This document shows positions 1 through 64,000 of a stretch of DNA of 64,000 nucleotides, in pieces. Source of the DNA: Proteus terrae subsp. cibarius (GTDB lineage: Bacteria; Pseudomonadota; Gammaproteobacteria; Enterobacterales; Enterobacteriaceae). The notes beneath the pieces were generated by a model. That model saw nothing but the letters and a program-made list of their open reading frames with translations. It ran no database searches and had not been told where the DNA came from. Position 1 is the stretch's first letter. Every line of letters starts with the position of its first letter. Both the position numbers and the translations under genes were made by a program. The DNA is taken from assembly GCF_011045835.1 (NCBI RefSeq), contig NZ_CP047349.1, positions 3,782,001-3,846,000 on the forward strand, given 5' to 3'.

Positions 1-1
1 G

Positions 2-424
2 TTATCTATCTCTTGTAACCATTGTGATGACCCAATTTGCGTTAAAAACTGTCCGACAACAGCAATGCATAAGCGTGAAGGCGACGGCATCGTCATGGTA
101 GATACAGACAAATGTGTCGGTTGTGGTGCTTGTGCGTGGTCTTGCCCTTATGGCGCGCCACAAATGAATCCAGAAACCAAGCAGATGTCAAAATGCGACT
201 TTTGTATCGATTTACAGCAAAAAGGTGAACAACCCGTTTGTGTTGCGACTTGTCCGCTAGGTGCGATCCAATTTGGTCCTATTGATGAGTTGCGTGAACG
301 CTATGGCGATTTAGATTATGTCACAGGTTTACCTTCCCCTGAAATAACGCATCCAAACCTTGTTATTAACCCACATCAGGGTGCCAATAATGACGGAATT
401 AATAATAAGGGAGAAAGAAAATGA
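2..424 (+). CDS. dmsB: DMSO reductase iron-sulfur subunit DmsB (5' truncated by window edge)
   Basis: This is the C-terminal part, about 140 residues, of the four-cluster ferredoxin-like subunit of anaerobic DMSO reductase; the reading frame is already open at base 2. DmsB passes electrons from the DmsC membrane anchor to the molybdopterin subunit DmsA. The visible cluster ligands are CNHCDDPICVKNCP, CVGCGACAWSCPYG and the CDFC plus CVATCP pair. Its TGA stop overlaps the dmsC start (ATGA at 421-424), so the two are translationally coupled. The internal ATG at 65 is not the start, because the frame continues upstream with cluster cysteines. The family assignment is secure; the N-terminus is not visible. 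Confidence 0.93.
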   Translation, partial: LSISCNHCDDPICVKNCPTTAMHKREGDGIVMVDTDKCVGCGACAWSCPYGAPQMNPETKQMSKCDFCIDLQQKGEQPVCVATCPLGAIQFGPIDELRERYGDLDYVTGLPSPEITHPNLVINPHQGANNDGINNKGERK

Positions 425-1320
425 ATGAATGGTCATTATTAATCTTCACATTTATGATGAATGCGACCATCGGTCTTGCGCTAACAACAGGGCTTTTTGC
501 TCATCGCCTTTCTCATTATCTCAATGCAGAAAGCTACTATCGCTTTATGCTGTTAGCCTTATTTGTTATTTGTGGATTAGCGGGTTTAGGCTCTATCGCT
601 TCAATTACTCACTTAGGTGTGCCATTAAATGCCCCTAATGCCATTAGAAATGTTTTTTCTGCTTGGTTAAGTCGTGAAGTTGTCGTCACTGCTATTTTTG
701 TCGGTTGCCTAGGATTAACCTTTTTATGGCTCTGGCGCACTCGCAAACTCTCAATGCTGTTATTAAGTGCCAGTATTCTGATTGGGTTATTTGATATTTA
801 TTGCATGGCATCGATTTATCGCCATACCTCTATTTTAACCTGGATGGACCCTAATACTTACGTGATGTTCTTCGGTGCGATGTTAACGCTTGGTGTGGCT
901 ATTTTCTTTTTGCTGATCAAAGTATTACAACGCATAGGTAGTAAGTTAGGAATTGAAATACCACAAGGCTCTTTCCCAATACGCTGGAAATGGCAATTAT
1001 GGGGGATCATGACATTTAGCTTAATCGGTCGATTACTGTATCAACCTTTTTATGAGCAATATTTAACTAGCACGCTCTATAGCCAAAAATCGGTGACATT
1101 CCCGTTATCACCTATTCAAGTGTATTACTCCATTGGCTCGTTACGCACTACATGCTGGATCTTAGCAACCTTTGCAGTATTAGCTTGTGGTTATAGTTTA
1201 GTGAAATTCCTAGCACCTAAAAATCAAAGTAAATCAACAGAGTCTATTTTTTCACTTGGTTGTGTGATCGCAATTATTGCTGACTTTATGTTGCGCTATG
1301 TTTTCTACTCAATTCACTAA
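421..1320 (+). CDS. dmsC: DMSO reductase membrane anchor subunit DmsC
   Basis: This 299-residue protein is almost entirely hydrophobic, with about eight predicted membrane segments. It matches the DmsC family, which anchors DmsAB in the inner membrane and oxidises menaquinol. The N-terminus MNEWSLLIFTFMMNATIGLA is typical of the family. It overlaps dmsB by 4 bases. The next gene, dmsD, follows after about 80 bases that contain a hairpin, so dmsD may be expressed at a lower level than the structural genes. Confidence 0.93.
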   Translation: MNEWSLLIFTFMMNATIGLALTTGLFAHRLSHYLNAESYYRFMLLALFVICGLAGLGSIASITHLGVPLNAPNAIRNVFSAWLSREVVVTAIFVGCLGLTFLWLWRTRKLSMLLLSASILIGLFDIYCMASIYRHTSILTWMDPNTYVMFFGAMLTLGVAIFFLLIKVLQRIGSKLGIEIPQGSFPIRWKWQLWGIMTFSLIGRLLYQPFYEQYLTSTLYSQKSVTFPLSPIQVYYSIGSLRTTCWILATFAVLACGYSLVKFLAPKNQSKSTESIFSLGCVIAIIADFMLRYVFYSIH

Positions 1321-1352
1321 TTGTAATTGAGCTTGTTGTTTAAATAATAAAA

Positions 1353-1381
1353 AAACAAACCTCATTAATTGGGGTTTGTTT
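1353..1381 (+). terminator. Hairpin between dmsC and dmsD (possible partial terminator)
   Basis: A perfect 9-bp inverted repeat (AAACAAACC at 1353-1361, GGTTTGTTT at 1373-1381) lies between dmsC and dmsD. The right arm is U-rich, as in an intrinsic terminator, but the stem is A-U rich and the tract is short, so leaky attenuation of dmsD is more likely than full termination. The function is inferred. Confidence 0.45.
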
Positions 1382-1399
1382 AAGGAAGTATCAAAAATT

Positions 1400-1969
1400 A
1401 TGAGCAGACTCTCTTATTATGCGGCTGCATTTAATTTATTGGGAATTTGTTATTTATTCCCACCTGATGATGACACCAATAAAACTGCACTCAACTTTTT
1501 TAAAACAGGGGATTTTGCAGCACAGTGGCCTTGTAAAATTGAAAACCGCTTGTGTGAACGTTTAATTGATTCTGTTTCTATCGATACAGAGCAATTAAAA
1601 ACCCAATGGCAAAATCTTTTTGTTGGCCCTAATGCATTACCCGCTCCTCCTTGGGGTTCAGTCTATTTAGATCCTGAGGGCTTATTACAAGGGGATTCTA
1701 CCCTTGCACTGAGTGAGTTTTTAAAACGGGAACGTTTAAAAGTAAATACGCCTTTTCCAGAGCCTGTTGATCATATCGGTTTGATGTTATTTCAAGCAGC
1801 GATATTGGCATCGGAAAACAGAGAAGAAGCGGTTAATGAATTATTATCCCTTCATTTGACCACATGGCTACCTCACTATTTAAATAAATTAAAAATGAGT
1901 GGGTATAGCCAATTTTATAGCACCTTAACAGAACTGGTAACCATCACGGTGAACGCATTCAGAAAATAG
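1400..1969 (+). CDS. dmsD: Tat proofreading chaperone DmsD (TorD family)
   Basis: This 189-residue protein has the all-helical TorD/DmsD fold signature, including PPWGSVYLDPEG around residues 80-95 and EPVDHIGLML further on. DmsD binds the twin-arginine leader of DmsA and holds it back until cofactor loading is complete. I chose ATG 1400 (MSRLSYYAA) because AAGGAAG lies about 11 bases upstream. A longer frame starting at TTG 1376 would begin inside the hairpin at 1353-1381 and adds no conserved residues. It is the last gene of the dms operon and is followed by a strong terminator. Confidence 0.88.
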   Translation: MSRLSYYAAAFNLLGICYLFPPDDDTNKTALNFFKTGDFAAQWPCKIENRLCERLIDSVSIDTEQLKTQWQNLFVGPNALPAPPWGSVYLDPEGLLQGDSTLALSEFLKRERLKVNTPFPEPVDHIGLMLFQAAILASENREEAVNELLSLHLTTWLPHYLNKLKMSGYSQFYSTLTELVTITVNAFRK

Positions 1970-2007
1970 AAATTTATTAACAACTTATCATCCTAACATA
2001 ATTATTT

Positions 2008-2044
2008 AAGGTAATTTGGACCACGCACCCAAATTACCTTTTTT
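2008..2044 (+). terminator. Intrinsic terminator of the dms operon
   Basis: A 12-bp stem (AAGGTAATTTGG at 2008-2019, CCAAATTACCTT at 2029-2040) is followed by a T run. It lies 38 bases after dmsD and faces norR, which ends at 2069 on the other strand. Confidence 0.88.
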
Positions 2045-2068
2045 CATTTAAGACATTCTCTTTTTAAA

Positions 2069-3586
2069 TTATGACAACTTTAATCCTAAGCGTTTTGTTA
2101 AACGGCGTAAGTTAGCCGGATCGAGTGATAATTCTCGCGCCGTTGCCGCCCAATTTTGGTTATTACGTAGCAATGCTTGTTTAATTAAATCTCGCTGAAA
2201 TTCATCCGTTGCTTCTTTTAAATTCTTTTCTTCAGAAGGTAATGTTTGAGAAGCAGAGTGAACGGGATTTTCAGCCCCTAAAGCAAAATGACTAACTTGT
2301 AAAATAAGGCTATCGGTTTTATTTCCAGCTCTTGCTAAAACAATGGCTCGGTGAATGGTATGTTCTAATTCACGCACATTACCCGGCCAAGAATAGTGTA
2401 ATAAATAAAGGCGTAATTCAGGGCTAATAATCACTTGAGTGAGATTAAAACGCTGACGATATTGCTCGCAGAAATAACCCACTAATAGCAAAATATCTTC
2501 ATCTCTTTCTCGTAATGGTGGAACATGCAAAGGAAAAATGCTTAATCGATGGAAAAGATCAGCACGGAAATTTCCCGCTAATACTTCTTCCCATAAATCA
2601 CGATTCGTTGCCGCTAATACACGCACATTAACGCGTAAATTACGATCATCACCAATGCGTTGAATATCGCCATATTGTAAGACACGCAGTAATTTGGCCT
2701 GAAGTGATAATGATAACTCCCCTATTTCATCAAGAAATAAAGTTCCGTTATCTGCCATTTCAAATTTACCACTACGATGGCTGATTGCGCCGGTAAAAGC
2801 CCCCTTCACATGCCCAAATAATTCACTTTCTGCCACACTCTCAGGAAGTGCCGCGCAATTTAAATAGACTAACGGATTATCTGCACGATTAGACATTTCA
2901 TGAATAGCTTTTACCACCAGCTCTTTGCCCGTTCCCGTTTCGCCACTCACTAAAATATTCATATCTGCGGGTGCAACAATTTCTATCTCTTTTTTCAGTT
3001 GCATCATCGAAGGCGATAAACCAATAATCTCTGTTTTTACTGTGGGCTTAAACGTATTGGTTGGCGTAAATAACATATTTTGATTTTCGAGTTGCTCAAT
3101 CAATAGCGCATTATTTAATGCACCAGAGGTTAATGCAGCAATTAAACGCAATTCTTCATCACTAAAAGTATCGAACTGATGAGGGTCCATTCCATCCAGT
3201 GTTAACGTACCAATTAAGTCTTGCCCAGCAAATAATGGTAATCCCACACACGCATGCACTTTTAAATGTTCTCTATCTGGGATAAGTCCATCATAAGGAT
3301 CAGGTAAATCACTGTCCGCAGGGAAGCGAACCACATCCCCTGCCCGTGCGATAGTTTCAAGGCGAGGATGCCCTTCAAGTAAAAATCGACGACCTAAAAC
3401 ATCAGGTACAAGGCCATCTATGGCTAATGGAATAAATTGATGGGGCTCATAACGAAGCAACGCTGCTGCATCGCAATTTAGCACTTGCCGAAGCGTGGTT
3501 ACCAGACGCTGAAACCTATCTTGATGACCCACATCTTTTTGTAATTCAATGGCAATTTTAGCCAACACATCAACGGAAAAGCCCAT
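2069..3586 (-). CDS. norR: Nitric oxide-responsive sigma54 activator NorR
   Basis: This 505-residue bacterial enhancer-binding protein has an N-terminal GAF domain (about 20-170) that in NorR senses NO through a non-haem iron. The central AAA+ domain has Walker A GETGTGKE near residue 215 and the sigma54-contacting GAFTGA loop near 265. A C-terminal Fis-type helix-turn-helix ends the protein. It is divergent from norVW. Three copies of the inverted repeat GTCA-N3-TGAC and a sigma54-type promoter lie between the two, as expected for NorR control. The start ATG at 3586 has a GAGGTG ribosome site about 6 bases upstream. The arrangement and length match E. coli NorR. Confidence 0.96.
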
Positions 3587-3600
3587 AAAAACACCTCATA

Positions 3601-3655
3601 GTCATTATGACTGTTATTATGGTCATTTTGACATGATAAAGATAGTCATATTGAC
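3601..3655 (+). promoter_or_regulatory. Three NorR enhancer sites in the norR-norV intergenic region
   Basis: Three near-identical inverted repeats are visible: GTCATTATGAC at 3601-3611, GTCATTTTGAC at 3622-3632 and GTCATATTGAC at 3645-3655. Start-to-start spacings are 21 and 23 bp, about two helical turns. They fit the GT-N7-AC rule for NorR sites and lie upstream of the norV sigma54 element. Their multiplicity agrees with the three-site enhancer known for E. coli NorR. Confidence 0.88.
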
Positions 3656-3708
3656 AATATTTAAATCACCACAAAAACAAAAATCATTTTAAAACAATAA
3701 GATAAAAA

Positions 3709-3726
3709 GTGGCACGCTTCTTGATT
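3709..3726 (+). promoter_or_regulatory. Sigma54 (-24/-12) promoter of norVW
   Basis: TGGCACG-N4-TTGAT at 3710-3725 matches the sigma54 consensus TGGCACG-N4-TTGCW except for A in place of the usual C in the -12 GC. It is 52 bases before the norV start and about 55 bases after the last NorR site. The -24 box is a full match, and the context supports the call. Confidence 0.75.
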
Positions 3727-3776
3727 ATATCTATACATATCCCTATAAAAAGATTAATGAGAAGGAACAATACAAA

Positions 3777-5225
3777 ATGGCTATTCATGTTAAAAATAAT
3801 GTTAATTGGGTTGGACAACGTGACTGGGAAGTTCGTGATTTTCATGGCACTGAATATAAAACATTATTAGGAAGTAGCTATAACAGCTACCTAATACGTG
3901 AAGAAAAGAATGTCCTTATTGATACAGTTGACCATAAATTTAGTCGCGAGTTTGTGCAAAATTTACGAGCTCAAATTAATCTCGAAGAGATTGATTACAT
4001 TATTATTAATCATGCAGAAGAAGATCACGCTGGCGCACTTACTGAGCTGATGTCTTTTATTCCTAATACTCCAATTTACTGCACAGCAAATGCGATTGAT
4101 TCAATCAATGGTCATCACCATCACCCTGAATGGAATTTTAATATCGTTAAAACAGGCGATAGCCTTGATATTGGCAATGGCAAGCAACTGATTTTTGTTG
4201 AAACACCAATGCTACATTGGCCTGACAGCATGATGACCTATTTAACAGGCGATGCGATTTTATTTAGTAATGATGCCTTTGGTCAGCACTATTGTGATGA
4301 ACGGTTGTTTAACGATGAAGTTGACCAAACGGAATTATTTGAGCAATGCCAACGCTATTACGCCAATATTTTGACCCCATTCAGCCGCCTTGTGACACCA
4401 AAAATTAATGAAATTTTAGGCTTCAATTTACCTGTTGATATGGTTGCTACTTCTCACGGTGTGGTATGGCGTGATAATCCAACACAAATCGTTGAATTAT
4501 ATCTGAAATGGGCTGCTGACTATCAAGAAGACCGCATCACTATTTTCTATGACACCATGTCTAACAATACCCGTATGATGGCAGATGCCATTGCACAAGG
4601 TATCAATGAAATTGACCCTAATGTGTTTGTAAAAAGCTATAACGTCGCCAAAAGTGATAAAAATGACATTATCACCAGTGCATTTCGTTCTAAAGGCGTA
4701 CTTGTTGGCTCATCAACAATGAATAATGTCATGATGCCAAAAATTGCCGCCATGCTTGAAGAGATGACAGGCTTACGTTTTCGTAATAAGAAAGCAGCTG
4801 CTTTTGGGAGTTATGGCTGGAATGGTGGTGCTGTTGACCGCATTCAAACTCGCTTGATGGATGCTGGATTTGAAACCGCACTAGCGCTAAAAACCAAATG
4901 GCGTCCAGACATGCAAGCCCAAGAGATTTGTCGTGAATATGGCCGTGAAATTGCACGTCAATGGGCATTAGCGCCACTTCCTGCGACTCAATCTTGTTGT
5001 ACAACCTCATCACAACCTGAAGTTACCACACGTGTTGAAGCTATCGATTTAGGTCCACGTATGCAATGCAGTGTGTGCCAATGGATTTACGATCCGGCAA
5101 TAGGTGAACCAATGCAAAATGTTCAACCTAATACACCATGGAGTGAAGTACCTGATAGCTTCTTATGTCCTGAATGCTCATTAGGAAAAGATGTCTTTGA
5201 TGCACTTGCAAAGGAGGCAAAATGA
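3777..5225 (+). CDS. norV: Anaerobic nitric oxide reductase flavorubredoxin NorV
   Basis: This 482-residue cytoplasmic enzyme reduces NO to N2O at a di-iron centre. The N-terminal metallo-beta-lactamase-like domain has the H-x-E-x-D-H iron ligands in NHAEEDHAG (about residues 79-84). A flavodoxin domain follows at about 255-400 with an FMN-binding [12 protein letters not shown] loop. The C-terminal rubredoxin has paired CxxC motifs (CSVC and CPEC). Its TGA overlaps the norW start by 4 bases. It is controlled from the NorR/sigma54 region upstream. Confidence 0.96.
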
Positions 5226-6376
5226 GTACAGATCTTCTCAATAATGGGATTGTGATTATTGGCGCGGGGTTTGCCGCGCGCCAATTAGTCAAAAACATTC
5301 GCAAATTTAATGCAGATATTCCCATTACCCTTATTGCCTCAGACAGCATTGATGAATATAACAAGCCGGATTTAAGCCATGTTATTAGTCAGGCTCAAAA
5401 TGCGGATGATCTAACAAAGCAAACAGCTGAAGACTTTGCACAACAATATCAACTAGCCATTTATCCTTATACACAAATTGTTGATATTAATACGGATGAA
5501 AAACGTATTCAGAGTACTCAAGGTGAACAATGGTATTACGATAAATTGGTCTTAGCGACAGGCGCTAAAACGTATTGCCCTGCTATTTCAGGCCATGAGT
5601 TAATGTTTACGCTTAATAGTCAACAAGAGTACCGAACTTATGAAGCACAAATTCACCAAGCTAAGCGCGTATTAATTTTAGGTGCGGGTTTAATTGGCAC
5701 TGAATTAGCCATGGATTTTAGTCGAGCAGGTAAAGAGGTGATCCTTGCAGATATTTCAGGGCAATTATTATCCTCCTTGATCCCGTCTGATCTTAGTGGT
5801 CGTTTACAATCTAGCCTCACTGAAATTGGTGTCCGATTAATGCTGAAATCACCGTTACAGTCATTAACACAAGTCGATAACGGTATTTTAGCGACATTTA
5901 ATCAGCATCATCAATTAACGGTTGATTGTGTTATTGCCGCCACAGGGCTCACGCCGAATATAGAGCTTGCTCATCTTGCGGGTTTACATACTGATCGTGG
6001 GATTATTGTGAATGAATATCTGCAAAGCAGTAATAGCGATATTTATGCATTAGGTGATTGTGCACAAATCAACGGTAACTTATTGCCATTTTTGCAACCT
6101 ATACAATTAAGTGCGATGCATTTAGCAAAATCACTTGTAGGTGAAAACAATGCACCTCTTAATTTGCCACCGATGATTATTAGAGTGAAAACACCGTTAA
6201 TGCCACTACATCTTGCCGGTGAAACTGCGCGTAATGACTTAACGTGGAATATTAATACAACACAGTCGGGTGTTATCGCTAAAGGCTTTGATGATAACAA
6301 TGTATTACGTGCCTTTGTGGTTACAGAAGAGCAAGTAAGAGAAGCTTTTGCTTTATTAAGAGCACTGCCCGCTTAA
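5222..6376 (+). CDS. norW: Flavorubredoxin reductase NorW
   Basis: This 384-residue FAD- and NADH-binding oxidoreductase passes electrons to the rubredoxin domain of NorV. An N-terminal FAD Rossmann motif ([13 protein letters not shown]) and a second dinucleotide fold ([14 protein letters not shown], about residue 145) are visible. The FAD-contacting stretch IYALGDCAQ lies near 275. It overlaps norV by 4 bases, so the two are coupled. No clear terminator follows; instead the 125-bp repeats start about 60 bases later, and ytfE lies beyond them in the same direction. Confidence 0.94.
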
Positions 6377-6436
6377 TTTTAATGGTGATATCGCTAAACA
6401 AAACCAACAACACTACAACTTAAATAAACACAAATA

Positions 6437-7049
6437 GATACTCTAAATAATTCGAGGTGTAGCTAGGCGACAAGTGAGCGAGTCTCTAGGAGCATACATA
6501 AGTATGTGACTAGTGCGAATGAACGCAGTCAACAACGCTACAACTTGAATAGACACAAACAGATACTCTAAATAATTCGAGGTGTAGCTAGGTGACAAGT
6601 GAGCGAGTCGCTAGGAGCATACATAAGTATGTGACTAGTGCGAATGAACGCAGTCAACAACGCTACAACTTGAATAAACACAAACAGATACTCTAAATAA
6701 TTCGAGGTGTAGCTAGGCGACAAGTGAGCGAGTCTCTAGGAGCATACATAAGTATGTGACTAGTGCGAATGAACGCAGTCAACAACGCTACAACTTGAAT
6801 AGACACAAATAGATACTCTAAATAATTCGAGGTGTAGCTAGGCGACAAGTGAATGAGTCGCTAGGAGCATACATAAGTATGTGACTAGTGCGAATGAACG
6901 CAGTCATCAACGCTACAACTTGAATAGACACAAATAGATACTCTAAATAATTCGAGGTGTAGCTAGGCGACAAGTGAGCGAGTCGCTAGGAGCATACATA
7001 AGTATGTGACTAGTGCGAATGAACGCAGTCAACAACGCTACAACTTGAA
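6437..7049 (+). repeat. Five tandem copies of a 125-bp imperfectly palindromic repeat
   Basis: Units begin with GATACTCTAAATAATTCGAG at 6437, 6562, 6687, 6812 and 6937, an exact period of 125 bp. Copies differ at only a few positions, for example GAGTCTCTAG in copies 1 and 3 and GAGTCGCTAG in copies 2, 4 and 5. Each unit has complementary ends (TTCGAGGTGTAG and CTACAACTTGAA) and an inner CATAC-ATAA-GTATG hairpin, so each could fold into a long stem as DNA or RNA. A decayed tail of an older unit is visible at about 6401-6436. The last copy ends in CTTGAAGTATGACGAGTATA, which resembles a dispersed repeat I recall from related Enterobacterales. No ORF runs through the array. Confidence 0.93.
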
Positions 7050-7076
7050 GTATGACGAGTATAAACAGGTGAAACT

Positions 7077-7739
7077 ATGAACTTACGTGATCAACCACTA
7101 GGCCAACTGGCTCTATCTATTTCTGGCGCCAGTGCCATATTCCGTCAATATAACCTCGACTTTTGTTGTGGTGGAAAAAGAACATTAAGCAAATCTGCAG
7201 AGAAAGCAGGGCTCAATATTGATGAAATTGAAAGTAAATTAATTGCCCTTTCAGAACAGCCATTAGAAAAAGATTGGCGACAAGCACCATTGAGTGAAAT
7301 TATTGATTTTATTATTGTTCGTTATCATGACAAGCATAGAGCACAATTACCGGAGCTTATTCTACAAGCAGAAAAAGTAGAACGAGTCCATGAAGCAAAA
7401 CCGACTGTCCCGAAAGGATTAGCTCGTCAATTAACACTTTTATTAGATGAACTAACCAGTCATATGATGAAAGAGGAACGCATTCTCTTTCCTATGATAA
7501 AAAATGGATTAGGAAGCCAAGCAGGGGCACCTATTAGTGTTATGGAACATGAACATGATGATGCGGGTGAAATTGTTGAAGTAATTAAATTTATTACCAA
7601 AAACGTCACACCACCACCTGAAGCCTGCACCACATGGCGAGTGCTTTATAATGGTATTAATGAATTTATCGATGATTTAATGAATCATATTAGCTTAGAA
7701 AATAACTTATTATTTCCAAGAGCATTAGCAGGCGAGTAG
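7077..7739 (+). CDS. ytfE: Di-iron protein for repair of Fe-S clusters, YtfE/RIC
   Basis: This 220-residue cytoplasmic protein restores iron-sulfur clusters after nitrosative or oxidative damage. The N-terminal ScdA-type motif [10 protein letters not shown] (about residues 28-37) and the C-terminal hemerythrin-like histidine/glutamate pattern (RYHDKHR, HMMKEER, EHEHDD, HISLENN) are visible. It follows norVW in the same direction, across the repeat array, so it belongs to the NO-defence block. No obvious NsrR site is seen just upstream. Its promoter may be inside the repeats, or it may depend on read-through from norVW. Confidence 0.93.
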
Positions 7740-7750
7740 TCGTGTACATA

Positions 7751-7780
7751 CAGGGGATTTCATCATCCCCTGCCATTTTT
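7751..7780 (+). terminator. Intrinsic terminator after ytfE
   Basis: An 8-bp perfect stem (CAGGGGAT at 7751-7758, ATCCCCTG at 7765-7772) is followed by CCATTTTT. It separates ytfE from the convergent regulator ending at 7798. Confidence 0.85.
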
Positions 7781-7797
7781 ATAACAATCAGTAAATC

Positions 7798-10005
7798 CTA
7801 CCGCTCACCTTGAGTATCTATTAACAAACGCTGATTTATATATTCGATAGTCTCGTCTATCGTCATAATATTATTAACGACATTCGTAATACCTTGCCCG
7901 ATAATAATTTCTGCTTGGCGTAAATTAAATAATTTGCCATTTGGTACTGATGATTCTCGTATTCCCTTATTAATTTCTTGATAAGCCAATGTCATCCACG
8001 GGTAACGATGGCTAATTTCTTGATTATGGCTGAAATTTTGATGATTACTGTTTCCACCTAATAAAATAAGGTGATCCATAACCACTGGGGAATAAAGCCA
8101 ACGATAAAATTGCTCTGCATATCGTGATTTTTGGCTATAACGTGAAACCCCTAATACGCCACCGCCTAATTGCGGAATACTTCCCGGTACAGGTGCAAAA
8201 CCTGTTTTAGGTAAAATATTGCTATGAGCAACATCGTTAAATAAATTCATATAAGCAATAAGCATAGCAAGATGCCCTTGCTCAAATTGTCTAACCGATT
8301 CACTCCACCACTTATTATGAATATTCTCAGTGATCGACAACTGTTTTAAATATTCTTCTAATATTTCACCTGCTAAAGGCATTTCCAATCTAGGAATATT
8401 ATGGCTTCCTATTAAACACCCGCCTTTTGCGTAATAACGTAATAGATACTCTGTTGCGATCAATCCTGCACTACCCAATGTTGTTGAAGCTCCCATTGGA
8501 CGACTTAATTGCCCTTCTTCATGTTGTTCAGTAAAAAACTGCGTCACATTATCGTATTCTTCAAATGTCGTCGGTACGGTTAATTCATTACCAGTTTTTT
8601 CGTAATACATTCTTTTTAGAATAGGATCTTCAAACAAGTCTTTTCGATAAAATAGGAGTTGCGCACTGGCATCAAAAGGCATGGCATAAGCAACATTATT
8701 CACTAAGCTAAATTTCTGCTGAGTAGGCAGTGAAAAATTATTTAATAAGTCGGTTAATCCGTTACCGATTTTATCTAATGGCTGTAATATCCTTTCCGCA
8801 AACCAAGGAAAACAAGCCATATCAATACGCAATAAATCATAATATGGATGTAAATGTAACTGACTTAATATTTGATAAACTTCGTCGTATGGATGTATTG
8901 CTAAATTAACTTTAATGCCTGTTTGGCGATAAAAATGAGGTAGCAGCTTTTTTAATGCACTGGTTGAAGGGCTAGGTAAAATCAATAAGTTAAGACTTAT
9001 ATCTGCTTTATCCTCACTGACAACTGCTGGCGTTAAAGTATAAAGGTGATCGCTTTGATTACGCACACAAGTCACATTCTTTTCAGTTATTTCACTTTCA
9101 TCCTCTTCTTGCATTAATGCATCCATGACTTCTAATCCAAGTTGAGCGTAATTCATTGGAAAGTAATACAATCCTTTTAATACAGGTGGAATATTGTCGC
9201 TCAATGCAAAAATAGGAGGGCAATCATTATGGCTACCGAAATAACTGGCTTGTGTTAAATAACGAGCTTTCTCTATATCTTGAGCAATAAATATGTCTGG
9301 GATTTGCTCCATAGAAAAGAAATCAAACGCAATTTTATAACTCTCTTCATCTGACGCACAAAGCACCACATTTTTTTTATTGGGTGCATTCTCTAAAAGT
9401 TGATTTTGTAATTCATTGGCAAAGTTTTGATTATTTAAATAGTCGCTACTCCCCATAAAAATACCCACTAATTTACCTGTGGTTTTGGCTATCTGTTGGC
9501 AAATAGCTTCTGCGGCTTGAGCAAAATCGAGTGTGAAATATCGTTGAGTATTTAGTGGTTCACGATAAACAAATGCTATTTGAGAAGGCGGTAATTTTAA
9601 CGTGTCAAAATAGATATTCGCATCTTTAAGACAGCTAACGGTGATCACTTGTTTATAGCCACCTGCAGCAATTTTCTGTAATGCCTCTAATTCGGTGGTT
9701 TCAAGATCATCGGTTAAAAAAAGATCGTAAGTGACCTCAGGAAAATGAGCAATAGACTGCCTTAAGGAATTAAAGAAAACGGCATATTTTTCAGAAACTA
9801 ATTGAGGGAGAAGTATGGCAATTTTATGGCTTTTATTAGTTCTTAACAGTTGAGCTTGCGTATTTAATTGATAGCCCATTTGTTTGGCGGCTTGATACAC
9901 AGCTTCAATTTTCTCAACACTCACATTCCCACGTTTATTCAATACGTTAGAAACTGTTCCATGAGAGACACCAGCTAGTTTTGCAATATCTTTAATCGTT
10001 GCCAT
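7798..10005 (-). CDS. LacI-family regulator fused to a solute-binding-protein domain
   Basis: This 735-residue protein is about twice the usual LacI length. The N-terminus (ATIKDIAKLAGVSHGTVSNV) is a clear LacI/GalR helix-turn-helix. Residues of about 60-320 look like the usual periplasmic-binding-type sensor. From about 330 to the end it resembles a family 1 extracellular solute-binding protein (MalE-like), with YDLLRIDMACFPWF and AMPFDASAQLLFYRKDLF. There is no signal peptide, so this second ligand domain must be cytoplasmic. It is divergent from the 10351-13181 operon, and matched palindromes sit near both start points. It probably controls that operon and itself, and may sense two ligands; the ligands are unknown. 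Confidence 0.85.
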   Translation of the reverse strand: MATIKDIAKLAGVSHGTVSNVLNKRGNVSVEKIEAVYQAAKQMGYQLNTQAQLLRTNKSHKIAILLPQLVSEKYAVFFNSLRQSIAHFPEVTYDLFLTDDLETTELEALQKIAAGGYKQVITVSCLKDANIYFDTLKLPPSQIAFVYREPLNTQRYFTLDFAQAAEAICQQIAKTTGKLVGIFMGSSDYLNNQNFANELQNQLLENAPNKKNVVLCASDEESYKIAFDFFSMEQIPDIFIAQDIEKARYLTQASYFGSHNDCPPIFALSDNIPPVLKGLYYFPMNYAQLGLEVMDALMQEEDESEITEKNVTCVRNQSDHLYTLTPAVVSEDKADISLNLLILPSPSTSALKKLLPHFYRQTGIKVNLAIHPYDEVYQILSQLHLHPYYDLLRIDMACFPWFAERILQPLDKIGNGLTDLLNNFSLPTQQKFSLVNNVAYAMPFDASAQLLFYRKDLFEDPILKRMYYEKTGNELTVPTTFEEYDNVTQFFTEQHEEGQLSRPMGASTTLGSAGLIATEYLLRYYAKGGCLIGSHNIPRLEMPLAGEILEEYLKQLSITENIHNKWWSESVRQFEQGHLAMLIAYMNLFNDVAHSNILPKTGFAPVPGSIPQLGGGVLGVSRYSQKSRYAEQFYRWLYSPVVMDHLILLGGNSNHQNFSHNQEISHRYPWMTLAYQEINKGIRESSVPNGKLFNLRQAEIIIGQGITNVVNNIMTIDETIEYINQRLLIDTQGER

Positions 10006-10073
10006 TGATCTTTTTCCATCTCAATTTCTGCTTTCACTAGCATACCTGAATTATTTATCGCGACTACTGCTAA

Positions 10074-10090
10074 TTAATTTGAACGTTCCA
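10074..10090 (-). promoter_or_regulatory. Palindromic operator O1 (LacI-type) near the regulator start
   Basis: TTAATTTGAACGTTCCA, with the palindromic CpG-centred core GAACGTTC at 10081-10088, lies about 70 bp upstream of the LacI-type regulator. An inverted copy occurs at 10260-10276. LacI-family proteins typically bind CpG-centred palindromes. Assignment to the adjacent regulator is inferred. Confidence 0.65.
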
Positions 10091-10108
10091 TTTTTAATTT
10101 GTTTATAA

Positions 10109-10122
10109 AACAAGCGCTTGTT
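10109..10122. promoter_or_regulatory. Perfect 14-bp palindrome AACAAGCGCTTGTT
   Basis: This perfect CpG-centred palindrome lies between the two matched operators in the 345-bp divergent promoter region. Its form is typical of a LacI/GalR-family site. It could be a second class of site for the fusion regulator or a site for another family member. Confidence 0.5.
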
Positions 10123-10259
10123 ACTTATCATAAATAAATGATTATCAATATCAATTAAAACATATATCAATATTAATCAATATGATAAGAAATTTAATTT
10201 GAATGAGATCACTGATCTGATCTTCATTTATTGGCAAATAATCTTCATCATTTTATCAT

Positions 10260-10276
10260 TGGAACGTTCAAATTAA
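10260..10276 (+). promoter_or_regulatory. Palindromic operator O2 near the hydrolase-transporter operon start
   Basis: TGGAACGTTCAAATTAA is the exact reverse complement of the 17-bp site at 10074-10090. It lies about 75 bp before the start at 10351. The two GAACGTTC cores are 181 bp apart, a spacing compatible with a repression loop. The apart-and-inverted arrangement suggests coordinated control of both transcription units. Confidence 0.65.
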
Positions 10277-10350
10277 TCTACAGCTTATAGATAGCCAACA
10301 CCAGATAATTAATAAAATCATAATAAAACAATAGGATAAGGGGATTTCTT

Positions 10351-11172
10351 ATGAAACTTCATTTTTTAGGGACGGCTGCCTCAGAAGGCATACCCAATCC
10401 CTTCTGCCGTTGTGAACACTGCCTGAAAGCAAGAGAACTTGGTGGGAAAGATATCAGAACTCACTCTTCTGCCATTGTTGATGACATTATGTTAATCGAC
10501 GTATCACCTACATTTAGTTATCAATTAATGCGTGATGGAATGGATGCTACCAACTTTGAAAGCCTTCTATTCACTCACACTCATCCGGATCATTTCAATG
10601 TTGGCGATCTGTTTAGCCGAATGGAAGGTTATGGTTTTGAAATTAACCATCCTCTTCATATTTTTGGTAATGATCGCGCGATTAATGGTTGCATCGAAGT
10701 TTTACCTGGCTACAGCAAAGAACGTTTTGCTTTTCACTGCTTAATTCCTTTTGTTACTGTCGAAAGAAATGGCTATAAAATTACACCATTACTCGCTAAT
10801 CATGCGAAATGGGAACTTTGCTATGTTTATCATATTGAGAAAGATGGCAAGGTTATTTTCTATGGACATGATTCTGGTTGGTTCCCTGAATTAACATGGA
10901 AATGGTTAGAAAACAAACCACTTGATATCGTTGTTTTTGAATGTACTTATGGACTCAATGGTAAAGATCGTACCGATAATCATATGAGCTTAGAAACCGT
11001 ATTTGCAGCAAAAGAAAAACTGCAACAGCAAGGTTGTTTACATCAAGATACACAAATTGCCGTTTCGCATGTTTCACATAGCGGCAAATTGCTTCATCAC
11101 GAATTAGAAGCTGTTTGTGCTCCTCATAATATCCGCGTTGCCTACGACGGATTAACGTTAGAAACAAATTAA
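10351..11172 (+). CDS. PhnP-like metallo-beta-lactamase-fold hydrolase
   Basis: This 273-residue protein has the PhnP layout. A cysteine cluster C19-x-C21-x2-C24, which in PhnP binds a structural zinc, comes first. The catalytic HTHPDH motif follows at about 76-81, with later metal ligands in GHDSG and SHVSHSG. PhnP opens 5-phosphoribosyl 1,2-cyclic phosphate, but no other phosphonate gene is present here. It is the first gene of an operon with a nucleoside/sugar-type permease (10-base gap) and mgtC. The substrate may be a cyclic phosphate or phosphodiester linked to an imported sugar or nucleoside; this is a guess. The family is clear, the reaction is not. Confidence 0.75.
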   Translation: MKLHFLGTAASEGIPNPFCRCEHCLKARELGGKDIRTHSSAIVDDIMLIDVSPTFSYQLMRDGMDATNFESLLFTHTHPDHFNVGDLFSRMEGYGFEINHPLHIFGNDRAINGCIEVLPGYSKERFAFHCLIPFVTVERNGYKITPLLANHAKWELCYVYHIEKDGKVIFYGHDSGWFPELTWKWLENKPLDIVVFECTYGLNGKDRTDNHMSLETVFAAKEKLQQQGCLHQDTQIAVSHVSHSGKLLHHELEAVCAPHNIRVAYDGLTLETN

Positions 11173-11182
11173 GAGGAGAACG

Positions 11183-12433
11183 ATGATGGATATGAAAATA
11201 ACCTCTCGCTTACTGATAATGATGTTTGTGCAATATTTCATGCAAGGTGCATGGAATATGACCATGGGACTGGTATTAAGTACCTATGGTATGGCAAGCA
11301 TCATTGGTAATGCCTACGCTTTATTAGGTGTCGCTACAATTATTTCCCCATTATTTATTGGCATGGTGGCTGACCGTTTCTTTGCTTCACAAAAAGTCAT
11401 GGGCATCCTTCATTTAATTAATGCAGCAGTCATTATTTGTGTTCCTCAATTTATTGAAGCACAAAACAGTGGCATGACTTTATTCTTAATTTTCATTATT
11501 GGATTATTGTTTTATCCAACAACTGCGCTTTCAAATAGTATTAGTTTCTCCCATATTAATGGTGTGAAATATTTTCCTATTATTCGTGTATTCGGTACGT
11601 TTGGTTTTATGGCTATCGGATTTATATTAGGTGAAATGGGCTTCTCTGGTAGTACGATGACTTGGTATATCGCTTCTGCAGTGGGTGTTTTACTTGGTTT
11701 CTATTGCTTTACCTTACCTAACACACCACCGAAAGCGAAAGGCAAGCCATTCTCTACTCGTGATATTTTATGTTTAGATGCGCTTTCATTATTTAAAGAT
11801 CGTTATTTCGCTATCTTAATGTTTAGTATCTTTATTTTAATGATCCCTAAAACAGCATACTCCGCTTATATTCCCGTTTTTATTAAAGCATTAGGTTTTA
11901 ATAACGCGGCGTCTATCATGCAAATAGGTATAGCCTGCGAAGTTCTGTTTATGTTTGTATTGTCATTCTTCCTAATGAAGTTTGGCTTCAAAATTACATT
12001 ACTTTTAGGTGCTGTTAGCTGGATCATTCGCTCGGTATTCTTCTCTTATGCAGCGGTAAATACAGAGTTTTATTTTATCGTTATCGGATTAATGCTACAG
12101 GGATTATGTTGGGACTTCTTCTTTACTGCTGGTGATATCTATGTTGACCGCAAAGCCAAACCGGAAATTCGTGCCCAAGCACAAGGCTTACGCTTTATTG
12201 TCTCTAATGGTTTCGGCTTATTATTTGCTTCCACTATTTGTGGTCAAATCTTTAATTCAACCGTAACAGAAACAGGTGATGCTGCATTACCACAGTGGTC
12301 AACATTCTGGGTATATCCAGCAATCGTTGCTGCCGTTGTAAGCCTATTCTTTATCTTCTTCTTTAAAGATGATGTGAGTAAAAAGAAAAATAACGAAGAT
12401 AAGAAAGCACCAGAAGGTACAGTAACTCTTTAG
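11183..12433 (+). CDS. MFS transporter, nucleoside:H+ symporter-like
   Basis: This 416-residue protein has twelve hydrophobic segments and resembles the NupG/XapB/YegT group of the major facilitator superfamily. The resemblance is clearest in the N-terminal part (QYFMQGAWNMTMGLVLSTYG, then a GMVADRFF loop between TM2 and TM3). A GAGGAG ribosome site precedes ATG 11183. It lies 10 bases after the PhnP-like gene and 34 before mgtC, so it is in the same operon. The likely cargo is a nucleoside or a small glycoside. The substrate cannot be read from the sequence. Confidence 0.78.
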   Translation: MMDMKITSRLLIMMFVQYFMQGAWNMTMGLVLSTYGMASIIGNAYALLGVATIISPLFIGMVADRFFASQKVMGILHLINAAVIICVPQFIEAQNSGMTLFLIFIIGLLFYPTTALSNSISFSHINGVKYFPIIRVFGTFGFMAIGFILGEMGFSGSTMTWYIASAVGVLLGFYCFTLPNTPPKAKGKPFSTRDILCLDALSLFKDRYFAILMFSIFILMIPKTAYSAYIPVFIKALGFNNAASIMQIGIACEVLFMFVLSFFLMKFGFKITLLLGAVSWIIRSVFFSYAAVNTEFYFIVIGLMLQGLCWDFFFTAGDIYVDRKAKPEIRAQAQGLRFIVSNGFGLLFASTICGQIFNSTVTETGDAALPQWSTFWVYPAIVAAVVSLFFIFFFKDDVSKKKNNEDKKAPEGTVTL

Positions 12434-12467
12434 TCTTAGAATAATAGGCCAACGTTAGGAGCAAACC

Positions 12468-13181
12468 ATGGACGCATTAATTCAGTTTGTTGGCAGCATT
12501 GGCCCTTTATCACTATCAAGTATCGCTAAATTACTGGTCGCCTTTATTTTGGGCGGCCTTATTGGCTTAGAACGTGAATCAAAGGGAAAACCTGTCGGTT
12601 TTAAAACCTGTGTCATTATTGCTGTTGCCAGTTGTTTATTAACCATTGTCTCTATTCAATCTGCGGAATATTACGCCAATATTTCAGACAATATTCGTAG
12701 TGATCCCATGAGATTAGCAGCACAAATTATCAGTGGTGTCGGCTTCCTTGGCGCTGGCGTTATATTGCATCGACGTGATGATGCCATTTCAGGTCTGACG
12801 ACCGCAGCCATAGTGTGGGCTTCAGCTGGTGTTGGGATTGCTTGTGGCTCAGGTTTTTATTGGCATGCCATGATTGTGACTGTTCTCTTTTTTATGGCTA
12901 TTCAACTTAGCCCACAAGTGGTGCTATTTCAGATGAAAAACCAACGTTTAGGTAAGATTAAAGTACGCATGTTATTTACTCATGAAAGTGGTGTTCCCCT
13001 ATTAATTGAGTATTTAAAAAGCCATAAAGATGTGATTGAAAACCTGACTATTCGCGATATTAAAAAAGAACGGGTTGAAGTGAACTTGAAACTGTTAGTT
13101 CGGCAAAAAATTACCTTACCCGAATTTTATTGCTCATTAAAACAGCTTGAACATGTTCATTCTGTTTCTTTGGATCATTAA
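12468..13181 (+). CDS. MgtC/SapB family membrane protein
   Basis: This 237-residue protein has the family N-terminal membrane domain. The hallmark GGLIGLERESKGKPVGFKT comes early, and RLAAQIISGVGFLGAGVIL and TTAAIVWASAGVGIACGSG follow. A soluble C-terminal region of about 80 residues resembles the ACT-like tail of longer MgtC proteins. MgtC proteins affect Mg2+ adaptation and F-ATPase, and some members have other transport roles. Its location after a putative nucleoside/sugar transporter is unusual; co-regulation with that operon is inferred from the short gap. Confidence 0.82.
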   Translation: MDALIQFVGSIGPLSLSSIAKLLVAFILGGLIGLERESKGKPVGFKTCVIIAVASCLLTIVSIQSAEYYANISDNIRSDPMRLAAQIISGVGFLGAGVILHRRDDAISGLTTAAIVWASAGVGIACGSGFYWHAMIVTVLFFMAIQLSPQVVLFQMKNQRLGKIKVRMLFTHESGVPLLIEYLKSHKDVIENLTIRDIKKERVEVNLKLLVRQKITLPEFYCSLKQLEHVHSVSLDH

Positions 13182-13194
13182 TATATTCAAAAGT

Positions 13195-13233
13195 AAAAAG
13201 TGCGCACTATCTTAGATAACTGCGCACTTTTTT
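13195..13233. terminator. Bidirectional intrinsic terminator
   Basis: A long stem (AAAAAGTGCGCA and TGCGCACTTTTT) with flanking A and T runs lies between the convergent mgtC-like and acyltransferase genes. It can terminate transcripts from both sides. Confidence 0.88.
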
Positions 13234-13262
13234 ATTATTTTGATGATCGATTAATTGTCTTA

Positions 13263-15245
13263 TTAAGGATTATTCACGACTAACGGATTACCAAAACGCT
13301 CTAAATACATCATGCCAAAAATTGTTGAAGCATAATCTGTAATATGTCCTACATCACGATAAACTGGCACACCTTCTATATCGGTTAGACAGACATTTTT
13401 ATCACATTGCACATCTTTAGGATCGATGATAATTAAGCTTGGATAGTCCTTTTTTAGCTTAACAAATAACTGATTCATCCATGTATTTCCCTCACCTTTA
13501 TAGTTTTTGGGGTTACAGTTATTATCTGCAAAATCCTTTCTTAATTTTGCATTTTCATAAAAACAAGTCATAAAACCACTTGGCATAGAATTAACTGTTT
13601 TTATAAAAACAGGCTTAGCCCCTGTGGCAATAATAATATCAAGCGCTTCACGCATCGCTTTCTCAACGCGTTTGCGAGACTCTTCAACGGTCCTAACATC
13701 ACCTATCTTATTAATGACATGATTTGACGCGTAATTATTCCAAACTTGCCCAAATATTACATAATCAAAGTGGTTATTCTTGATAACTTGATAATATTTC
13801 GCCGTTTGATCGTAGCAACGTTGATAAACTGTATTTTTATGATTAGACCAGTCATAAAGATAAATATTAGGAAGCGTAATACACGATGAAGTTGCTTGTG
13901 CATATACATCTATTTTGGCGTCTTTGCCTAAAATATCCATAAAGCCCCAATAATGATTTGCATGAGAATCACCAAATAAAAAGGCTTTTTTCTGGCTTCC
14001 TACTTCACCAATATGACACATTTTATCTGGATCTGAGGCTTCAAAATTCATACATTTAGTTCGATTGGGATAATCAAATTGATTCAATTTTGTTTCTAAA
14101 TTAACGTAATTTTGCCCAAGCCTCGCTCCAATACCTTTATATTTTTCATTCAATGCATTTAGCCCCAAAGTGAATAAAATAGGTACAATTAACAAGAGAG
14201 TGATGGAATATTTAAAGGCTAAACGCTTTCTTCTAAACGGTTTTTCAATCAGAAAATAAGAACTAATCGATAGCAATAAGGTTAATGCTAACAGTGATCC
14301 CTTTTGCAGTTCTGTATTAAACACACCAACATAGCGTGCAACAGCAAATAATGGCCAGTGCCATAAATAGAGTGAGTAAGATAATAACCCAACGATCACG
14401 ATTGGCTTTAACGAGAGTATTTTTTCAATGATACTCCCATGTTGTCCGGTATAAATAATTAGTGTAGCACCAAGACAAACATACAACGTATTAAGGTTCG
14501 GATAACCTGCAATAATATCGTTTTGGAATGCGATCCAAAGAATAACACCTAGCGCAATTAAGCTAATAACATCGTTTATTCTTCGATTAGGTTTTATCTT
14601 TGTTGGGAAGTAGGCAACACAAGCTCCCAACATAAATTCGAAGATCCGCGTACTAAAATAGTAGTAATTTTTCGGTTGATCTTTTTGGTAATAAAACACC
14701 AGAATAAATGAAATAGCAGTGACTAACACCACAGGATAAAAACTATTAACCCTTTCTTTTACATTGATTTTATGTAGAAAATAAAGTGTAAAAGGTAAAA
14801 AAAGATACCATTGCCACTCTATAGCTAAAGACCACGTATGCAATAACGGTAAAAAGAGTGCATCTTGCGCTGCATAGCTAGTTGTTGCTCTCGCAAAATA
14901 TTTATTAGAGAGAAAGGCTGAGGCATATTTCTCGCTATTTGTAATATCTAAATAATCGCTAGGTAGGTAAAAAAGCCCAGATATCACTAGAACCGCAATT
15001 AATACAAAAAGATAAAGTGGTTGTAATCGCCATAATCGACGATTATAAAAATCACGAAATGAAAAATTACCTTGTGACAATGAAGTTTTAATTATTAGCG
15101 AAATCAAAAAACCAGAGATCACAAAGAAAATATCGACGCCAATAAATCCCGAAGGAATTAAGCGATTATCCAAATGAAAAAGGATAACCAGAATAACAGC
15201 GACCGCTCTTAAACCATCTACATCAGCACGATATTTTACATTCAT
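13263..15245 (-). CDS. Acyltransferase 3 - SGNH hydrolase fusion (OafA/YrhL type)
   Basis: This 660-residue membrane protein has an N-terminal acyltransferase-3 domain of about ten helices. It begins with the family motif YRADVDGLRAVAVILVILFH and includes GFIGVDIFFVISGFLIS. A periplasmic SGNH domain follows, with the GDSH block in FLFGDSHANHY near residue 425 and a late DxxH-type region (YRDVGHITDYA). Such proteins O-acetylate surface polysaccharides such as LPS O-antigen. It stands alone, not in an O-antigen cluster, so its target is not clear. Unlinked modification genes of this type are often variable between strains. Confidence 0.87.
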   Translation of the reverse strand: MNVKYRADVDGLRAVAVILVILFHLDNRLIPSGFIGVDIFFVISGFLISLIIKTSLSQGNFSFRDFYNRRLWRLQPLYLFVLIAVLVISGLFYLPSDYLDITNSEKYASAFLSNKYFARATTSYAAQDALFLPLLHTWSLAIEWQWYLFLPFTLYFLHKINVKERVNSFYPVVLVTAISFILVFYYQKDQPKNYYYFSTRIFEFMLGACVAYFPTKIKPNRRINDVISLIALGVILWIAFQNDIIAGYPNLNTLYVCLGATLIIYTGQHGSIIEKILSLKPIVIVGLLSYSLYLWHWPLFAVARYVGVFNTELQKGSLLALTLLLSISSYFLIEKPFRRKRLAFKYSITLLLIVPILFTLGLNALNEKYKGIGARLGQNYVNLETKLNQFDYPNRTKCMNFEASDPDKMCHIGEVGSQKKAFLFGDSHANHYWGFMDILGKDAKIDVYAQATSSCITLPNIYLYDWSNHKNTVYQRCYDQTAKYYQVIKNNHFDYVIFGQVWNNYASNHVINKIGDVRTVEESRKRVEKAMREALDIIIATGAKPVFIKTVNSMPSGFMTCFYENAKLRKDFADNNCNPKNYKGEGNTWMNQLFVKLKKDYPSLIIIDPKDVQCDKNVCLTDIEGVPVYRDVGHITDYASTIFGMMYLERFGNPLVVNNP

Positions 15246-15346
15246 AATTCAAACAAATAACCCGAATAAAAAGAATCGCTGGATTATATACTAATTAGCC
15301 ATATCACTTTAGTCACAAAAAGATGAGTACAATTTAATATTTACGG

Positions 15347-16063
15347 TTAATAACACCTAAATGGCCATAACTGATTAAATTCCATCGTTAACCCCATCTG
15401 TACTTCTGTTGAAAGCGAACCTTTGCTTACCACAAATTTTGGATGTCGGATAATGATAGGAGTGTTAATTGCATAATGTATTAATGATGATCGGTTTTGC
15501 TCTAGCTCATCATAAAGCTGCTTCATATCTGCTGATGACGTACTATCACGTAATCGCCCAAGCGTAATATGGATAATGTCTTTATGAAGTTCACTTTCAA
15601 TTGGGATCTGCTGATAAATCTGTTGCCTAAAGCGTGTTAATTCCTCTGAAATACCCGTTAATATCAGACTACCATTGGATGTTAGGACAACGTCATTAAA
15701 TAAAATTTCGATACTTTTTATTTGGTTAAAGATTTTTGCAATCTCATGACACCACGATAATAATACAGGCCGTTGCAGTTTAAATTGCTCATTTTGTTGA
15801 TTAAAAATCGTTAATAATGTGGAATGAAATTCTTGTGATTGAGTAAATTCAATAAATGGAAATTTAAGCGCAAGCTGTTCACAATAAGCTATTAGTTTTT
15901 GACTAAAAGGAATAAAGCTTTCCTCAACTTCAGGCTGAGAAATTATTAATTGCCCTGCATTTAAGCTGACATCAATAATACTTTCATCATTAATTTGTCG
16001 TTGCCAAATTTCGCCAGTTGCTAGTTTGTTGAGTGTTGCTTGTGTCAGGAATTCGTATGCCAT
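15347..16063 (-). CDS. 2H-phosphoesterase-like protein, function unknown
   Basis: I do not recognise an orthologue. This 238-residue protein has the two histidine motifs of the 2H phosphoesterase superfamily (LigT/CPDase-like): H80-S-T82-L and H165-I-T167-L-G-R, 85 residues apart, as the fold requires. Members act on 2',3'-cyclic phosphates or 2'-5' RNA linkages. No signal peptide or membrane segment is seen, so it is probably cytoplasmic. It is transcribed away from nanA with its own short upstream gap. The fold call is moderate; the substrate is unknown. Confidence 0.55.
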   Translation of the reverse strand: MAYEFLTQATLNKLATGEIWQRQINDESIIDVSLNAGQLIISQPEVEESFIPFSQKLIAYCEQLALKFPFIEFTQSQEFHSTLLTIFNQQNEQFKLQRPVLLSWCHEIAKIFNQIKSIEILFNDVVLTSNGSLILTGISEELTRFRQQIYQQIPIESELHKDIIHITLGRLRDSTSSADMKQLYDELEQNRSSLIHYAINTPIIIRHPKFVVSKGSLSTEVQMGLTMEFNQLWPFRCY

Positions 16064-16143
16064 CCGTACACCTTAATAAGAATAAAATAGTAACTCGTAC
16101 TTTGGTTTGAGTGGCATTTAAAATCAAGTTTTAGAGTCAATAA

Positions 16144-16172
16144 TAAAAAAGTGGCTTTATTCTAAAAGCCAC
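16144..16172 (-). terminator. Terminator downstream of nanA
   Basis: On the minus strand, GTGGCTTT and AAAGCCAC form an 8-bp stem (16151-16172), followed by a T run (complement of 16144-16150). It lies about 70 bases after the nanA stop. Confidence 0.8.
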
Positions 16173-16241
16173 TGTCACATCAAAGGGGGAGATGTTGAAA
16201 TATGGGTCTATCTATAAAATTATCAATCAAAGTCAAATCGA

Positions 16242-17132
16242 TTACAGAAAATTAGCTGCTTTAAACTTCGCTAAAGCATCAGCTTTTTGCTCTGCCGTCA
16301 TTGGACGTAATGGGCGACGAGGGTCACCAACATCAATACCATGCAGTTGCATTGCTACTTTTCCTGCTGCAACACCGCCGTACTCAACTAAAACACGAAT
16401 AATCGCAATCACTTTATCCATGCAAGCAGTAACACCTTCATGATCACCAGCTTTAAATTTTTCAATAATTTCAAGGTATAATGGTGCAGCATAGTTATAT
16501 GTGCTACCAACTGCACTTAATGCACCACAGGCTAATCCCGCAGGAATAAATTCATCCACACCAAACGGAACATCGTACTTTCCACCCTCTACGCGTAAGC
16601 AACGCTGGAATTCATACATATCTGGGGAATTAAATTTCATACCAGATAAATTAGGTATTACTTTACCCGCTACTTGTAAGAATTTCTCCATATCAATACT
16701 TAAGCCTGACATGGTGGAGTGATAATAGTAAAAACCTTTAGATGGCGCACTTGCAGCCGCTAAACGACAATATTCAACAAGATCATCAACATTGCCCGGT
16801 TTAAAGAAACAAGGGCCAATAACGGATGTTGCTTTGATATCTAAGGTTTCAGCATGGCGAGCAAGTTCTAGCGTATCAGCAATACTTAATGCACCTGTAT
16901 GAATAATAAGATCAAGCTTACCCTGGCTGGCACTAACCCAGCGTTCAGCCACTTTCTTACGTTCTTCAACAGAGCAATGAATACCTTCGCCTGTTGTTCC
17001 TAATACATAAGCACCTGTCACACCACTTGCAATTAGGTGTTTAGCTATTTCATCAATGACAGGATAATTAACGCTACCATCAGTTGCAAAAGGAGTATGA
17101 GGTGCGGCAATCAGTCCAGAGAGTTTGTTCAT
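16242..17132 (-). CDS. nanA: N-acetylneuraminate lyase NanA
   Basis: This 296-residue class I aldolase cleaves N-acetylneuraminate into N-acetylmannosamine and pyruvate. The family pattern GTTGEG (about 47-52), the YYYHSTMSG segment with the catalytic tyrosine, and GMKFNSPD with the Schiff-base lysine (about 164) are present. It is the last gene of the sialic acid locus, just downstream of the RpiR regulator. A promoter of its own is possible: the 172-bp gap before it includes a half match to the nan operator. NanA is distinguished from DapA by the GMKF lysine context and by the neighbours. Confidence 0.93.
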   Translation of the reverse strand: MNKLSGLIAAPHTPFATDGSVNYPVIDEIAKHLIASGVTGAYVLGTTGEGIHCSVEERKKVAERWVSASQGKLDLIIHTGALSIADTLELARHAETLDIKATSVIGPCFFKPGNVDDLVEYCRLAAASAPSKGFYYYHSTMSGLSIDMEKFLQVAGKVIPNLSGMKFNSPDMYEFQRCLRVEGGKYDVPFGVDEFIPAGLACGALSAVGSTYNYAAPLYLEIIEKFKAGDHEGVTACMDKVIAIIRVLVEYGGVAAGKVAMQLHGIDVGDPRRPLRPMTAEQKADALAKFKAANFL

Positions 17133-17304
17133 GATAACTTCCTTTGGAGGTTAATTTCTTTTCTATTAATTTTATGGAGCTTAACTCTATATTAGGGAGC
17201 AATACTTCAGAACGCAATAACGAAATGAGCATTAAAGGAAGAGAAAAATGAAAGTGTGATCTTTAGCCAATTTTCACTAAAAATCACACAATGTAGAGAT
17301 AAAC

Positions 17305-18192
17305 TTATGCGGAATGAGTCTGCTTTAGCGCATTCAATGTTCGCAGTTTTTGCTCTTTAACCATATCAGGCTGAGCTTGTACTAATAGCGTATAAAGAAG
17401 ATCTAATACAAAGAGTTGTGCGGTTTTTGTACCAATAGAGTCACCTTGCAGTTTCCCTTGTCGGTTACCATTAATTAAATGATGATCAGCATACTCCATA
17501 ATTTGTGAGCCTAAATTATGAGTCAATGCGATCGTGCTGGCTCCTGCTTCTTTAGCTAATTTAAGAGCATGGACCGTTTCAGGAGAATTACCGGAATGGC
17601 TAATTCCAATAGCCACATCGCCTGGTTTTAATAGTGAAGCTTGCATATACATAAAGTGGTTATTTGTAACAGCATCAACACGATAGCCAATTCGCATAAG
17701 TTTATTTTTTAAATCTTCTGCTGTAATTCCTGAAGAGCCAACACCACAAATAAAAATATAATTTGCTGATAATAAAGCATTTACAGCACCTTGAACTTGC
17801 TTCATATCGAGCAGATTTAATGTCTCTGATAATACGTTATTAATCGTTGCTTGAAGTTTTAAACCAATGGTATGGATATCGTCTTGATGGGTCACTTCTG
17901 CATCAAGAATAGGTGACTCTTCATTATCAGAGGTCGCCATTTCAATCGCCAAATCCATTTTAAAATCTTGAAACCCTTTATAACCCAATGTACGGCAAAA
18001 ACGCACAACCGTCGCTTCACCCGCTTTTGTTGCTTGTGAAAGTTGAGCAATAGAGAGTTGAGTAACTTCTGTAGGATGGAACAGGATATAGTCTGCAATG
18101 CGCTGTGATACTCGCGTTAGACTATTTTTCATTGCGCCTAGCGTATCAAGTATTTTACCCGGCTTTAATCGAGTCGTTGCCTGTTCTGTCAT
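17305..18192 (-). CDS. RpiR-family regulator of sialic acid catabolism
   Basis: This 295-residue protein has an N-terminal RpiR helix-turn-helix (TQLSIAQLSQATKAGEATVVRFCRTLG in two adjoining parts) and a C-terminal SIS sugar-phosphate domain (about 130-260). I chose ATG 18192 (MTEQATT), with AAGGA about 8 bases upstream. A longer frame to 18282 starts in a hydrophobic stretch with no family similarity. H. influenzae uses an RpiR protein (SiaR) for the same job, whereas E. coli uses a GntR protein. The likely effector is a phosphorylated amino sugar. It sits inside the nan locus between yhcH and nanA. Confidence 0.88.
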   Translation of the reverse strand: MTEQATTRLKPGKILDTLGAMKNSLTRVSQRIADYILFHPTEVTQLSIAQLSQATKAGEATVVRFCRTLGYKGFQDFKMDLAIEMATSDNEESPILDAEVTHQDDIHTIGLKLQATINNVLSETLNLLDMKQVQGAVNALLSANYIFICGVGSSGITAEDLKNKLMRIGYRVDAVTNNHFMYMQASLLKPGDVAIGISHSGNSPETVHALKLAKEAGASTIALTHNLGSQIMEYADHHLINGNRQGKLQGDSIGTKTAQLFVLDLLYTLLVQAQPDMVKEQKLRTLNALKQTHSA

Positions 18193-18304
18193 GGAGATTA
18201 TCCTTGGTTGCAGAAGATACACGGAAAAAAATTCTGCCAACAAGAGTACCAATTCCAACAGGTTAAAAAAAGCCTTGCTCATACAATAATATGATAATAA
18301 AAAA

Positions 18305-18361
18305 CGCTTTATTCCTTAATAGCATCAGAATACAACTTACTGATACATCAGAAATAAAGCG
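18305..18361 (-). terminator. Inverted repeat after yhcH
   Basis: CGCTTTATT at 18305-18313 and AATAAAGCG at 18353-18361 are complementary. A second small stem (CTGAT, ATCAG) lies inside. The pair follows yhcH on the minus strand and could be a weak terminator or an operator region for the regulator gene. Confidence 0.4.
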
Positions 18362-18381
18362 CTTAATAAAAATAGTAATTA

Positions 18382-18858
<477 letters not shown>

Positions 18859-18868
18859 TTATTCCCTA

Positions 18869-20359
18869 TTAGTTTCCTGACGTTTCACTATCATCTAATG
18901 AAATTTGTTTTGCTGATGAGAAAAGCGGTGCTGTAATTGTTCCTGCTATAACAACAGACATCGCACCAATCACTCCGTAGAAGAAGAAATTAAGATCACT
19001 GCCATAACGAGCAGCTAATACAGCAATAATACTGACAATAATCCCGACAACTGCACTACCTGCATTAGCACGCTTGACAAAAATACCCAGCATAAACAAA
19101 CCGGTCATTGGGCCACCCATTAAACCAATCAGACTATTAAAGGCATCCCAAATTTCAGATTCATCAGATAAAACTAACCAAATTGCAGCTAAACTACTGA
19201 AGACACCAGCAACAATAATGACTAATCTTGCGACTTTCATTTTTTGTTCAGCGCTGCGTTCAGATTTGCTTAAACGAGTGTAGATATCAGAATTAAAACA
19301 GCTTGAGATACTGTTTAAGCTACTCGAAATGCTGGATTGAGCCGCAGCAAAAATAGCTGCAATAATTAATCCAGCAATACCAACAGGCATTTCAGTCACA
19401 ATAAACAGAGGCAGAATACCTCCTGTATTAAAGCCTTCAGGTAAGAAATTAGGATTCTGTTTGTAATACACAAACAAGGCAGATCCAATAGCAAAGAAGA
19501 AGATAGGAATAATGGCAACTAATTTCGCATTTGTTATCAGTGTACGTTTTGTTTCTTCAATAGAATCTGTCACGATATAACGCTGTACGACATCCTGACT
19601 TGCTGTAAATTGTTGAATATTAGCGAATAAAAATCCGATCATCAAAACAGGAATAGTACTATCCGTCCAACTCCAACGAAATTGAGTCGTAGGAAAGAAT
19701 TTATCAGCTTGTGATGTTGCAGTGAAAATTTCACTAATTCCGCCATCAACTTTAAAGCAGATCATAATAAAAATAAGAACTGCACCACCTGAAAGCAATA
19801 ACCCTTGGATAACGTCCGTCCAAATAACACCTTCAATTCCGCCCATCCAAGTATAAATAATACAGAGCAAGCTAATCAGTACGATTAAAACAACAGGGTC
19901 AATACCCATAAAAGGACGTAAAGCAAGTACAGTTAAATAAGTAATAATAGCAACCCGACCAATATGGAATAACATAAACGAAAGGCTGGCAAATAAACGA
20001 CTGCGTACATCAAAACGTGCTTCTAAATATTCATAAGCCGAAGTGATTTTTAATTTTCTAAAGAAAGGAATATAAAAATAAAAAACTAATGGCAAAATAG
20101 CGATAGCTAAATATTGCCCGATAATAAAAGTCCAGTCGGAGGTATAGGCTTTTGCTGGGATCGACATAAAAGTAATAGAACTTAACGTAGTCGCAAAAAC
20201 AGAAACCCCTGCAGCCCAACCAGGAACCCGACCTCCTCCACGAAAATAATCATCCGCTGTTTTTTGGCGTTTAGAGAAATAAACACCCACGAGTAACATT
20301 GCTGCCAAATAACCAAACAGCACTGCATAGTTAATAAAACCAAAATCATGTAATTGCAT
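18869..20359 (-). CDS. siaT: Sodium-coupled sialic acid symporter SiaT (SSS family)
   Basis: This 496-residue protein has about thirteen membrane helices and the SSS-family layout, with GGRVPGWAAGVSVFATTLSSITFMS near the first helices. From memory it is nearly the same as the structurally characterised Proteus mirabilis SiaT, which imports N-acetylneuraminate with Na+. It replaces the MFS NanT of E. coli. It sits 51 bases after nanK and just before yhcH in the same operon. Na+-site residues of TM1 and TM8 cannot be assigned confidently by eye, but the family and the substrate assignment are well supported by context. Confidence 0.93.
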   Translation of the reverse strand: MQLHDFGFINYAVLFGYLAAMLLVGVYFSKRQKTADDYFRGGGRVPGWAAGVSVFATTLSSITFMSIPAKAYTSDWTFIIGQYLAIAILPLVFYFYIPFFRKLKITSAYEYLEARFDVRSRLFASLSFMLFHIGRVAIITYLTVLALRPFMGIDPVVLIVLISLLCIIYTWMGGIEGVIWTDVIQGLLLSGGAVLIFIMICFKVDGGISEIFTATSQADKFFPTTQFRWSWTDSTIPVLMIGFLFANIQQFTASQDVVQRYIVTDSIEETKRTLITNAKLVAIIPIFFFAIGSALFVYYKQNPNFLPEGFNTGGILPLFIVTEMPVGIAGLIIAAIFAAAQSSISSSLNSISSCFNSDIYTRLSKSERSAEQKMKVARLVIIVAGVFSSLAAIWLVLSDESEIWDAFNSLIGLMGGPMTGLFMLGIFVKRANAGSAVVGIIVSIIAVLAARYGSDLNFFFYGVIGAMSVVIAGTITAPLFSSAKQISLDDSETSGN

Positions 20360-20410
20360 TTTTTAGTCCTGCCATATGTAGGGTAAAAGGTAAGTTTTAC
20401 GACAGTTTTT

Positions 20411-21280
20411 TTATTGCTCTCTAGCCCAAAGGACAGCGCCCCAGAGCCCGGCATCATGATGATAATGAGCCGATAATATCGGCACTTGTAATGCAACTGG
20501 TTGCTTTATCTGGGCAGCTTGAACGAGTTCGATATATCCCTTTGCCAGCCCAACACTTCCTCCAAGAACGACACAATCAGCATCTGTTGTTGCTTTAATA
20601 TCAGTCACCAAATTTGCAATGGTGTTTGCTGAACGTTCAATAATTGATTTTGCTTGTAAGTTTCCCTGATGAAAGGCAGCAAAAATCGCTTTTGCATCTT
20701 TTCCAGCAAGCTCCTGTGTCGCTTGTGATGCAATTGCACGACCAGAAGCGATTGCTTCAACACAACCATAGCGACCACAACCACAAAGTGGGCCATGAGG
20801 ATCGGCAAGCGTGTGACCTAAATGACCTGCAATACCTCGCTTTCCTGTAAAGAGCTGTCCTTGTTGAATTACGCCACCGCCAACACCTGTCGATACGGTG
20901 ATAAATGCCATATCGGAAATAGTTTCACGGCGATGATCATATTCAGCCCATGTGGCCGCTTGAGCATCATTGAGTAGCCAACAAGGCAATCCTGTAAGTG
21001 AGACAAGTGTTTCTTTTAAAGGAAAATCTTTTAGTCCACCTAAATTATCCGGATTCAATGCGGTCAAAATGCCATTACAAATAATCCCTGTTGATGCGAC
21101 AGCAACACTATCTGCATCGCTTTTGAGTGGTGTAGTAATAGCAACTAAAGCTTCATAAAGTTGCGTTGGTGATGCACTTGCGGGTGTGGCTATCTGTGTA
21201 TGTTGTGTCAATTGGTTATCTCGACTAATTAGTGCCGCCGAGATTTTTGTTCCTCCAATATCAATTGCTAATGTATTCAT
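20411..21280 (-). CDS. nanK: N-acetylmannosamine kinase NanK (ROK family)
   Basis: This 289-residue protein has the ROK fold. The phosphate-binding motif [10 protein letters not shown] is near the N-terminus. The ATP/sugar region [12 protein letters not shown] is near residue 135, and the zinc-binding [20 protein letters not shown] motif lies near 156-175. It phosphorylates N-acetylmannosamine released by NanA. Its start overlaps the end of nanE by 4 bases. Confidence 0.93.
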
Positions 21281-21975
21281 TTATCTAACTCCTGCTGCCA
21301 CTTTAATGCCTGAGTAAACCAATCACAGACATGTTCAAGACGCGTCAATGCAGAGCCTACTGTGACAGCCCAAGCACCCGCTTGCATTCCTCTTGCGGCA
21401 ATCATTGGTGTGTTATAACGCCCTTCGGCAATCACTCGGCATCCCCTTTCGGCCAATGCGGTAACAAGTTGTAAATCAGGTAGCTTTGGTATCTCACCAC
21501 CGGTATAACCCGACATCGTTGAGCCAATAAATTCAGTGCCTAACTCTTGGCAATACATACCTTCGTCAAAGGTGGCACAATCTGCCATCGCCAATCTTCC
21601 TAAACGATGAATATGAGCTAATAGTGTTTTCACTGGTATAGGACGCACACGGTCAGTACCATCAAAAGCAATAATATCGGCGCCCGCTTTAGCTAAGTCA
21701 TCAACATCACTAAGCCACGGAGTGATCCTTACAGGGCTATCAGGTAAATCACGCTTCACAATGCCAATAATCGGCACATCAATAAGAGGACGAGTTGCTC
21801 TTAAATTATCAATTCCCTCAATACGCACAGCGATTGCTCCTGCATTTACCGCTGCTTGAGCCATTGCAGCAACAATCTCTGGCTTATCCATTGGGCTATT
21901 ATCAACAGGCTGGCAAGACACAATCAGTCCACCTTTTTGTTGAATATCTTTAGTCATCTTTTCAATTAGCGTCAT
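21277..21975 (-). CDS. nanE: N-acetylmannosamine-6-phosphate 2-epimerase NanE
   Basis: This 232-residue TIM-barrel enzyme converts ManNAc-6-P to GlcNAc-6-P. The family segments [37 protein letters not shown] and STMSGYTGG are all visible, including the catalytic lysine in VKRD. It is the first gene of the nanE-nanK-siaT-yhcH unit. An ACTCC-N17-GGAGT operator lies about 32-60 bases before its start. Confidence 0.95.
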
Positions 21976-22006
21976 TTTGACTCACTATTCTCTTCATTTG
22001 AAATGT

Positions 22007-22035
22007 AACTCCAAATTATAGTATTTTACGGAGTT
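22007..22035 (-). promoter_or_regulatory. Putative nan operator upstream of nanE
   Basis: AACTCC at 22007-22012 and GGAGTT at 22030-22035 form an inverted repeat around a 17-bp AT-rich spacer. A second copy with the same 17-bp spacing lies upstream of nanM. The shared geometry suggests binding by the RpiR regulator of the locus; this is inferred. Confidence 0.65.
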
Positions 22036-22183
22036 TAATTTCTCAATCAAAAAAACAGTAATTTGTGAAGAAGATCAAACAATAATCAATAGCCTCTAAC
22101 TAACTGATAAATAAACTAAATAAAAATTAGAGTGATGTTTCCACCACTCTTTCTCTTTTTTATTCCGCGTTACTTAACTTAAA

Positions 22184-22879
22184 TTAGAAATGAAACTGCA
22201 ACCCAACTCGATAACGTGTCTGGCGATCATCACTAAGAGGGCTTACAGCCATATTGCCAACTTCAATGTAGGGAGTGAAAGTGCTGTTGATTTGATATGA
22301 AAAAGCGACATTGTGCTCGTAATTGCGTTTCTTATTATCATATTTTATGGCGTCGCTATACATTTGAGTATAATCATATTCCACTTTAAATTTGTTATAT
22401 TTATAACCTATAAAGCCATCAAGACGATTTGTTTTTTCATCATCAACACCTTGTTTTGTTTTACGGGCATAATCAAAACGATAACGCCCTGCAATATATA
22501 AACCATTATCAAAGTTATATTGTGCTTTTAAATAGGGTTTATATATAGAAGTATCTGTTACGGTTTCAAAAATAAGACCAGGCTGTAATGTAATATAGTT
22601 ATTTAGTTTATAGTTATAACTTAATCCCATTTCAATAGCATTATTAACAACATCACTGAATAGTTTATCTTTCTCACCATCAACACCACCCGATTTAACG
22701 CTAGCATCAATATAGAAACCAACACCGTTTGAAAAAGAGTGAATAAATGCAACTCTATCTTTATTAATTCGAGTAGAGTCTGCATATTCATGACGAAAGT
22801 CTAATGTAGTCGCATATAATTGAGATGACATTAATAAAGTACAGCATGACAATAAAAGTTTCTTCTTTTTATTTAGCAT
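22184..22879 (-). CDS. nanC: Sialic acid outer-membrane porin NanC (KdgM family)
   Basis: This 231-residue protein has a signal peptide (MLNKKKKLLLSCCTLLMSSQ, cleaved near YA-TTLDF) and alternating beta-strand segments that end in a terminal phenylalanine (GLQFHF). Both features are typical of 12-stranded KdgM/NanC porins for acidic sugars. I chose ATG 22879, because the longer frame to TTG 22918 adds residues before the signal peptide. It lies between nanM and nanE, so sialic acid uptake across the outer membrane fits well. Confidence 0.87.
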   Translation of the reverse strand: MLNKKKKLLLSCCTLLMSSQLYATTLDFRHEYADSTRINKDRVAFIHSFSNGVGFYIDASVKSGGVDGEKDKLFSDVVNNAIEMGLSYNYKLNNYITLQPGLIFETVTDTSIYKPYLKAQYNFDNGLYIAGRYRFDYARKTKQGVDDEKTNRLDGFIGYKYNKFKVEYDYTQMYSDAIKYDNKKRNYEHNVAFSYQINSTFTPYIEVGNMAVSPLSDDRQTRYRVGLQFHF

Positions 22880-22961
22880 AATATTTTCCCAAAAAGGTGA
22901 GATCCCCTGAATTAACAAAGGAGATCTTGATGAATTATTTTAATTTATATTTAGGAAGAGT

Positions 22962-24119
22962 TTATTCAATAATTAATTGTTTATCTTTCATTGTTAAAGT
23001 AATAACTGAATTAACAGCTTCACCTTTATTTGTTTCGCCTCCAATTAAATAAAGTGAATTATCATATGAAACAGTAATACCATAGCCAAGAGGAAGAGGT
23101 AATTCACCAATGACTTTCCATTGATTATTAATAAAACCATAAATTTCTTTATGCCATGTCTTTTCTAATCCTTGATGCGCAAAGTAATGTTGCTGTGCAT
23201 AGTTTGCCTGTGCTCCCGGGAAATTTGCCCCGCCAGCAACAAGTAAAGTGTGCATACTGTAACCGGAAAATGCACCAGCTAAACCGTCTTGTGGCTGATT
23301 AGGCGTAGGGTCGGGTAATTTCTGAGCAACAGAATTCCATTGTAATTGAGTATTTTTTAATGTGGCAGTTTGCACTTCACTGGTGCGTAACCCTGGTTTT
23401 ATTTCACCATTGATTAAAGTGATTTTATTGCCATCATAAGCTAATGCAGAGCCTGCTGTTCCATTAAATGGCGTAATACCTAATAATCTCCATTGATTAT
23501 TTTCAGCATTATATTCCATTATATTTCGATTAAAAAAATAACCTTCAGCAGGCTTATTAAAATAATCACTAATAATTTTTTTATTTTCAGATTCATTCGA
23601 TTTAGTACGGTTTAAATCAACGAAATAACCGTCAAAGATTTGTTGATTAACACCACCAAGAATAATAGCTTGATCATTGTTAATACTAACTCCTGTATGC
23701 CCAACCAATCCGTAAGGTGCTCGAGTGTTGATCTTTTCCCATTTATTTTCTTTTGGTGAATAGCGATAAACATCTGTCAGCGCACTAATTGTTTCGCTAT
23801 TTTCATTTTCTTTTCCTGCTCCACCAAAAATATAAATATCATTATTTAGCTCTAGAGCAATAGCTTGATCTCTTGGTGTTCCAGGAAAGTCTGCTATTCT
23901 TTCCCATTGTTTTTTCGAACTATTCAGGTCAAGCTTATACCATGATTTTCCCGCTGTACCTAAACCAACATAAATAATATTTTCGCTAATTGTTCCAGCG
24001 CCACTTTTAAATGTTACTGGTAAATTAGGCAGCTTTTCTGCAAAACTAGTAGACGTGAATATTGCCGACACTAGCATTACAGAAAGACAGGAGTAAGATA
24101 TTTTCTTTATTCTGTTCAT
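22962..24119 (-). CDS. nanM: N-acetylneuraminate epimerase NanM
   Basis: This 385-residue protein starts with a signal peptide (to about residue 27, TSFA-EKLP), so it is periplasmic. Six kelch-type repeats follow, with recurring patterns such as NDIYIFGGAG and DNSLYLIGGET. NanM converts alpha-sialic acid to the beta anomer. It is the most upstream gene of the locus, with nanC about 80 bases downstream. A nan operator copy lies about 60-85 bases before its start. Confidence 0.92.
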   Translation of the reverse strand: MNRIKKISYSCLSVMLVSAIFTSTSFAEKLPNLPVTFKSGAGTISENIIYVGLGTAGKSWYKLDLNSSKKQWERIADFPGTPRDQAIALELNNDIYIFGGAGKENENSETISALTDVYRYSPKENKWEKINTRAPYGLVGHTGVSINNDQAIILGGVNQQIFDGYFVDLNRTKSNESENKKIISDYFNKPAEGYFFNRNIMEYNAENNQWRLLGITPFNGTAGSALAYDGNKITLINGEIKPGLRTSEVQTATLKNTQLQWNSVAQKLPDPTPNQPQDGLAGAFSGYSMHTLLVAGGANFPGAQANYAQQHYFAHQGLEKTWHKEIYGFINNQWKVIGELPLPLGYGITVSYDNSLYLIGGETNKGEAVNSVITLTMKDKQLIIE

Positions 24120-24741
24120 ACTTATTAGCTCTTATTATTGTCATCAAGTAGGGGTTTTTCTTGTATCTTAAATATCACTCCAATATATAATTATTTTCGG
24201 AGTTAAACTTCAAATTGATCTTTTCTGAATTGTGAAGGCGATCAAAATGTCTATTTTTTAATCTTATATTTTTACAACTTTCTTTAAATCAAATTTAGGA
24301 ATAAAAATCTGACAATAGAATAAAATACAGTCTCAATAAATTATTATTGAGATTTTATACAGAATATAATGTTACTTTTTTTACAGTAAAAATTTTTTAT
24401 GACACAGGTAAAAATGGAGTTTTATTTCAAGCACCTTTTTAATAGATTACATCCTCATTTTTACCTTGTGTGTTAATTGAAAAATTGGTTATTTAACATG
24501 ATGGAAATCAAACTAAATTGTTATTTTTTAATATATTTTGTATCCGCATTGTTAGCATGGATTTATTTTTTTTCCTCGTTATAATCACCAACGTCATTTT
24601 AAGTAGTAGTTCATCACATTGAGTTCATAAAACGATACTCAGGTCTGTCTTGAATGATTGAAAAATGAAATCGTATCTTTACTGGACGTTTTTTAAACGC
24701 CCGGTACGGATGTTATTTATCAATTTATCGAGGAGACACTG
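24120..24741. other. 622-bp intergenic region between nanM and fdoG
   Basis: The region holds the nanM operator (24177-24203), a 9-bp hairpin (TCTCAATAA at 24331-24339 and TTATTGAGA at 24344-24352, then TTTT) and the promoter region of the formate dehydrogenase operon. I looked for a clean FNR site (TTGAT-N4-ATCAA) and did not find one. I see no ORF with a ribosome site. Confidence 0.5.
24177..24203 (-). promoter_or_regulatory. Putative nan operator upstream of nanM
   Basis: ACTCC at 24177-24181 and GGAGT at 24199-24203 flank a 17-bp AT-rich spacer, the same geometry as the site before nanE (22007-22035). It is well placed to control nanM-nanC. Confidence 0.65.
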
Positions 24742-27700
24742 ATGCAAATCAGTCGTAGGTCTTTCTTTAAGATCTGTGCAGGCGGTATGGCTGGCACATC
24801 TGCTGCATTACTAGGCTTGGCACCTGAAGTATCTATTGCGAACGCTCGCCAATATAAATTATTACGTTCCGTTGAAACTCGTAATAACTGCACTTATTGC
24901 TCTGTAGGTTGCGGTATTTTGATGTATAGCCTTGGGGATGGCGCAAAGAATGTCGATAAAAGTATTTATCACATTGAAGGCGACCCTGATCATCCCGTTA
25001 GCCGTGGCTCTTTATGCCCGAAAGGTGCTGGGCTTGTCGATTATATCCATAGTGAAAATCGCCTGAAATATCCTGAATATCGTAGACCTGGCTCTGATAA
25101 GTGGGAGCGCATTTCATGGAATGAAGCGATTGATAAAATCGCCCGTCTGATGAAAAAAGATCGTGATGAAAACTTTGTTACCCATAATGAAAAAGGGCAG
25201 GAAGTTAACCGCTGGCTCACCACCGGTATGCTTTGTTCTTCTGCTGCTAGTAATGAAACCGGAATTTTAGATAATAAATTTTCTCGTTCATTAGGCATGA
25301 TTGCTATCGATTGTCAGGCAAGACTTTGCCATGCGCCAACCGTTGCAGCATTAGCTCCAACTTTTGGTCGTGGTGCAATGACCAATAACTGGGTTGATAT
25401 TAAAAACGCTAACGTTGTGCTGATCATGGGCGGTAACCCTGCTGAAGCGCACCCTGTCGGTTTTAAATGGGTTATCGAAGCTAAAATTAAGAACAATGCG
25501 AAGGTTATCGTTGTCGATCCTCGTTTTAACCGTAGTGCTGCGGTTGCCGATCTCTACTCTCCTATTCGTGCAGGCTCTGATACTGCGTTCTTATTAGGTG
25601 TTATTCATTACCTTATTGAACACAATAAAATTCAGCATGAATATGTGAAAGCCTATACCAATGCTTCTTTGATTGTTCGTGAAGATTTTAGCTTTGATGA
25701 AGGTCTTTTCAGTGGGTTTGATAAAGAAAATCAAAGCTATGATAAAACCTCATGGCACTATGAACTTGATGAGAATGGTTTAGCATTAAGAGATAATTCA
25801 CTGCAACATCCTCGTTGTGTGTGGAATCTTTTAAAACAGCACGTTTCACGTTATACCCCTGAAATTGTTACCACTCTTTGTGGCACACCTTTAGAAGATT
25901 TCACCTATATCTGTGAAGCGCTTGCGTCTACCAGTGTAAAAGACAGAACCTCAACTATTTTGTATGCCCTTGGTTGGACACACCATACCGGTGGTGCTCA
26001 AACTATCCGTGCAGCAGGTATGATCCAGTTATTATTAGGTAACGTGGGTATGCCAGGTGGTGGTGTGAATGCGTTACGTGGGCACTCGAATATTCAAGGT
26101 TATAGTGATCTGGGTTTATTATCATTAAACCTACCGGGTTATATGCCTCTTCCTAATGAAAAACAAACATCATTAGAAACTTATTTATCTCAGGTAACAC
26201 CGAAAACCGTGGTTGCAGACCAAGTTAACTACTGGAAAAGAACCCCTGATTTCTTTATTAGCTTACTAAAAAGCTTCTGGGGTGAGCACGCAACGGCACA
26301 AAACGAATGGGGTTATCACTGGTTACCAAAATGGGATAAAAGCTATGACATCATGGCGCAAACCCAATTGATGATCGATGGAAAAATGAATGGTTATATC
26401 GTTCAAGGTTTTAACCCATTAGCCGCTTTTGCCGATAAAAATAAATGTAGCGCCGCATTAGCCAAACTAAAATATATGGTTGTCATAGATCCCTTAGTGA
26501 CTGAATCATCTAATTTCTGGCAAAACCACGGCGAGATGAATGAAGTCTCACCAAAAGATATTCAAACTGAAATCTTCCGTTTACCTTCATCATGTTTTGC
26601 TGAAGAAAATGGCTCAATTGCAAACTCAGGTCGCTGGTTACAATGGCACTGGGCGGGTGCAAAACCACCAGCACAAGCATGGCATGATGGTAAAATTTTA
26701 GGGCATTTATTAATGCGTCTGCGCGAGCTTTATCGTGAAGAAGGCGGCGTTTGCCCTGAGCCTGTGATGAATCTTTCGTGGAACTACGTTGACCCTTACG
26801 ATCCACAACCTGAAGAAGTGGCGAAAGAAGCGAATGGTCAAGCCATGCAAGATATCTTTGATGAAACAGGCAAATTGTTGTTTAAAAAAGGACAACAACT
26901 TGATGGCTTCCATCAACTGAAATCAGATGGTTCAACTGCGAGTTTCTGTTGGGTTTATTCTGGTTGCTGGACTGAAAAAGGCAACCAAATGGCGAACCGT
27001 GATAACGCCGATCCATCTGGACTAGGTTGTACACCGGGTTGGGCTTTTGCGTGGCCTCAAAACCGTCGTGTGTTATATAACCGCGCATCAGTTGATCCAC
27101 AAGGGCAGCCTTGGGATGCAAAGCGTCAGCTTATCAAATGGAATGGTAATCAATGGGTTGGCCCTGATGTACCCGATTATAGCAATGCAGCGCCTAATAG
27201 CGGTGTAGGCCCGTTCATTATGCAACCAGAAGGTATGGGACGTTTATTTGCTGTTGATAAAATGGCTGATGGTCCATTCCCTGAATTCTACGAACCGTTT
27301 GAATCGCCAACAGAAGATAATATTTTGCACCCAAAAGTCTCTCGTAACCCTGTTGCACGTTTATATAGCTACGATGCCGAACATTTAGGTAAAGCAGATG
27401 AATTCCCTTATGTGGCAACAACCTATTCAATTACTGAATTGTTCCGTCACTGGACAAAACACTCACTGATTAATGCTATTGCACAACCTGATCAATTTAT
27501 TGAGATTGGTGAACAACTTGCTTCACGCAAAGGCATTGTTCAAGGTGATGAAGTTAAAGTCAGCGCGAAACGTGGCTATATCAAAGCCAAAGCCGTGGTG
27601 ACTAAGCGAATTAGACCACTAACGATCAATGGCAAAGTCGTTGATACCATCGGCATTCCTTGTCACTGGGGCTTTGAGGGAGCAACTCGTAAAGGTTTCC

Positions 27701-27789
27701 TTGCCAATACATTAACGCCATCTGTGGGTGATGCGAACTCATTCACACCTGAATATAAGGCGTTTTTAGTCAATATCGAAAAGGCATAA
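24742..27789 (+). CDS. fdoG: Respiratory formate dehydrogenase alpha subunit, cysteine form (FdoG/FdnG)
   Basis: This 1015-residue molybdopterin subunit oxidises formate at the periplasmic face. A twin-arginine signal (SRRSFFK) opens the protein, followed by a [4Fe-4S] motif (CTYCSVGC). The E. coli orthologues carry selenocysteine at residue 196, read from UGA. Here codon 196 is TGC (25327-25329), in [10 protein letters not shown], so the frame is open without recoding. Full length and normal domain order argue against a pseudogene. The subunits downstream resemble FdoH and FdoI more than FdnHI. Lower turnover than a selenoenzyme is expected from E. coli FdhF work; this has not been tested here. 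Confidence 0.93.
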
Positions 27790-27799
27790 GGGGAAACTA

Positions 27800-28729
27800 A
27801 TGTCATTGCAATCTCAAGATATTATTCGTCGTTCTGCTACCAATTCTCTCACGCCTGCACCACAAGTACGTGACTTTAAAGAAGAAGTGGCAAAGCTTAT
27901 CGATGTGACAACCTGTATTGGCTGTAAAGCCTGTCAGGTTGCCTGTTCTGAATGGAACGATATTCGCGATAAAGTCGGTCTTAATGTCGGTGTTTATGAT
28001 AACCCGATGGATTTAACCGCTAAATCGTGGACCGTAATGCGATTTTCTGAAGTCGAAGAAAACGGCAAGCTGGAGTGGCTAATTCGTAAAGATGGCTGTA
28101 TGCACTGCGCTGATCCGGGTTGCTTAAAAGCATGTCCCGCAGAAGGTGCCATCATTCAATACGCTAATGGTATTGTCGATTTTCAATCAGAACACTGTAT
28201 TGGTTGCGGTTATTGTATTGCGGGTTGCCCTTTCGATGTCCCTCGTATTAATGAAGAAGATAACCGCGCTTATAAATGTACATTGTGTGTTGATCGTGTT
28301 GAAGTTGGTCAAGAGCCAGCTTGCGTAAAAACCTGTCCAACAGGTGCGATTCATTTTGGCTCTAAAGAAGCGATGACTCACCTTGCCAATGAGCGCGTTG
28401 CTGAACTTAATACCCGTGGTTATGACAAAGCCGGTTTATACGATCCTCAAGGGGTTGGCGGAACTCACGTTATGTATGTACTTCATCATGCAGATAGACC
28501 TAATTTGTATCATGGCTTACCCGAAAATCCAGAAATTAGCTCAACGGTTAAATTCTGGAAAGGTATTTGGAAACCATTAGCAGCAGTGGGTTTTGCAGCC
28601 ACTTTTGCGGGTGCAATATTCCATTATTTAGGTATTGGCCCTAACCACACCACAGAAGAAGATGAAGAAGAGGCACAAAAAGAGATGGAAGCATCACAAA
28701 ATTCAGTGAATAAAGAGGAGCAGAAATAA
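27800..28729 (+). CDS. fdoH: Formate dehydrogenase iron-sulfur subunit FdoH/FdxH
   Basis: This 309-residue electron-transfer subunit has four ferredoxin-like cysteine clusters: [35 protein letters not shown] and CTLCVDR with CVKTC. One membrane segment near residues 255-278 anchors it on the periplasmic side. It matches E. coli FdoH closely at the N-terminus ([12 protein letters not shown]). It starts 10 bases after fdoG, and its stop overlaps fdoI by one base. The acidic tail is a little longer than in E. coli. Confidence 0.95.
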
Positions 28730-29385
28730 TGAAGAAGAAAAGTGATAAAATCCTTCGTCATACTGCCTCAGAGCGTATTAATCACTGGGTTGTGGCGATT
28801 TTTTTTATTTTTACCACTTTTAGTGGATTGGGCTTTTTCTTCCCATCTCTAAACTGGTTTATGAATATTTTAGGCACACCACAGCTTTCGCGTTTACTGC
28901 ATCCATTTACGGGTGTCGCGATGGTATTCTTCTTTATCTTTATGTTTTTTAGATACTTAAAGCATAACTTTGTTGATAAAGACGACTTAGTGTGGGCGAA
29001 GAATATCCATAAAGTGCTACAAAACGAAGAAGCTGGTGATATTGGGCATTATAACTTAGGTCAAAAAGGGATTTATTGGACATTAAGTCTTAGCCTTATC
29101 GTCCTTACCATCAGTGGTGTGATTATCTGGCGTCCTTATTTTGCGGATTATTTCTCAATCCCCATTATTCGCATTGCCTTACTGGCTCACTCACTGTCCG
29201 CTATTTTACTTATCATAACGGTGATAGTTCATGCTTACGCCGCGTTTTGGGTAAAAGGTTCGATTCGTAGCATGATTGAAGGCTGGGTAACTCGGGGTTG
29301 GGCGAAAAAGCACCATCCACGTTGGTATCGTGAGATTTTAGAAGAAGAGAAAAAAGAAGCAGAAAGTAAATTAAACCCAAAATAA
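28729..29385 (+). CDS. fdoI: Formate dehydrogenase cytochrome b556 subunit FdoI
   Basis: This 218-residue membrane protein has four helices and carries the haem ligands that pass electrons to menaquinone. The family motif ERINHWVVAIFF comes first, with histidines in LLHPFTGV, ALLAHSLSA and VIVHAYAAFWVKGS. It overlaps fdoH by one base (TAATG). The C-terminal WAKKHHPRWYRE segment matches FdoI. It ends the operon before a strong terminator. Confidence 0.94.
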   Translation: MKKKSDKILRHTASERINHWVVAIFFIFTTFSGLGFFFPSLNWFMNILGTPQLSRLLHPFTGVAMVFFFIFMFFRYLKHNFVDKDDLVWAKNIHKVLQNEEAGDIGHYNLGQKGIYWTLSLSLIVLTISGVIIWRPYFADYFSIPIIRIALLAHSLSAILLIITVIVHAYAAFWVKGSIRSMIEGWVTRGWAKKHHPRWYREILEEEKKEAESKLNPK

Positions 29386-29420
29386 TAGACTACTTTTTTC
29401 TATAAAATAGATGTGAGAAA

Positions 29421-29456
29421 AAAATGGAGGCTTTATGGCCTCCATTTCTATTTTTA
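29421..29456. terminator. Terminator between fdoI and fdhF
   Basis: The stem AAATGGAGGC with GCCTCCATTT (29422-29447) is followed by CTATTTTT on the plus strand and has A-rich sequence on the left, so it can serve both convergent genes. fdhF ends at 29470. Confidence 0.83.
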
Positions 29457-29469
29457 ATCAACAATTAAC

Positions 29470-31638
29470 TTAATGTGCCGCGGTTTTTGCTTGTTCCACT
29501 AAGTTTATTAAACGGCTTCTCATTGTGTGATAGTGTTGAGAAACTTGGCTTTCTGCCCATTTTTGATCCTCAATTTTAATCACTCTAGCTGCACAATATT
29601 TAGTTTCTGGCGTTTTAGACACAGGATCAAGATTATCTTGAGTTAGCTCATTACATGCCCCAATCCACCATTGATAAGTCATATAAATCGCTTGCTTATT
29701 GATTGCCTCATTCACATTACAACGAGACATCACTTTACCTCTACGTGATTCAACCCAAACAATCTCTTGATCACCAATACTGGCTTCTTTGGCGACATCA
29801 GGGTGAACTTGAACATAACCGGGTTCATCCGCAAGTGATGCCAATGCTTTACAGTTACCTGTCATAGAGCGACAAGAATAATGCCCCACTTCACGCACTG
29901 TAGATAAAATCATTGGATAATCAGCATCGGGTAATTCAGCAGGTGCTCGCCATGGTGTCGCGAACAACTGACCTTTGCCTGATGGAGTGGTGAATTGGTT
30001 ACCTGAATATAAATAAGGTGTCCCTTTATCTTCAATATCAGTACAAGGCCACTGAATATGTGCTAAACCTGCTAGTTTTTCATAAGTGACACCAAAGAAC
30101 AGTGGGCATAATGCTCTGACTTCATTCCAGATCTCTTCATTATTTTCATAAGACATCGGGTAGCCCATTTCAGTGGCGAGTAAACTAATGATTTCCCAAT
30201 CACGTTTTACATTGCCGCGTGGTTCAATGGCCTTTTCAAAACGTTGGAATCCTCTATCCGCACAGGTAAAGATGCCAGCATGTTCACCCCAGCTTGTTGA
30301 TGGTAATATCACGTCAGCTTGCTCTGCAGTTTTGGTCATAAAGATATCTTGAACTACCACAAAATCGAGCGCTTCAAAGCCTTTTCTCACCAAGCCTAAA
30401 TCAGCTTCGGTTTGGAGTGGATCTTCGCCCATGATGTAATACGCTTTTACTTTGCCTTCAATGGCTAAATGCGGTACTTCAGTAATCCGATATCCCACTT
30501 CAGGATCGAGTTGTTCAACAGGAATATTCCACGCTTGAGCAAATTTTTTACGTGTTTTTTCATCGGTAACATATTGGTACCCTGGGAACATGTTGGGTAA
30601 AACACCCATATCACACGCACCTTGAACATTATTTTGTCCACGAACTGGTGCAACACCAACATGCGGTTTACCTAAATTACCCGTTAATAATGCAAGACCA
30701 GATAAGCCTTTAACCACATCAACTGCTTGGCCAAATTGTGTTACCCCCATTCCCCACATAATCGTGGCTGTTTTAGCGCCCGCATAAGTACGCATTGCCT
30801 TACGGATTTCCATTGCAGGAATACCGACAATATCTTGTACCGCTTCAGGGCTATAGTCTGCGAGTTGTTTTTTATATTCTTCGAAACCTTCGGTATAGCG
30901 GCTGACATAATCTTTATCATAAAGATCTTCATCAATTAGCGTATACGCAAAGGCATTGACTAACGCCATATTAGTCCCATTTTTTAATGGTAAATATTGA
31001 TTAGCAATTTTGGCTGTTTCGATTTTACGAGGATCACAAACGATTATTTTCGCACCTTTTTGTTTCGCTTTAACCACACGGCGCGCCACAATAGGATGAG
31101 AGTCAGCACAGTTATAGCCAAAAACTAATAAGCAATCTGAATCTTCAATATCCGCAATCGAGTTGCTCATAGCACCATTGCCGAGTGTTTCTTGTAAGCC
31201 TGCAACAGAAGGGCCATGACAGACACGAGCACAGCAGTCGACATTATTATTACCTAATACCGCGCGAACAAATTTCTGCATCACAAAGTTGGTTTCATTC
31301 CCTGTACCACGAGAAGATCCTGTACACATGATGGATTTCGCACCGTATTTTTCTTTGATTTCCAGTAATTTTTTTGCCGTATATTGAATCGCTTCATTCC
31401 AACTTACAATTTCAAAATCAGCCCCTTTTTGTCGGCGGATCATGGGTTCATGAATTCTGGCTGTCAGCAATTTATTGTCATTAAGAAAATCCCAACCATA
31501 GAGCCCTTTTAAGCAAAGTTCTCCTTGATTGGTGACACCATTGGCACCTTCAGCTTTGATTATGCGACCATTTTCGACACAGAGATTGATTTTGCAGCCA
31601 GCGCCACAGTAAGGACAGACGGAGTTGATTTTGTTCAT
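29470..31638 (-). CDS. fdhF: Formate dehydrogenase H, cysteine form (FdhF)
   Basis: This 722-residue cytoplasmic enzyme supplies electrons to formate hydrogenlyase. The N-terminal [4Fe-4S] motif CPYCGAGC has its last cysteine in CLKG. The catalytic region is CARVCHGPSV; codon 140, selenocysteine in E. coli FdhF, is cysteine here (TGT, minus strand at 31219-31221). Length and domains match E. coli FdhF (715 residues). A sigma54-type promoter about 56-72 bases upstream agrees with FhlA control. It is convergent with the fdoGHI operon. The double cysteine replacement in the window is discussed in the findings. Confidence 0.92.
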   Translation of the reverse strand: MNKINSVCPYCGAGCKINLCVENGRIIKAEGANGVTNQGELCLKGLYGWDFLNDNKLLTARIHEPMIRRQKGADFEIVSWNEAIQYTAKKLLEIKEKYGAKSIMCTGSSRGTGNETNFVMQKFVRAVLGNNNVDCCARVCHGPSVAGLQETLGNGAMSNSIADIEDSDCLLVFGYNCADSHPIVARRVVKAKQKGAKIIVCDPRKIETAKIANQYLPLKNGTNMALVNAFAYTLIDEDLYDKDYVSRYTEGFEEYKKQLADYSPEAVQDIVGIPAMEIRKAMRTYAGAKTATIMWGMGVTQFGQAVDVVKGLSGLALLTGNLGKPHVGVAPVRGQNNVQGACDMGVLPNMFPGYQYVTDEKTRKKFAQAWNIPVEQLDPEVGYRITEVPHLAIEGKVKAYYIMGEDPLQTEADLGLVRKGFEALDFVVVQDIFMTKTAEQADVILPSTSWGEHAGIFTCADRGFQRFEKAIEPRGNVKRDWEIISLLATEMGYPMSYENNEEIWNEVRALCPLFFGVTYEKLAGLAHIQWPCTDIEDKGTPYLYSGNQFTTPSGKGQLFATPWRAPAELPDADYPMILSTVREVGHYSCRSMTGNCKALASLADEPGYVQVHPDVAKEASIGDQEIVWVESRRGKVMSRCNVNEAINKQAIYMTYQWWIGACNELTQDNLDPVSKTPETKYCAARVIKIEDQKWAESQVSQHYHTMRSRLINLVEQAKTAAH

Positions 31639-31998
31639 TTGATATCCTTTCCCCTAACTAGGGAGTAAAAGAGTCATAAAGAACATTCAACTAAGCAGGA
31701 AGCATGCCAATTGTTTTTCAAAATATAATCAATGAGATATAAAAATAAAATAATATTTGATAATCGTTTCGTCATTTTTGTCGATGATTACCATGCACAA
31801 ATAGGGTTAATACTCGAACTTATTACGGAGTTAAGTGATTAGCATCAGGAAAACATTTTGAAATAAAAATTAATACTGAATTCTAATAAAATTTATTTCT
31901 TTAGTTTGAATTTATGATATAAATAATAAATACGCATTTTGAAAAACAATATTTCATATTGCATTGCGATTATATCCATTTCAATAAAGAGCAAAAAG
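31639..31998. other. fdhF promoter region and upstream of the leucine leader
   Basis: This AT-rich stretch holds the fdhF sigma54 element (31694-31710) and, further right, the presumed promoter of the leader-transporter unit near TTTGAA and TATAAAT at about 31905-31925. I see no other gene. FhlA sites cannot be assigned by eye. Confidence 0.4.
31694..31710 (-). promoter_or_regulatory. Sigma54 promoter of fdhF
   Basis: On the minus strand the sequence reads TTGGCATGCTTCCTGCT, with the invariant GG-N10-GC spacing of sigma54 promoters. It lies about 56 bases before the fdhF start, matching the E. coli arrangement in which FhlA activates fdhF. Confidence 0.72.
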
Positions 31999-32055
31999 AT
32001 GAATATGAACACCAACAACCGACTCCTAGGCCTAAACCTACTACTCCTTCGTTAG
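31999..32055 (+). CDS. Leucine-rich leader peptide (18 residues)
   Basis: ATG 31999 opens the peptide MNMNTNNRLLGLNLLLLR, ending at TAG 32053-32055. Seven of 18 codons are leucine, written as CTC, CTA, CTA, CTA, CTA, CTC, CTT. None is TTA or CTG, although TTA dominates elsewhere in the window. An AAAGAG stretch about 8 bases upstream may be a weak ribosome site. A terminator with a competing upstream arm follows at 32082-32107. This is the layout of leu-type attenuation leaders (leuL). The next gene is an NSS transporter rather than leuABCD. Translation is inferred from codon bias and context. Confidence 0.72.
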   Translation: MNMNTNNRLLGLNLLLLR

Positions 32056-32107
32056 GTGGCCGAGCACGTTCATTTTTTTGCAAAAGCCACCAGTCAGGTG
32101 GCTTTTT
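32055..32107 (+). promoter_or_regulatory. Attenuator: terminator with competing antiterminator arm
   Basis: The terminator is a 10-bp perfect stem (AAAAGCCACC at 32082-32091, AGTCA loop, GGTGGCTTTT at 32097-32106) followed by T. GGTGGC at 32055-32060, just after the leader stop codon, is a copy of the right arm and can pair with GCCACC at 32086-32091 instead, which would prevent the terminator. A ribosome at the stop codon would cover the copy and favour termination; a ribosome stalled at the leucine codons would leave it free. A second small stem (CCCCTA at 32114-32119, TAGGGG at 32137-32142) follows. Confidence 0.7.
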
Positions 32108-32149
32108 GTTGTGCCCCTACTGGTGGAACTGTTTTTTAGGGGAGTTTCT

Positions 32150-32257
32150 ATGATGTTTAGTTTCACCATTAGGATGATGAGTTACAACGTCTTACCAATA
32201 AGCCACTGTATGGCAATGCCTTTCATAACAAACCAAATGAAGCAGGAGGCAAAATGA
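32150..32257 (+). CDS. Short ORF (35 residues) overlapping the transporter start
   Basis: ATG 32150 is preceded by a strong ribosome site, AGGGGAG at 32138-32144. The frame runs 35 codons to TGA at 32255-32257, which overlaps the ATG of the transporter (ATGA at 32254-32257). It is methionine-rich and has no family I recognise. It could be a coupling ORF that brings ribosomes to the transporter, a second regulatory ORF, or a small subunit. The transporter also has its own AGGAGG site inside the ORF. Whether the peptide itself has a role is unknown. Confidence 0.45.
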   Translation: MMFSFTIRMMSYNVLPISHCMAMPFITNQMKQEAK

Positions 32258-33570
32258 GCCAACAATGGACATCACGAGTCGGTCATATCTTAGCAGCCGC
32301 TGGCTCTGCAATCGGTATTGGCGCAATCTGGAAGTTTTCTTATGTCGCAGCCAATAATGGTGGTGGTGCATTTTTAATTGTCTTCTTGTTATTTAGTTTT
32401 GTTATCGGGCTTGCTGTATTACTGGCTGAGAATATTTTGGGCAGTAGCACACACGCTGAAGCCGTGAACGCATTTAAAAGAATGATGGGACGCAATTGGG
32501 TCATCATTGGCGTTATTGGTGTATTCAGTTCATGGTGTATTTATAGCTTCTATAGCGTTGTCGGTGGCTGGACAATTGGCTATACCGTTATGGCGGCAAC
32601 AGGTCAGTTGAATATTACAGATAGCGCTGAATTAACAGGTATTTTTACCCGCTTTATTAGTGATCCGTTATGGCCTATTTTGGCTCACCTTGCCTTTGCT
32701 GGATTAACCTGTTTTGTAGTTTTAGCGGGTGTACAACGTGGATTAGAGAAAGCGGTTAAAATCATGATGCCAATGTTATTTATCATTATGATTTTATTGA
32801 TTATTGTTGGTATCAGTTTACCCGGATCTTCTGAAGGTTTAAAATTATTTTTATACCCTGATTTCAGTAAGTTAACCCCTCAAGGCGTATTAGATGCGTT
32901 AGGGTTAGCCTTCTTCTCACTGTCTATCGGTTTAGGTATTCACATCACTTACAGTGCTTATTTAGCGGATAACAAAGGTATCGCTAACTCCAGTATGTGG
33001 GTGGTTATTTTATCTTGTATGGTGTGTGTCCTTGCCGGATTAATGATTTTCCCTGCATTATCTGCCGCAGGTTTAGAGCCGAATGCAGGCCCCGGTTTAA
33101 CCTTTATGACTATGCCGGTTTATTTTGCCAACTTACCCGGCGGTAATATTTTAGCAGTAACTTTCTTTGTCTTGTTATTAATGGCGGCGTTAACCTCTGC
33201 AATTTCATTACTTGAGCATATCGTAGCTTATGTACAGATGCGTTTTCAGTGGACTCGCCGTCGTGCAGGATTAGTCGTTACAGCCTCTATTATGCTGATG
33301 GGTATTCCGGTTTCATTATCTTTTGGACCTATGAGTGATGTGACATTAGGTGGTAAAACAGTTTTTGATTTGTTGGATTACCTGACTTCCAATATTTTGA
33401 TGCCACTGTTTGGTATTGCAATGTGTTTGATCTTTGGTTGGTCAAGTAGAGCGAACGCATTTATTCCTGAAAATATCACTGGGTTAAAACGCCAAAGTTT
33501 ATTATTAGTATGGCGTTATATTGGTCCAATTTGTATCGGTATTATTTTAGTTCATGGATTAATTGGCTAA
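32254..33570 (+). CDS. Sodium-dependent amino acid transporter, NSS (LeuT-like) family
   Basis: This 438-residue protein has about eleven or twelve membrane helices. The LeuT-type unwound TM1 is clear (GSAIGIGAIWKFSYVAANNGGGAF), as is the matching TM6 region (FFSLSIGLGIHITYSAY). NSS transporters import amino acids with Na+. The leucine-codon leader upstream suggests leucine or another branched-chain amino acid as cargo, but related enterobacterial members carry tyrosine or tryptophan, so this is inference. AGGAGG is about 6 bases before ATG 32254. It is the last gene of its unit. Confidence 0.85.
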   Translation: MSQQWTSRVGHILAAAGSAIGIGAIWKFSYVAANNGGGAFLIVFLLFSFVIGLAVLLAENILGSSTHAEAVNAFKRMMGRNWVIIGVIGVFSSWCIYSFYSVVGGWTIGYTVMAATGQLNITDSAELTGIFTRFISDPLWPILAHLAFAGLTCFVVLAGVQRGLEKAVKIMMPMLFIIMILLIIVGISLPGSSEGLKLFLYPDFSKLTPQGVLDALGLAFFSLSIGLGIHITYSAYLADNKGIANSSMWVVILSCMVCVLAGLMIFPALSAAGLEPNAGPGLTFMTMPVYFANLPGGNILAVTFFVLLLMAALTSAISLLEHIVAYVQMRFQWTRRRAGLVVTASIMLMGIPVSLSFGPMSDVTLGGKTVFDLLDYLTSNILMPLFGIAMCLIFGWSSRANAFIPENITGLKRQSLLLVWRYIGPICIGIILVHGLIG

Positions 33571-33597
33571 ACAAATTCCCTGCAAAAACAGTTTATT

Positions 33598-33632
33598 AAT
33601 TAAAAAAGAGCCTCTCAAATTGAGTGGCTCTT
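33598..33632 (-). terminator. Terminator of the PTS-lyase operon (minus strand)
   Basis: GAGCC/GGCTC with inner CTCAA/TTGAG forms a long nearly perfect stem. The T run is on the minus strand, so the main role is ending the lyase transcript at 33681; it may also stop the convergent transporter transcript. Confidence 0.8.
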
Positions 33633-33680
33633 AACTTAACTGATAATGATTTTTTATAGATACTTGATGGTTTTTACTAT

Positions 33681-35051
33681 TTATTTATAACTTTGTTTAA
33701 TTTCTTGAGAAATTGCTAACCCACGTTTTGCTTCTTTTTCAGCAAGTTCAACGGATAAACCGATATAAGAACGAGGATCAAGCATTGCCTTAATTTCATC
33801 AGCATTAAAGGCCGCCGTAATGGTTTCATTCTTCATCAGGTTAGTATAAAAATCTTCACCGTCTGCAGCCGTTTTAATAGCTTCTTCATATAACAGTGAA
33901 TGCGCTTTATCTTTACCTAATTTTTCTGCCATTTTCATCATAACGTATTCGGTATTATCTAATCCCTTATTTCTCATCACGTTATGTAGCATTCTCTCCT
34001 CATGAGGAACGATGGTTCTTGAAAGCTCTTCCGTTCTTAATAAAATTTCTGTTGTTAATTCTAACGATTCTTCAATTAAGCCATCGAATAACATATAAGA
34101 ACTGCTGTCACCTTCATAAGGTCTTACCGCAGAGTACATGCCCACATTAGGTAATGAGTACAGTTTCTGTGAGTTAGCAATAATACCTTTGGCTAATTTT
34201 GGATTAATTTTATGAGGCATCGTGCTACTTCCCACAGTACCTTTTGTAAATCCTTCAGAAACCTCAGCAATTTCTTCTAATGTGGTGCTATAAACTTCTT
34301 CACCAATTTTATGACAAATATTTGCCATCAGTGCCAAGTTCATCATGTACTCTAATTTATGCGTACTGAGGTTACGTGATGGTACCTCCATTGCCTGCAT
34401 ACCCACTAATTCAGCAACACGTTTTTGTACTTTCATCCCTACTTCAGGCATTGAGTTAAAAGCACCTACTGCGCCACCCATCATAATGGTGAATACACGT
34501 TTCTCACTCTCTTTCATGCGCTGGTAGCAATCAATAAAATCGCTGATCCACACTGAAACTTTATACCCGTAAGTGATAGGAATAGCATGACGACCGTGCG
34601 TTCTACCTGCCATTACCATATGTTTTGTTTTTTCAGCAAGATTTGATAAGTTTTCAATAATTTCGCTCAACAATAACATGAACTTATTGTGTACAGTTTT
34701 CATCATATACAGCTGTGAACTTTGCTGTATGTTTTGCGTGGTAATGCCATAGTGCACGTATTTACCGCTCTCTTCAGAGCACGCATTTACCAGCACTTTT
34801 AAGAAAGGCACAAAGCCATGACCGATTTTTTGATAAATGCGGTTCATCTCTTCGAAATCGATATTCTCAATAATCGCCTTTTCTTTAATTTCATCAGCAG
34901 CAGACTGTGGAATAAAACCGTATTCAGCTTGTGCTTGCGCTAACATTGCTTCAAACATCAGCCAAGTTGAATATTTAGCTTCATTGGACAGCAGATTTTT
35001 AATACCGCGATCGTCGATTGTTTTGCTTTTAGAATCGTATAACGCTCTCAT
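33681..35051 (-). CDS. Adenylosuccinate lyase-like enzyme (fumarase/aspartase superfamily)
   Basis: This protein of about 456 residues has the three superfamily blocks: HYGITTQNIQQ (about 100), GRTHGRHAIP (about 150) and the signature GSSTMPHKINP (about 270) with the mobile catalytic loop. Such enzymes release fumarate from N- or O-succinyl compounds, or open a muconolactone. It is unlikely to be the housekeeping PurB, because it is the second gene of a PTS operon controlled by an RpiR gene. ATG 35051 is better spaced from AAAGGA than ATG 35054. A sugar-aspartate or related conjugate is a possible substrate; this is speculation. Confidence 0.8.
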   Translation of the reverse strand: MRALYDSKSKTIDDRGIKNLLSNEAKYSTWLMFEAMLAQAQAEYGFIPQSAADEIKEKAIIENIDFEEMNRIYQKIGHGFVPFLKVLVNACSEESGKYVHYGITTQNIQQSSQLYMMKTVHNKFMLLLSEIIENLSNLAEKTKHMVMAGRTHGRHAIPITYGYKVSVWISDFIDCYQRMKESEKRVFTIMMGGAVGAFNSMPEVGMKVQKRVAELVGMQAMEVPSRNLSTHKLEYMMNLALMANICHKIGEEVYSTTLEEIAEVSEGFTKGTVGSSTMPHKINPKLAKGIIANSQKLYSLPNVGMYSAVRPYEGDSSSYMLFDGLIEESLELTTEILLRTEELSRTIVPHEERMLHNVMRNKGLDNTEYVMMKMAEKLGKDKAHSLLYEEAIKTAADGEDFYTNLMKNETITAAFNADEIKAMLDPRSYIGLSVELAEKEAKRGLAISQEIKQSYK

Positions 35052-35062
35052 CATGTATCCTT

Positions 35063-36619
35063 TTATTTCTTCATTGCTTCATCAACAGCATTGCGAACAA
35101 ATTCGACTTTAGGGCCATAAACGACATGGACATGGTTTGCTGCCGGAAAGAAGAATGCTGTACATCCAGACTCCAACATTAATTCTTTATCTATCTGATT
35201 AACTTCACTAATATCAATACGTAATCGTGTAATACAGTTATCAACATTACGAATATTTTGTTTACCACCTAAGGCTTTAATTAGGATCTCTGCAATTTCG
35301 CCATAACGTTTTTCTTTGATTAGCGTATTTTTCATATTGCTTGATTCTTCTCTACCCGGTGTTTTGATATCAAACTTGACGATAGCCCAGTAGAAAATGA
35401 AGTAGGTCACCACAGCCAATGCACTACCAATCAGCACTAAGAAGATCCAGTTAGTGTGTTCGTACAGTAAACCAAAAATAGTGAAGTCAAAGACGGTGCC
35501 TCGGATATAACCGATCGCAACACCTGCAAAAGAGAGCAGAACTGCACCAATGCCCACAATAATCGCGTAAATTAAATAAAGTAACGGTGCAATAAAGACA
35601 AAGGTAAATTCAAGCGGTTCAGTAACGTTACCTAACATTGCAGTTAAGACCATCGTCACCAACATTGATTTAACTTCAGCGCGGTTCTCCTTTTTCGAGG
35701 TTTTATAAATCGCTAATGCAATTGCTGGGAACAGGAATAGCGTAACCAACATTTGTTGTTGAGCCATAAAACGCGTTAGGCTTGGCATCATTGCCCAATA
35801 TTCACTGCTTGGTCCTTGGTTAAATAACACTTCTGTCATTGCGGGAACAACGCCCACATAGGTTTGCCCGTCAATCACATAAGAACCACCCGCTTCGGTA
35901 AATCTAAACAGAACGTTCCAAACGTGGTGTAAACCAAATGGAATAAATAGACGTTCACCCCCCGCAGTAAAGAAAGGTCCGACAGGACTTAAGAAGACAG
36001 CCGAGAGCTTAGTTAAGCCCATGACTAATACTTCCCAAATAAATGGTAGTAATGCACCTACACAGATCATCAATCCGACCATAATAATGGCGACAGATTT
36101 TTTCCCGGAGAAGAAGGCAAATGCCGTCGGTAATTCAAGGTTATAGAATTTATCCGTTGCCCATGCGGCGATTAATCCGGTGATAATCCCCCCTGCAGCA
36201 CTGATATTCATGGTTTGTATACCAAGCACCTTGATTTGCCCTACCTGCGTCATAATCGCAGGATCAGCAAGCTTTCCTGTCAATACTAGCCAGATATTGA
36301 TAGTACTTATCAAGGTCAAATAGCCGACAACGGAGGCAAAGACCGCTATCCCCTTATCTTTGTGGCTCATACCGTATGCCACACCCATTGCAAATAAGAG
36401 TGGAATATTATCAAACACCACGCCGGCAATAGTACGGATACTAACTAATAGAGCATTAACTGTTTCATTTCCTAGAAAAGGAAAGCGTGCAATCATATAA
36501 GACTGAACTAAAGCACCACTGATCCCTAAGATCATACCAATAGGTGCCAATACGCCGATAGGTAGAAGTAGGGTTCTACCAAAGCGCTGAATAGATTCGC
36601 TGAACTTTTTCCTGGCCAT
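35063..36619 (-). CDS. PTS EIICB permease, glucose/maltose family, substrate unknown
   Basis: This 518-residue protein has an N-terminal EIIC domain of about ten helices, beginning RFGRTLLLPIGVLAPIGMIL. A C-terminal EIIB domain follows, with the phosphorylated cysteine in NVDNCITRLRI near residue 463. There is no EIIA domain, so it must use a separate EIIA, perhaps Crr. It resembles MalX/PtsG-type permeases but is not clearly any characterised one. It lies about 10 bases before the lyase gene and is preceded by a 336-bp control region. The imported sugar would enter phosphorylated, to be acted on by the lyase. Confidence 0.85.
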   Translation of the reverse strand: MARKKFSESIQRFGRTLLLPIGVLAPIGMILGISGALVQSYMIARFPFLGNETVNALLVSIRTIAGVVFDNIPLLFAMGVAYGMSHKDKGIAVFASVVGYLTLISTINIWLVLTGKLADPAIMTQVGQIKVLGIQTMNISAAGGIITGLIAAWATDKFYNLELPTAFAFFSGKKSVAIIMVGLMICVGALLPFIWEVLVMGLTKLSAVFLSPVGPFFTAGGERLFIPFGLHHVWNVLFRFTEAGGSYVIDGQTYVGVVPAMTEVLFNQGPSSEYWAMMPSLTRFMAQQQMLVTLFLFPAIALAIYKTSKKENRAEVKSMLVTMVLTAMLGNVTEPLEFTFVFIAPLLYLIYAIIVGIGAVLLSFAGVAIGYIRGTVFDFTIFGLLYEHTNWIFLVLIGSALAVVTYFIFYWAIVKFDIKTPGREESSNMKNTLIKEKRYGEIAEILIKALGGKQNIRNVDNCITRLRIDISEVNQIDKELMLESGCTAFFFPAANHVHVVYGPKVEFVRNAVDEAMKK

Positions 36620-36955
36620 ATTTTTTTCCTTATGACTTCTCGAATATAAAAGAATTACCGAGGTACTCTATCTTAGGGATTATAGGAAATGAATGACGCG
36701 CTGGTTTTAAATATTATCTCAGGTCATACTTTATGACTTAGGTCTTTTTTTATTAGAAATCGATTTAATAAAGAACAATGAATAAAATTTTTTATTTTAT
36801 TAAATAATATTTATTTTAGGACTTAGAAGTAAGATTGAAAAGAAAGGCTATTTTAGAATAAATGATGATTAATCTAACAGAATATATTAATACTCTTCAC
36901 GATTTAATCATTAGAAAGGGTATTTAGTAAATCATATAGACGCTGTTATCTCTTT
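36620..36955. other. Control region between the PTS gene and the RpiR gene
   Basis: The 336-bp AT-rich stretch holds one notable element, the palindrome at 36723-36737. No ORF with a ribosome site is seen. The regulator is upstream of the PTS gene on the same strand, so this stretch carries the PTS promoter. Confidence 0.45.
36723..36737 (-). promoter_or_regulatory. Palindrome GTCATA-N3-TATGAC upstream of the PTS gene
   Basis: GTCATA at 36723-36728 and TATGAC at 36732-36737 form a perfect inverted repeat about 105 bases before the PTS start. It is a candidate operator for the adjacent RpiR regulator. Only one copy is seen, so support is limited. Confidence 0.4.
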
Positions 36956-37696
36956 TTAAAGTAGATTTTCCAGCTCATTAATCAGTAAATCCACCAGCAT
37001 AAAAAATCCAATACGCGATTTGGTATCATCTTTTTTAGTATCATGATTATCAGCAAAACAAAATAGAGCATGAGTTGCATAAGTGGTTAATTCATTAGTA
37101 TTAAATGCTGTCATGCTAATAATGTTGGCATCTTTTAACTGCACAATTTTTGCTGTCTCAATAATTTTCTTGGTACCACCAGAAAGTGAGATAAAGATAA
37201 CCGTATCATCTTCATTAACAAGGCGTGTAAACGAATCAGATAAGTTGTAATCATTAATAAAAAAGCAATGTAGACCTAATGCAAACAATAGATGTTCAAG
37301 GTAATACCCTACCGCTTTGCTCGTACCTCTTGCGACAATAAAAATATTTCTAGAATGGCGTAAAGTCTTCGCGCACTCCTGAATTTGTTCTTCATTAATT
37401 AAAGTAAATGTTTTATGAATATTTTTTTCTAATTGTTTTTTATAAGACGCCGCATTAGTTTTTTCGACTTTATTTCTCGTCAAAATATAATTATTAATTT
37501 GGAATTTAAGCTCTTTAAATCCACTAAACCCTAACTTTTGCGATAAATTAATGATAACCGTTTTTGATACAAAGGTTTTGGCAACTAAATCATTAATATT
37601 TAAATACGGGATATCCGTAATATTATCGGTGAGATATTTTAATACTTTCTTTTCGCTGATGGTTAAATTGTCATAATTTTTTAAAAAATCCAGCAT
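36956..37696 (-). CDS. RpiR-family regulator of the PTS-lyase operon
   Basis: This 246-residue protein has an N-terminal RpiR helix-turn-helix (NINDLVAKTFVSKTVIINLSQ and following) and a C-terminal SIS domain (IFIVARGTSKAVG; VIFISLSGGTKKII) that binds phosphosugars. Its location immediately upstream of the PTS and lyase genes, on the same strand, suggests it regulates them in response to a phosphorylated sugar. It is shorter than, and different from, the regulator in the sialic acid locus. Confidence 0.82.
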   Translation of the reverse strand: MLDFLKNYDNLTISEKKVLKYLTDNITDIPYLNINDLVAKTFVSKTVIINLSQKLGFSGFKELKFQINNYILTRNKVEKTNAASYKKQLEKNIHKTFTLINEEQIQECAKTLRHSRNIFIVARGTSKAVGYYLEHLLFALGLHCFFINDYNLSDSFTRLVNEDDTVIFISLSGGTKKIIETAKIVQLKDANIISMTAFNTNELTTYATHALFCFADNHDTKKDDTKSRIGFFMLVDLLINELENLL

Positions 37697-37895
37697 ATCT
37701 CACCCAATAAATTAATCTAAAACATCTTATGAAAACAGCACATATCAAAAAAGCAGTTCTGTTCTTTTTGCGAGTTTATGTGAAATAAAGTGCATAACGA
37801 GTATACGTTAAATCATACAGTTATGTAGGATCAGAGTGATATTTTGTGAATTAGGATAATATTGAGCCCATTTTTTAATGAGCTCAATACGTGTG

Positions 37896-38141
37896 TTATT
37901 CGTTACCCCAGCGATTAAGAAACATGGCGATATCATCAATGCGCTTTTTATCAATACCCGCTTCTTTTGCCATTTCTTGCTGCGCGTCCTCACTAATTTC
38001 TTCGTTATTCATTAATCTGGTGAGTAGTAGCTGGAAATAGAGAGCAAGCGCATCTTCTTCTTTCTCAGCAACAGGATCGGTTGATTCCAGTGAATACTCT
38101 TCGACCATATCATAATATTTAAAGTGGATTTCATTGTTCAT
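37896..38141 (-). CDS. ymjA: YmjA family protein (DUF2543)
   Basis: This 81-residue protein closely resembles E. coli YmjA from memory, including the blocks [16 protein letters not shown] and the ending RWGNE. I chose ATG 38141 ([11 protein letters not shown]), because the extra upstream residues of the longer frame to 38177 have no family match. It is acidic and cytoplasmic and its function is unknown. Confidence 0.82.
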
Positions 38142-38266
38142 AAGTTGTCCCCAAGAATTAACGTTTATACTCTCCATATTCGAATAACTAAGAGTATATA
38201 TCTACATTCGCCTGTTAACCTAAAATTCGCTATTATCCACTTCCTTCTTTTTTTGCGGATAAGCTA

Positions 38267-38983
38267 ATGTCTACGATTATCGATACTTTTATTGCTCCAC
38301 CTTGCCATGATGAAATCGAGATCCTTTACCAAGACGAGCACTTAGTCCTTATCAATAAACCGACAGGATTATTGAGCTTATCAGGAAAAAATCCACAAAA
38401 TATAGACTCCGTACATTATCGATTAGTGAAACTATTTTCGGGGTGCACTCTTGTGCATCGACTTGATTTTGGTACGTCTGGGTTGATGGTTGTGGCACGC
38501 AATAAAGCAGTCAATACCCTTTTGTGTCAGCAATTTAGCCAGCGCAGTGTAACCAAAATATACCATGCACTACTGTGTGGGCATTTGGATGATAATGAAG
38601 GCATAATCGATGCGCCAATTGCAAAAGATCCAGCTCTGTTCCCACGCATGTCAATTTGCCCGATTAATGGTAAGCCAGCACGCTCTCGTTATCACGTTAT
38701 TGAGCGTTTTTATCAAACGTTAGAAGATGGAACGTTATTGCCTTTAACACGGGTGCAATTTGTACCTGAAACTGGAAGGACGCATCAACTTCGTATTCAC
38801 AGCCAATTTATAAGGCATCCTATTTTAGGTTGTGATTTATATGGTGGGTGTGATGGAGGCTTAATTGAAGGAATGGAAAGAACTAAACGGACTCCGCGAC
38901 TTATGCTTCATGCTAGTGAACTTCATTTTGTTCACCCCATTAGCCAAGCACCAATAAAAGCGCATTGCGAAAGCCCGTTTTAA
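38267..38983 (+). CDS. RluA-family pseudouridine synthase
   Basis: This 238-residue protein has the RluA/C/D catalytic motif HRLDFGTSG with the aspartate near residue 66, and the RTHQLRIH block near residue 180. It lacks an S4 domain, like RluA. It resembles E. coli RluA most, but the similarity looks partial, so I do not assign the rRNA/tRNA target. It is divergent from ymjA across about 125 bases. Confidence 0.85.
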   Translation: MSTIIDTFIAPPCHDEIEILYQDEHLVLINKPTGLLSLSGKNPQNIDSVHYRLVKLFSGCTLVHRLDFGTSGLMVVARNKAVNTLLCQQFSQRSVTKIYHALLCGHLDDNEGIIDAPIAKDPALFPRMSICPINGKPARSRYHVIERFYQTLEDGTLLPLTRVQFVPETGRTHQLRIHSQFIRHPILGCDLYGGCDGGLIEGMERTKRTPRLMLHASELHFVHPISQAPIKAHCESPF

Positions 38984-38993
38984 ATGTCGATAT

Positions 38994-39476
38994 TTACAAC
39001 TTAAGTGCTTTTACTGTTTCATCGATATCAATTTCATCTTCAGTAAAAATTATCTCGGTTCCGTGCATCGTAATGATCGCAAGCTTTCTCAATGTACGCA
39101 TATTATTAGCACCATCCGCTGATTTTGGTCTGATACTATTCATTAACGTACCGACAGAAAGTACGGTGTTTTCTTTATTGATATGCGTATCTGCGGACAC
39201 ATCTTCACTATAAATACGAAATGATTTAATGGATGCCAGTTTAACTCGCTCACCTGCAATATAAACATATTTGCTATCAGGGATCACTTTAACCGCATAC
39301 GCAGACAGGCCTTTGGTATTGGTGGTCGGTTCAAACGTAACATTAGCATCTGTCTTTATCAAAGCAGGGTTGGCAACTTTAATCACGTGAAAATAACGGT
39401 TATCACCGTTTTCATCTTTTATAAATCCAAAACCTTTATCTTCAAACCACTTTGTGATTATTCCGTTCATTGCCAT
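38994..39476 (-). CDS. Cold-shock domain protein with a C-terminal extension
   Basis: This 160-residue protein has an N-terminal cold-shock domain (MNGIITKWFEDKGFGFI and RYFHVIKV resemble RNP1 and RNP2). It then has an extension of about 90 residues in which SIKSFRIYSEDVSAD is followed by a region ending in FTEDEIDIDETVKALKL. The usual CSP is about 70 residues. I do not recognise the C-terminal part. RNA or DNA binding is likely from the first domain; the function of the second is unknown. Confidence 0.7.
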   Translation of the reverse strand: MAMNGIITKWFEDKGFGFIKDENGDNRYFHVIKVANPALIKTDANVTFEPTTNTKGLSAYAVKVIPDSKYVYIAGERVKLASIKSFRIYSEDVSADTHINKENTVLSVGTLMNSIRPKSADGANNMRTLRKLAIITMHGTEIIFTEDEIDIDETVKALKL

Positions 39477-39577
39477 TATCGCCTACTCAATCGTTTATCT
39501 ACAAAAATTTTCAGGTGCAGTATAAAGCACAATGCGTATACAGACTATGCCTTTGAGGTAATAAGCGACGTTACTTA

Positions 39578-40111
39578 TTACCACATCAAATCATCTGGGA
39601 TTTTAAAATCAGCATAAGGATCGTCTTCATCTTGTTCTGTCTCGCTCAGTGCGTTATTTAACAAGATACAGTCCACGTCTCTTTGTATAATTTTATCCGC
39701 AACACTGGCTGGAATAATTGCGTATTCCGTTTTATCTGCATTATCCAGACGAGCAATAGCAAGACGCCCACTGATCAATTGAGATTGTGTCAGTTTATCC
39801 ACCACGATATTTTTAATAACATTATTATCAGTAAAATTAAAATCAATATCGCCTTTTGCTGGCGTAATTCTGTTCATCTCAATAAGTTGCTTAACTTGCG
39901 CTTTATATTCTTTAGATAAAGTGGCTTGTTTTTGTTGCTCACTAAGCAGTTTATCGCGTTCAAGTTGAGCTTTTTTATTTTCTTCTACAGCCTCTCTTGC
40001 TTCTCGCGCTTGAACTCGTGATTTTTTTGCCGTTCTTTGGACTTTTGCCATTTTTTTACTGGTCACAAGCCCTGCTTTTAACATTTGCTCTTGTAAGGTA
40101 AGTTTTGCCAT
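39578..40111 (-). CDS. yaiL: YaiL family protein (DUF2058)
   Basis: This 177-residue protein has a basic, coiled-coil-rich N-terminal half (KLTLQEQMLKAGLVTSKKMA, then Lys/Glu repeats) and an acidic C-terminus. This matches the enterobacterial YaiL/DUF2058 family. The role is not known; the nucleic-acid-binding look of the basic half is only suggestive. It is transcribed on its own. Confidence 0.8.
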   Translation of the reverse strand: MAKLTLQEQMLKAGLVTSKKMAKVQRTAKKSRVQAREAREAVEENKKAQLERDKLLSEQQKQATLSKEYKAQVKQLIEMNRITPAKGDIDFNFTDNNVIKNIVVDKLTQSQLISGRLAIARLDNADKTEYAIIPASVADKIIQRDVDCILLNNALSETEQDEDDPYADFKIPDDLMW

Positions 40112-40296
40112 TTTTATACCTAAATCTGCTAAATAATTTTTGAAATTATACCTGTAATTTCCAAGAGTGCATCAGATTGTAAGATTGGTGGTTTATTGAG
40201 AAAAATTGGACTTGTGAAATTTGAACCTATCCACGCATTCAGAGTATATTGGAAAAACTATTATCAAACTTTCTTTTATAACAGGTAATACTAACA

Positions 40297-40644
40297 ATGG
40301 CTCTGATCCCAAAAAACTATGCACGGTTAGAAAGTGGCTACCGTGAAAAAGCACTGAAAATCTACCCATGGGTATGTGGGCGCTGTGCGCGTGAATTTGT
40401 CTATTCGAACTTACGTGAACTCACCGTTCATCATATTGATCACGACCATACCAATAACCCAGAGGATGGCAGTAACTGGGAGTTATTGTGTCTGTTTTGC
40501 CATGATCATGAACACTCTAAATACACAGAAGCAGACCAATACGGCACAACGGTTGTTGCCGGTGAAGATGCACAAGATGATGTCGGTGCAGCCACTTATA
40601 ATCCTTTTGCTGATTTAAAGTCGATGCTCAATAAGAAAAAATAG
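40297..40644 (+). CDS. yajD: HNH nuclease family protein YajD
   Basis: This 115-residue protein has an HNH fold, with the zinc cysteines CGRCAREF and CLFCHDHEH and the catalytic core LTVHHIDHDHTNN (about residues 44-56). It matches E. coli YajD in length and motif order. It is cytoplasmic and of unknown biological target. Confidence 0.87.
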   Translation: MALIPKNYARLESGYREKALKIYPWVCGRCAREFVYSNLRELTVHHIDHDHTNNPEDGSNWELLCLFCHDHEHSKYTEADQYGTTVVAGEDAQDDVGAATYNPFADLKSMLNKKK

Positions 40645-40749
40645 TGAAGATAATGTCAGCTTTGGTGCAACCAACCGGCTCCCTTTTCACGCTCTTACGC
40701 AGAATAGTGTATACTTGCCAACCATAAATTTGTTCATGGTTAATTAATA

Positions 40750-41112
40750 ATGAAAGAAAACGAAAAAGCAAAAATCAAACTCCTCAGCGACCGTTTAGAC
40801 TTTATTCGTCACAAGATGGCAAGCCTCTCGTTATCAGACGAAGCGGAAAAATATGCAGAGTTTGAAAAAGAAAAAACAGAACTGGAAACTGAAATCGCTC
40901 GTCTGAAAGCAGTACGTAACAATAAACTCAGTAAAGAAGCCCAGAAATTAGAGAGTATGCCATTCAAACGCCTCATCACTAAGAAAGAACAAGCTGATAT
41001 TGGCAAGCTGAAGAAAGCCGTACGAGGATTGATAATTGTCCATCCAATGACAGCATTAGGGCGCGAAATGGAGCTAGAGGGAATGACCGGTTTTTCTAAG
41101 ACTGATTTCTAG
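40750..41112 (+). CDS. yibL: YibL family ribosome-associated protein
   Basis: This 120-residue protein is rich in Lys/Glu with a helical, coiled-coil-like middle ([20 protein letters not shown]). The C-terminal block [20 protein letters not shown] is typical of YibL. YibL is reported as associated with ribosomal particles in E. coli. It lies upstream of selC on the opposite strand. Confidence 0.82.
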
Positions 41113-41400
41113 TGAGAAAATGCCCTCAACTAAAACCTGCCATGTTCGACTAATACTGAAAGGTTCTTAATACACTTTTGTTGTTATGAACCGTCAGTTA
41201 TCCGTAGCTTTCTTACTACTACCACCAACACCTCGTTACACTTCGCAGTCATTGAGAGATTGTAATTCAGTATATTACAGCTAAGCCAATTACCTTCTAA
41301 TCGAACTATCCGGAATTTCCGGATGGTTGTGTTTTGGGCAATTTTCCTCTCAGAGAAAGCATTGATTAGAGGCTTTATTGGAAAGTGATAAAACAAGAAG
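41113..41400. other. Region between yibL and selC with a strong hairpin
   Basis: A near-perfect palindrome, ATCCGGAA with TTCCGGAT at 41308-41324, extends to about 41304-41328 with one G-U pair. It may end the yibL transcript or, on the minus strand, the selC transcript. No ORF is seen. The selC gene is often used for island integration in enterobacteria, but no integrase or island border is present here. Confidence 0.5.
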
Positions 41401-41495
41401 TGGCGGAAGATCACAGGAGTCGAACCTGCCAAGGACCGCTGGCGGCCCCATCTGGATTTGAAGTCCAGCCGCCCCACCGGGGACGATGATCTTCC
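41401..41495 (-). tRNA. selC: tRNA-Sec (selC), anticodon UCA
   Basis: This 95-base gene includes the encoded CCA end. The arms agree with E. coli selC: acceptor GGAAGATC/GATCTTCC, anticodon loop CTTCAAA in GGACTTCAAATCC, a long variable arm GGGGCCGCCAGCGGTCC, and the T arm GGTTCGACTCC. The eight-base-pair acceptor stem and long extra arm are the marks of tRNA-Sec. Its presence shows that the genome keeps at least this part of the selenocysteine machinery. Confidence 0.96.
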
Positions 41496-41736
41496 ATTTT
41501 TGAATGGGTCAAAAGGAAATAACGAGATGATTATACGCTGAATTATTTTTAATCCCAAGTGCATCAAATCAATAAAACCCCTTTCAAATAAAATAATCCC
41601 GTTTTTGAGTAAAACCTCCGATAATTACCGCGATACTATTGAACTTATATAGTTTCATCCTCATCTTACTATCTATAACGAATAAACTCAGTGGTGTGTT
41701 TTACGTCACTGCAAACCAAAATACAGGATGTTTTTT

Positions 41737-43779
41737 ATGTCAAATCCATTACTTAGCACAACGGGATTACCTGCATTTTCCCTTATCAAACCAGAACATG
41801 TTGTTCCTGCACTAAAAGAAGTTTTAACCTCGTATCGTGAAACAGTTGAAAAATTACTGGCTGATAATACTCAGTTTAACTGGGATAACCTTTGCCAACC
41901 ATTAGCTGAAGCAGGCGATAAACTTTCTCGTGTTTGGTCCCCTGTTAGCCATTTAAATTCTGTTAAAAACTGTACTGAACTACGTGAAGCGTATGAACAG
42001 AGTTTACCGTTGCTATCTGAATTCAGTACATGGATGGGACAGCACGAAGGCTTATATCAAGCTTATAAATCAATTAAAGAAAGTGCTGATTTTAATGCGT
42101 TAACTCAACCACAGAAAAAAGCGGTTGAAAATGCATTACGTGACTTTGAATTATCAGGCATCGGTTTACCAAAAGAGAAACAACAGCGTTTTGGTGAAAT
42201 CAGTGCGCGTATGTCTGAGTTAAGTGCTAAATACGGTAATAATGTATTAGATGCCACAATGGGTTGGTCTAAACTAATTACTGATGTAGAAGATTTATCA
42301 GGTATGCCTCAAAGTGCCATTGATGCGGCAAAAGCTATCGCACAATCTAAAGAGCAAGATGGTTATCTGTTAACACTTGATATGCCGAGCTATCTTCCTG
42401 TAATGACCTATGCGGATAATCGTGAACTTAGAAAAGAGATGAGTATCGCTTATAGCACGCGAGCCTCTGATCAAGGTCCAAATGCGGGTCAGTGGGATAA
42501 TAGCGAAATTATTGCCGAGATCCTCGCATTACGCCACGAACTTGCTCAACTACTTGGCTTTAAAAATTACGCTGAAAAGTCACTTGCTACTAAAATGGCA
42601 GAGTCTCCAGAGCAAGTCCTTAACTTTTTAACTGACTTAGCACAACGAGCTCATCCGCAAGGTGAAAAAGAGTTAGCTGAACTCACTCAATTTGCAAAAG
42701 AACACTATGGCGTTGATAAATTAGAGTCATGGGATCTGGCTTACTACAGCGAAAAGCAAAAACAACACCTGTTCTCAATCGATGATGAACAACTACGTCC
42801 TTACTTCCCAGAACAACGTGCTTTAAGTGGCTTATTTGAAGTTGTTCATCGTATCTATGGTTTAACAGCTAAAGAACGTAACGACATCGACACTTGGCAT
42901 GATGATGTTCGTTTCTTTGAGCTTTATGATGAAAGCAACACCTTACGTGGTAGCTTCTATCTTGATTTATATGCGCGTGAACACAAACGTGGCGGTGCTT
43001 GGATGGATGATTGCATGGGAAGAATGCGTCATGCCGATGGCAGACTACAAAACCCCGTTGCTTATCTCACCTGTAACTTCAATAAGCCAGTAGGTGATAA
43101 ACCTGCACTGTTTACTCATAATGAAGTCACCACACTGTTCCATGAGTTTGGTCATGGCTTACATCACATGTTAACGCAAATTGATACCGCTGATGTTGCA
43201 GGTATTAGCGGTGTACCTTGGGATGCTGTTGAATTACCAAGCCAATTTATGGAAAACTGGTGCTGGGAGCCTGAAGCATTAGCCTTTATTTCTGGTCATT
43301 ATGAAACTGGCGAACCATTACCACAGGCAATACTTGATAATATGCTTAAAGCAAAAAATTATCAGTCAGCAATGTTTGTATTACGCCAATTAGAATTTGG
43401 TCTGTTTGATTTCCGTTTACATACAGAGTATGACCCCGCTAAGGGAGCTCAAGTGATGGAAACGTTAAATGATGTGAAAGAACAAGTTTCTGTTGTTCCT
43501 TCAACTCCTTGGGCGCGATTCCCTCATGCCTTTAGCCATATCTTTGCCGGTGGCTATGCCGCAGGTTATTACAGCTATTTATGGGCGGATGTCCTAGCTG
43601 CTGATGCCTTCTCTCGCTTCTCTGAAGAAGGTATTTTTAACCGCGAAACGGGTCAATCATTCCTTGATAATATTTTAACTCGTGGTGGTTCAGAAGAGCC
43701 AATGGAGTTGTTCAAACGCTTCCGTGGTCGTGAGCCAAAACTTGATGCTATGCTCAAAGGCTACGGCATTAAAGGATGA
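41737..43779 (+). CDS. prlC: Oligopeptidase A PrlC
   Basis: This 680-residue M3 zinc metallopeptidase has the HEFGHGLHHML active site (HExxH, about residue 468 on). It degrades small peptides and signal peptide remnants in the cytoplasm. I chose ATG 41737 (MSNPLL), with AGGA about 8 bases upstream; the frame can be extended by three codons to 41728, which overlaps that site. rsmJ follows after 3 bases, as in E. coli. Confidence 0.96.
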   Translation: MSNPLLSTTGLPAFSLIKPEHVVPALKEVLTSYRETVEKLLADNTQFNWDNLCQPLAEAGDKLSRVWSPVSHLNSVKNCTELREAYEQSLPLLSEFSTWMGQHEGLYQAYKSIKESADFNALTQPQKKAVENALRDFELSGIGLPKEKQQRFGEISARMSELSAKYGNNVLDATMGWSKLITDVEDLSGMPQSAIDAAKAIAQSKEQDGYLLTLDMPSYLPVMTYADNRELRKEMSIAYSTRASDQGPNAGQWDNSEIIAEILALRHELAQLLGFKNYAEKSLATKMAESPEQVLNFLTDLAQRAHPQGEKELAELTQFAKEHYGVDKLESWDLAYYSEKQKQHLFSIDDEQLRPYFPEQRALSGLFEVVHRIYGLTAKERNDIDTWHDDVRFFELYDESNTLRGSFYLDLYAREHKRGGAWMDDCMGRMRHADGRLQNPVAYLTCNFNKPVGDKPALFTHNEVTTLFHEFGHGLHHMLTQIDTADVAGISGVPWDAVELPSQFMENWCWEPEALAFISGHYETGEPLPQAILDNMLKAKNYQSAMFVLRQLEFGLFDFRLHTEYDPAKGAQVMETLNDVKEQVSVVPSTPWARFPHAFSHIFAGGYAAGYYSYLWADVLAADAFSRFSEEGIFNRETGQSFLDNILTRGGSEEPMELFKRFRGREPKLDAMLKGYGIKG

Positions 43780-43782
43780 TAT

Positions 43783-44529
43783 GTGAATATCTGTTTACTT
43801 TGTGAAGAAGGCGCTGATAACAGCGCCTTATCTGATTTAGCGCAACGTTGGGGATTAGTTCACGACGAAACGCAAATCATGGCTTTAGTGTTAACGCCTA
43901 CTCACCTTGAATTACGTAAACAAGATGAACCTAAATTAGGGGGCATCTATGTGGATTTCGTAGAAGGCACAATGGCACATCGTCGTAAATTTGGCGGTGG
44001 CCGAGGTGAAGCGGTAGCAAAAGCTGTCGGGATCAAAAAAGACTATCTACCCGATGTTGTGGATGCGACAGCAGGGCTTGGTCGAGATGCCTTTGTATTA
44101 GCGTCTATTGGTTGCAAAGTCAGAATGGTAGAGCGTCACCCTGTCGTTGCTGCATTACTTGAAGATGGACTAAAGCGTGCTTACCTTGATGCTGATATTG
44201 GCGAATGGATGCAAGAGAGAATGACGTTAATTCATGCCTCTTCTGCCCAAGCACTGACTGAGATCACGCCGCCTCCTGATGTCGTCTATCTTGATCCGAT
44301 GTATCCGCATAAGGCGAAAAGTGCGTTAGTAAAAAAAGAGATGCGAGTGTTTCAATCTTTAGTGGGTGCTGATGAAGATGCAGATGCATTACTTGAACCA
44401 GCAATCACTTTGGCGAAAAAACGTGTCGTCGTAAAACGTCCCGATTATGCAGAGCCATTAAATAATCAGCCTGCACATGCCAATGTAACAACCAAAAATC
44501 ACCGTTTTGATATTTATCCTTGTGTGTAA
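43783..44529 (+). CDS. rsmJ: 16S rRNA m2G1516 methyltransferase RsmJ
   Basis: This 248-residue protein starts with GTG 43783, preceded by AAAGGA. The SAM-binding motif [17 protein letters not shown] is near residue 90, and the target-base motif YLDPMYPHK lies near 168-176. It methylates G1516 of 16S rRNA. It is coupled to prlC by a 3-base gap. Confidence 0.94.
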
Positions 44530-44565
44530 CCACTTACACATTAGGAGAAAATAAATTAGATTTGA

Positions 44566-44593
44566 AATCTGACGGGTGTTTAACACCCGTTCA
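44566..44593. terminator. Terminator between rsmJ and gdhA
   Basis: TCTGACGGGTGTT with AACACCCGTTCAGA forms a long palindrome at 44566-44593. It lies between the convergent rsmJ and gdhA. T runs are weak on both sides. Confidence 0.6.
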
Positions 44594-44605
44594 GAATAGG
44601 TAAAA

Positions 44606-45946
44606 TTACAGTACGCCTTGTGCCAGCATTGCATCAGCGACTTTAACAAACCCTGCAATGTTCGCGCCTTGAATATAATTAGTCTGCTTACCTTCACCGC
44701 CGTAATTCACACAAGCATGGTGAATATCTAACATGATGTGATGTAAGCGAGCATCCACTTTCTCTGCTTTCCAACTTAAACGTGCCGCATTCTGCGCCAT
44801 CTCTAAACCAGAAGTTGCAACACCACCCGCATTAGCTGCTTTACCTGGTGCAAAAAGGACACCTGCTTCGATAAAGGCATCGGTTGCTGCGATTGTTGTT
44901 GGCATATTTGCGCCTTCAGCAACGGCTTTAACGCCATTTTTAATAAGTACTTTGGCTGCTTCTAAATCTAGCTCATTTTGTGTCGCACAAGGCAAAGCAA
45001 TATCAACAGGCACAGCCCAAGGTTGTTGTCCTTCAAGATACGTTAAACCAAATTCTTTTGCGTACTCTTCAACACGACCGTAATTATTTTTAATTTCAGT
45101 GAGGCGAGCTAGTTTTTCAGTAGTAAATCCAGCTTCATCAACCACAGTACCACCTGAATCTGATGCAGTGATGACTTTTGCACCTAATTCTAAACATTTT
45201 TCGATAGTAAACTGTGCAACGTTACCTGCGCCAGAAACCGCCACACGCATTCCTTCAAGAGACATACCATGACGTTTAAGCATCGCATTAGTAAAGTAAA
45301 CTAAACCGTACCCAGTGGCTTCTGGGCGGATTAAACTGCCTCCGAATGAAAGGCCTTTACCTGTAAATACACATTCATTGCTATTAGACAGCTTTTTCAT
45401 CATGCCTGCCATAAAGCCAACTTCTCGTGCCCCCACCCCAATATCGCCGGCAGGAACATCCGTATTAGCGCCTAAATGGCGATAAAGTTCAGTCATTAGT
45501 GCCTGACAAAAACGCATCACTTCCCCATGACTTTTACCTTTAGGATTAAAATCAGAACCTCCTTTGGCTCCTCCCATCGGTAATGTGGTCAATGCATTTT
45601 TAAATGTTTGCTCAAAACCTAAGAATTTTAGGATGGAAAGGTTCACTGAAGGGTGAAAACGCATACCACCTTTGTAAGGTCCAATGGCTGAGTTAAATTG
45701 AATGCGCCATGCGCGGTTAACCTGTACTTGCCCTTTATCATCTAACCAACAAACGCGAAACTGAATAATACGTTCAGGCTCAACTAAGCGCTCAAGTAAT
45801 GATTGTTCACGATATTGTGGATTTTTCTCTAAAAAAGGCCACAAAGTGGTAAAAACTTCACGAACCGCCTGATGATACTCAGGCTGATGAGCGTTGTATT
45901 TTTCTACCCCTTCTAAAAACGAAGACAATGAGCCAGATATATTCAT
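44606..45946 (-). CDS. gdhA: NADP-specific glutamate dehydrogenase GdhA
   Basis: This 446-residue enzyme makes glutamate from 2-oxoglutarate and ammonia. The hexameric-class motif GGAKGGSDFNPKGKS has the catalytic lysine near residue 128. A Rossmann region VAVSGAGNVAQF follows near 235. It is a single gene after a well-spaced promoter region. Confidence 0.96.
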   Translation of the reverse strand: MNISGSLSSFLEGVEKYNAHQPEYHQAVREVFTTLWPFLEKNPQYREQSLLERLVEPERIIQFRVCWLDDKGQVQVNRAWRIQFNSAIGPYKGGMRFHPSVNLSILKFLGFEQTFKNALTTLPMGGAKGGSDFNPKGKSHGEVMRFCQALMTELYRHLGANTDVPAGDIGVGAREVGFMAGMMKKLSNSNECVFTGKGLSFGGSLIRPEATGYGLVYFTNAMLKRHGMSLEGMRVAVSGAGNVAQFTIEKCLELGAKVITASDSGGTVVDEAGFTTEKLARLTEIKNNYGRVEEYAKEFGLTYLEGQQPWAVPVDIALPCATQNELDLEAAKVLIKNGVKAVAEGANMPTTIAATDAFIEAGVLFAPGKAANAGGVATSGLEMAQNAARLSWKAEKVDARLHHIMLDIHHACVNYGGEGKQTNYIQGANIAGFVKVADAMLAQGVL

Positions 45947-46141
45947 TCAGCTATTCCTTTTTTGTGTAATGTGATGTTGGCATAACCTCATTTATTCGGA
46001 ATATTTTTGGGTTTTGTGAGGTCGATGTTGTTTTGCTTCTTGAATATATCATTAAAATGTATTCACACTTCAAGACATTTTTTTCATAATTAGACAAAAA
46101 AAAAAGGTTGACTCTATTTAACAGCAGGAAAAATGGGAATT

Positions 46142-46186
46142 TTAAGCAAAAAAATACCTGCATATGCAGGCATTTTTTTTGCTTAA
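46142..46186. terminator. Bidirectional terminator near the uspA end
   Basis: CCTGCATATGCAGG (46157-46170) is flanked by A and T runs and by TTAAGC/GCTTAA, making an almost perfect long palindrome. It ends the uspA transcript on the minus strand and lies upstream of gdhA. Confidence 0.85.
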
Positions 46187-46201
46187 ACAAGCAAGCAATT
46201 A

Positions 46202-46633
46202 TTATTCATCATCTTTCAGAGGAACAATTAGCATATCAACATGCACAGTATTAATTAGTTGGCGTGCTGATGACATCAATTTGCTCCAGAAGTCTTGGTG
46301 ATGACCACAAACGACTAAATCCATATCGTATTTCTTAATCGCATCAACCAGAACTTGACCTAAATCACCGCTACCACTCAGGGTTTCCTGAATTTCATAA
46401 CCTGATTTATCAGAGAGGTCTTTTAACGCGTTACGGGTTTCATCAGTAATACGTTGTTGCATATCACCGAGGTTGACATCAATTAGACCGGTATAAAGAT
46501 CAGAGTAGTTAACATCAACGTGAATTAAGGAAACTTTGGCATTATAGGGTTTTGCCATAGATACAGCTTTCTGTACTAAGACGTTACTCTCAGGGGATAA
46601 ATCAACTGCCACTAGAATATGCTTATAAGCCAT
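46202..46633 (-). CDS. uspA: Universal stress protein UspA
   Basis: This 143-residue protein matches E. coli UspA over its whole length. It starts [16 protein letters not shown], with [18 protein letters not shown] in the second half. It is produced in growth arrest. It is divergent from uspB across about 400 bases, as in E. coli. Confidence 0.96.
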
Positions 46634-47039
46634 CGTGAACTCCTTCCATAAGCTGATTAATCGGTTGGAAAGGCGGTTAAGCCTAAATCCTATGTATTAA
46701 ATATAACGTTTTAAGATGAAAGTTAGATGTCGCCTTGATCACAACTTATGTCAAATTCATCAAGAAAGCATCTATCGATAAATAACAATATACACCATTT
46801 TAGATTAGCACGATGTCATTCACCGACAATATCATCATAATAATGAGAATTGAGTATAAAAAACAACAAAAACACCCTTTTAGAGTTATTTTTTATCTTT
46901 TTTTCTGAAAAAGGAAACAACTTGAAAAAGTCACTTTTGTTTATTGCTTAATTTCACCTAAACTTAAATTAGAGAAAAAAGTAACCTTTGTTGGTAAAGG
47001 TTTTCTCATCTCAGAATCTATTATTCTAGGGAGGGGATT
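46634..47039. other. Intergenic region between uspA and uspB
   Basis: This 406-bp AT-rich region carries the two divergent promoters. A weak stem (AACCTTT and AAAGGTT, 46983-47002) precedes uspB, and the ribosome site GGGAGGGG is just before its ATG. E. coli uspB depends on sigma S, but I cannot assign the -10 box safely here. I see no additional gene. Confidence 0.45.
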
Positions 47040-47372
47040 ATGTTTAATGTCATTGTTGTCTTTTGGGCGCTATGTATTCTTTGCCTGATTAATATGGTGC
47101 GTTATTTCTCATCTATTCGGGTATTACTCACCATATTGCGCCAATCTGATCCTTTGCTCTACCAATCGGTAGATGGCAATGGATTTTTTACTATGCACGG
47201 GCAATTTTCAAAACAGTTGCGACTTATCCGCTATATTAACCAACGCCAATACATCAACCATCATAATCCTGAAGTTATTATGCGTTGCGAGCGAATTTAT
47301 CGGCAATTTTATCTTGTTAGCCGTTTTTGTATTTTGGCTGTCGCAAGTTTAATTGCGATGCTTTTCTGGTAG
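47040..47372 (+). CDS. uspB: Universal stress protein UspB
   Basis: This 110-residue inner-membrane protein has a membrane helix at each end. It starts with [21 protein letters not shown] and carries the charged middle segment [20 protein letters not shown]. Its size and divergent position to uspA agree with E. coli UspB, which is needed for ethanol resistance in stationary phase. Confidence 0.92.
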
Positions 47373-47387
47373 TGACAAAAACAAAAA

Positions 47388-47411
47388 AACGGTGACTAAA
47401 AGTCACCGTTT
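47388..47411 (-). terminator. Terminator of pitA
   Basis: AACGGTGACT and AGTCACCGTT form a perfect 10-bp stem. The T run is on the minus strand, so it ends pitA; uspB ends just upstream on the other strand. Confidence 0.83.
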
Positions 47412-47439
47412 ATAAACAAACTTGGGTAAATTACTGCTA

Positions 47440-48939
47440 TCAGCTATTCACAATAAATGTCAGTGATATCCAATAAAGTAAACCTGATAAACCAATGCTA
47501 ACTGGTAATGTTAAGATCCAAGCCAGTGCAATGTTTTTCACTGTCTTCGATTGAACACCACCACCATCAACAATCATGGTACCTGCAACCGCAGATGATA
47601 AAACTTGTGTTGTTGATACAGGCATACCCGTATAACTTGCTACACCGATGGAAACTGCTGCTGTTACCTGAGCAGAAACCCCTTGAGCGTAAGTCATACC
47701 TTTTTTACCGATCTTCTCACCAATTGTTACTGCAACGCGTTTCCAACCTACCATTGTCCCGATAGAGAGCGCTAATGCCACTGCGATAATGATCCAAATT
47801 GGAGCATATTCCACTGTGTTTAGCAGGTCACGACTCAATGTTTTTAAGAACCGTGCATCTTGGGTGCTAGTTTCTGGTAGTTTAGCCACTTCTGTTGCGG
47901 TATCAGCGATACACATAAGTAATCGGCGCATTTGAGCACGCTGGTCTGCTGTTAGCTCATCATAAGAGCTAATATTTGCAAGCATTTGTTCTGTTTGATT
48001 CAGAACAACTGGCGTTCTTGCGCTATTACAATGGAAATCTGTATCATTAGCATCAGCTTGTGCTGGTACTACTGGTGTATTCTCAATAGCATGCTGTAGC
48101 GCTGGCTGGTGTTTCTCATAATATTGTTGTAAGTGTACAACTGCATCATGAGTTTTGGTGATATCGTATCCGCTCGCACTCATATTGACGACAAAGCCCG
48201 CAGGCGCTACGCCAATTAATACTAACATGATAAGACCGATACCTTTCTGCCCATCATTTGCACCATGAGAGAAACTTACTCCAACTGCAGATAAAATCAG
48301 TGCAGTACGAGTCCAAAATGGCGGCTTACGCTTACCATCTTGTTTCTCACGTTCAGCTGGTGTCAGGTGAATACGACGACGTTTTTTCGTACCACTCCAG
48401 TAACGGCGTAGTAAGAAAATCATCGCGCCTGCAATAACCAAGCCGATAATTGGTGAAAGAATGAGTGATAGGAAGATACTGATCATTTTTGGTATGTTTA
48501 ATGCGTCAACGATAGACGAATCTGTCACGATAGCATTTGTCAAACCAATACCAATGATAGCACCTATCAGCGTATGTGAACTTGATGCTGGAATACCGAA
48601 ATACCATGTACCTAAGTTCCAGATAATGGCGGCTAACAGCAACGAGAAGACCATGGCAAGGCCATGAGCCGAGCTCACATTCAGCAGAAGATCTGTCGGT
48701 AACAAGTGAACGATAGCATAAGCTACGCTCAATCCACCGAGCAAAACTCCAAGGAAGTTAAATACACCCGCCATCACGACCGCAAATTGCGCACGCATAG
48801 CACGAGTATAGATAACAGTTGCTACCGCATTTGCGGTATCATGGAAGCCGTTAATAGCTTCATAAAATAGCACAAATAACAGTGCTAGAACCAACATTAA
48901 ACCTGTATGAAATTCTAGGTCAGTAAACAAATGTAGCAT
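47440..48939 (-). CDS. pitA: Low-affinity inorganic phosphate transporter PitA
   Basis: This protein of about 499 residues imports metal-phosphate with protons. It has the PiT duplicated motif ([17 protein letters not shown] in the first half, [14 protein letters not shown] in the second). About ten membrane helices and a long cytoplasmic loop are seen. I chose ATG 48939 (MLHLFTD), matching the E. coli start; the longer frame to 48990 has an extra basic stretch with no match. Confidence 0.94.
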
Positions 48940-49248
48940 AGACGTTAAGCCAGTTAGTTGGACATGAACGCGGCGCATTATCAGCGACAAATGCGAACGG
49001 TGGAAGCGAAATTTAACCTTTTTTTGATTTGATAACCAAGAAAATCAGAGCCTTTTTAAGATAATTCCTTATATATCATTTAATTAATAAAAATAAAAAA
49101 AAAGTAAATTTCTGACAATTTTTTTCCTTGCTAATACGAATTTAGGTGAAAAATGCAGATTTCTCCATATAATTTTACAAAAACACTCTGATCTTACGCG
49201 AAAATCATTGATTAAGTAGTCAGAGAAAACCAAGAACGAGACATCATT

Positions 49249-50466
49249 GTGGGATCATACAATACAGTAATTATAGGTGCAGGTGCCGCAGGGCTTTTTT
49301 GTGCGTCTTTAGCAGGACAAGCAGGATTATCTGTTTTAGTCCTCGATAATGGTAAAAAAGCAGGCCGTAAAATTCTAATGTCAGGTGGTGGACGTTGTAA
49401 TTTCACCAATATGTATATCGAACCTTCGGCATATTTATCAGAAAATCCACACTTCTGTAAGTCAGCACTCGCTCGCTATACACAATGGGATTTTATTGAA
49501 TTAGTGCAAAAACATAACATTGCCTACCATGAAAAAACGCTAGGGCAGCTATTTTGTGATGATTCAGCACAACAAATTGTTGATTTATTACTCACTGAAT
49601 GCCAAAAAGGAAAAGTAAGTGTTCGCTTACGTAGTGAAGTCACGAAAGTAGAGAAAACAGATGTAGGCTTTACTGTTTGGGTTGATGGAAAAGCTATTAC
49701 GACACCTTCGGTGGTTATTGCCAGTGGGGGTCTTTCTATGCCCGGTTTAGGTGCCACCCCTTTTGGCTATAAAGTTGCAGAGCAATTTGGGCTTTCAGTT
49801 TTACCAACGCGCGCAGGATTGGTTCCTTTTACATTGCATAAACCTCAACTTGAGCAATTAAGTCAGCTATCAGGCGTAGCTGTACCCGCTATTGTGACAG
49901 CAAAGAATGGAACGAGTTTTAAAGAGAACATTCTTTTTACTCACCGCGGTCTTTCTGGCCCTGCTATTTTGCAAATCTCTAATTATTGGCAATCAGGTGA
50001 GTATGTGAGTATTAACTTACTTCCGAATACTGATCTTGAAAGCTTTCTACAAGAAAAACGTCAAGAGCATCCAAATCAATCATTAAAAAATACGCTTTCT
50101 CGCTTATTACCAAAGCGCTTTATTGAAATAATGATAGAAAATAAACAGTTACCTGATGTTTCTCTGACTCAACTTAATAACGATCGTATTACGCAAATTG
50201 CAACGTTACTACAAGAATGGCAAGTGCAACCCAATGGTACTGAGGGATATCGTACCGCAGAAGTCACACTGGGTGGCGTAGATACTCGAGCCCTATCCTC
50301 TAAAACAATGGAAGCCACAAAAGTAAAAGGACTCTATTTTATTGGGGAAGTGGTCGATGTAACAGGCTGGTTAGGAGGATATAACTTCCAGTGGGCATGG
50401 AGTTCAGCTTATGCCTGTGCACAGAGCCTTATTTCTACACCAAAATCGACTTTTGTTGAGCAATAA
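49249..50466 (+). CDS. yhiN: NAD(P)/FAD-dependent oxidoreductase YhiN (HI0933 family)
   Basis: This 405-residue flavoprotein opens with a dinucleotide motif (VIIGAGAAGLFCA). The family block GKKAGRKILMSGGGRCNFTN is near residue 35-55, and the C-terminal FIGEVVDVTGWLGGYNFQWA segment binds FAD. It uses a GTG start, and no better start lies upstream in frame. The neighbour pitA is divergent, as in E. coli. The biological reaction is not known. Confidence 0.88.
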   Translation: MGSYNTVIIGAGAAGLFCASLAGQAGLSVLVLDNGKKAGRKILMSGGGRCNFTNMYIEPSAYLSENPHFCKSALARYTQWDFIELVQKHNIAYHEKTLGQLFCDDSAQQIVDLLLTECQKGKVSVRLRSEVTKVEKTDVGFTVWVDGKAITTPSVVIASGGLSMPGLGATPFGYKVAEQFGLSVLPTRAGLVPFTLHKPQLEQLSQLSGVAVPAIVTAKNGTSFKENILFTHRGLSGPAILQISNYWQSGEYVSINLLPNTDLESFLQEKRQEHPNQSLKNTLSRLLPKRFIEIMIENKQLPDVSLTQLNNDRITQIATLLQEWQVQPNGTEGYRTAEVTLGGVDTRALSSKTMEATKVKGLYFIGEVVDVTGWLGGYNFQWAWSSAYACAQSLISTPKSTFVEQ

Positions 50467-50546
50467 TGAATAAATTTGCAAATAGTAAAGTTATAAATAT
50501 TGGCTTCATAATTCTTTAAACTTATAAGTCATACATAATAAAAACC

Positions 50547-50580
50547 AGCCATCATCAATCAGTGATGGCTTTTCCTTCTT
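50547..50580 (+). terminator. Terminator after yhiN
   Basis: AGCCATCA at 50547-50554 and TGATGGCT at 50563-50570 form an 8-bp stem with a T-rich tail. It ends the yhiN transcript. Confidence 0.75.
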
Positions 50581-50798
50581 GTATTTCTTAGTAATGATTA
50601 AAAATACCTTATATCCCTTCGTTTTATCTGGTTTTATGCCGCATTTTCTCTTCTTTTTCCTATAAATGACCCTATAAAGAATATTGTTAACTATTTGGTT
50701 ATATTAATATTTTAAAAAATTATTAAAATAAAATAACTCGTTAATCAGTGAGTTAAGACTTTTTTGACTCTTTTTTCTAATTTGCTTAAAAAAAGGGC

Positions 50799-50829
50799 TT
50801 TACAAATGATACTGAGAACTATTATCATT
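50799..50829 (+). promoter_or_regulatory. ryhB promoter with Fur box
   Basis: TTTACA at 50799-50804 and TATCAT at 50823-50828 are separated by 18 bp and form the -35 and -10. TGATACTGAGAACTATTATCA at 50807-50827 overlaps them and agrees well with a Fur box (TGATAATGATTATTATCA-like arms). This fits iron-regulated transcription of ryhB. Confidence 0.85.
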
Positions 50830-50834
50830 AATAA

Positions 50835-50933
50835 CACTTTCAGATGCACCACCTTCAGGGTCATATGAAAGAACGACATTGCTCACATTGCTTCCAGTGT
50901 TTTACTTTAGCCAGCCGGGTGCTGGCTTTTTCT
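50835..50933 (+). ncRNA. ryhB: RyhB small RNA
   Basis: The conserved core GACATTGCTCACATTGCTTC is at about 50874-50893, followed by an intrinsic terminator (AGCCAGC at 50909-50915, GCTGGCT at 50921-50927, then T). This matches E. coli RyhB, which pairs with mRNAs of iron-using proteins through Hfq when iron is low. The 5' third differs from the E. coli sequence. The start is inferred from the promoter. The next gene is yhhW, as in the E. coli neighbourhood. Confidence 0.93.
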
Positions 50934-51066
50934 TTTCTAGAACTTATTCGATGTTTTTGTTTCCTCTTATTCAAATTATTTGGATCTTCAGGTTAAATTC
51001 CTCCGCTTTTTTACTTTGCGCTATTGAGTAAACTGTGTTCAACAACTTCAGAGAAGGAAACACATT

Positions 51067-51768
51067 ATGATTTATCTACGCAAAGCAAATGAAAGAGGAC
51101 ACGCTAATCATGGTTGGCTAGATAGCTGGCATACCTTCTCTTTCGCAAATTATTACGATCGTGACTTTATGGGATTTTCTGCACTACGAGTTATTAATGA
51201 AGATCGCGTCATACCCGGTGAAGGATTTGGTACTCACCCACATAAAGATATGGAAATTTTAACCTATGTGCTTGAAGGTAATATCGAGCATAAAGACAGC
51301 ATGGGTAATAAAGAAAATGTTCCTGCGGGTGAGTTTCAAATAATGAGTGCAGGTACAGGTATTACTCACTCAGAATATAATCCGAATAGTGATAAAGGAC
51401 TGCATTTTTACCAGATTTGGATTATGCCAAACACCGTCGGTATCACACCACGTTACGATCAACGCCGTTTTGATACGACAGTAAGCAAACAGCTTATTTT
51501 ATCGCCAGATGCCCGTGATGGCTCTTTAAAAGTCTTCCAAGATATGACGTTATGGCGCTGGAACCTGAAAAAAGGTGAAGAAGCACAATATCAAGCCGAA
51601 GCTGGTCGCCATGTTTGGCTACAAGTTGTGAAAGGTAAAATAACGATTAATGACATTATTGCGACCACCAGTGATGGTGTAGCCATTGCTAATGAAGATA
51701 TGATCCGTTTCGTTGGTGATGAAGATAGTGAAATCTTGCTGTTTGACTTACCTCCTGTAACAGCATAG
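51067..51768 (+). CDS. yhhW: Pirin-family protein YhhW (quercetin 2,3-dioxygenase type)
   Basis: This 233-residue bicupin has the pirin metal-site pattern: GEGFGTHPHKDMEIL (about 55-69) with two histidines, and GTGITHSEYN with the third histidine further on. E. coli YhhW shows quercetinase activity in vitro; its cellular substrate is unknown. It is preceded by ryhB, as in E. coli. Confidence 0.9.
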   Translation: MIYLRKANERGHANHGWLDSWHTFSFANYYDRDFMGFSALRVINEDRVIPGEGFGTHPHKDMEILTYVLEGNIEHKDSMGNKENVPAGEFQIMSAGTGITHSEYNPNSDKGLHFYQIWIMPNTVGITPRYDQRRFDTTVSKQLILSPDARDGSLKVFQDMTLWRWNLKKGEEAQYQAEAGRHVWLQVVKGKITINDIIATTSDGVAIANEDMIRFVGDEDSEILLFDLPPVTA

Positions 51769-51831
51769 TTGGGTTATCACCCTCTAAAGCCACTTTTTCT
51801 CTAATAACCTATTTCACTTTATTTTTCTATT

Positions 51832-51867
51832 CCCTGAAATCTTCTCGCATTTCAGGGATTTTTTTTC
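51832..51867 (+). terminator. Terminator after yhhW
   Basis: CCCTGAAAT at 51832-51840 and ATTTCAGGG at 51849-51857 form a 9-bp stem followed by an eight-T run. Confidence 0.9.
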
Positions 51868-51885
51868 TCTAAAATCTCAAAAATA

Positions 51886-51926
51886 AAAAAACACCAAAAT
51901 CACATCCTATGAGTTTGGTGTTTTTA
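51886..51926 (-). terminator. Terminator of pckA
   Basis: AAAAACACCAAA and TTTGGTGTTTTT form a stem of 12 bp. On the minus strand it follows pckA by about 35 bases. Confidence 0.83.
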
Positions 51927-51959
51927 TTCACACTATATTTTTATTTACGTTAATAGTAA

Positions 51960-53579
51960 TTAACGTTTTGGTCCAACTTTAGTCAATGCTTGACCTGCTG
52001 GGGTATCCGTATATTTATCGAAGTTTTTCACAAAGCGATCGGCAAGATCATCTGCTTTGATATCCCATTGGGTTTTATCCGCATAAGTATCACGAGGATC
52101 TAATATTTCGCTGTTAACGCCAGGCAATGCAGTTGGGATCTCTAAATCAAACACTGGTAATGTTTTCATTGGTGCTTTATCAATATCACCATTTAGGATG
52201 GCATCAATAATCGCACGTGTATCTTTAATTGAAATACGCTTACCTGTACCATTCCAACCTGTATTAACCAAGTAGGCTTTTGCACCTGATGCTTGCATAC
52301 GTTTTACCAATACTTCAGCGTACTGTGTTGGATGCAGAGATAAGAATGCTGCACCAAAACAAGCAGAGAATGTTGGCGTCGGTTCTGTCACACCACGTTC
52401 AGTTCCCGCTAGTTTAGCGGTGAAACCTGACAAAAAGTGGTATTGCGTCTGTTCCGGTGTTAAACGTGAAACAGGAGGTAGCACACCAAAAGCATCCGCT
52501 GTTAAGAAAATAACTTTCTTAGCGTGACCTGCTTTGGAAACAGGTTTAACGATATTATCGATATGATAAATAGGGTAAGAAACGCGGGTATTTTCTGTTT
52601 TCGAGCCATCGTCGAAATCAACAGAGCCGTCAGATAACACAACCACGTTTTCTAACAGTGCATCACGTTTAATTGCACCATAGATATCGGGTTCAGCTTC
52701 TTTTGATAAGTGGATTGTTTTTGCGTAACAGCCACCTTCAAAGTTAAACACACCGTCATCATCCCAACCATGCTCATCATCACCAATTAGCTTACGCTTA
52801 GGATCGGTTGAAAGAGTTGTTTTACCTGTACCAGATAGACCAAAGAAAATAGCAACATCACCACTTTCGCCAACGTTTGCGGAGCAGTGCATAGAAGCCA
52901 TACCTTTAAGAGGAAGGAAGTAGTTCATCATAGAGAACATACCTTTCTTCATCTCGCCACCGTACCAAGTACCACCAATTAACTGAATGCGTTCAGTTAA
53001 ATTGAAAGCAACGAAGTTCTCTGAATTCAGACCTTGTGCCTTCCAATTTGGATTTGTACATTTCGCTCCGTTCATCACAATGAAGTCTGGTGTAAAATTT
53101 TCCAGCTCTTCTTGTTCAGGACGAATAAACATATTTTTAACAAAATGCGCTTGCCAAGCAACTTCTGTGATAAAACGCACTTTTAAACGCGTGTCAGCAT
53201 TCGCACCACAAAACGCATCAACAACAAACAAACGTTTGCCTGATAGCTGATTAGTGACTAATGATTTTAAGTCAGTCCACACTTCTTGTGAAAGTGGCTT
53301 ATTATCGTTCTTACCTTTACCCTGATCAGCCCACCATACGGTGTCACGAGTAACATCATCACGAACAATGTATTTATCTTTCGGAGAACGTCCAGTAAAT
53401 ATACCTGTATCAACGGCAATAGCGCCTAACGAGGTTTGTGTGCCTCGCTCGTAACCTGTTAATCCTGGCTTGGTTTCTTCATCAAATAACAGCTCATAGC
53501 TTGGGTTATAAATGATTTCGCTCGTGTCCTTAATACCGTACTGCTGGAGATCCTTAGGGGTAAGACCTTTAACGCTCAT
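51960..53579 (-). CDS. pckA: Phosphoenolpyruvate carboxykinase (ATP) PckA
   Basis: This 539-residue gluconeogenic enzyme has the ATP-type kinase-1a loop [11 protein letters not shown] near residue 250 and the kinase-2 [16 protein letters not shown] near 265-280. The oxaloacetate site RSPKDKY is near residue 65. Length and motifs match E. coli PckA. In E. coli yhgE lies between hslO and pckA; it is absent here. Confidence 0.97.
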
Positions 53580-53733
53580 AGTTTCGCTCCTGATAAATAG
53601 ACCTTTCTACGAATAATATTAAGGTGTTACGAGTAATTAACAGCGATTGTTATCAATATTTTGAAAATTTATAATTTTTTTATGTTAAGAACGAGAGCTA
53701 ATGCACAAAACTACAGAAAAATTGTTGAATAAA

Positions 53734-53757
53734 AAAGGACGCAAAATAGCGTCCTTT
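53734..53757 (-). terminator. Terminator of hslO
   Basis: AAAGGACGC at 53734-53742 and GCGTCCTTT at 53749-53757 form a perfect 9-bp stem. A-rich sequence on its left is a T run on the minus strand. Confidence 0.85.
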
Positions 53758-53783
53758 AGATAAAATAGTCTTGCTAAATCGAA

Positions 53784-54668
53784 TCAGTGCAATTCAGAGC
53801 CATACAATTTATTGATATTATTAATATCATTCTCAGTGAAGATGTAATGTGTTCCACAATATTCGCATTCCATATCAATATTTCCCTGTTCTTGCAACAG
53901 GTGGTTCACATCTTCTTTCGACAATGTTACTAATGTATTTTCACAACGTTCACGCGAACAAGTGCAATGGAATTCAACAACTTGAGGATCATAAAGAGTG
54001 ACATCTTCTTCGTGATATAAGCGATGTAAGATCTCTTTAGTATCTAGCGTAAATAGCTCTTCAGCTTTGATTGTATGTGTTAACTGTGTGAGCAATTCAA
54101 AATGTTCAGCAGTATGTTCTGCGGTGAACTCTTCTGATGCCGGCAATACTTGTAATAACATACCCGCAGCAGCTGGTTTGCCCGCTTGCATACCACTACG
54201 AATAAATACGCGCGTAGGTAACTGTTCTGATTGCTTAAAGTAGTTATCAATACAGGCTTCAATAGTTTCACCATCAAGAGCAACAATACCTTGATAACGT
54301 TCACCTTTTTCAGGTGTTACCGTAATGACCATAAAACCATTCCCGATCATCTCTTTTAAGGTACTACCCGCTTTAACATCATCCCCAATACGCGCAACAC
54401 CACGCATTTGTTGATTGTTATTTCCATTGATCACTGCCAATCGCACAGGGCCATCACCTTGTATTTGAACCGTAATATCACCTTCAAATTTAAGCGTAGC
54501 TGTTAACAAACTGGTAGCCACCAGTAAATCACCCAGAAGGTGTTGAACTGGCTCAGGATAATGGTGATTCTCAAGCATTGATTGATAGGTTTCAGTCACA
54601 TTGACCAATTCGCCACGTACCGCGTTTTTTTCAAATAAAAAACGTGATAAAGAGTCTTTTTTAGACAT
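53784..54668 (-). CDS. hslO: Redox-regulated chaperone Hsp33 (HslO)
   Basis: This 294-residue chaperone is switched on by oxidation of a zinc centre. The C-terminal zinc ligands are seen as HCTC and CEYC near residues 230-265. It lies 26 bases after hslR in the same operon and is expected to be cytoplasmic. Confidence 0.95.
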
Positions 54669-54694
54669 GATTTTCTCTCATTTCAGGGAATCGG

Positions 54695-55108
54695 TTAATC
54701 CGATTCTTGTAAATTTGTCTGTTTGAAGCGAAGTAAGGTGCGTCTTTCCTTTTTATCAGGGCGACGTTCAGGATGAGGCATAGTTAACGCATTCATTTTT
54801 CTTGCTAGAGCAATTTTTTCTCTTTTAGCAATACTCTCTGGTGTTTCACAATAAAGTGCCTGAGCTTGGGTAGCACCTTGTCGTTGTGAACTGACCATAA
54901 GAATGGTTACTGTCCGTTCATCATTACCTTGTCGTAGGCGTATTTCTGCGCCTTCTTCAACGATTTTACTTGGCTTACCTCTCACACCATTGTAGTGAAC
55001 TTTGCCACCTTCAATCATTGTGCGAGCGATTGCGCGCGTTTTATAGAAACGTGCAGCCCAAAGCCATTTATCTAAACGGACGCCACTTTCTTGCGATGGT
55101 TGACTCAT
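54695..55108 (-). CDS. hslR: Ribosome-associated heat shock protein Hsp15 (HslR)
   Basis: This 137-residue protein has an S4 RNA-binding domain (RLDKWLWAARFYKTRAIA) and a basic C-terminus. It recycles free 50S subunits that carry a nascent chain. I chose ATG 55108 (MSQPSQ), with AAGGAG upstream; the longer frame to 55174 is not supported. In E. coli yrfG lies between igaA and hslR; here the two are 71 bases apart with no yrfG. Confidence 0.93.
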   Translation of the reverse strand: MSQPSQESGVRLDKWLWAARFYKTRAIARTMIEGGKVHYNGVRGKPSKIVEEGAEIRLRQGNDERTVTILMVSSQRQGATQAQALYCETPESIAKREKIALARKMNALTMPHPERRPDKKERRTLLRFKQTNLQESD

Positions 55109-55179
55109 CCCTTTCTCCTTAACTTCAACTTCTTTATGAAGGCGATAGTGTAAACACATAGCCTTCCACAACAAGGGAC

Positions 55180-57288
55180 TTACTGAGGAGGGCGATAAAA
55201 ACAGTGCTCATAGTAGAGACTGATTTTATTCATGCGTTGGTTATTTTGTCGCCGACGCCGGATGATAAGAAATAGGTTCAATATTAAGAACCCAATAGCG
55301 ATAAACAATAATAACGTATTCCCGATGTAATATAACATTGTCATTGAATCGGGCAGGCTATGTAAAAATATCTGTAATGTGCCATTCGCATCAATAACCA
55401 TGCCGGTTATTACGCCACCTGTATCAAAAGGTGTATGTAATAAAATATCGGATAAACGTTGTAGTTCGCGCCACTGTTCTAACGGAGTAGGCTCAAACAC
55501 GGAGTTTGAACTTGAAGCGTAATCAACAAGCTGTTTTCTTTCATCACTGATTAACAGCACGCCACCCGGTGGAGGACTGTTTAGCAGTATTGCGGCTTTA
55601 TCTATTTCTCGGTAGATAAAAGAAGATGTGGTGGTGTCGATAAGCTTTTCCAAGGCCTCAGCACTCACAGCACGTAATAAAACATTGGTTCCAGTTAATT
55701 TACCACTTTCAGCTCGTTGAACTAATGCAGCCCAATCATTGACATTACTTAAGTTAACTAACGCCATCTTAAGGCGAATACACTCATTTTCTCTTGGGCA
55801 TAAATCCTGTGTTTTCAACACAATGCCATCAAAATTATCTAACAGATTCATCCCGGACTTAGTAATCGCTTGGCCTAAACTCGGGTTAACTCGGTTATTA
55901 GAAACGGGATGTAATTGTTCTTCAACCATATGCAATAATGCAGCAGCTTTTTCTATCGTGCTCGATTCAGGCATTGGCATTGGATTACTGTTATTCCAGT
56001 AAATTCCTGAACAATCAAAAGGTGCAAAAATAGTTTTATTATTCTTACTTGATAAATTAGGTGGCATGTAACACATCCCAACCCCTTTCGCTTGAATAAT
56101 GTCTCCTACATGCAAATCAGTTGTTTCTAACTCAGTAAAATTAGTGACTAAATGAGGTTCTGTATCTTTAAACCATGAAAAACTGAGTTTCATTGAAAGA
56201 GAAAGAGGTTGATAAAGATACAACATGCCAATAATAAACAGGCTCCAAAAAACGAAGATAATATTTTTAATATAGCGTTTATATGGATAATTTTTCTCTT
56301 CATCATGCAATGAAAGGTAGTTTCCTTGCTTTACTACATGATGATTTGGATACATTTCTAAATAAGTTACCTTATCAATATCACTTTGAATATAAGGCTC
56401 CCAATGAGGCGGATAAACGAGATCAATCCCCCCTAAAGAAACATTTTTTACCTGTCCATGATCAAAGTTGCCAAAAAGCCCCCAACGCTTTAAACGCCCC
56501 TTAAAGCAGTGGATTTCTTGTTTACGTGGCTTAATTAAAGGATTGTGGATCAGAAAAACACCAACAGCCAAAAAAGCACCACCGGTAGCTAGGATCCAAG
56601 GAAGAAAAACTTGAGGCATCATTAAGGCTGTTAAGCACAGCGTCAACCCAAGACAAACAAAAGAGCCATCCCAAAAACCAGATGAGTTATGTAATCGATA
56701 TTCTTCGTTTGTTTCTTCGCGGATTTGTAATAAGTGAGCAGCATCACCTTCGTTCTTTTGAATTGTTGATGAACCATTTGCCAATATAGGCTCAGAAAGC
56801 TGCTTTAAACTTAAAGCAGAAAAATGAATTTTTTCATCTTTTAAGAAATGGCCATTCACACCAACCACGATGGGGATCGAAGGGGTGCAGACAACATCAA
56901 GAACGTTTTCTTGCTGAAGATAAGGAACAAGCAGTGGGGGAATATGAATTTCTACGGCATCAATATAGTAACGCCAATGATTTAATCCTTCACTAGAGCC
57001 CGCAAAGCGATTAACGATATTTCTTAATGTAGTAACGACTTCACCTTTAATTGGCATATCGGGGAAGTTTTGTAATGAATAGCCAGAAGAGAAATCAGAT
57101 GTGCCAAAATAAGATAAATAATCACTAATAAGCCCATAGTCATCAGAAGTGAGCTTGCGATAAGTAGGTTTAGCTAAAGATGGGAGATGATGTGAGCCAT
57201 CAAGCCGCCTTCTTTTAAAGAATAGAAAGGCGGCCATTATAAATAGGCTTATCATAAAGATAGCCAATATAATGACTGATAATCTCAT
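55180..57288 (-). CDS. umoB: IgaA/UmoB family membrane regulator
   Basis: This protein of about 702 residues has an N-terminal membrane helix (MRLSVIILAIFMISLFIMAA), two further hydrophobic regions near 220-255 and 350-370, a large periplasmic domain, and a last helix near 655-680. It matches E. coli YrfF/Salmonella IgaA, which restrain the Rcs phosphorelay. In Proteus mirabilis the same protein is UmoB, which acts on flhDC and swarming. I chose ATG 57288 (GGGGA upstream) over the longer frame to 57360. Confidence 0.9.
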   Translation of the reverse strand: MRLSVIILAIFMISLFIMAAFLFFKRRRLDGSHHLPSLAKPTYRKLTSDDYGLISDYLSYFGTSDFSSGYSLQNFPDMPIKGEVVTTLRNIVNRFAGSSEGLNHWRYYIDAVEIHIPPLLVPYLQQENVLDVVCTPSIPIVVGVNGHFLKDEKIHFSALSLKQLSEPILANGSSTIQKNEGDAAHLLQIREETNEEYRLHNSSGFWDGSFVCLGLTLCLTALMMPQVFLPWILATGGAFLAVGVFLIHNPLIKPRKQEIHCFKGRLKRWGLFGNFDHGQVKNVSLGGIDLVYPPHWEPYIQSDIDKVTYLEMYPNHHVVKQGNYLSLHDEEKNYPYKRYIKNIIFVFWSLFIIGMLYLYQPLSLSMKLSFSWFKDTEPHLVTNFTELETTDLHVGDIIQAKGVGMCYMPPNLSSKNNKTIFAPFDCSGIYWNNSNPMPMPESSTIEKAAALLHMVEEQLHPVSNNRVNPSLGQAITKSGMNLLDNFDGIVLKTQDLCPRENECIRLKMALVNLSNVNDWAALVQRAESGKLTGTNVLLRAVSAEALEKLIDTTTSSFIYREIDKAAILLNSPPPGGVLLISDERKQLVDYASSSNSVFEPTPLEQWRELQRLSDILLHTPFDTGGVITGMVIDANGTLQIFLHSLPDSMTMLYYIGNTLLLFIAIGFLILNLFLIIRRRRQNNQRMNKISLYYEHCFYRPPQ

Positions 57289-57641
57289 TTTTTCCCCATG
57301 CTTATACTGATGCTGCGTAGTAACAATAACAAATTTAAAACCCTGCCTAACATAAGGCAATTCCTATTCTTTTGTTCTATTTTTTATTTAAATACAATAG
57401 ATTATATTCTTGTTGCCGCGTTATAATTTATATCTCTTATCAAGTTTATATCTGCTAACAATGCTATCTTCGGGTAAAATAGCGAATCAATAAATAATAA
57501 TATTCTCAAAAAATCAATAAATAACAAGATTTGATAGCGGAGTGTACTCAATTTTCCTTTAAAAGCTAAATCTAATTGTTAGATTTATTTTGTCATTAAT
57601 GTGTTAAATTCAGGTTAATCTCTATTCTGCCAGGGGCTGTT
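57289..57641. other. Intergenic region between umoB and nudE
   Basis: This AT-rich 353-bp region carries the divergent promoters. A perfect palindrome, AAATCTAA-TTG-TTAGATTT, lies at 57568-57586, about 55 bases before nudE. I cannot assign it to a known regulator. No ORF with a ribosome site is seen. Confidence 0.45.
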
Positions 57642-58193
57642 ATGAAAAAACTAAAAAAACCCAATATATTAAACGTTGATAACATCGCCCGTTCTCGATT
57701 ATTTCAGATCCAATCCGTTAATCTAGAGTTTAGTAACGGAGAAAAGCGTACTTATGAGCGAATGAAACCTGCTAATCGTGAAGCCGTTATGATTGTTCCT
57801 ATTATTGATGACCATCTTATTCTTATTCGTGAATACGCCGTAGGTATCGAAAATTACGATTTTGGTTTTCCCAAAGGCGCTATCGATCCTGGTGAAAATG
57901 CCCTACAAGCCGCGAACCGCGAACTAAAAGAAGAAATTGGCTATGGTGCTCACTCATTAATAGAGCTTGCAAAGCTTTCTATGGCACCGTCTTACTTTTC
58001 TAGCAAAATGAACATTGTTATTGCACATGATCTTTATCCAGAGCAACTTGAAGGTGATGAACCTGAACCACTGCTTCAAATACGTTGGCCTATCGCAAAA
58101 ATGATGGACTTACTCGACCATCCAGACTTCACTGAAGCTCGCAGCGTCAGTGCTCTCTTCTTTGCACACCGCTATCTATTACATAATAAATAG
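57642..58193 (+). CDS. nudE: ADP compounds hydrolase NudE
   Basis: This 183-residue Nudix enzyme hydrolyses ADP-ribose, Ap3A and NADH. The Nudix box GAIDPGENALQAANRELKEEIG is seen near residues 86-108 in two adjoining parts (GAIDPGENALQAANRE, then LKEEIG). It is divergent from umoB, as in E. coli. Confidence 0.93.
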   Translation: MKKLKKPNILNVDNIARSRLFQIQSVNLEFSNGEKRTYERMKPANREAVMIVPIIDDHLILIREYAVGIENYDFGFPKGAIDPGENALQAANRELKEEIGYGAHSLIELAKLSMAPSYFSSKMNIVIAHDLYPEQLEGDEPEPLLQIRWPIAKMMDLLDHPDFTEARSVSALFFAHRYLLHNK

Positions 58194-58199
58194 ATAATA

Positions 58200-58227
58200 A
58201 AAAACCGGACTTTGACATCCGGTTTTT
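58200..58227. terminator. Terminator between nudE and mrcA
   Basis: AAAAACCGGA at 58200-58209 and TCCGGTTTTT at 58218-58227 form a stem of 10 bp with A and T flanks, so it can serve both convergent genes. Confidence 0.88.
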
Positions 58228-58239
58228 ATTTTCGATTAA

Positions 58240-60774
58240 TTAGAATAACTCGTTAGATTCGCCATTATCCTCAAAAATCTGAGTTCCTACTTCATTTTTT
58301 GCTCTTTCTGTCGGTTGGGTTCCATCAATAAAATATTCTTTCATTGAAGCACCATCGCCCGCCAGCTTTCCTGTTTTTCTATCAATTTGCACAGCCACGA
58401 CACCTTGTGGTACAGGCATCATACTCACTGGTACACCATCGAGAGCCACTTTCATAAAGTCGTTCCAAATAGGTTGTGCTGTTTTAGCACCCGCTTCACC
58501 GCCACTAGCCGCAGTCCTACCTAAGTTGCGGCTACTGTCATCAAAGCCAATCCAAGCGGTGGCAACAATATTGGCGCCATATCCAGAGAACCACGCATCT
58601 TTAGAGCTGTTTGTTGTTCCTGTCTTACCACCAATATCTTGGCGTTTAAGATCACGAACAGCTCGCCAACCTGTACCAGACCATCCCGGTTCACCTACAA
58701 GGTTTGTTCTTAATGCATCATGCATTAAGTAAGCCAGTGGTGTACTGATAACGTGTGGTGCATAAGGGCTTTCTTTTACAGTCTCAGCCAATGGTGCTTG
58801 TTCTAATTCAATGTCAGGAGCTACATTGACAGACTGAGACTGATGAGATTGAGCAATGTTTTCCATATAGTCATCAGATAATGCAATAGAACGCATAGTA
58901 TCGCCGTAAATAACAGGGATATCAGTACAATCTGGGCAGGCTACTTTTGGTTTTGCAGTAAACAGCTCTTCACCATCAGCATTTTCAATACGTTGGATAT
59001 AGTAAGGTTCAATGAGATATCCGCCATTTGCCATAACAGCAAACCCTCGTACCATTTGCATTGGTGTAAATGATGGTGATCCTAATGCTAAAGATTCTGT
59101 TCTATCAATATTTTGGTTAGGGAAACCAAAACGTAATAGATAATCAGCAGCATAATCCACACCCATTGCGCGCATTGCACGTACCATCACTACGTTTTTA
59201 GACTGACCTAAACCTTGACGTAAACGAATAGGACCTGCGTAAGTTGGCGGTGAATTTTTAGGGCGCCAATCTGTTCCTGCCCCAGCATCCCAACGGCTAA
59301 TAGGTAAATCATTAAGCAGTGTTGATAACGTCAACCCTTTATCTAACGCCGCAGCATATAAGAAAGGTTTAATGTTTGAACCGACTTGGCGTAAAGATTG
59401 AGAAACTCGGTTAAATTTACTGATCTCAAAATCAAAACCGCCAACAAGCGCAATAATCCCTCCGTTGATTGGATCTAATGCAACAAATGCAGCATTAACA
59501 CCCGGAAGTTGCGCTAATACCCAGTTGTTTTCATTATTTTGGCGTACCCAAATTTGCTCACCGACATGGACAACGGCATCAACTTTTGTCGGTGTTGCAC
59601 CTTGAGCGGTGTCAGAAATAAATTTACGAGCCCAACGAACTGCTTTTAAATCTAGCGTAATGTTGTCACCCGTTTTTAAGATAACTTTGGCTTCTTTAGC
59701 ATCCGCGGATAACACAACAGCCGGAATTAAAGGACCATAAGTTTGGATCCCTTTTAATTTCTTGTTGATAGCTTCGTTATCCCATGGCGTTTGCCCTTCA
59801 CTCCATAAAACTTCTTGAGCACCTCGGTAACCATGACGCATATCGTAGTCGATAACATTGTCACGCAACGCTTTTTCTGCTGCTAGTTGATCTTTACGCA
59901 CAACCGTAGTGTAGATTTTATAGCCATCTGTATAAGCATTTTCACCATAGCGCTCATACATCTCCATTCTCACCATTTCTGTTAGATAAGGTGCGGAGAA
60001 ATCAATTTGCGGTGCATGGTATTTAGCAACTATCGGCTCTGCTCTTGTACTTTCATACTGTGCACGAGTGATATAGTTCTCTTCATACATACGCTGTAAA
60101 ACGACATTACGACGTTTTAAAGCACGATCATAAGAATAGAGCGGATTAAGTGTCGATGGCGCTTTTGGTAAACCAGCAATCACTGCCATTTCATTTAGAC
60201 TAAGCTCATGAACACTTTTACCAAAGTAAACATAAGCTGCAGCACCCACACCGTAAGCACGGTTACCTAGATAAATTTTATTTAGATACAACGCTAAAAT
60301 TTCATCTTTAGTCAGCTCTTTCTCAATGCGGATCGCCAAAAAGGCCTCTTTAATTTTTCGCATTAATTTCTTTTCAGGTGTTAAAAAGAAATTTCGAGCT
60401 AATTGTTGCGTGATGGTACTTGCGCCTTGAGAGGCTTGTCCTGATGTTAATGCCACGACAACAGCACGAGTGATCCCAATAGGGTCAATACCGTGATGTT
60501 CACGAAAACGAGTATCTTCTGTTGCGATAAAGGCATTAATAAGTTGAGGAGGCATCTCCTCCAATGTTAGCGGTAAACGACGTTTTTCGCCGTATTGCGC
60601 GATCAACTCTCCGTCTGCACTAAATACCTGCATAGGGGTTTGTAAACGAACATCTTTTAATGTCGCGACATCGGGTAACTGAGGCTCAACATACTTATAC
60701 ATACCGTATATCGAGGCTCCTCCCAAAATTATGCAAGCAAAAACGAAGATGAAAAAATATTTTAAGAACTTCAC
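58240..60774 (-). CDS. mrcA: Penicillin-binding protein 1A (MrcA)
   Basis: This 844-residue bifunctional peptidoglycan synthase has a membrane anchor (first 25 residues) and a GT51 glycosyltransferase domain (EDTRFREHHGIDP, then GASTITQQLARN). The transpeptidase domain has SNIKPF (SxxK, about residue 470), SKN in GQSKNVV, and KTGTT near 720. It is divergent from hofM, the E. coli arrangement. Confidence 0.96.
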   Translation of the reverse strand: MKFLKYFFIFVFACIILGGASIYGMYKYVEPQLPDVATLKDVRLQTPMQVFSADGELIAQYGEKRRLPLTLEEMPPQLINAFIATEDTRFREHHGIDPIGITRAVVVALTSGQASQGASTITQQLARNFFLTPEKKLMRKIKEAFLAIRIEKELTKDEILALYLNKIYLGNRAYGVGAAAYVYFGKSVHELSLNEMAVIAGLPKAPSTLNPLYSYDRALKRRNVVLQRMYEENYITRAQYESTRAEPIVAKYHAPQIDFSAPYLTEMVRMEMYERYGENAYTDGYKIYTTVVRKDQLAAEKALRDNVIDYDMRHGYRGAQEVLWSEGQTPWDNEAINKKLKGIQTYGPLIPAVVLSADAKEAKVILKTGDNITLDLKAVRWARKFISDTAQGATPTKVDAVVHVGEQIWVRQNNENNWVLAQLPGVNAAFVALDPINGGIIALVGGFDFEISKFNRVSQSLRQVGSNIKPFLYAAALDKGLTLSTLLNDLPISRWDAGAGTDWRPKNSPPTYAGPIRLRQGLGQSKNVVMVRAMRAMGVDYAADYLLRFGFPNQNIDRTESLALGSPSFTPMQMVRGFAVMANGGYLIEPYYIQRIENADGEELFTAKPKVACPDCTDIPVIYGDTMRSIALSDDYMENIAQSHQSQSVNVAPDIELEQAPLAETVKESPYAPHVISTPLAYLMHDALRTNLVGEPGWSGTGWRAVRDLKRQDIGGKTGTTNSSKDAWFSGYGANIVATAWIGFDDSSRNLGRTAASGGEAGAKTAQPIWNDFMKVALDGVPVSMMPVPQGVVAVQIDRKTGKLAGDGASMKEYFIDGTQPTERAKNEVGTQIFEDNGESNELF

Positions 60775-60889
60775 CTTAAATTTCCCATGTAGTGTGAATT
60801 GGGCAGTTTATAAACAAACAGTACGTAGTATAAAGGTAACGCCTCTTTGAAAATAGGCAATTACTCATCAATAGATATGGATATCATTT

Positions 60890-61714
60890 ATGGAAACACA
60901 CAATTACCAGATTGGTATTGAAATTAACACTCATCATATCAATGCAGTTTTGGTATTTCAGCAGAATAATCAATGGAAGATCAGTGCATTTTGGCAATTC
61001 CCTTTACCTCTTAATGACGATTTGGATGATATAAAATTAAGAAAAATCCTAATTGATTGGCGTAAAAAATTACCCTCTGTTAATAATGTTACGCTTTCTC
61101 TACCGGATATTTATGAAAATTATCAAATTATCCCACTACCTCATGCTATTTCCCTTACATCAGCAGCATGTTATCGGTTAGCGCAACTACGAGCCACATC
61201 TTACACACAAAACACGAAAATCCCTGTTAATTTTGATTATCGGCAAAATAAAGGGAAACTCGCTATTCATCTGTGCCATAAACCAATTTTAGATAAGTAT
61301 ATTGACTTATTTTCTCGAATAAACTTAACAATAACTGCAATTGATACCCCTGCATGTGCACTACGCTACTTAGCAACTTACCTTGATATCTCACCTCAAG
61401 ATCCACTTTTATACTGTAAAAACAAAATGCTACTTTGGGTATCATCTGATGAAAATATGCCCCATTACGGCTCTCTCGCCTATGAAAACCAACAAGAACA
61501 ACAAGCATGTATTGACCAGTTAATAGAAAAATATCATTGGTCATTAGAGCACTGTTACTTAACGGGTGATAATGAGGAATATTTTAACCAGTTAATGCCT
61601 ATTTGGCCCAATCATTCCCACGACTTATTTAAAATAACGTCAAATAAAGATCTCATTCCACTTATTGCTTTGGGTTTGGCATTACGCCCTGAAGAGGTGT
61701 TATGTATCAAGTAA
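60890..61714 (+). CDS. hofM: PilM-like DNA utilisation protein HofM
   Basis: This 274-residue protein resembles the PilM/HofM ATPase fold, with the opening GIEINTHHINAVLVF as in other actin-like pilus proteins. It is the first gene of a hof cluster similar to pilMNOPQ. HofM takes part in use of DNA as nutrient in E. coli. It overlaps hofN by 13 bases. The identity is mainly from position and weak motif match. Confidence 0.8.
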   Translation: METHNYQIGIEINTHHINAVLVFQQNNQWKISAFWQFPLPLNDDLDDIKLRKILIDWRKKLPSVNNVTLSLPDIYENYQIIPLPHAISLTSAACYRLAQLRATSYTQNTKIPVNFDYRQNKGKLAIHLCHKPILDKYIDLFSRINLTITAIDTPACALRYLATYLDISPQDPLLYCKNKMLLWVSSDENMPHYGSLAYENQQEQQACIDQLIEKYHWSLEHCYLTGDNEEYFNQLMPIWPNHSHDLFKITSNKDLIPLIALGLALRPEEVLCIK

Positions 61715-62277
61715 ATTACCTACCTTGGCGTCACAGGTTATTTAGACAGAAAGCATTGTTATGGCTTTCTCAAACGCTATCATTGGTCACAATCACTTTC
61801 GTTATTTGTAGCTATTACACTTACCATCTGACACAAAAGCGAACGCTCATAACAACGCAACAACGTCAAACACAACAACAAGAAGATTTATTACTAAAAC
61901 AGCTCGATATATATCAAGAACAAAGAAAACAGACACTTTTACACTATCAAAATTATTCACTCTATTATCAAAACTGGCTGCGCTATTTACATTACATTCG
62001 CTTCTTTCGAGCTATCGAAACGCATCTTCCTTCAGCAGGTTGGATTAGCCACTATAATGAAGCAGATAATCAACGCTCCCTGTATCTCACTCTCCCCAAT
62101 ACACAATCACTCTCCTTTATTACCAACCTTAAAAGTCACCCTATTTTATCCTCTTTAACATTGAGTTATTTAAAACAAAGCAAAGCTAATCCGTCTTATA
62201 CAGAAGTATATTTAAACGGAAAATCAGAGGAACAAGGTCGAGGGTACGAAAATGAAGAAGATAAGGGAAGCCAATGA
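61702..62277 (+). CDS. hofN: PilN-like protein HofN
   Basis: This 191-residue protein has one N-terminal membrane helix (residues of about 20-40) followed by a coiled-coil region (LITTQQRQTQQQEDLLLKQL), typical of PilN/HofN. Its start overlaps hofM by 13 bases and its end overlaps hofO by 4 bases, so the three are coupled. Confidence 0.8.
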   Translation: MYQVNYLPWRHRLFRQKALLWLSQTLSLVTITFVICSYYTYHLTQKRTLITTQQRQTQQQEDLLLKQLDIYQEQRKQTLLHYQNYSLYYQNWLRYLHYIRFFRAIETHLPSAGWISHYNEADNQRSLYLTLPNTQSLSFITNLKSHPILSSLTLSYLKQSKANPSYTEVYLNGKSEEQGRGYENEEDKGSQ

Positions 62278-62804
62278 AAATAAATACACAATGGATGTTA
62301 TTTATTGCATTTTTACCTAAGTGGAAACTCACTTTACTGAGCTTAATTATACCTTTTATTGCCTTTCTATTTTATTACCTCTTTATCTACACAGATTACC
62401 AACAAGAGATAACTCAACAACATATAGAAATGGCACAAAGACTAAAGCGCATTAATCACCATCAAAATACGTTAGAGACAATGCCTTCTATTAATTCACT
62501 GATCACACAGGAAATAGATTATGACATCCCATTAAATAGCTCACCAGTTAGTGAGCAATTACAACGCTTACTGATGACCTATCACTTTATACCAGAGATT
62601 TGGGAAGTCATGCCTAACTCTTTATATAAACTGACTTTTACTTTGTCTTACTCACAGTTTTTAACACTATTGGAATATCTTAATCAAACGAGCTTAGCGC
62701 TTATTTCTCTGAATATTGTTCCAATAGAAACCCATTTAATTTCAGTACAAATGAGCCTTACGGAGCTAAGTTATCCTAGCGCAATACAAGGTGATATATC
62801 ATGA
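62274..62804 (+). CDS. hofO: PilO-like protein HofO
   Basis: This 176-residue protein has one N-terminal helix (about 17-39) and a periplasmic domain like PilO. It is coupled to hofN and to hofQ by ATGA overlaps (62274-62277 and 62801-62804), which leaves no room for a separate hofP. Sequence similarity to E. coli HofO is weak; the assignment is mostly by position. Confidence 0.75.
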   Translation: MKINTQWMLFIAFLPKWKLTLLSLIIPFIAFLFYYLFIYTDYQQEITQQHIEMAQRLKRINHHQNTLETMPSINSLITQEIDYDIPLNSSPVSEQLQRLLMTYHFIPEIWEVMPNSLYKLTFTLSYSQFLTLLEYLNQTSLALISLNIVPIETHLISVQMSLTELSYPSAIQGDIS

Positions 62805-63901
62805 AGATAGGAATTTTAATTGTCATCTTATGTATGACAACCAACATTTGGGCTCATACCAGAGATCCCTTCTTTCCTGAGAATAGCGATGATGAAAAAA
62901 TATCATCCACCTTTATTGAAGAGCAAACATCAATCACAGAACAACCCGAAAAATTATATCACCAACTTTATTCTTTAAATTATGCTGATGCTGATAAATT
63001 AGGTGAACAACTAAGTAATCATACCATTCCATTACTTAGTCAGCAGGGACGCGTTATTGTAGATAGTGAATCAAATAGCCTTTCTATAGTTGATAATAGT
63101 AAGACACTGTCTGAAATTGAGGATTGGTTAAAATTACGGGATACTCCCCAACAACAAGTTCATATCACCGCACATATTGTGAGTAGCAGTCAGGATGCTT
63201 TAAATGAATTAGGCACTCAATGGGGATTACAAGCATTAAAAACACAAACCGAAAACGCATCTACAACACCTAATGCTATTCCAACAACCTCTTCGCTTAA
63301 TTCAACGTTATCAACCCCTTCACTTTCTGCTTTATCACTCCATCAAAACACCAAAAATCCCCTTCACTATATTGCATTTAATATTGCCAGAATTAATGGA
63401 CGTCTATTAGAGCTTGAATTAAGCGCGTTAGAGCAAGAAAAACAGTTATCTATTATTGCAAGTCCACGGCTAACGACTGCTCATGAAAAAACAGCATCCA
63501 TCAAACAAGGAACGGAGATCCCCTATGTCAGTCGGGATAATGAAATGACACGAGTTCAATTTAAAGAGGCTGTCTTGGGTATGGAGGTAACACCCATGAT
63601 CCAAAGAAATAAAAAGATAAGATTAATACTTAAAATTAGTCAAAACACACCGGGTATTGCACTTGTTCAAGGTGGAAGTGAACATCTATCTATCGATAAA
63701 CAAGAGATCAGCACAGAAGTGACTATTCGTGACGGAGAAACCATTATGTTAGGAGGAATATTTCAACAAAAACAGCAAGAACACACGGCAAAGATCCCTT
63801 TATTATCCTCAATCCCATTATTAGGGGTACTTTTCAGTCATAAAAGAGATCAACACAGTCGCCATGAATTGGTTATTTTTATTACACCCAAATTAATCTA
63901 A
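62801..63901 (+). CDS. hofQ: Secretin-like protein HofQ with a HofP-like N-terminus
   Basis: This 366-residue protein has a signal peptide (MKIGILIVILCMTTNIWA) and the secretin core. The block ELELSALEQEKQLSIIASPRL near 202-222, GMEVTPMIQ, and the C-terminal ELVVFITPKL are all like HofQ. It is shorter than E. coli HofQ (412 residues). The first beta-rich domain of HofQ is missing, and the mature N-terminus instead starts HTRDPFFPE, like the RDPF segment of HofP/PilP. It appears to be a HofP-HofQ hybrid, or a HofQ whose N-terminus was rebuilt. About 100 bases remain after it in the window. Confidence 0.8.
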   Translation: MKIGILIVILCMTTNIWAHTRDPFFPENSDDEKISSTFIEEQTSITEQPEKLYHQLYSLNYADADKLGEQLSNHTIPLLSQQGRVIVDSESNSLSIVDNSKTLSEIEDWLKLRDTPQQQVHITAHIVSSSQDALNELGTQWGLQALKTQTENASTTPNAIPTTSSLNSTLSTPSLSALSLHQNTKNPLHYIAFNIARINGRLLELELSALEQEKQLSIIASPRLTTAHEKTASIKQGTEIPYVSRDNEMTRVQFKEAVLGMEVTPMIQRNKKIRLILKISQNTPGIALVQGGSEHLSIDKQEISTEVTIRDGETIMLGGIFQQKQQEHTAKIPLLSSIPLLGVLFSHKRDQHSRHELVIFITPKLI

Positions 63902-64000
63902 TTTTTTATGCGATAAATATTTTTATCATAAAATACAAAGCACTATATGTTTTTTACTAGGATTAAACTTAGAGTTATTCATTGTTTTTTCTTATAATCA

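What the first reader, a model, noticed from the sequence alone, without database searches (positions are those of the whole stretch)
31999..32257. Leucine-codon leader and attenuator controlling a LeuT-family transporter
An 18-residue leader (31999-32055) has seven leucine codons, all CTN (four CTA), in a window where TTA is the usual leucine codon. It is followed by a clean intrinsic terminator (32082-32107). A copy of the terminator's right arm, GGTGGC at 32055-32060, next to the leader stop codon could pair with the left arm instead. This is the logic of leu/ilv attenuation, but the next gene is an NSS (LeuT-like) transporter at 32254. If it works, leucine starvation would release transporter expression. 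I know of no described case of a leucine leader attenuating an NSS transporter, although I cannot search.
Basis: partly seen in the sequence, partly recalled or inferred. Interest (0 to 1): 0.78.

Follow-up and report, generated by a model that had tools for sequence, protein, structure and literature searches.

The report
Leucine attenuator before an NSS transporter
A short leucine-codon "test gene" and an RNA on/off switch, kept across several genera of gut and insect bacteria, sit in front of a sodium-coupled amino-acid transporter and most likely turn it on only when leucine runs short.

Summary
Leader ORF 31999-32055 (MNMNTNNRLLGLNLLLLR*) has seven CTN leucine codons. Arm A (GGTGGC) overlaps its stop codon and can pair with B (32086-32091), which otherwise forms a terminator with C. 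The unit is conserved and stays with the transporter: 20 of 20 genomes of the genus (Proteus), and 5 of 5 Morganella, 3 of 3 Edwardsiella and 2 of 14 Xenorhabdus loci. All 18 strong model hits in 392 family genomes lie beside the NSS gene or, once, its remnant. Leaders keep rare leucine codons where the genus avoids them (Morganella: CTA 0.6% of leucine codons, 4 of 5 in the leader compared), though 13 of 20 Proteus leaders hold one common TTA. A few stem positions change in step, about one lineage split. Rfam Leu_leader does not match it; this genome has its own leuL. The other 12 Xenorhabdus loci carry a decayed brnQ-like 5' end instead, open in frame into the transporter. Best reading: ribosome-mediated attenuation by leucyl-tRNA shortage. 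Response and substrate are inferred, not shown. The kind is known; I found no earlier report of this member.

The parts
31915..31923 (+). Predicted extended -10 promoter element (TGATATAAA)
   Evidence: TGNTATA upstream of the leader in 24 of 25 sequences scanned (some of these are near-identical), 157-175 nt before arm B in Morganellaceae, 127-128 nt in Edwardsiella, absent in L006; inferred, no start site measured
31999..32055 (+). Leucine leader ORF, MNMNTNNRLLGLNLLLLR*
32055..32060 (+). Arm A (GGTGGC), overlaps the leader stop codon; 5' half of antiterminator
32086..32091 (+). Arm B (GCCACC), pairs with A or with C
32082..32107 (+). Intrinsic terminator B:C with T-run
32120..32130 (+). Element D (CTGGTGGAACT), third copy of the GGTGG motif; folds with 32159-32168 around the ORF2 start
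   Evidence: sequence conserved in the 17 Proteus, Morganella and Xenorhabdus sequences aligned; structure only weakly supported
32150..32257 (+). ORF2, 35 codons plus stop, stop overlaps the transporter start (ATGA); probable translational-coupling ORF
32254..33570 (+). NSS-family sodium:amino-acid symporter, MhsT-like, 438 aa

Best explanation
A leader-peptide transcription attenuator controls the transporter. With enough leucyl-tRNA the ribosome runs to the leader stop codon, covers arm A, and B pairs with C to form the terminator, so the transporter is off. When leucyl-tRNA is short, especially for rare CTA/CTC/CTT codons, the ribosome stalls in the leucine run before A; A pairs with B before C is made, and RNA polymerase reads through. 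ORF2 then carries ribosomes to the overlapping transporter start. The transporter is most likely a leucine or branched-chain (broad hydrophobic) importer. Shown: the ORF, codon choice, possible alternative pairings, conservation and linkage to the transporter. Inferred: ribosome stalling, starvation response, coupling and substrate.
For: Anatomy. Geometry (own arithmetic, with the recalled figure that the ribosome reaches about 15 nt past the first base of the P-site codon): stalls with leader codons 9-15 in the A site leave A free, a ribosome at the stop codon covers it. Folding: before C is made A:B is the best fold (-12.2 kcal/mol, 32054-32095); with A masked the terminator is best (-15.7). 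Codons: Morganella CTA 0.6% of Leu against 4 of 5, P=6e-9; CTA/CTC/CTT set P=0.00072 to 3e-6 in five genera. Pairing: B:C 96.5% of cells paired, 2 pairs changed on both sides; A:B 99.2%, 1 such pair. Substrate hint: MhsT, the nearest solved relative (E 4.7e-93), takes leucine, isoleucine, valine and aromatics (PMC9350835, passages); in one leaderless Xenorhabdus the gene is preceded by a copy of the brnQ 5' region (78% over 313 nt).
Against: No expression or transport data. The complete terminator is more stable (-15.0 for B:C against -9.3 for A:B alone; best fold of 32054-32112 with A free is the terminator, -18.4, against -14.3 with A:B enforced), so antitermination depends on timing. Covariation is scanty and mostly one split (Edwardsiella and g126 against the rest). 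Cells changed on both sides and covariation score beat all 500 shuffles, but the number of pairs changed on both sides does not (196 and 241 of 500 shuffles reach it), nor do pair types (500 and 241 of 500); for A:B a +3 slide has a higher covariation score (0.128 against 0.093) at 66.7% pairing. One B:C pair fails in 7 of 22 sequences, one A:B pair in 1 of 22. The antiterminator stem is short (6 pairs here). CTA itself is not enriched in g126 (none) and little in Edwardsiella (P=0.035); 13 of 20 Proteus leaders hold one TTA, the commonest leucine codon. Other NSS loci (12 Xenorhabdus, one Photorhabdus, one MAG, L041, 7 Aeromonas) lack the leader, so the gene can do without it.
Confidence: 0.87

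Rival explanations
1. Leader peptide arrest sensor: the nascent peptide senses free leucine (or an antibiotic) in the ribosome tunnel and stalls at its stop codon, as TnaC does with tryptophan (recalled); arm A is then held covered and transcription ends.
For: The leucine run reaches almost to the stop codon and arm A starts at the stop codon itself.
Against: Only leucine is common to all leaders; residues around it vary, including the last residues before the stop (R, S, Y, L, H, K, E, ST, II). Rare codon choice is kept even where CTG dominates, which a peptide sensor would not need.
Confidence: 0.06
2. The hairpin is only a terminator of a short RNA or a fixed dampener, and the leucine run is incidental.
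For: Strong intrinsic terminator; another 7-CTN short ORF occurs in the window.
Against: Leader, rare codons and arm A at the stop codon are conserved with the terminator over five genera.
Confidence: 0.04
3. The switch is real (compatible with the best explanation in that respect) but it reports leucine shortage to a transporter of something else, for example aromatic amino acids.
For: MhsT also carries Trp, Tyr and Phe (PMC9350835, passages); the clade here departs from the usual GNIWRF motif, so specificity cannot be read off.
Against: Amino-acid leaders mostly serve the pathway of their own amino acid (PMC3766115, passages); the brnQ-like 5' ends in Xenorhabdus point to branched-chain amino acids.
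Confidence: 0.3

Closest known systems
leuL / Rfam RF00512 Leu_leader (leuABCD attenuator)
   Same: Leucine leader peptide, antiterminator arm late in the leader, terminator sharing it; this genome's own leuL is MLNAILLSSLLLLATFMRGRLMGKK* and matches RF00512 at 52.4 bits
   Different: Different target (transporter, not leuA), other arm sequences (GGTGGC against GCGCGG, read), arm A at the stop codon, no RF00512 match at E up to 5. Caution: RF00512 also missed 2 of the 4 leuA regions given to it (L186, L187)
RNA attenuators predicted for histidine genes in Firmicutes (PMC9413887)
   Same: Leader-peptide attenuators; [quoted passage not shown]
   Different: Histidine, ABC transporter, Firmicutes
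MhsT (Bacillus halodurans, PDB 4US3) of the NSS/SLC6 family
   Same: Nearest solved relative, E 4.7e-93 over residues 3-433
   Different: GAIWKF in place of GNIWRF in TM1; regulation of mhsT not examined
T-box leaders of amino-acid transporters in Firmicutes
   Same: Couple tRNA charging to transporter expression (PMC2494555, search listing with abstract start)
   Different: Direct tRNA binding by RNA; no T-box match here

Membership tests
Amino-acid leader-peptide (ribosome-mediated) transcription attenuators | Short ORF rich in codons of the regulating amino acid, before a terminator | tested here: met
Amino-acid leader-peptide (ribosome-mediated) transcription attenuators | Mutually exclusive antiterminator whose arm is free when the ribosome stalls at control codons and covered at the stop codon | tested here: met
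   Arm positions, pairing over 22 sequences, folding; footprint size recalled, no RNA probing
Amino-acid leader-peptide (ribosome-mediated) transcription attenuators | Readthrough rises on starvation for that amino acid | not testable with these tools
   needs expression data
Rfam RF00512 Leu_leader | Covariance-model score at or above gathering | tested here: not met
   no match in the window nor at E<=5 in 31850-32300; none in the leader regions on L012, L020, L042, L039, L006. The model finds own leuL (L184) and L182 but misses L186 and L187, so a miss is weak evidence
Rfam RF00512 Leu_leader | Lies before leuA | tested here: not met
   next large gene is NSS; leuA is elsewhere, C1:2775642
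NSS (SNF, PF00209) transporters | Family profile match over cut-off | tested here: met
   PF00209 124.2 and 71.4 bits for two stretches of the gene, cut-off 27; NF037979 129.3 bits, cut-off 50
MhsT-like leucine-transporting NSS | Canonical TM1 GNIWRF motif | tested here: not met
   GAIWKF in the window and in 12 of 12 gammaproteobacterial orthologs aligned with it; of 6 more distant homologs 4 have GNIWRF and 2 GAIWKF
MhsT-like leucine-transporting NSS | Sodium-coupled leucine transport | not testable with these tools
   needs transport assay
T-box | RF00230 match | tested here: not met
   not among the matches

The most novel reading that the evidence does not exclude
The leader deorphanises a clade of NSS transporters that lacks the canonical GNIWRF motif as leucine-starvation-induced leucine/branched-chain importers, a gene that evolution put under branched-chain control twice: by a leucine attenuator in Proteus, Morganella, Edwardsiella and some Xenorhabdus, and by capture of the brnQ 5' end in other Xenorhabdus, with an upstream coupling ORF kept in both. 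A further layer may act through element D, which can pair with B and folds around the ORF2 start.
Probability: 0.4. Interest if true: 0.62.

Novelty: new member of a known kind. Interest (0 to 1): 0.5.

Why it matters
Leucine leaders are textbook control of leucine biosynthesis; PMC3766115 (passages) says that most genes in operons under Rfam amino-acid leaders encode biosynthetic enzymes. A conserved leucine leader on an NSS transporter extends this logic to import, predicts the substrate of an uncharacterised clade of the family that includes the neurotransmitter transporters, and gives an easily tested reporter. The brnQ-like 5' ends in Xenorhabdus look like a natural promoter swap that points to the same physiology.

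Tried and rejected
Rfam family for the leader: none. Leader as a plain copy of leuL: arm sequences differ, but the peptide cores are alike (RLLSLLLL in the g126 leuL), so descent of the leucine run from leuL is possible and not shown. Element D/ORF2 hairpin as a proven second switch: 86.6% of cells pair, but 134, 470, 66, 438 and 61 of 500 shuffles reach the five observed measures, so it stays a suggestion. A 5' stem-loop after the promoter folds better than mononucleotide shuffles (z about -4) in 4 of 5 Morganella loci, with z between -2.6 and 0.5 in the other sequences; not claimed. Weaker R1 hits: 24 loci (L127-L150) were read as other leaders or chance; the remaining listed and unlisted weak hits were not. 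The genome scans of over 40 genomes used stricter filters that lose weak matches. Literature: ten searches (listings of at most 20 rows) showed no leucine leader on an NSS transporter; passages of five papers were read, no paper in full. The library lacks most subscription journals; Vitreschak et al. 2004 (attenuators in proteobacteria) was seen only as a reference and, from recall, predicts histidine transporters under attenuators, so an earlier prediction cannot be excluded. Rows left out: A1 used 22 sequences, without L014, L011 and most unnamed genus loci; A2 used 17, without Edwardsiella and g126, whose D region differs; for g126 codons I counted the six CTN codons and left out two TTG and one TTA of the longer frame that one search prints, taking a GTG as start.

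Full report
What is there. The window carries, on the + strand, an 18-residue leader ORF (31999-32055) with seven CTN leucine codons, a GGTGGC arm (A) that begins at the last base of its stop codon, a complementary GCCACC (B, 32086-32091) and a second GGTGGC (C, 32097-32102) followed by a T-run; the next large gene on that strand is an NSS transporter at 32254-33570, and the gene behind it lies on the other strand, so the transporter is probably transcribed alone. A predicted extended -10 element lies at 31915-31923; TGNTATA is found upstream of the leader in 24 of 25 sequences scanned, some of them near-identical, and not in L006.

Is it chance? In 39 long ORFs of the window TTA is 48% and CTA 9.5% of leucine codons. 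Given leucine, seven of seven CTN has probability 0.0019 and four or more CTA of seven 0.0023. In 200 simulated sequences an ATG ORF of at most 20 codons with seven CTN codons occurs 0.01 times per 64 kb. The window itself has one other such ORF, on the minus strand, so conservation is the stronger argument.

Conservation. A scan for the transporter gave 78 distinct loci, the best 80 of 158 relatives being kept; a genus search gave 20 of 20 genomes with the gene (the genus is Proteus by its match to the named loci); a family sample gave 9 of 198 genomes with a match, one of them only pieces. The leader is present in all 20 genus genomes. A covariance model built from 22 aligned leaders finds it in 21 of the 78 loci, always upstream of the transporter: 11 Proteus, 5 Morganella, 3 Edwardsiella, 2 Xenorhabdus; 20 of these 21 trained the model, and three further matches at E 0.05-0.06 are minus-strand echoes within these loci. 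Among 394 genomes of the order the only strong hit is the window's own genome, the next best has E 2.3e-5. At least one of five window neighbours was found in each of the 11 Proteus loci and none in the other 32 loci of L012-L054 (pieces over 80 residues, E up to 1e-20), so leader and transporter stay together while surroundings change.

Codons. Leaders vary in residues other than leucine, yet keep rare leucine codons. With one leader per genus: CTA is 0.6% of leucine codons in four Morganella loci but 4 of 5 in the M. morganii leader of L020 and L021 (P=6e-9; other Morganella leaders have 3 of 5 and 4 of 6). In Edwardsiella, where CTG is 70%, 6 of 7 leader codons are CTA, CTC or CTT (P=0.0002), CTA alone P=0.035. 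In g126, where CTG is 48%, six counted leader codons are all CTC or CTT and none CTA (P=3e-6 for the set, from 249 leucine codons). Against this, 13 of 20 genus leaders hold one TTA, the commonest codon there. P values treat codons as independent draws. The bias is what a tRNA-charging sensor would need.

Pairing. B:C pairs in 96.5% of 198 cells, with two pairs changed on both sides (A-U to G-C, 4 of 22 sequences each); one outer pair fails in 7 of 22. A:B pairs in 99.2% of 132 cells, with one pair changed on both sides in 3 sequences and kept as G-U in one; one pair fails in one sequence. The double changes all separate Edwardsiella and g126 from the rest, so they count as about one event. 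Against shuffles, cells changed on both sides and covariation score are beyond all 500, the number of such pairs is not (196 and 241 of 500 reach it), and one slid control (+3) for A:B has a higher covariation score at 66.7% pairing. The folding order is right: A:B is the best fold before C is transcribed, the terminator is best when A is masked; once C is complete the terminator wins even with A free. So the switch must be kinetic, as in known attenuators.

Downstream layer. Between terminator and gene lies ORF2 (32150-32257), whose stop overlaps the transporter's start. In the window and in 16 of 16 Proteus and Morganella loci an ATG-started frame runs into this overlap; of the two leader-bearing Xenorhabdus one has such a frame and one has an open frame without ATG; Edwardsiella has none. 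The TGA overlap itself follows from a transporter beginning Met-Ser, so only the open frame is informative. In 13 of 14 leaderless Xenorhabdus, Photorhabdus and MAG loci a brnQ-like start opens a frame that runs into the same overlap, 22 to 80 residues from that Met; L030 (Photorhabdus) has only 8 open codons (likeness to brnQ judged by eye except as follows). PF05525 matches the fragment in G012 and G160, 44.5 and 42.3 bits, and in G160 (locus L034) 313 nt around it are 78% identical to the 5' region of the intact brnQ about 6 kb away. I read this as promoter and start-site capture, with an ORF kept for translational coupling. Element D can also pair with the B side (exact 7-base complement in 17 of 19 sequences) and folds around the ORF2 start, but covariation does not support that fold beyond shuffles.

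The transporter. It is the only NSS gene found in this genome (two matched stretches of one gene). The best solved relative is MhsT, which carries Trp, Tyr, Phe, Val, Leu and Ile (PMC9350835, passages). The window and 12 of 12 gammaproteobacterial orthologs aligned have GAIWKF where MhsT and 4 of 6 more distant homologs have GNIWRF. From recall, the Asn is a sodium ligand and the Arg a gate residue in LeuT, so energetics and specificity may differ.

Comparison. This genome has a separate leuL before leuA that matches Rfam Leu_leader; the NSS leader does not, but that model also misses two of four leuA regions tested, so the miss is weak evidence by itself. The general kind, ribosome-mediated attenuation, is classical. 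PMC9413887 reports T-boxes and/or a new attenuator on the his operon and/or the hisZ*YX transporter in Firmicutes (passages). PMC3766115 says most genes under Rfam amino-acid leaders encode biosynthetic enzymes (passages). I saw no leucine leader on an NSS transporter in the listings of ten searches of an incomplete library.

Verdict. A leucine-specific attenuator on an MhsT-like transporter is well supported in anatomy and evolution (0.87); that the cargo is leucine or branched-chain amino acids is likely but untested (about 0.6). It is a new member of a known kind.

Noticed in passing
L127-L138 (genera g142, g72, g152, g2, g26): 12 of 12 of these weaker model hits lie upstream of a TrpRS-like gene (e.g. 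[28 protein letters not shown]...), with tandem Trp codons (e.g. MNTNVTVIRSNRWWLPS*) and a GC-rich terminator: an apparent tryptophan attenuator on a second tryptophanyl-tRNA synthetase (gene named by eye).
   Followed up: partly
L140, L144, L145, L150: Leaders ending in four isoleucine codons and Pro (e.g. MKLNLMHQLIRIIIIP*) with a terminator, upstream of a P-loop kinase-like gene (MKKIAVFGKPGSGKST...) in two other families of the order: an apparent isoleucine attenuator on a gene of unknown link to isoleucine (gene named by eye).
   Followed up: no
L025-L037, L044: Decayed brnQ-like 5' end in front of the NSS gene in 13 of 14 loci, kept open in frame into the transporter start at lengths of 22 to 80 residues.
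   Followed up: partly
window 32120-32126 and 32087-32093: Element D (CTGGTGG) is an exact complement of B plus the first terminator loop bases (CCACCAG) in 17 of 19 Proteus, Morganella and Xenorhabdus sequences; in Edwardsiella both sides have changed (CGCCGG and CCGGCG, read by eye). Role unclear.
   Followed up: partly
window 32254-33570: NSS clade with GAIWKF instead of GNIWRF in TM1, shared with Sutterella (L057) and Sutcliffiella (L059) homologs.
   Followed up: partly
L107, L108 (one Proteus genome) and L009, L010, L126 (G137): The NSS gene reads in two pieces in one Proteus genome and is a remnant in one genome of g137, with the leader still present in both.
   Followed up: no
window 41405-41495 (-) and 50867-50934 (+): Rfam matches: selenocysteine tRNA and the sRNA RyhB. 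RyhB also lies on the 13-kb Edwardsiella NSS locus L042.
   Followed up: no
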